Notes under the pieces: generated by a model
Seen by the model: the letters and a program-made list of their open reading frames with translations, nothing else
The model's database searches: none
What the model was told of the DNA's origin: nothing
Source of the DNA: Candidatus Hecatellales archaeon ex4484_218
GTDB taxonomy: Archaea; Thermoproteota; Bathyarchaeia; Hecatellales; Hecatellaceae
Length of the DNA: 15,965 nucleotides
NCBI GenBank assembly: GCA_002254975.1
Contig: NJEB01000053.1
Location: 1-15,965 of the forward strand
Direction: 5' to 3'
Shown here: in pieces, positions 1 through 15,965 of the stretch
Layout of the letters: the number at the start of each line of letters is the position of its first letter
Position numbering within the stretch: position 1 is the stretch's first letter
Translations under genes and position numbers: made by a program

Positions 1-645
1 GATAAAAAAATTGTGAAGGCTGTTTTTGATTATGTTTCTAAACTTGAAGGTTTTGGAGTTGAATGGGAGGAATTTTCTCTTCCAACCTTAAATTATGCTT
101 TACCAACTTACTATCTAATAGCTATGTCGGAAGCAAGCTCAAATTTAGCTAGGTTTGATGGGGTAAGGTATGGTTACAGAGTTTTAGATGAAAACTTAGA
201 TTGGAATCAAATGTTTTCTAAAACTAGAAGGGAAGGTTTTGGTTCAGAGGTGAAAAGAAGGATCATTCTTGGAACCTATGCTTTATCAGCAGGTTATTAT
301 GACAAATTTTTTCTAAAATCTTTAAAATCCATAACCTTAATAAAAAAAGAGTTTGAGGAGGCTTTTAAAAAATTTGATGTTTTAATTGGTCCAACAATGC
401 CTGTTCTCCCATTTAAGCTTGGTGAAAAAATAGATGACCCTTTAGCCTTGTATTTATGCGACATAGATACTGTTCCAGCTAACCTAACAGGAACACCATC
501 CATAACTTTTCCTTGTAGTTTTCAAGATGGATTGCCGATAGGAATCCAGATTATGGCTCCATTTTTTAAGGAAAATCTACTTCTAAAAATTTCCTATGCT
601 TCAGAAACATTTCTTCAGTTTAATAGGTTTAAACCAAAAATTTAG
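1..645 (+). CDS. gatA: Glutamyl-tRNA(Gln) amidotransferase subunit A, C-terminal part (partial)
   Basis: Amidase-signature subunit of GatCAB, which releases ammonia from glutamine to convert misacylated Glu-tRNA(Gln) (or Asp-tRNA(Asn)) in the cytoplasm. The frame is open from base 1, so the gene is cut by the window edge; the GTG at 13 is not its start. The 214 visible residues carry the late GatA segments: EASSNLARFDGVRYG, the GSEVKRRIILGTYALSAGYYD stretch, VLIGPTMPVLPF and the ending TGTPSITFP...GLPIGIQIMAP. The catalytic Ser-Ser-Lys triad would lie upstream of the window. The stop is 8 bases before gatB, which supports one operon and makes an alternative amidase (for example an amide hydrolase) unlikely. 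Confidence 0.95.
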   Translation, partial: DKKIVKAVFDYVSKLEGFGVEWEEFSLPTLNYALPTYYLIAMSEASSNLARFDGVRYGYRVLDENLDWNQMFSKTRREGFGSEVKRRIILGTYALSAGYYDKFFLKSLKSITLIKKEFEEAFKKFDVLIGPTMPVLPFKLGEKIDDPLALYLCDIDTVPANLTGTPSITFPCSFQDGLPIGIQIMAPFFKENLLLKISYASETFLQFNRFKPKI

Positions 646-653
646 GTGAACAA

Positions 654-2114
654 TTGTTGACCGAACAAACTAAAGTTAAGATTGGATTGGAAATTCATTG
701 TCAACTTACAAGTTTAAAAACTAAACTTTTTTGTGGATGTTCTGCTGATTATCGTGGTAAACCTCCAAACACTCATGTTTGCCCTGTATGCTTAGGTTTA
801 CCTGGAGCTATGCCTGTTATTAATAAGAAGGCTGTTGAAATGGCTTTAATGGTTGCTTTAGCTTTAAACTGTAAAATTGCTAAAACAACATTTTTTGCAC
901 GTAAAAACTACTTTTATCCAGACCTACCTAAAAACTTCCAAATATCCCAGTATGATTTGGAGGGAGGGGAACCTTTAGCCTCCAATGGTTATATAACTTT
1001 AACCGTTAATAAAACAAAAAAAACTGTTAGGATTAGAAGAATCCATTTGGAGGAAGACCCAGGTAAACTTTTCCATCCTGGTGGTATTGGTGTTTCATCT
1101 TATACGCTTATAGACTATAATAGGTCTGGTATTGCTTTAGTTGAAATTGTAACTGAGCCTGATTTTAAAAGTCCTGTTGAGGCTAGAATTTTTCTTCAAA
1201 AATTAAGGTCTATTCTTGAACATTTGGGTGTTTTTGATGGTGGTCTTGAGGGTGCTATGAGATGTGATGCAAATATTTCTGTTAAAGGTGGTGGTCGAGT
1301 TGAAATAAAAAATATTTCGTCGTTTAAGGATGTTGAAAGAGCTTTAAACTATGAGATTATTAGACAAAAAGACCTAGTAAAAAAGGGTGTAAAATTTGGG
1401 ATGGAAACAAGACATTGGGATGAGGCTAGAAGAATAACTGTTACTTTAAGAGCAAAGGAAGAGGAGCAGGATTATAGGTATTTTGTTGAACCGGACCTAT
1501 GTCCAATCCTTATTGATGAGGAATGGGTTGAAAGGTTAAAACATGAAATGCCTGAGCTTCCAGATGCAAGAAAAGAAAGATTTATGCGTGAATATGGTCT
1601 TCCAGAATATGATTCTGAAGTTTTGGTTAGTGAAAGAGCTTTAGCAGACTTTTTTGAGGAATGTGTAAAAATTTATGGTAAACCTAAACCGGTTGCCAAT
1701 TGGCTTATGGGTGATGTTCTTCAATGCTTACATAGTTTGGAAACCTCCATAGATAAATGTAAGGTTACTCCAAAACATTTGGCTGAAATGTTAATGTTAA
1801 TGGATAAAGGGGATATAAGCATAAAAATTGCAAAAAAAGTTTTGTGGGAAATGATGAAAACAGGAAAAACAGCTTTAACCATTGTTGAGGAAAAGGGTTG
1901 GAAAAGAATTACAAATATAGAGACCCTAGAAAAAATTGTGAGCAAAGTCTTTATGGAAAATCCAAAAGCTGTTAAAGATGCTTTAATAGATGAAAAAGCA
2001 ATCCATTACCTGGTTGGAAAAACAATGGAAGCAACAAAAGGGATGGCTGACCCAAATCTAACAAACCAAATAATAAGAAAAAAACTGGTTGAATGGAAAA
2101 ATAAGGAAGCATAA
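654..2114 (+). CDS. gatB: Glutamyl/aspartyl-tRNA amidotransferase subunit B
   Basis: The 486-residue GatB binds the misacylated tRNA, activates the Glu/Asp side chain with ATP and receives ammonia from GatA. The N-terminal catalytic domain opens with KIGLEIHCQL and carries the zinc-site cysteines C27, C29, C43 and C46 (CGC...CPVC). It continues with ARKNYFYPDLPKNFQISQYD and HLEEDPGK. The C-terminal third is the helical GatB/YqeY tRNA-binding tail, ending MADPNLTNQIIRKKL. Length is normal. The start is TTG 654 (a second TTG follows at 657), with GGTGA at 645-649 as ribosome-binding site overlapping the gatA stop. The family member could in principle be GatE, but the adjoining GatA and the normal GatB length argue for GatB. 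Confidence 0.97.
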   Translation: MLTEQTKVKIGLEIHCQLTSLKTKLFCGCSADYRGKPPNTHVCPVCLGLPGAMPVINKKAVEMALMVALALNCKIAKTTFFARKNYFYPDLPKNFQISQYDLEGGEPLASNGYITLTVNKTKKTVRIRRIHLEEDPGKLFHPGGIGVSSYTLIDYNRSGIALVEIVTEPDFKSPVEARIFLQKLRSILEHLGVFDGGLEGAMRCDANISVKGGGRVEIKNISSFKDVERALNYEIIRQKDLVKKGVKFGMETRHWDEARRITVTLRAKEEEQDYRYFVEPDLCPILIDEEWVERLKHEMPELPDARKERFMREYGLPEYDSEVLVSERALADFFEECVKIYGKPKPVANWLMGDVLQCLHSLETSIDKCKVTPKHLAEMLMLMDKGDISIKIAKKVLWEMMKTGKTALTIVEEKGWKRITNIETLEKIVSKVFMENPKAVKDALIDEKAIHYLVGKTMEATKGMADPNLTNQIIRKKLVEWKNKEA

Positions 2115-2118
2115 AAAA

Positions 2119-2691
2119 TTGAAGTTTAAAGAGGTCTATTTTGCAACAACAAACCTACATAAGTTCAAAGAAGCTGAAAAAATTTTTTCCAAGTATGGGT
2201 TAAATCTTAAACATTTAAATTTTAAAACAGCAGAAATTCAATCTGAAAATTTGGAGGAAATAGCTAAAAATAGTTTAAATCAAGTTTTATCCCAACATAA
2301 AATTCCAGTTTTTGTTGAGGATGCAGGTTTATTTATTAAAGTCTTAAACGGGTTTCCTGGCCCATACTCATCTTATGTTTTTAAAACTATCGGTTTAAAA
2401 GGAATCTTGAATCTTCTAGGTAAAACCAGAAATAGGGAAGCATTTTTTCTTTCAGTTATTGCTTTCGGTTCACCTTCCGGTGAACAAAAAATTTTTACTG
2501 GTAAGGTTTTAGGTAAAATAACCTTTAAAATTAGGGGTTTAGGTGGATTTGGTTTTGACCCTATTTTTCAACCTAAAAATCATAAAAAAACTTTTGGTCA
2601 AATGAATGTTGAGGAAAAAAATAGATTTTCCCATAGAGCTAAAGCTGTAAAAAAACTGGTTAAATGGCTTTTGTTTAAGGAAAAACTTTAA
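2119..2691 (+). CDS. rdgB: XTP/dITP pyrophosphatase (HAM1/RdgB family)
   Basis: House-cleaning nucleotide pyrophosphatase that hydrolyses non-canonical purine triphosphates (ITP, dITP, XTP) to the monophosphate and pyrophosphate. About 190 residues, normal for the archaeal family. Visible motifs are the N-terminal ATTNLHKFKEA substrate loop, FVEDAGLFIKVLNGFPGPYSS with the metal-binding acidic pair, GGFGFDPIF, and the C-terminal EEKNRFSHRAKA specificity motif. I chose TTG 2119, which gives MKFKEVYFATTN, the usual family beginning, and sits 4 bases after the gatB stop. An in-frame ATG at 2089 would add ten Lys-rich residues encoded inside gatB. The gene lies between the amidotransferase genes and rpsO, as in several archaea as far as I recall. 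Confidence 0.93.
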   Translation: MKFKEVYFATTNLHKFKEAEKIFSKYGLNLKHLNFKTAEIQSENLEEIAKNSLNQVLSQHKIPVFVEDAGLFIKVLNGFPGPYSSYVFKTIGLKGILNLLGKTRNREAFFLSVIAFGSPSGEQKIFTGKVLGKITFKIRGLGGFGFDPIFQPKNHKKTFGQMNVEEKNRFSHRAKAVKKLVKWLLFKEKL

Positions 2692-2711
2692 ACCTTCAAC
2701 ATCTTAAAAAT

Positions 2712-2718
2712 CTTATAT
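2712..2718 (+). promoter_or_regulatory. Possible TATA box for rpsO
   Basis: CTTATAT lies 43 bases before the CTG start of rpsO, in the only sizeable gap (69 bases) of this stretch. An archaeal start site about 25 bases downstream would fall near 2740 and leave a short leader carrying the GGGTGG ribosome-binding site. The call rests on the single motif and its position. Confidence 0.3.
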
Positions 2719-2748
2719 CCCTTATTGTTTTCTTCATTTAAAGGTTAA

Positions 2749-2754
2749 GGGTGG
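2749..2754 (+). promoter_or_regulatory. Ribosome-binding site supporting the CTG start of rpsO
   Basis: GGGTGG precedes CTG 2761 by 6 bases, the usual spacing, and resembles the archaeal GGAGGTGAT consensus. No ATG, GTG or TTG lies in frame between the upstream TAA (2746-2748) and the conserved N-terminus, so this site helps fix the unusual start. Confidence 0.45.
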
Positions 2755-2760
2755 TTTAAA

Positions 2761-3210
2761 CTGGCTAGAATTCATTGCCATAGGAAGGGTAAATCTCATT
2801 CAACAAGACCTGTATCTAAAAGAGCCCCTTCATGGTGCACTTATAGGCCTGAGGAAGTGGAGGCTTTAGTTGTAAAACTTGCTAAAGAAGGAAATACCGC
2901 ATCTATGATTGGTCAAATTCTCAGAGACCAGTATGGTATTCCTCTCGTAAAATCTATAACAGGTAAAAGTATAACCCAAATTCTTAAAGATGCAGGTTTA
3001 GCTCCAAAAATTCCAGAGGACCTTTCTGCTTTACTTCAAAAAGCTAAGGATATGGTTAGACATTTAGAAAAAAATAGAAGTGATAGAAGAAACATTCATA
3101 ATCTTCAACTATTGGAGTCAAGAATTCATAGATTGTCAGAATATTATAAAAGAAAAGGTGTTCTTCCCCCAACCTGGAAATATAAGCCTGTTGTTGGGTC
3201 TTTTATGTAA
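2761..3210 (+). CDS. rpsO: 30S ribosomal protein S15 (uS15), apparent CTG start
   Basis: Primary 16S rRNA-binding protein of the small-subunit platform. From CTG 2761 the product is 149 residues and begins MARIHCHRKGKSHSTRP, matching the archaeal/eukaryotic N-terminus (M-A-R-x-H-x-x-R-K-G-K-S). It ends with LQLLESRIHRLSEYYKRKGVLPPTWKYKP, the classical S15 signature. The first ordinary in-frame start is GTG 2857, which would remove 32 highly conserved residues, so the CTG start is much the better choice. An ATG-to-CTG sequencing or assembly error is the alternative. The gene sits in a ribosomal/DHH/KEOPS cluster typical of archaea and probably has its own promoter in the preceding gap. Confidence 0.93.
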   Translation: MARIHCHRKGKSHSTRPVSKRAPSWCTYRPEEVEALVVKLAKEGNTASMIGQILRDQYGIPLVKSITGKSITQILKDAGLAPKIPEDLSALLQKAKDMVRHLEKNRSDRRNIHNLQLLESRIHRLSEYYKRKGVLPPTWKYKPVVGSFM

Positions 3211-3228
3211 ACTTTAAATTTTAAAGTT
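3210..3228 (+). repeat. 19-base AT-rich perfect inverted repeat between rpsO and the DHH gene
   Basis: AACTTTAAA-T-TTTAAAGTT is a perfect palindrome around one central T. It begins at the last base of the rpsO stop codon and ends 2 bases before the next ATG. As RNA it could form an 8-bp stem with a 3-base loop. It could be a weak processing or attenuation hairpin, a regulator site, or chance in such AT-rich sequence. Confidence 0.4.
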
Positions 3229-3230
3229 GG

Positions 3231-4307
3231 ATGGTTATGGGGAAAAGTGAAAAAGATTTTTTTGAAAGCTGTAAAATTGCTGCTGAGGAAATTTTAAACG
3301 TATGTTATTTTGTTGCAAAAGAAATGGATGAAAAAAATTTAGACCAGTCATGTTTGGCTATTGTGGGTGCATTAGGGGATTTGCAGGATAAAACAAAAAA
3401 TAGATGTCTTCAAAGCTTAAACAAACAAATTGTTGAGGAAGCTAAAAATAAAGGCTTGGTCGAGGTTACAGAAGACCTTTTATTTTACGGTAGGGAAACA
3501 AGACCCATCCATAAAGCAATCTCAACAACCATGAATCCTTTTATTCCTGGTTTAAGTGGTGAGGAAGATAAATGTTTAGGATTTGTTGTTAACCTTGGAA
3601 TACCTTTAAAAGATGGAGACCGATGGAGGTCCATTTCAGACCTAACCCAAGAAGAAAAACAAAAAATTTTTTCCCAACTAACAATATACCTATCTTCCAA
3701 AGGTTTTTCGGAAGAATCTATTTTTCAGCTTATTGGGTGTGTTTACACTTTTTTAGAGGAAGATAAATGGACACCTTTAAGGGATGGAAGAGAATTTGCT
3801 TCTTTACTTAATGCATGTGTTAAAATGGGGAAACCTGGGATTGCTGCAAGTTTATGTTTAGGTAGTAGGGGAGAAATCCTGGATGAGGCTCAAAATCTAC
3901 TTAACGAATACCGTAAAACAATAGGTCAATGTATAAGTTTACTCATAGAAACACCTAAAACCATTGTTGAGCATGAAAAAATGTACGTGGTTAGATGTCA
4001 CAACATTGTTGATGAAAAAATGCTTAGCCCAATTGCTACTATTCTTTCAATTTCTGGGGGATTAAACCCTAACAAACCAATCATAGCTTTAACAAGCATG
4101 AAGGATGGAAGAATAAAAGTTTCGGCTAGAGCAAGCCAAACCTTAACCGATAAGGGTTTAAACATTGGTTTAATTATGCAAACAGCAGCCGAAAAAATTG
4201 GTGGAAAGGGTGGAGGACATAGTGTTGCAGCAGGTGCAACCATCCCTCAAGGAAAAGAGGGGGAATTTATTCGTTTTGTTGAACAAATGGTTAAAGAAAC
4301 CATTTAA
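3231..4307 (+). CDS. DHH-family (archaeal RecJ-like) protein lacking the DHH catalytic core
   Basis: Full-length relatives are single-strand nucleases or nucleotide phosphoesterases of about 460-480 residues, as I recall. This one has 358. Residues 8-21 (DFFESCKIAAEEIL) look like the usual family beginning. The next residues, from CYFVAKEMDEK to GALGDLQD (46-53), match the segment that normally follows the D-x-D and DHH motifs. About 110-120 residues holding those motifs therefore appear absent, in frame. The C-terminal DHHA1 part is present: RETRPIHKA, GRIKVSARAS, and GGKGGGHSVAAG with His near 330. With most Mn ligands missing it should not be an active nuclease; a binding role, decay or an assembly deletion remain possible. 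ATG 3237 is an alternative start. Confidence 0.85.
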   Translation: MVMGKSEKDFFESCKIAAEEILNVCYFVAKEMDEKNLDQSCLAIVGALGDLQDKTKNRCLQSLNKQIVEEAKNKGLVEVTEDLLFYGRETRPIHKAISTTMNPFIPGLSGEEDKCLGFVVNLGIPLKDGDRWRSISDLTQEEKQKIFSQLTIYLSSKGFSEESIFQLIGCVYTFLEEDKWTPLRDGREFASLLNACVKMGKPGIAASLCLGSRGEILDEAQNLLNEYRKTIGQCISLLIETPKTIVEHEKMYVVRCHNIVDEKMLSPIATILSISGGLNPNKPIIALTSMKDGRIKVSARASQTLTDKGLNIGLIMQTAAEKIGGKGGGHSVAAGATIPQGKEGEFIRFVEQMVKETI

Positions 4308-4341
4308 ACATTTGTATGTAAGATTAATTTTCCATCTTAAA

Positions 4342-4350
4342 CTTTATTTT
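4342..4350 (+). promoter_or_regulatory. Possible TATA box for the pcc1-serS-eS1 transcript
   Basis: CTTTATTTT lies 27-35 bases before the TTG start of pcc1, in the 69-base gap after the DHH gene. A start site about 25 bases downstream would give a nearly leaderless pcc1 transcript, in keeping with the lack of a clear ribosome-binding site there. Confidence 0.35.
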
Positions 4351-4376
4351 GAACAACCCACATTAGTTATCCGAAA

Positions 4377-4622
4377 TTGGTAAAGTTTGAAGCTGAGATT
4401 AAATTTAAAACGGTAGACAAAAAAATGGCTAAAGCTATTGCTTTAAGTGTAATTCCCGATAATTTAACGGCTCCAAAAGGTTTAAAAGTTAAAACTAAAA
4501 CTAAAAATGAAAAAATAATTTCAACTGTTAAATGTGAAAAAAGTTTTGAAACTTTTCTTGCAACCTTAGATGATTTGGTTGCAAGTTTACATTTGGCTGA
4601 AAAAATTTTAAAGGTGGTTTAA
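4377..4622 (+). CDS. pcc1: KEOPS complex subunit Pcc1
   Basis: Small (81-residue) dimerising subunit of KEOPS, which makes the universal t6A modification at position 37 of ANN-decoding tRNAs together with Kae1, Bud32 and Cgi121. The fold signature is visible: the N-terminal strand KFEAEIKFKT, then AKAIALSVIPDNLTAPKGLKV, and the C-terminal helix SFETFLATLDDLVASLHLAEKIL, corresponding to the family pattern in which a Leu/Ala-rich helix forms the dimer interface. The start is TTG 4377; no good ribosome-binding site precedes it. It ends 2 bases before serS, and the GGTGG near its end (4614-4618) probably serves serS translation. The family is short and divergent, so gene context adds weight. Confidence 0.8.
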   Translation: MVKFEAEIKFKTVDKKMAKAIALSVIPDNLTAPKGLKVKTKTKNEKIISTVKCEKSFETFLATLDDLVASLHLAEKILKVV

Positions 4623-4624
4623 AT

Positions 4625-6202
4625 TTGGAGAAGGATAAGGTTAGGATAGAGGTTGAATGTAAATTTTTGATGAGTAAGGAAATTGAAGATTTAAAAAATT
4701 TTCTTGAAAAAATTGTGGAAAAAGCAAATAATGAAGTTTTTGTAAGGGGTGTTCCTGAAATTTATCTTAAAGATGTTGCAAAAATTGTTGATTGGAATGT
4801 TGAGGATAAAAATTTAATTCTTAAGGTTATTTCAGGAACTTATGCTCGTGCTCCTTCAGCAATTTTAAGGTTTAAAAAACTTTTAGCTGAAGAATTAGGG
4901 TTAAAGTTTAAGGTTGGTGTTAGGGGTTTAGAAACCCAAAAAATTAGGTTTAAAATTCCTGTTGAGAAGATTTCAAATGAAATTTTGGGTAAGATTAAAA
5001 ATTTGACTTACGTTGAAAATGTTTACTCTGAGGAGAATAACATTGTTGTTGATTTAAAACCTGTTGAGGAAGCAGAATTAAAAAAGAATGTTCCTGATAG
5101 AGTTTTTACTGTTGTTAGGGATATATTAAGGGAAAAAAAGGAAGCTGAGGTTCCACCAGTTCCTCCATTAATTGTTGTTAGGCAAAGTGAACCTAAAAAA
5201 ATTAAGTTTAAGGATGACCCTGTTAAGGTTGCTTTAGAGCTTGGATGGATTAAAGAGTTTCCTGGTAGAGGTCAATGGACCTATACAACACCCTACGCAA
5301 AACTTCTTGAAACCATAGAAAACATTTTGCTGGAGGAAGTAATCCATAAACTTGGTTTTCAACCTTTTATGCTTCCTAAACTTATCCCCCTAGAAATCAT
5401 GCAAAAAATGCCTGGTTATTTGGAGGAAATCCCAGAAGGTATGTACTATGTTTGTCCACCACCTAGGGACCCTGAAGCCTTCACAGAATTTAAAGAAGTT
5501 GTAAGAGTTACTAAAACTGTTCCTAAAGATATTCTTAAAAATGTGGTAAAAGAGCCTGAATATGTTTTATCTCCTGCTCAATGTGAACCTTTTTGGTATT
5601 TTTTTAGCCATGAAGTTTTAAGGGTTGAAGATTTACCTTTTAAACTTTATGATAGGTCAGGTTGGACTTATCGTTGGGAAGGTGGTGGTGTTGAAGGTTT
5701 AGCTAGACTTCAAGAATTTAGAAGAATAGAACTTGTTTATATTGGAACACCTGAACAAGTTGTTGAAATTAGAGATTCTATTGTCGATAAAGTTGTGGAC
5801 GTAGTTGACCGGATACTTGAGCTTGAATGGAGGGTTGTTGCTGCAACACCTTTTTACATGAAAGGTGGTGAAATTGGAGATGTAAGTGACAGTAAAAATG
5901 TTGCTGCTTTTGATGTTGAAATTTATCTACCTTATAGAGGTGAAAAGGGTAAAGCAGAATGGCTTGAAATTGCAGGATGTTTTATTCATAAAGAAAAATT
6001 TGTGAAGAATTTTAGTATTCATGAGGCTAAAAATAGGCCAATATGGACTGGTTGCACCGGACTGGGGACTTCAAGATGGGTTACAGCTTTTCTTGCAACC
6101 CACGGATTTAACCCTAAAAATTGGCCTAGTATGGTTAAAGAAAAATTTGGTAGCTACACCTTACCTAGAACTCTTCTTTGGCCTAAAAAATTTGAGGAAT
6201 AA
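4625..6202 (+). CDS. serS: Seryl-tRNA synthetase, methanogen-type (type 2 SerRS)
   Basis: Charges tRNA(Ser) with serine. The 525-residue protein is the rare class II SerRS form first known from methanogens, not the common bacterial/eukaryotic type. An idiosyncratic N-terminal tRNA-binding domain (about 1-165) is followed by the class II core. Candidate zinc ligands that bind the serine amino group are C320 (SPAQCEPFW), E369 (RRIEL) and C477 (WTGCTGLG). The C320-E369 spacing of 49 equals that of C306-E355 in the Methanosarcina barkeri enzyme. Motif 2 is around YRWEGGGVEGLARLQEFRR (349-367) and motif 3 around GLGTSRW (479-485). It starts at TTG 4625, two bases after pcc1, so translation is probably coupled. 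Confidence 0.93.
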   Translation: MEKDKVRIEVECKFLMSKEIEDLKNFLEKIVEKANNEVFVRGVPEIYLKDVAKIVDWNVEDKNLILKVISGTYARAPSAILRFKKLLAEELGLKFKVGVRGLETQKIRFKIPVEKISNEILGKIKNLTYVENVYSEENNIVVDLKPVEEAELKKNVPDRVFTVVRDILREKKEAEVPPVPPLIVVRQSEPKKIKFKDDPVKVALELGWIKEFPGRGQWTYTTPYAKLLETIENILLEEVIHKLGFQPFMLPKLIPLEIMQKMPGYLEEIPEGMYYVCPPPRDPEAFTEFKEVVRVTKTVPKDILKNVVKEPEYVLSPAQCEPFWYFFSHEVLRVEDLPFKLYDRSGWTYRWEGGGVEGLARLQEFRRIELVYIGTPEQVVEIRDSIVDKVVDVVDRILELEWRVVAATPFYMKGGEIGDVSDSKNVAAFDVEIYLPYRGEKGKAEWLEIAGCFIHKEKFVKNFSIHEAKNRPIWTGCTGLGTSRWVTAFLATHGFNPKNWPSMVKEKFGSYTLPRTLLWPKKFEE

Positions 6203-6253
6203 ACTTATTATGGGGTTTGTTTTTCATTATTCATTCATTGTTGGTGAGGTTGG

Positions 6254-6847
6254 TTGTCAAGCCGTAGGGTTAGGGATAAATGGCGTTTAAAAACTTGGTG
6301 TACTGTTTATGCTCCATCCTATTTTGGTGGACATGAGATTGCTTTAATTCCCATAACAAGTCCTGAAAAAGCTGTGGGTAGGGTTGTTGAAACAACTCTT
6401 TACGACCTTGCTAAACAAAATATTTCCCATATGAACATTAAAATCTATTTTCAAGTTGTTAAGGTTGAAAATGCTAAAGCTGAAACTATTTTTAAGGGTC
6501 ATGAATATTCAAGGGAGTATCTTAGAAGTCTTGTACGTAGGGGTAGCTCAAGAATTGATGGAATTTTTGATGTTGTAACAAAGGATGGATATAGGGTTAG
6601 AGTTTATGCTGTTGCGTTTTCAAGAAGAAGATTAAAACCTTCTCAAGAAACCGCTATCAGAAAAATTATGGAAAAAATTGTTTTGGAAAAAAGTAAAAAT
6701 TTAACTTATGACCAGTTGGCCCATGAGGTTGTATTGGGAAAGCTTGCATCAGACATTTATAATGATGCGACAAAAATTGCTCCTTTAAGGCATGTTGGGA
6801 TTAGAAAATCTAAACTTTTGGTTCGACCTGTAGTTTCTGCAGCCTAA
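6254..6847 (+). CDS. rps3ae: 30S ribosomal protein eS1 (S3Ae)
   Basis: Archaeal/eukaryotic small-subunit protein near the mRNA exit and platform. The 197 residues follow the family: VRDKWRLKTWCTVYAPSYFGG, VGRVVETTLYDLAKQ, the YSREYLRSLVRRGSSRIDG block, SRRRLKPSQETAIRKIM and DIYNDATKIAPLRHVGIRKSKLL. TTG 6254 is chosen because a TGA lies three codons upstream and a GGTGAGG ribosome-binding site sits at 6243-6249. The N-terminus is therefore somewhat shorter and less basic than in many archaea. It ends the information-processing block; a T-tract begins directly after its stop. Confidence 0.95.
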   Translation: MSSRRVRDKWRLKTWCTVYAPSYFGGHEIALIPITSPEKAVGRVVETTLYDLAKQNISHMNIKIYFQVVKVENAKAETIFKGHEYSREYLRSLVRRGSSRIDGIFDVVTKDGYRVRVYAVAFSRRRLKPSQETAIRKIMEKIVLEKSKNLTYDQLAHEVVLGKLASDIYNDATKIAPLRHVGIRKSKLLVRPVVSAA

Positions 6848-6853
6848 TTTTTT
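6848..6853 (+). terminator. Possible T-tract terminator after the eS1 gene
   Basis: Six T bases follow the stop codon directly and precede GG. Archaeal RNA polymerase can end transcription on such U-tracts without a hairpin. The next gene has its own TATA box 8 bases further on, which fits a transcript boundary here. Confidence 0.4.
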
Positions 6854-6860
6854 GGTAAAG

Positions 6861-6882
6861 CTTATATTTTGTGCATTTGCAC
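6861..6882 (+). promoter_or_regulatory. TATA box plus palindromic operator upstream of the first Nitro_FeMo-Co gene
   Basis: CTTATATTTT (6861-6870) is a good archaeal TATA box about 40 bases before the ATG. It is followed at once by GTGCA-TT-TGCAC (6871-6882), an inverted repeat in the position where a bound regulator would block the polymerase. The same layout, with the preceding AAGCTTA shared, recurs at 7263-7284. Confidence 0.65.
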
Positions 6883-6901
6883 TTTTTCTTGGTAGTCAAC
6901 A

Positions 6902-7261
6902 ATGAAAATATGTGTAACAGCCGTAGCTGGAAGTTTGGATGCCCAAGTAGACCCAAGGTTTGGTAGATGCCAATATTTTGTGATAGTAGACCCAGAAACA
7001 ATGAGATTTGAGGCGATCCCCAATGTTAGTGCATCAGCTTTAAGCGGAGCTGGAATTCAGGCTGCTCAAATGGTAGTGGATAAAGGTGTGGATGTAGTTA
7101 TAACTGGACAGGTTGGACCTAATTCATATCAAGTATTGTCCTCAGCAGGAATAAAAATTGTAACAGGTGCTTTTGGAACTGTTAGGGAAGCTGTGGAAGC
7201 CTATAAACAGCAACAGTTGGAGGAGGTTAAACGTAGGTTGAAGGAGCTGAGGGAAGGATAA
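6902..7261 (+). CDS. Nitro_FeMo-Co (NifX/MTH1175-like) domain protein 1
   Basis: 119-residue member of the dinitrogenase iron-molybdenum cofactor biosynthesis fold (Pfam PF02579), an RNase H-like alpha/beta domain that binds metal-sulfur clusters in NifX, NafY and the orange protein. The signature VDPRFGRCQYFVIVD spans residues 16-30, preceded by strand KICVTAV. The middle holds AALVV-like cavity residues and DVVITGQVGPNSYQVL, and the end is TVREAVEAYKQ plus a charged helix. Cys residues are C4 and C23. No nitrogenase genes are in view, so a nitrogen-fixation role is not implied. It is a single gene behind an operator-bearing promoter; the next gene has its own promoter starting 1 base after this stop. 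Confidence 0.88.
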   Translation: MKICVTAVAGSLDAQVDPRFGRCQYFVIVDPETMRFEAIPNVSASALSGAGIQAAQMVVDKGVDVVITGQVGPNSYQVLSSAGIKIVTGAFGTVREAVEAYKQQQLEEVKRRLKELREG

Positions 7262-7262
7262 G

Positions 7263-7284
7263 CTTAAATATGTGCATATGCACA
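7263..7284 (+). promoter_or_regulatory. TATA box plus perfect 14-base palindromic operator (TGTGCATATGCACA)
   Basis: CTTAAATA (7263-7270) is followed directly by TGTGCATATGCACA (7271-7284), a perfect dyad. It precedes the Trp-rich gene pair, with AGGTGA (7294-7299) and ATG 7305 downstream. A repressor bound here would cover the transcription start area. It matches the operator at 6871-6882 in both sequence and placement, offset by one base. Confidence 0.75.
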
Positions 7285-7304
7285 AATTATCTTAGGTGAA
7301 AAAA

Positions 7305-7526
7305 ATGGCATGGGGATGGTTTGGTAGAGGAAGAGGAGGATGGTCTGGTCCTTGGCCAGGTAGAGGACCGTGGAGTTGGCTTCCACCATGGCAAAGACCA
7401 GGATGGTGGTTTGGTAGAGGCTGGTGTTGGTGGTTTTTAGCTCCTTACATTCTAGGAACTTATGGTTTACCCTACTCATCCTATCCAGGACCCTATGGAT
7501 ATTCCCCATACTATCCTAGGTGGTGA
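7305..7526 (+). CDS. Trp/Gly/Tyr-rich small protein, DUF5320-like
   Basis: 73-residue protein of extreme composition: 13 Trp and 8 Tyr, with many Gly, Pro and Arg. The first half repeats GRG, PW and WFGRG units (WFGRG at 4-9 with its preceding residue, and again at 35-39) and has W34-W35 and W42-W43 pairs. The second half is a PYSSYPGPYGYSPYYPRW-like tail. C41 is the only Cys. It resembles the Gly/Trp-rich N-terminal part of DUF5320 proteins but lacks the coiled-coil end seen in its neighbours at 7533 and 8504. I prefer ATG 7305, placed 5 bases after AGGTGA; an in-frame GTG at 7296 overlaps that site. Function is unknown; the context suggests it works with Nitro_FeMo-Co proteins and MinD ATPases. 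Confidence 0.75.
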   Translation: MAWGWFGRGRGGWSGPWPGRGPWSWLPPWQRPGWWFGRGWCWWFLAPYILGTYGLPYSSYPGPYGYSPYYPRW

Positions 7527-7527
7527 T
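7519..7527 (+). promoter_or_regulatory. Strong ribosome-binding site overlapping the upstream stop codon
   Basis: GGTGGTGAT differs by one base from the archaeal optimum GGAGGTGAT and lies 5 bases before ATG 7533. It contains the TGA stop (7524-7526) of the upstream Trp-rich gene, so the two genes are probably translationally coupled. Confidence 0.6.
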
Positions 7528-7532
7528 AGATT

Positions 7533-8027
7533 ATGGGTTACCGTTGGAGAAGAATGTATTATCTAACAGGTTTACCTGGTTGGCTTAGATTTGGATATTC
7601 ACCAGGTTGGCTTGGACGTTCCCCAACAGGACTTCCACCCACAGCACAATGGTTAATCCAAAGTGGATTAATTCCTCAACCAACCCAACAATCTCCGGTA
7701 AATCCCTATCCAACTCAACAGCCTCCAATATTTCCCTATCAAACTAAAGAACAAGAAAAACAATTCTTGGAGCAACAAGCAAAAACTTTAGAATCTCAAC
7801 TAGAATTTTTAAGAAGAAGACTTGAGGAACTAAAAAGAGGTTCAACTCAAACAGTAGATTATTCTGTACCATTCATGCCTTTTGGTTATCCAACTGCCTA
7901 TACGCCTACACCTGAAGAAGAATTAGCATCTCTCGAAGAATATAGAAAACAGCTGGATGAAGAAGTTAAAGGTGTAGATGCACGAATAGAGGAACTTAGA
8001 AAACTTTTAGCCAAAAAGAAAACCTAA
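7533..8027 (+). CDS. DUF5320-like protein with Pro/Gln linker and two coiled coils
   Basis: 164 residues in four parts. The N-terminal part (1-30) is aromatic and Gly-rich (GLPGWLRFGYSPGWLG). It is followed by a Pro/Gln/Thr linker with PTQQ units at about 50-70, a first coiled coil at about 71-102 (EKQFLEQQAKTLESQLEFL), and an aromatic linker (VPFMPFGYPTAYTPTP). A second coiled coil at about 127-163 begins EEELASLEEYRKQLDEE. The EEELA-LE pattern is also found at the end of the 8504 product, so the two are paralogues. There are no cysteines. It has no signal peptide or membrane helix; I infer a cytoplasmic scaffold, but function is not known. It is coupled to the preceding Trp-rich gene. Confidence 0.8.
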   Translation: MGYRWRRMYYLTGLPGWLRFGYSPGWLGRSPTGLPPTAQWLIQSGLIPQPTQQSPVNPYPTQQPPIFPYQTKEQEKQFLEQQAKTLESQLEFLRRRLEELKRGSTQTVDYSVPFMPFGYPTAYTPTPEEELASLEEYRKQLDEEVKGVDARIEELRKLLAKKKT

Positions 8028-8033
8028 CTTTAC

Positions 8034-8062
8034 GAAATTTAAAAAATTTCCATCTATTTTTT
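8034..8062 (+). terminator. Possible terminator: short AT hairpin then T-tract
   Basis: GAAATTT (8034-8040) and AAATTTC (8044-8050) are complementary around AAA. A run of six T (8057-8062) follows. It lies in the 61-base gap after the coiled-coil gene. The AT-only sequence could equally contain the TATA element for the gene at 8089. Confidence 0.4.
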
Positions 8063-8088
8063 GGAAAAAATTTTGGAGTTGAGAAATT

Positions 8089-8433
8089 TTGAAAACTAAA
8101 AAAATTAGGGTTGCTCTTCCAACAAATGGTGAAAAAGGTTTAGAAGATACTGTTTCCAATGTTTTTGGAAGAGCAAATACTTTTACGGTTGTTGATGTTG
8201 TTGATGGAAAAATAAAAAATGTTAAGATTCTAAAAAATTTTGCTTCAGGTTATAGTTCAGGTGTTGGTCCTGTTGTTGTTAAGATGCTTGCAGATTCAGG
8301 TGTTAAAATGGTTATTGCTGGTGAAATTGGACCAGGAGCAACAACTCTCCTAGAACAATACAAGATTGATAAAGTTGAGGTTAAACCTGGTTTAACTGTT
8401 AGTGAAGCCATAAAAAATGTTGGGTTAGCTTAA
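8089..8433 (+). CDS. Nitro_FeMo-Co (NifX/MTH1175-like) domain protein 2, no cysteines
   Basis: 114-residue PF02579-type protein, and the most stripped-down of the three paralogues here. It opens KKIRVALPTNGEKGLEDTVSNVFGRANTFTVVD, in which FGRA replaces the FGRC of paralogue 1. It continues VVVKMLADSGVKMVIAGEIGPGATTLL and ends with TVSEAIKNVGLA. It contains neither Cys nor His, so any metal cluster would have to be held by other groups or by partners, as is argued for the orange protein cluster, which is bound non-covalently. The start is TTG 8089, with GGAG 11 bases upstream (a weak fit). No TGCACA operator is visible in front of it. Confidence 0.87.
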   Translation: MKTKKIRVALPTNGEKGLEDTVSNVFGRANTFTVVDVVDGKIKNVKILKNFASGYSSGVGPVVVKMLADSGVKMVIAGEIGPGATTLLEQYKIDKVEVKPGLTVSEAIKNVGLA

Positions 8434-8441
8434 TTGGAGAA

Positions 8442-8464
8442 AAATATATTTCATGAAATGCACA
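8442..8464 (+). promoter_or_regulatory. TATA box with operator half-site upstream of the WWW protein gene
   Basis: AAATATATT (8442-8450) is a good TATA box. ATGCACA (8458-8464) is identical to the right half of the 7271-7284 palindrome and lies at a similar distance from the TATA box. The left half is not recognisable. This could be a degenerate operator or a lower-affinity site. Confidence 0.5.
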
Positions 8465-8503
8465 TAATCACATTAGTCAACCACAAATAGAGTGGTGGTC
8501 AAA

Positions 8504-8800
8504 ATGCCTTTTGGTTTAGGTCCCTGGGGTTGGTTTTTATTTCCTTACATCTACAGCTACACTACACCATATTATGGTTGGACTTATCCTTGGTTTATTG
8601 ATTGGTGGTGGAGATGTAGATGGTTCCCATGGTTACCAAGATGGTGGTGGACAGGGATCTATGGACCAATAACACCTTGGGGTTGGTTTTCACCGACAAT
8701 TTCCAGAGAAGAAGAATTAGCAATGCTTGAAGACCAAGCAAAAATGCTGGAAAAGGAGCTTGAAGATACAAGAAGGAGACTTGAAGAATTTAAAAAATAG
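8504..8800 (+). CDS. Trp-rich DUF5320-like protein with C-terminal coiled coil
   Basis: 98 residues from ATG 8504, with GGTGGT (8494-8499) as ribosome-binding site; an in-frame GTG at 8492 would overlap it. The first about 65 residues hold 14 Trp, including two Trp triplets (IDWWWRCRW and PRWWWTG), and many Tyr, Phe and Pro. The rest is a charged helix, REEELAMLEDQAKMLEKELE, then TRRRLEEFKK, typical of the coiled-coil end of DUF5320 proteins. The single Cys is in the RCRW segment. The Trp block has too many Pro and Arg to be an ordinary membrane helix. Role unknown; it heads the run of genes that includes the third Nitro_FeMo-Co gene and the ATPases. Confidence 0.8.
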   Translation: MPFGLGPWGWFLFPYIYSYTTPYYGWTYPWFIDWWWRCRWFPWLPRWWWTGIYGPITPWGWFSPTISREEELAMLEDQAKMLEKELEDTRRRLEEFKK

Positions 8801-8822
8801 AATTTTTTAGTTTTTACCTAAA

Positions 8823-9287
8823 ATGGTTGAGGTTAAAACCTTGATGGATTTTGAACTTGAGGAAATAAAAAGAAAAAAATTGTTGAAGATGACTTATGGT
8901 TCTGAGGGAAGAAAAGGTTTAAGGGTTTGTGTTCCAACCTATGGTTGGAAGGGCTTAGATGATTATGTTTGTGAGCATTTTGGTAGAGCACCAACCTTTA
9001 CAGTTGTAGATTTATCCAGTAAAAAGGTGGAAGTAGTTCCTAATACAAGCCAACATATGGGCGGTATGGGTTATCCTCCGGAAATAATGCAAAATCTTGG
9101 AGTTGAAGTAATCATTTGTTCAAGTTTAGGTCCTAGAGCTATTAAAATGTTTGAACAATTTGGAATTGAGGTTTATGTAGGAGCATCAGGAACTGTTAAA
9201 GAAGCTATCCAAGCATGGCAAGCAGGTAAACTTCAAATGGCTACTGATGAAAATGCATGTAAAATGCATAAACATCAAAAATTTTAA
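8823..9287 (+). CDS. Nitro_FeMo-Co (MTH1175-like) domain protein 3, with Cys/His-rich tail
   Basis: 154 residues. A charged helical extension (about 1-30, DFELEEIKRKKLLKM) precedes the PF02579 domain: GLRVCVPTYGWKGLDDYVCEHFGRAPTFTVVD (32-63), then VEVIICSSLGPRAIKMFEQFG and GTVKEAIQAWQAGKL. The end, ATDENACKMHKHQKF, is characteristic of an archaeal/anaerobe subgroup of this family as I recall it. Potential metal ligands are C36, C50, H52, H78, C99, C146, H149 and H151, in sharp contrast with paralogue 2. The start is ATG 8823 without an obvious ribosome-binding site, 22 bases after the Trp-rich gene, so co-transcription is likely. Confidence 0.9.
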   Translation: MVEVKTLMDFELEEIKRKKLLKMTYGSEGRKGLRVCVPTYGWKGLDDYVCEHFGRAPTFTVVDLSSKKVEVVPNTSQHMGGMGYPPEIMQNLGVEVIICSSLGPRAIKMFEQFGIEVYVGASGTVKEAIQAWQAGKLQMATDENACKMHKHQKF

Positions 9288-9290
9288 ACC

Positions 9291-9307
9291 CCAAAACAAT
9301 TTTTTGG
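9291..9307 (+). terminator. Weak hairpin/T-tract after Nitro_FeMo-Co gene 3
   Basis: CCAAAA and TTTTGG can pair around a CAATT loop, and the region includes six T bases. It lies in the 33-base gap before the MinD gene. It may cause partial termination; the stem is only 6 bp. Confidence 0.3.
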
Positions 9308-9320
9308 TTAAAAGTGTTAG

Positions 9321-10160
9321 TTGATGATCATTTCAATTGCTAGCGGTAAAGGTGGAACAGGTAAAACTCTTGTTGCTGTAAGTTTAGCTTTATCCATAGA
9401 AAATGTTCAATTTTTAGATTGTGATGTTGAAGAGCCTAACAGCCATATCTTCTTAAAACCAAAAATTTTGGAAAGAAAATCTGTTTATGTTTCTATTCCA
9501 AAAATTGATGAAAATCTTTGTAACCATTGTAAAAAATGCTCAGAATTTTGTGAATATAATGCAATTGTAGTAGTTCCAAATAAAACAATAGTTTTTCCGG
9601 AACTATGCCATAATTGTGGAGGATGTATGCTTGTTTGCCCTCAAAAAGCTATTAGTGAAGAGGAGAAAAAAATTGGTGTTGTTGAAAAAGGGTTTGCTGA
9701 AAACTTAGAATTTGTTGGTGGAAGATTAACTGTTGGGGAACCTAGACCAATCCCAGTAATAGACAAGGTAAAAAATGAAATTTTACCCAATAAAAACGTA
9801 ATCATTGATTCTCCTCCAGGGACTTCATGTCCGGTTATTGCATCCATTTATGGTTGTGATTATTGTATTCTTGTAACTGAACCAACACCCTTTGGTTTAC
9901 ATGACCTAAAACTTATGGTTGAAACAGTTAAAAAAATGAACATTAAATTTGGCGTAATTGTTAATAAAGCAGGGCTGGGAAATAAGGAAGTATACAAATA
10001 TTGTAGAGAAGAAAAAATTCCAATTTTGCTTGAAATCCCCTACAGTAGAAGGATAGCTGAACTTTACTCGTCAGGGATACCCTTTATTAAGGAGATAAAA
10101 GAATGGAAAAATAAGTTTTTAAGTCTTTTTAAAGATTTAAAGGAGAGTTTAACTAGTTGA
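9321..10160 (+). CDS. MinD/Mrp-type ATPase with inserted 2x[4Fe-4S] ferredoxin domain
   Basis: 279-residue P-loop ATPase of the MinD superfamily that carries a ferredoxin insert, common in anaerobe clusters with orange-protein-like genes. The deviant Walker A is GKGGTGKT (9-16). The FLDCDVEEPN switch is at 31-40. Two [4Fe-4S] motifs follow: C67-C70-C73-C77 and C96-C99-C102-C106. The DSPPGTSCPV motif is at 163-172, and VTEPTPFGLHDL at 185-196. It ends with IPYSRRIAELYSSGIPFIKEI. All expected elements are present, so it should be active, probably in metal-sulfur-cluster transfer or positioning. The start is TTG 9321 or ATG 9324. Its stop overlaps the start of the next ATPase gene. Confidence 0.93.
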   Translation: MMIISIASGKGGTGKTLVAVSLALSIENVQFLDCDVEEPNSHIFLKPKILERKSVYVSIPKIDENLCNHCKKCSEFCEYNAIVVVPNKTIVFPELCHNCGGCMLVCPQKAISEEEKKIGVVEKGFAENLEFVGGRLTVGEPRPIPVIDKVKNEILPNKNVIIDSPPGTSCPVIASIYGCDYCILVTEPTPFGLHDLKLMVETVKKMNIKFGVIVNKAGLGNKEVYKYCREEKIPILLEIPYSRRIAELYSSGIPFIKEIKEWKNKFLSLFKDLKESLTS

Positions 10161-10441
10161 AGCAAATTGTTGTTTTAAGTAGTAAAGGCGGCACTGGAAA
10201 AACAACTTTTGCTGCTTCTTTTGCAGCTTTAAGCCAAAACATTGTTGTAGCTGATTGTGATGTTGATGTTGCTGGTCTTCACTTACTTTTAAAACCTGAA
10301 AAAGCAAAGTTTAAACAAGAATTTACAGGCTCAAAATTGGCTTTTATCAATAAAACCTTATGTGTTGAACGTGAAGAATGTGAAGCTTCAAGAGGAATAA
10401 AATTAATATGGGAGAAAGTTTTAGATTTTTTGAAGGATTAA
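10157..10441 (+). CDS. MinD-type ATPase reduced to 94 residues by an internal in-frame loss
   Basis: Residues 1-66 match the beginning of a ferredoxin-bearing MinD ATPase: KQIVVLSSKGGTGKTTF with the deviant Walker A (10-16), VADCDVDVAGLHLLLKPE, and the FINKTLC that normally opens the ferredoxin insert. After C69 and C75 it runs directly into SRGIKLIWEKVLDFLKD, which looks like the family's normal C-terminus. About 190-200 residues, including both cluster motifs and the D-x-P-P-G motif, are thus missing. The TTG start overlaps the upstream TGA (TTGA). It might be a degraded paralogue, a regulator that dimerises with the full ATPase, or an assembly deletion. Full clusters usually carry two complete ATPases side by side. 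Confidence 0.75.
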   Translation: MKQIVVLSSKGGTGKTTFAASFAALSQNIVVADCDVDVAGLHLLLKPEKAKFKQEFTGSKLAFINKTLCVEREECEASRGIKLIWEKVLDFLKD

Positions 10442-10530
10442 GCAAAAGTCTAATATGTTTATTTTAAGTTTTTAATCATTATAAAATTTAAATCATATTT
10501 TAAAAGAAGAATTTGGTTGCGTGAAACTTT

Positions 10531-10848
10531 ATGTGGAAATGGAGTCGCCGTTGGCGTGGGCCTGGTAGGCCTATGAAACCTAGATTTATAAATGTGCAAC
10601 CCAAAGTTATCCAGTTTGTACCTTTAAACCCGGGTGGTTCTCCTATGTTTGAAACAAACCCTATTTACATGACTTTTGATGAATTTGAGGCTTTTAGGCT
10701 TATATTTTATGAAGGTTTAACCCAAGAGGAGGCTGCTAAAAGAATGGGAGTTTCAAGAGGAACTGTTTGGAGATGTTTAGATAATGCTAGAAAAAAAATT
10801 GCTTCAATGCTTGCTGAAAACAGAAGCTTAATCATTACAACTGAATAA
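10531..10848 (+). CDS. DUF134 (UPF0251) helix-turn-helix protein, candidate cluster regulator
   Basis: 105-residue member of the DUF134 family (COG1342), predicted DNA-binding proteins. The core is typical: IYMTFDEFEAFRLIFYEGL (47-65), TQEEAAKRMGVSRGTVWRCLDNARKKIASML (66-96) containing the sigma-like helix-turn-helix, and the short LIITTE end. The N-terminus, MWKWSRRWRGPGRPMKPR, is Trp/Arg/Gly-rich and echoes the DUF5320 neighbours. The Cys residues often found near the N-terminus of bacterial members are absent; the only Cys is in WRCLDN. It lies 89 bases after the small ATPase, with AT-rich TATA-like sequence around 10478-10497. Binding to the TGTGCA...TGCACA operators is my inference from co-location only. 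Confidence 0.88.
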   Translation: MWKWSRRWRGPGRPMKPRFINVQPKVIQFVPLNPGGSPMFETNPIYMTFDEFEAFRLIFYEGLTQEEAAKRMGVSRGTVWRCLDNARKKIASMLAENRSLIITTE

Positions 10849-10852
10849 ACAA

Positions 10853-11004
10853 TTATTTTTCTTCAAATCTCAAAACTAAAGGTCCCTTATAGCCGCATTC
10901 TTCACAAAAATATTGGGTTGGAGTTAACCATCCATCTAAAGAACTTAGATATATGGAAGAGGATAAACTTCTTTTCCACAAACATGACAATATTCTTTTT
11001 TCAT
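10853..11004 (-). pseudogene. Small zinc-ribbon protein gene, frameshifted
   Basis: On the minus strand, ATG at 11004 reads MKKEYCHVCGKEVYPLPYI and then stops (TAA at 10947-10945). The other half follows in another frame: LSSLDGWLTPTQYFCEECGYKGPLVLRFEEK, ending with TAA at 10855-10853. Joined, they make a 50-residue protein with a C-x2-C...C-x2-C zinc ribbon like small conserved archaeal proteins. Removing one AT from the ATATAT run at 10949-10954 restores one frame (PYLSSLDGW). So it is either a recent dinucleotide expansion, an indel in the assembly, or less likely a programmed shift. The frame is also open upstream of the ATG to about 11056 without a usual start codon. Confidence 0.65.
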
Positions 11005-11073
11005 CTTGGAACACTTAAAATAATATAGTGGTTTAACATTCTTAGGTTTTTCCCAAAAAGTTTAGGTTAAAGG

Positions 11074-11082
11074 TTTATATTT
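11074..11082 (+). promoter_or_regulatory. TATA box for the DNA glycosylase, leaderless start likely
   Basis: TTTATATTT lies about 22 bases before ATG 11100. Archaeal transcription usually begins about 25 bases after the TATA centre, so the transcript should start at or very near the ATG. No ribosome-binding site is present, which agrees with a leaderless mRNA. Confidence 0.55.
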
Positions 11083-11099
11083 AGATCGGTTAAGAAAAG

Positions 11100-11687
11100 A
11101 TGGATAAAATTTTGAAAAGAAGTTTTTATGCAAAAAATACTGTTATTGTTGCTAAAAATTTACTTGGAAAATTTTTAGTTAGAAAAATTGGAGGAAGAAA
11201 ACTTATTGGTAAAATCGTAGAAGTTGAAGCTTATCGTGGATTTGACGACCCTGCAAGCCATGCATACCATGGGAAAACAAGTCGAAACTGGTTAATGTTT
11301 GGTAAGCCAGGATATGCATATATTTACTTTATCTATGGGAACCATTATTGTTTAAACATAACAACAGAAAAAGAAGGTTTTCCTGGTGCTGTTTTAATCA
11401 GAGCTTTAGAACCAGTTAAAGGTATAGATTTAATGAAAAAGTTTAGGAAAGCATCCAAACTAAAAAATTTAACTAACGGTCCAGGTAAACTTACCCAAGC
11501 ACTTAGGATCACAAAAAAGCTTAATGGTTTAGACTTAACAAAAGAAGATGGGCTTTATGTTTGTTCCGGTCAAAAGAAAGAAAATTTTGAGGTTGTTTCA
11601 ACCTATAGGGTTGGAATAAAAGTTGGTTTAGATAAACTTTGGAGGTTTTATATTAAAAATAATAGGTTTGTTTCAACAATCAACTAG
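11100..11687 (+). CDS. DNA-3-methyladenine glycosylase (AAG/MPG family)
   Basis: Monofunctional base-excision enzyme that removes alkylated purines (3-methyladenine, hypoxanthine in some members) from DNA. The 195 residues fit the AAG fold: LLGKFLVRK, then IVEVEAYRGFDDPASHAYHGKTSRN with the general-base Glu at 43, Tyr 45 and the flipped-base-binding His 54, all aligning with human AAG E125, Y127 and H136. MFGKPGYAYIYFIYGNHYCLNI (66-87) contains the intercalating-Tyr region, and VLIRALEPVKG and LTNGPGKLTQAL follow. It starts at ATG 11100 and probably has its own promoter. Its stop abuts the stop of the convergent protease gene with no spacer, so the two transcripts must overlap. Confidence 0.93.
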   Translation: MDKILKRSFYAKNTVIVAKNLLGKFLVRKIGGRKLIGKIVEVEAYRGFDDPASHAYHGKTSRNWLMFGKPGYAYIYFIYGNHYCLNITTEKEGFPGAVLIRALEPVKGIDLMKKFRKASKLKNLTNGPGKLTQALRITKKLNGLDLTKEDGLYVCSGQKKENFEVVSTYRVGIKVGLDKLWRFYIKNNRFVSTIN

Positions 11688-12479
11688 TTAAATTAACCCT
11701 ATTGCTCTTAAAAATCTTTGTTTTGGATTCATAGTTGAAGACACAACAATATGAAATGTTAAACCAGCCATTGTTGATGCTTCATCCAAAGCTTTTTTCA
11801 TATCTCCCACTTCATCAGCCAAACCTAACTTAACAGCCTCCCAACCATAAAAAACTTTTCCAGACTTTAATTCTTCCAAAACTTCAGAACTTAAATTTCT
11901 GTTTTCCTTTATATCTCTAACGATTTTTTCAAATATTTTGTTAACCTCATCTTGGATTGCAGCTTTTTCCTCTTCTGTTGGGGACCTCCATGGTGCACCA
12001 AATTCTTTTTCTTTACTTGTACTCCAAACCCAAACTTTTATTCCTTGTTTTTCATAGTATTTTGTTAAGTCAACCCAAACAGCTAAAACACCAATACTTC
12101 CTGTAATAGTGTTATTGTAGGTTATAATTTTTTTAGCAAATGAAGCTATATAATATCCTCCGGATGCACATTCACTACCCATAACTGCAATCAAAGGTTT
12201 AACTTCTCCAACAATTTTAACATATTCGGCAATTTCTATACATGAGTAGGCTATTCCTCCTGGAGTATTAAGATAAAGTATAACTGCTTTAACGTTTGGA
12301 TTGTAAAATGCATCATTTAACTCTGAAACCGTTTTTTGAAAATCATAAATTGGACCTACAATGTTTATTACAACAATTTGGTTTGTGTATCGATAAACAG
12401 AAAATCCTATCCATCCAGCCACTAAAACAATTAAAATTAAACTTACAGCTATTTTTCGATTCAAAATTTTCCCTACCAT
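11688..12479 (-). CDS. sppA: S49-family membrane serine protease (SppA-like signal peptide peptidase)
   Basis: Membrane-anchored protease expected to degrade cleaved signal peptides. The 263-residue protein has one N-terminal transmembrane segment (about 10-29) and an extracytoplasmic S49 domain. The nucleophile is Ser 106 in CASGGYYIAS. The general-base Lys is most likely K158 in TSKEKEFGAP, 52 residues later, as in archaeal and Bacillus SppA (K156 is the other candidate). TPGG (72-75), TGSIGV (126-131) and VFYGWEAVKLGLADEVG (209-225) are family motifs. It is the short single-domain form. It starts with ATG, 24 bases after the MFS gene on the same strand, so the two probably share a transcript. 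Confidence 0.93.
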   Translation of the reverse strand: MVGKILNRKIAVSLILIVLVAGWIGFSVYRYTNQIVVINIVGPIYDFQKTVSELNDAFYNPNVKAVILYLNTPGGIAYSCIEIAEYVKIVGEVKPLIAVMGSECASGGYYIASFAKKIITYNNTITGSIGVLAVWVDLTKYYEKQGIKVWVWSTSKEKEFGAPWRSPTEEEKAAIQDEVNKIFEKIVRDIKENRNLSSEVLEELKSGKVFYGWEAVKLGLADEVGDMKKALDEASTMAGLTFHIVVSSTMNPKQRFLRAIGLI

Positions 12480-12503
12480 AGTTTTTGGATTAATCTAGTT
12501 GAT

Positions 12504-13676
12504 TTAAAGGTTACCAAAATATTTTTTCCCAACCAAAAATATTGAAGTCATAAAGCTTAATAAACTAATAACTAGGTAAGGTGATTCAACACCTAAAATT
12601 TCAGCCATTAATCCACCTGTAATAGGACCAATAGTCATCCCTAAACCAAAACATGCCTCTGTAAACCCTAAAGTTATTCCAACCATTTCTTTTTCAGCCA
12701 TTTTTGATGCTAAGGATACTGTTACTGGTGAAAGCATACCTGTAGCTAAACCTATTAAGGCTATGGATAAAGCAAAAAATGGAAGAGTTTTTATGAAACC
12801 CATTAAAGCCAAAGATATTGAAAGAATGATTAAACCCAAAACAACAACCATTTTTTCATTAAAAATTTTTGAAAGATTTCCTGATTGTAAAAAGGTTGCT
12901 GTTCTTGCAACTCCGAAAATAGTGAATAAAATTCCAACATAAAAAGATGTTACCCCAAAACTGTTCGCATAAACTGGAAATATGGAAAAAATTAAACCTA
13001 TTACAATGCTGTAAACCAAAATTACAAGATATAATGGTAAAAATTTTTTAAAGCCAAATTTCCCATAATTTTTTATTCCAAAAATTTTTATTGGTGTTTT
13101 TCTGTAGCCTTTACCTTTGCGGATGAATCCGCAGGAAGCTATAACTCCAGCTGTTAAACCTATAGTTAAAGCTACCATGAACAGAATGTAAAACCCAAAT
13201 TTTTCAACTATTACTCCACCAAAAAAGGGTCCAACTAAGAATCCTAAAGCCCAAAAAAAGCTAAATCTTCCCAAAATTTTTGTTCTTTTTTCTGTTGGGG
13301 TTACATCTGTTATTATGGCTTCAGCAACAGGCCAAAGAAAAGAGTAAGCTATTCCCCCAACAATTCTTATTAAAACTATATCCATTACTTTGGTTGCAAG
13401 AGTAAAAAGGAAGGTTGAAAAGGATGTAAGTAAAACTCCAAACACAAAAAAAGGATTTCTTCCAAATCTATCCGTAAGACTTCCAACAAATATGGGGAAA
13501 ACTGCATAGGGTAAAGCAAAAACCATTCCAATTAATCCAAGGTCAAAATAGGTTGCCCCCAAAATTTTAGCATACAAGGGAACAAGAGGATTGTAAATTC
13601 CAACACCTAAAGTTACCATAAACATTGAAATGTAAAGGAAAAAAAGAAATTTTTCAATATTTGACCAGTTTAACAA
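12504..13676 (-). CDS. Major facilitator superfamily transporter
   Basis: 390-residue, strongly hydrophobic protein with the 12-helix MFS pattern and a central charged loop (about RKGKGYRKTPIKIFGIKN) separating two six-helix halves. The loop 2-3 signature is GSLTDRFGRNP (65-75). GAT-FDLGLIGMVFALPYAVFPIFVG before it is typical of helix 2 of drug-efflux and sugar MFS members. The second half shows GLATGMLSPVTVSLASKM and GLGMTIGPITGGLMAEILG. The substrate cannot be told; multidrug efflux is a default guess. The start is TTG 13676; GATGAT about 15 bases upstream is only a weak ribosome-binding site. It is the first gene of a likely two-gene unit with the protease. Confidence 0.9.
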   Translation of the reverse strand: MLNWSNIEKFLFFLYISMFMVTLGVGIYNPLVPLYAKILGATYFDLGLIGMVFALPYAVFPIFVGSLTDRFGRNPFFVFGVLLTSFSTFLFTLATKVMDIVLIRIVGGIAYSFLWPVAEAIITDVTPTEKRTKILGRFSFFWALGFLVGPFFGGVIVEKFGFYILFMVALTIGLTAGVIASCGFIRKGKGYRKTPIKIFGIKNYGKFGFKKFLPLYLVILVYSIVIGLIFSIFPVYANSFGVTSFYVGILFTIFGVARTATFLQSGNLSKIFNEKMVVVLGLIILSISLALMGFIKTLPFFALSIALIGLATGMLSPVTVSLASKMAEKEMVGITLGFTEACFGLGMTIGPITGGLMAEILGVESPYLVISLLSFMTSIFLVGKKYFGNL

Positions 13677-13746
13677 TGCTTAATCATCTTAATCTAAAAC
13701 ATAAGCTTTAAAACTAAATTTTTAGTTGATTGATTTCTCAGCAAGC

Positions 13747-13962
13747 CTATTTTGATGTAGCCACAGCTTTTGAGTAAAGTTCCTCTCTTTTTATGAGAGA
13801 GGAATCCCTCCAACTTTTAAAAAGATTCAAAACCTCATCAACAGTTTTTTCTCCTTTTTTTATTTTGATAATTTCACGTATTGCATCTTTCATAGCCTCG
13901 TATCTTCCACTATAGTATCCATAAACCATCTGAATATTCCAACCATCAAACCAACCCAACAC
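13747..13962 (-). CDS. 71-residue protein of unknown function
   Basis: I do not recognise it. From GTG 13962 (or TTG 13959) it reads MLGWFDGWNIQMVYGYYSG, then a basic/acidic helical stretch, YEAMKDAIREIIKIKKGEKTVDEV, and a C-terminal SWRDSSLIKREELYSKAV. GGTGG (13970-13966) is a reasonable ribosome-binding site, and a TATA-like GGATATAA lies further upstream on this strand. Length and composition are those of a small soluble protein with an aromatic head. ATG at about 13929 is an alternative start. Supported by an open frame, a ribosome-binding site and its own gap, but a spurious frame is possible. Confidence 0.5.
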   Translation of the reverse strand: MLGWFDGWNIQMVYGYYSGRYEAMKDAIREIIKIKKGEKTVDEVLNLFKSWRDSSLIKREELYSKAVATSK

Positions 13963-14008
13963 TAACCACCATCCAAAATATTCTTATAGGATTATTTGAA
14001 ATCACCAT

Positions 14009-14017
14009 CTTTATATC
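14009..14017 (+). promoter_or_regulatory. TATA box for the 45-residue gene, leaderless start likely
   Basis: CTTTATATC lies with its centre about 26 bases before ATG 14039, the usual distance from TATA box to transcription start. It predicts an mRNA beginning at the ATG. The complementary GGATATAA could also serve the divergent 71-residue gene. Confidence 0.5.
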
Positions 14018-14038
14018 CCTTTTCCATGTTAAACTACG

Positions 14039-14176
14039 ATGAACATGTTTAAGCTTAAAATTTTTAAAATTAAACCTGATGGACATGAATGGGTTAGATG
14101 TTCTGATTACAAACATGAATCTTATTATTTAGCCGAACTTTGTAAAACATGCGAATATTTTGTTAAAAGAGACTGA
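14039..14176 (+). CDS. 45-residue Cys-containing small protein
   Basis: MNMFKLKIFKIKPDGHEWVR is followed by a C-terminal half with C21, then C35 and C38 (CKTC), plus H16 and H26, ending YFVKRD. The spaced C...CxxC with nearby His suggests a tiny zinc-binding or nucleic-acid-associated protein, but I do not recognise a family. Support comes from the TATA box at leaderless distance, a complete frame and the metal-ligand pattern. It is too short for standard gene-calling cut-offs. It could be a non-coding stretch with a chance frame. Confidence 0.5.
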   Translation: MNMFKLKIFKIKPDGHEWVRCSDYKHESYYLAELCKTCEYFVKRD

Positions 14177-14244
14177 GGAATAATAAATGAATTCATAAAA
14201 AATATTTAATATCAATTTTTAGTGAAATATTTTTTGGAGGAACA

Positions 14245-14541
14245 TTGAAGATGGTTAGACATGTTACAACTTCGGAAGAGAAAGAACTGTTGAACAAGCT
14301 TCAAGCATTGGAAAACTTATGTAAGGAATGTATTGAACTTGGGAAAAAAATAGATTTACCTTTTGTTTATCTTCCACTTCATTCATGGGTTTTACCTTGT
14401 TTAGTTGAGGTTAGATGTCAAATGGATGGTTGGAGGGCTGATGTGGGTGTTGCTGTTGAAAGTTTTCCAAGGTTTGGAAGCTACATTGGTGGAGTTGAAT
14501 ATAAGCAGCAACCTAAAAAAGTAAATTGGGAGGAGGTATAA
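14245..14541 (+). CDS. 98-residue protein of unknown function coupled to the CoA-ligase gene
   Basis: Not recognised. It has an N-terminal helix with C-x2-C (TTSEEKELLNKLQALENLCKEC), then a beta-rich part with PFVYLPLHSWVLPCLVEVRC and VGVAVESFPRFGSYIGGVEY, ending KKVNWEEV. The start is TTG 14245 (GGAGG 4 bases upstream) or ATG 14251 (10 bases after it); neither spacing is ideal. A TATA-like TATTTAATAT at about 14203-14212 precedes it. Its stop is one base before the CoA-ligase ATG, and the ligase's ribosome-binding site lies inside its last codons. That implies coupled expression and perhaps a dedicated partner of the ligase. Confidence 0.75.
   Translation: MKMVRHVTTSEEKELLNKLQALENLCKECIELGKKIDLPFVYLPLHSWVLPCLVEVRCQMDGWRADVGVAVESFPRFGSYIGGVEYKQQPKKVNWEEV
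14532..14537 (+). promoter_or_regulatory. Strong ribosome-binding site for the CoA-ligase-like gene
   Basis: GGAGGT is a full match to the archaeal consensus and sits 5 bases before ATG 14543. It overlaps the end of the upstream 98-residue gene, which fixes the start and supports translational coupling. Confidence 0.65.
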
Positions 14542-14542
14542 G

Positions 14543-15910
14543 ATGGCTAGACCCAATCCTGAAAGAAAAACTAAATGGCCTTATTATTGGGACCGAAGAA
14601 TTGAAACAATGCCTAGAAAAGAACTTCAAGAACTTCAAGATAAAAAGATCCGTTATATTGTTCGTTGGGCTTGGGAAAATTCTCAATTTCACCGAAAACT
14701 TTGGGAAGAAAAGGCTCCAGGTGTAACTCCGGATGATATTAAAGGTTATGCTGACCTAATTAAGCTTCCAACTTATGTTAAAAATGATATTAGAGCTATT
14801 GAAGCTGAAAATCCACCTTTTGGCACAATTATGTCTCTGTCTGATAGTTATCTTTACAAACTTTGTGCTTCAACAGGAACAACTGGAAGACCAACCTACA
14901 ATGTTTGGACACCTACTGAGGAAGAGTATGGTAGGGATATTATGGATAGATGTTGGTGGACAATGATGATGAGGCCAGGAGACATTTACTATTGTAGTTG
15001 GAGAATGGATTACCATTATGCTTGGGGTGTACGATTTTATAAGGCAAGTATAAGGATGGGGATGAAAGTTGTTCCTATAGGTTCATGTCCTATAGGTACC
15101 TCACCCCAAATTATGAAGGATTTTATAAATGAGGTTAGACCAACTGTGATTGGTGGGACTCCTTCAGGTATGTATAGTGTAGCCTTAATGTTAAGAGATT
15201 GGGGAATAGACCCTCCATTTGAAATTGTTCATACTGCTGGTGAACCTTTACCAAGGGATGCAAGAAAAAGACTTCAAGACATCTTTAACACAGATTATGT
15301 AATGGATTTTTTCGGTTTTAGTGAGGAAACAACCTTAAACTGTTGTGAATGTGACCAGATGATTGGTGACCATTGGTGGCATGATGCTTCAGCCTTTGAA
15401 ATAATAGACCCTGATACTGAGGAAAGATTGGCTGCTGGTGAAAGAGGGATTTTTGTTTTTACTTCACTTGTAAACCATACATTTCCCATGATTAGGTTTA
15501 ATGTTGAAGATACAACCTACTATATTGAAGATTTATGTCCATGTGGAAGAACCCACTATCTATTCCCAGTAGGAATTCCTGGAAGACAAGAATGGTTAGT
15601 TAAGGTTAAAGATAAATACTTCTTACCTTGGGATGTTGAAAATGTTGTAAGAAAATACATTAGTGACCTAAAAGAATACCAGATAGTTAAGGATACCCCG
15701 CTTGAACATCCCTATATCCATATTAGGCTTGAACCTCAACCAGATAAGGTTCCTAAAAACCCTGATGATTGGGTTAAAGAATGGGAAGCAAAACTTTCTC
15801 AGGAGCTTGGTGCACCAGTAAAAATTGATTATACACCTCCAGGTGGAATTCCAGCACCCATCTGGAAAAAAACCTATGTTATCCATAAATGGAAAGAGAA
15901 AAAAGCATAG
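14543..15910 (+). CDS. Phenylacetate-CoA ligase-like adenylate-forming enzyme (PaaK family)
   Basis: 455-residue ANL-superfamily enzyme, expected to activate a carboxylic acid with ATP and load it onto CoA. It has the PaaK-type N-terminus (YYWDRRIETMPRKELQELQ, IRYIVRWAWENSQFHRKLW). The phosphate loop is ASTGTTGRP (109-117), GTPSGM is at 205-210, TAGEPLP is at 231-237, the adenine-binding FGFSEETT is at 257-264, IRFNVEDTT is at 317-325, and the small C-terminal domain begins after CGRTHYLFPVG. C267, C268, C270, C332 and C334 could form a metal site. Length fits the family (about 430-440) with a slightly longer tail. The acyl substrate is not predictable; an aromatic acid is the family default. 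Confidence 0.9.
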   Translation: MARPNPERKTKWPYYWDRRIETMPRKELQELQDKKIRYIVRWAWENSQFHRKLWEEKAPGVTPDDIKGYADLIKLPTYVKNDIRAIEAENPPFGTIMSLSDSYLYKLCASTGTTGRPTYNVWTPTEEEYGRDIMDRCWWTMMMRPGDIYYCSWRMDYHYAWGVRFYKASIRMGMKVVPIGSCPIGTSPQIMKDFINEVRPTVIGGTPSGMYSVALMLRDWGIDPPFEIVHTAGEPLPRDARKRLQDIFNTDYVMDFFGFSEETTLNCCECDQMIGDHWWHDASAFEIIDPDTEERLAAGERGIFVFTSLVNHTFPMIRFNVEDTTYYIEDLCPCGRTHYLFPVGIPGRQEWLVKVKDKYFLPWDVENVVRKYISDLKEYQIVKDTPLEHPYIHIRLEPQPDKVPKNPDDWVKEWEAKLSQELGAPVKIDYTPPGGIPAPIWKKTYVIHKWKEKKA

Positions 15911-15915
15911 ATTTC

Positions 15916-15946
15916 TTTTTTGAACCTAAACTTACCAAATTTTTTT
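15916..15946 (+). terminator. T-tracts downstream of the CoA-ligase gene
   Basis: A run of six T begins 6 bases after the stop codon. A second run of seven T at 15940-15946 is flanked by CCAAA and GG, allowing a tiny hairpin. Either could end the transcript. Confidence 0.35.
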
Positions 15947-15965
15947 GGGACTTCACCTTTTATTG

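Follow-up and report, generated by a model that had tools for sequence, protein, structure and literature searches.

The closest described relatives of the gene cluster analysed here are the orange-protein (ORP) cluster of Desulfovibrio vulgaris (Orp3, 4, 5, 8 and 9) and the iron-sulfide storage protein IssA (SipA) of Pyrococcus furiosus. The accessible text on the ORP set gives Orp9, Orp8/Orp5 and Orp3/Orp4 as its Mrp-like, Nitro_FeMo-Co and MinD-ferredoxin parts, respectively (PMC6345978). The tail of IssA is described as Pro-rich plus WGRGWGRG-type with one Cys, and in some members of the IssA clade it is short or missing, according to the accessible portion of PMC5524996. Among the first five entries for sulfur-induced genes of Palaeococcus, in the available part of the source, are SipA/IssA (log2 6.23), an Fe-Mo protein (4.29) and two CobQ/Fe-S proteins (3.74 and 3.41) (PMC6981617), the latter two, to judge from their name, corresponding to a MinD-ferredoxin pair. 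Work on IssA and work on ORP have so far run separately. An operator and a gene set common to both would connect the two, and would bear on how strict anaerobes store and traffic iron and sulfide.

The window, that is, the whole stretch of 15,965 nucleotides that was analysed, belongs to a Ca. Hecatellales MAG with an assembly of 628 kb that is 61% complete. It harbors nine same-strand reading frames (6902-10848, + strand), all open, with two putative promoter regions:

6860..6869, + strand: TATA-like box of the NFM1 promoter, GCTTATATTT (read by eye, aligned with other sites)
6870..6883, no strand assigned: putative operator copy 1, TGTGCATTTGCACT, one mismatch to TGTGCATNTGCACA (alignment with other sites)
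6902..7261, + strand: NFM1, 119 aa, PF02579, orange-protein type (profile match, tree)
7262..7270, + strand: TATA-like box of the second promoter, GCTTAAATA (read by eye, aligned)
7271..7284, no strand assigned: putative operator copy 2, perfect palindrome TGTGCATATGCACA (alignment with other sites)
7296..7526, + strand: Trp/Gly/Arg (WGR) protein, 76 aa, probable start ATG at 7305 (sequence, homologue alignment)
7533..8027, + strand: DUF5320 protein, 164 aa, Pro/Gln-rich with coiled coils (DUF5320 39.3 bits, cut-off 27)
8089..8433, + strand: NFM2, 114 aa, PF02579, cysteine-free (profile match, tree)
8492..8800, + strand: DUF5320 protein, 102 aa, N-terminus Trp/Tyr/Pro-rich (DUF5320 29.0 bits, cut-off 27)
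8823..9287, + strand: NFM3, 154 aa, PF02579, CEHFG motif and C-terminal Cys/His (profile match, tree)
9321..10160, + strand: MinD-type ATPase, 279 aa, with an inserted two-cluster ferredoxin domain, Orp3/Orp4-like (CbiA and two Fer4)
10157..10441, + strand: remnant of a second MinD-ferredoxin ATPase, 94 aa (comparison with a 289-aa same-genus protein)
10531..10848, + strand: DUF134 protein, 105 aa, sigma-region-4-like HTH, candidate regulator (PF02001 82.6 bits, cut-off 27)

The sequence-only reading had named three Nitro_FeMo-Co (NFM) proteins, a ferredoxin-bearing MinD ATPase, a remnant second ATPase and a DUF134 gene, and the analysis confirmed each of them. The NFM proteins score 88.6, 64.7 and 83.6 bits on PF02579 (cut-off 26.3) and are the sole PF02579 genes detected in the host assembly. 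CbiA and both Fer4 stretches lie in one protein, and the DUF134 protein, well above the Pfam cut-off, falls narrowly under that of NCBIfam PRK04217 (114.4 against 115).

By sequence, all three NFM domains match solved Nitro_FeMo-Co proteins, in line with the proposed assignment of the small domains to this fold. The best solved match of NFM1 is the D. gigas orange protein 2WFB (E 2.1e-21), and in a tree of 37 rows that includes one orange protein NFM1 is its sister with support 99/86. NFM2 groups with Thermococcus issA-like domains at 90/92, which is under the starred level, in a tree that does not include P. furiosus IssA; NFM3 and PH0822 fall in one clade (99/97). BathyG039_B, which a domain-only NFM profile does not recognise, was left out of the tree, and 'issA-like' is a label set by tail and domain, not by comparison with the P. 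furiosus IssA sequence. Thermococcus NFM proteins encoded less than 10 kb from DUF134 have tails that combine a Pro-rich part with WGRGWGRG-type sequence and contain a single Cys, as described for IssA. The long cationic, aromatic/glycine-rich C-terminal tail that marks IssA is missing from the window NFM1, which lacks a Gly/Arg/Met- and Pro-rich, coiled stretch of ca. 65 amino acids found in the near-identical P0006; the NFM1 of P0006 and that of the same-genus L033 bear a Gly/Arg/Met-rich IssA-like tail (GMGRGMG). Strain-level variation or an assembly error may account for the loss. The earlier orange-protein-like interpretation is supported, with a direct kinship in the case of NFM1, but it missed the IssA side, visible in the tails of relatives and in the WGR protein.

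The WGR protein has a pI of 10.2, 32% aromatic residues and no Asp or Glu, and in sequence it resembles a detached IssA tail. Its AlphaFold model is too weak to be of use (mean pLDDT 51.4). The family core is WPGRGPFSYLPPWQRPGW (WPGRGPWSWLPPWQRPGW in the window) in a 39-row alignment with 34 rows from 91 homologues; this core is strongly conserved and the IssA tail only loosely, so the WGR protein may have a more specific role. The three small proteins had been called Trp/Gly-rich and DUF5320-like. DUF5320 exceeds its cut-off in two of them, and for the 76-aa protein, which gave no match of its own in the Pfam scan, the name is fair because PF17253 is present in 24 of the 91 homologues found for it. 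'Trp/Gly-rich' is too loose for the protein starting at 7533, which is rich in Pro and Gln, has coiled coils and is only 12% aromatic. A literature search, largely of non-subscription sources, found no paper uniting DUF134 or DUF5320 with orange protein. An archaeal G-quadruplex paper names both DUF134 and DUF5320 in its accessible text.

The second ATPase has lost the middle of the protein, and its P-loop is substituted (SKGGTGKT). An assembly artefact is ruled out as the cause of the truncation because the junction recurs in a 91-aa homologue encoded on a different contig. No second intact MinD-ferredoxin ATPase was found in the 61% complete assembly. The ORP cluster has a pair of MinD ATPases, both of them with two 4Fe-4S motifs; the window has only one intact member of such a pair, and an intact pair occurs in 23 of 40 related stretches. 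Likewise, no Mrp of the MrpORP/Orp9 type (P-loop plus Di-Nase) is encoded in the window; in the host assembly the Mrp search gave, besides the window MinD genes, one match of 27.6 bits (cut-off 27.1) in a 168-aa frame. A ferredoxin-less P-loop ATPase adjoins NFM in 19 of the 40 stretches, and the two that were checked are Mrp/NUBPL. Relatives carry, in other words, an ORP-like core.

The gene set is widespread in archaea and not peculiar to this archaeon. Among 121 genomes of the class, DUF134 is found in 48 of the 60 with NFM compared with 9 of the 61 others (p=1.6e-13) and DUF5320 in 46 compared with 3 (p=3e-17); NFM, DUF134 and DUF5320 are all present in 42, and these tests argue against a chance assembly of genes. 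In 33 of the 40 related stretches DUF134 is no more than 1.5 kb away from NFM or DUF5320, and 14 contain NFM-DUF5320 fusions; the counts for these stretches are the same with a domain-only NFM profile, and with the domain-only profile NFM was detected at 35 of 79 DUF134 loci. The neighbourhood comparison hence upholds the proposed co-conservation. As to the proposal of a distinct version, DUF5320/WGR proteins and DUF134 are indeed added to ORP-type parts, but the set is common in archaea.

A link to nitrogenase was rejected, as searches for NifD/NifK-like components gave no match in the eight genomes of the host's family. The stated absence of nif genes was confirmed to the extent of the 61% complete host assembly, in which no nitrogenase component was detected. 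In the class, nitrogenase-like matches occur in 7 of 121 genomes; five pass the cut-off, and of these only G119 has PF02579, so that one of the 60 NFM genomes has such a component above cut-off. G039 and G068, both with PF02579, gave weak matches of 18.3 bits. NFM2 scores only 19.5 bits on NifX (cut-off 112) and 19.0 bits on NifB (cut-off 343.65).

The palindrome TGTGCATATGCACA is new here. It precedes NFM and DUF5320 genes as well as the issA-like genes of Thermococcus, and further copies lie near Mrp, CDF, FeoA and MinD genes. At two window genes it stands directly 3' of a TATA-like box, once perfect and once as a near copy; in a genome of the same genus the gene behind operator copy 1 likewise has a site (L033 11835), and 7271..7284 is the sole TGTGCANNTGCACA site in the 628-kb host assembly. 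For GTGCANNTGCAC, 30 distinct sites were found in 1.65 Mb, 24 of them at gene starts of four families, a zone that makes up 5.7% of the bases searched, whereas 12 control palindromes gave 14 sites altogether and none in this zone. Eight Thermococci genomes contain 15 sites, at seven issA-like genes, three small NFM genes, one unclear gene and four others, namely a MinD pair (509 bases off), Mrp, CDF and FmdE-ABC with one site each; a PH0822-type gene is among the operator-bearing genes of Thermococci. The candidate DNA switch ties the gene set to iron and sulfur handling, not nitrogen fixation. In the searchable part of the literature, the letters of the palindrome occur in two papers, which by title and abstract concern human telomeres and G6PD.

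We consider it probable that the cluster is an archaeal module that stores iron sulfide and delivers iron-sulfur units, composed of ORP-type and IssA-type parts under one operator. It is best read as partly eroded in this genome: the tailless NFM1 and the decayed second ATPase suggest that the system may be eroding here. The Nitro_FeMo-Co domains would bind an iron-sulfide polymer or cluster, and the cationic Trp/Gly/Arg proteins would serve in trans as IssA tails do, attaching to the anionic mineral and clustering particles. The MinD-ferredoxin ATPase would use ATP and electrons to load or unload iron sulfide. The palindrome, which lies between the TATA box and the start codon, would be occupied by a regulator, with DUF134 the likeliest, that keeps the genes repressed until there is an excess of iron sulfide or sulfide. 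The published sulfur-induction data fit this iron-sulfide reading.

A strict orange-protein complex, in which NFM1 carries a Mo-Cu-S cluster that the other parts mature or use, would explain the affinity of NFM1 to the D. gigas protein and the presence in relatives of an Mrp-like ATPase, at least two Nitro_FeMo-Co proteins and a MinD-ferredoxin pair, as in Orp9, Orp8/Orp5 and Orp3/Orp4. It appears unlikely: the operator links the set to issA-like genes, FeoA, Mrp and a CDF transporter, and none of the 16 scanned window proteins is a molybdenum-cofactor or molybdate-transport protein. Another Di-Nase domain is moreover reported, in the accessible text, with a 3Fe-4S and not a Mo-Cu cluster (PMC6345978). 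Nothing in the sequence analyses of the cluster and its relatives points to Mo-Cu, and iron sulfide is preferred on account of the IssA-like tails and of the operator that the genes share. Since the ATPases belong to the MinD family, a role in positioning or cell division, which has been put forward for bacterial orp operons, was also considered; with ferredoxin domains in the ATPases, cluster-binding domains as partners, most operator-linked genes concerned with iron and sulfur, and one ATPase lost here while the rest is retained, this seems very improbable. Decay of the whole locus to a relic kept by linkage, not function, would accommodate the truncated ATPase, whose P-loop substitutions differ between the window and P0213, and an NFM1 tail that P0006 still has. 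The other eight genes, however, are open and 60-85% identical to same-genus copies, both palindromes and TATA-like boxes are present and the missing tail may have either of the explanations given above, so that we regard a relic as decidedly unlikely.

A further alternative concerns the regulator only and is compatible with the iron-sulfide module. Iron regulation in P. furiosus is exerted by DtxR, one site (L197) is flanked by FeoA and a DtxR-type gene, and G348 has motif and NFM with DUF134 undetected; a DtxR-family repressor at the palindrome, with DUF134 merely co-resident, is therefore a possible if doubtful alternative. Against it, DUF134 is present in 9 of 10 strict-motif genomes compared with 91 of 240 others in the phylum sample (p=0.0014), and in several genomes the palindrome lies within the divergent promoter common to DUF134 and DUF5320. 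In G178 and G236, which are among these ten, the site lies away from such genes; dropping both leaves DUF134 in 7 of 8. The strict motif is missing from 91 of the 100 DUF134 genomes in the sample. DUF134 is considered the most likely regulator. More tentatively, anaerobic archaea from Bathyarchaeia to Thermococcales may share one iron-sulfide regulon. Under a DUF134 repressor on TGTGCATATGCACA, it would comprise carriers of the orange-protein and IssA types, the MinD-ferredoxin ATPases, Mrp, iron transport and the detached Trp/Gly/Arg 'tail' proteins, and several proteins would divide the storage of iron sulfide between them. If true, this regulon would give a role to DUF134, listed as 'unknown function' in Pfam.

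Similar to the ORP cluster of D. vulgaris, the window combines an orange-protein-like Nitro_FeMo-Co domain with further Nitro_FeMo-Co proteins and a MinD ATPase with two 4Fe-4S motifs, and the likeness extends in relatives to the Mrp-like ATPase and the ATPase pair. Unlike that cluster, the set is archaeal, includes DUF5320/WGR proteins and DUF134, and has a palindromic putative operator where ORP has sigma-54; the window itself has a single intact ATPase and no Mrp. NifX, NafY and NifB, the nitrogenase cofactor carriers, share the domain family, but no nitrogenase component was found in the eight genomes of the host's family. The solved proteins MTH1175, TM1290 and PH0822 are of the same family as the window NFM proteins by sequence; they are, however, single-domain proteins listed as hypothetical. 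With IssA, the relatives have in common a Nitro_FeMo-Co domain with a cationic Gly/Arg tail, and Thermococcus issA-like genes bear the same putative operator as the window. In contrast to IssA, the NFM1 of the window is tailless and its domain is closer in the tree to ORP than to the issA-like domains, with separate Trp/Gly/Arg proteins possibly supplying the tail.

The nine forward-strand genes between 6902 and 10848 represent a genuine, recurring archaeal system that unites parts of the orange protein (ORP) type with parts of the type of IssA (SipA), the iron-sulfide storage protein of Pyrococcus furiosus. Its role is most likely iron-sulfide storage and delivery, the functional steps of which we infer. 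The window is one complete contig (15,965 bases) of a 628-kb assembly with a completeness of 61%, and its sequence and domain scans match the cluster described in a sequence-only reading. That these families (Nitro_FeMo-Co, PF02579, here NFM; DUF5320; MinD; DUF134) recur together in archaeal neighbourhoods, a point which that reading had put forward for checking, was borne out by co-occurrence in 121 drawn genomes of the class, the host among them, and by 40 fetched stretches. With matches accepted at E up to 0.001, PF02579 was found in 60 of the 121 genomes, DUF5320 in 49 and DUF134 in 57; NFM and DUF134 have 48 genomes in common, NFM and DUF5320 46, and all three 42. The 40 stretches were fetched around such matches and picked for holding them, not at random, and several end at contig ends. 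In 33 of them DUF134 is no farther than 1.5 kb from NFM or DUF5320, and in 28 it is on the opposite strand at a distance of up to 700 bases. An intact pair of MinD-type ATPases with ferredoxin domains is present in 23 stretches and NFM-DUF5320 fusions in 14, while 19 have a P-loop protein without ferredoxin at most 400 bases from NFM; both of these P-loop neighbours that were scanned are Mrp/NUBPL proteins. A scan seeded with DUF134 covered the best 80 of 457 relatives, equal to 79 distinct loci, at least five of which are probably also among the 40 stretches. NFM or DUF5320 is in reach at 46 of these 79 loci (NFM 35, DUF5320 33, MinD-type 31) and neither at 33, part of them on short contigs. 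Named hosts bearing the genes include Hadesarchaea, Desulfurococcales, Baldr- and Odinarchaeota and Thermococcus.

The set stands apart from nitrogenase, as originally suggested: nitrogenase-component matches (PF00148) occur in 7 of the 121 class genomes, five above the cut-off, and among these five PF02579 is present in G119 alone. The remaining two, G039 and G068, match only weakly (18.3 bits) and both contain PF02579; in G036, G043, G071 and G077 nitrogenase-component-like genes score above the cut-off and a PF02579 match is absent. The second ATPase had been called a remnant, and a homolog, P0213 (89% identical), has the identical junction. The window's second ATPase retains about the first 77 and about the last ten residues, having lost its ferredoxin region along with the catalytic half. 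Because P0213 shares the junction but differs in its P-loop (GKGGTEKT versus SKGGTGKT in the window), the loss is in all likelihood genuine and predates the divergence of the two strains, as judged from these sequences; P0213 also lacks three residues immediately before the junction. Elsewhere in the window, 4625-6202 encodes a class II tRNA synthetase with a PF18490 tRNA-binding domain, which we take to be the rare methanogen-type seryl-tRNA synthetase, and 14543-15910, ending just inside the contig end, an AMP-binding ligase (PF00501) with no relation to the cluster.

NFM1, NFM2 and NFM3 seem to be three kinds rather than three copies, because each groups elsewhere in a 37-row tree, which is small, has a single orange protein and leaves out P. 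furiosus IssA, NifX, NafY and NifB. NFM1, whose best match is the D. gigas orange protein, is sister to it (99/86), NFM2 groups with issA-like domains from Thermococcus (90/92, unstarred) and NFM3 shares a clade with PH0822 (99/97); the respective values were 96/84, 88/89 and 98/99 in an earlier tree that contained a single wrong row. Two further loci (L080, 11320-12156; L093, 14890-15744) encode proteins of 278-284 residues with apparently two Nitro_FeMo-Co domains and a Pro-rich linker between them.

In NFM1 of a same-genus relative (190 residues) the domain is followed by a GMGRGMG stretch, a region rich in Pro and a coiled coil of DUF5320 type, and both Pfam domains are present in all 120 best-scoring of its 6520 homologs. 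The window NFM1 runs from EAYK directly into QQQLEE without the tail; P0006, a homolog with one difference within the first 102 residues, has it. The adjacent 76-residue Trp/Gly/Arg (WGR) protein has a pI of 10.2, 32% aromatic residues, 20% Gly and no acidic residues. In the IssA tail, conserved in its Trp, Gly and Arg character, 14 of 70 residues are aromatic, 15 are Gly and 7 are cationic, and the pI is 10.7, according to PMC5524996. In Thermococcus, NFMs no farther than 10 kb from DUF134 bear IssA-type tails, on which grounds they were labeled issA-like. The separate WGR protein would serve as a tail in trans; since its core is far more conserved in the alignment than the IssA tail, its function may be more specific.

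Two copies of a palindrome, the putative operator, precede genes of the cluster:

6870-6883, before NFM1: operator copy 1, TGTGCATTTGCACT, directly after a TATA-like box
7271-7284, before the WGR protein gene: operator copy 2, TGTGCATATGCACA, directly after a TATA-like box

A loose pattern does not stand out in the window alone: when as many as 3 mismatches are allowed, there are 6 matches versus 3.35 expected. In 1.65 Mb of related loci, which had been fetched for NFM or DUF134, GTGCANNTGCAC occurs 34 times versus 0-1 in five Markov sequences. After duplicate removal, 24 of 30 sites are at gene starts of the four families, which together take up 5.7% of the bases; twelve control palindromes gave 14 sites in total, none in this zone. 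Among 31 hand-picked aligned sites, the core of which was set by the search and the A/T flanks were not, the flanks are T in 28 and A in 28. By eye, a TATA-like box precedes many sites, with none clear at the Mrp and FeoA sites. TGTGCANNTGCACA is found once in the host assembly, in 15 of 121 class genomes (at this cluster in nine; reversed-pattern control 3) and in 14 of 20 genomes selected for DUF134 loci (control 2). The strict palindrome occurs in 10 of 250 phylum genomes (11 sites; control 3), DUF134 in 100, and both in nine (p=0.0014). Among these sites, that of G236 is inside an unrelated gene, that of G178 between membrane proteins, and that of G348 15 bases before an NFM gene, yet DUF134 was not detected there. 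DUF134 is a likely candidate regulator. A literature search did not find the shared operator in print.

Eight Thermococci genomes have 15 operator sites (control 0/8): seven before issA-like genes, three before small PH0822-type genes, single ones before a MinD pair (509 bases off), Mrp (88 bases), a CDF transporter and an FmdE-ABC operon, and one without a clear gene. The CDF cation transporter (L190, site 2783) and the operon of FmdE and a periplasmic binding protein (L194, site 3780) are among the genes preceded by the palindrome; in L193 a WGR-type protein (1895-2077) lies about 1.1 kb from the palindrome without clear target. In a Thermoprotei locus (L197, G134:C7) the palindrome at 4074 is flanked by FeoA and a gene of the DtxR family, and the operator may therefore belong to a wider iron regulon; a FeoB-like gene is seen by eye behind FeoA. 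Most of these Thermococci and L197 targets are iron or Fe-S genes.

Comparison with the ORP systems draws on PMC6345978, MrpORP domains included, and PMC3897727. IssA homologs are described as patchy across methanogens and their kin in PMC8351635. PMC6981617 lists, for Palaeococcus pacificus on sulfur, SipA/IssA (log2 6.23), an Fe-Mo protein numbered near it (4.29) and two CobQ/Fe-S proteins (3.74 and 3.41); these fill the top five rows of its Table 1 together with HypF (3.43). SipA of Thermococcus onnurineus is likewise up with sulfur, as stated in PMC4463584.
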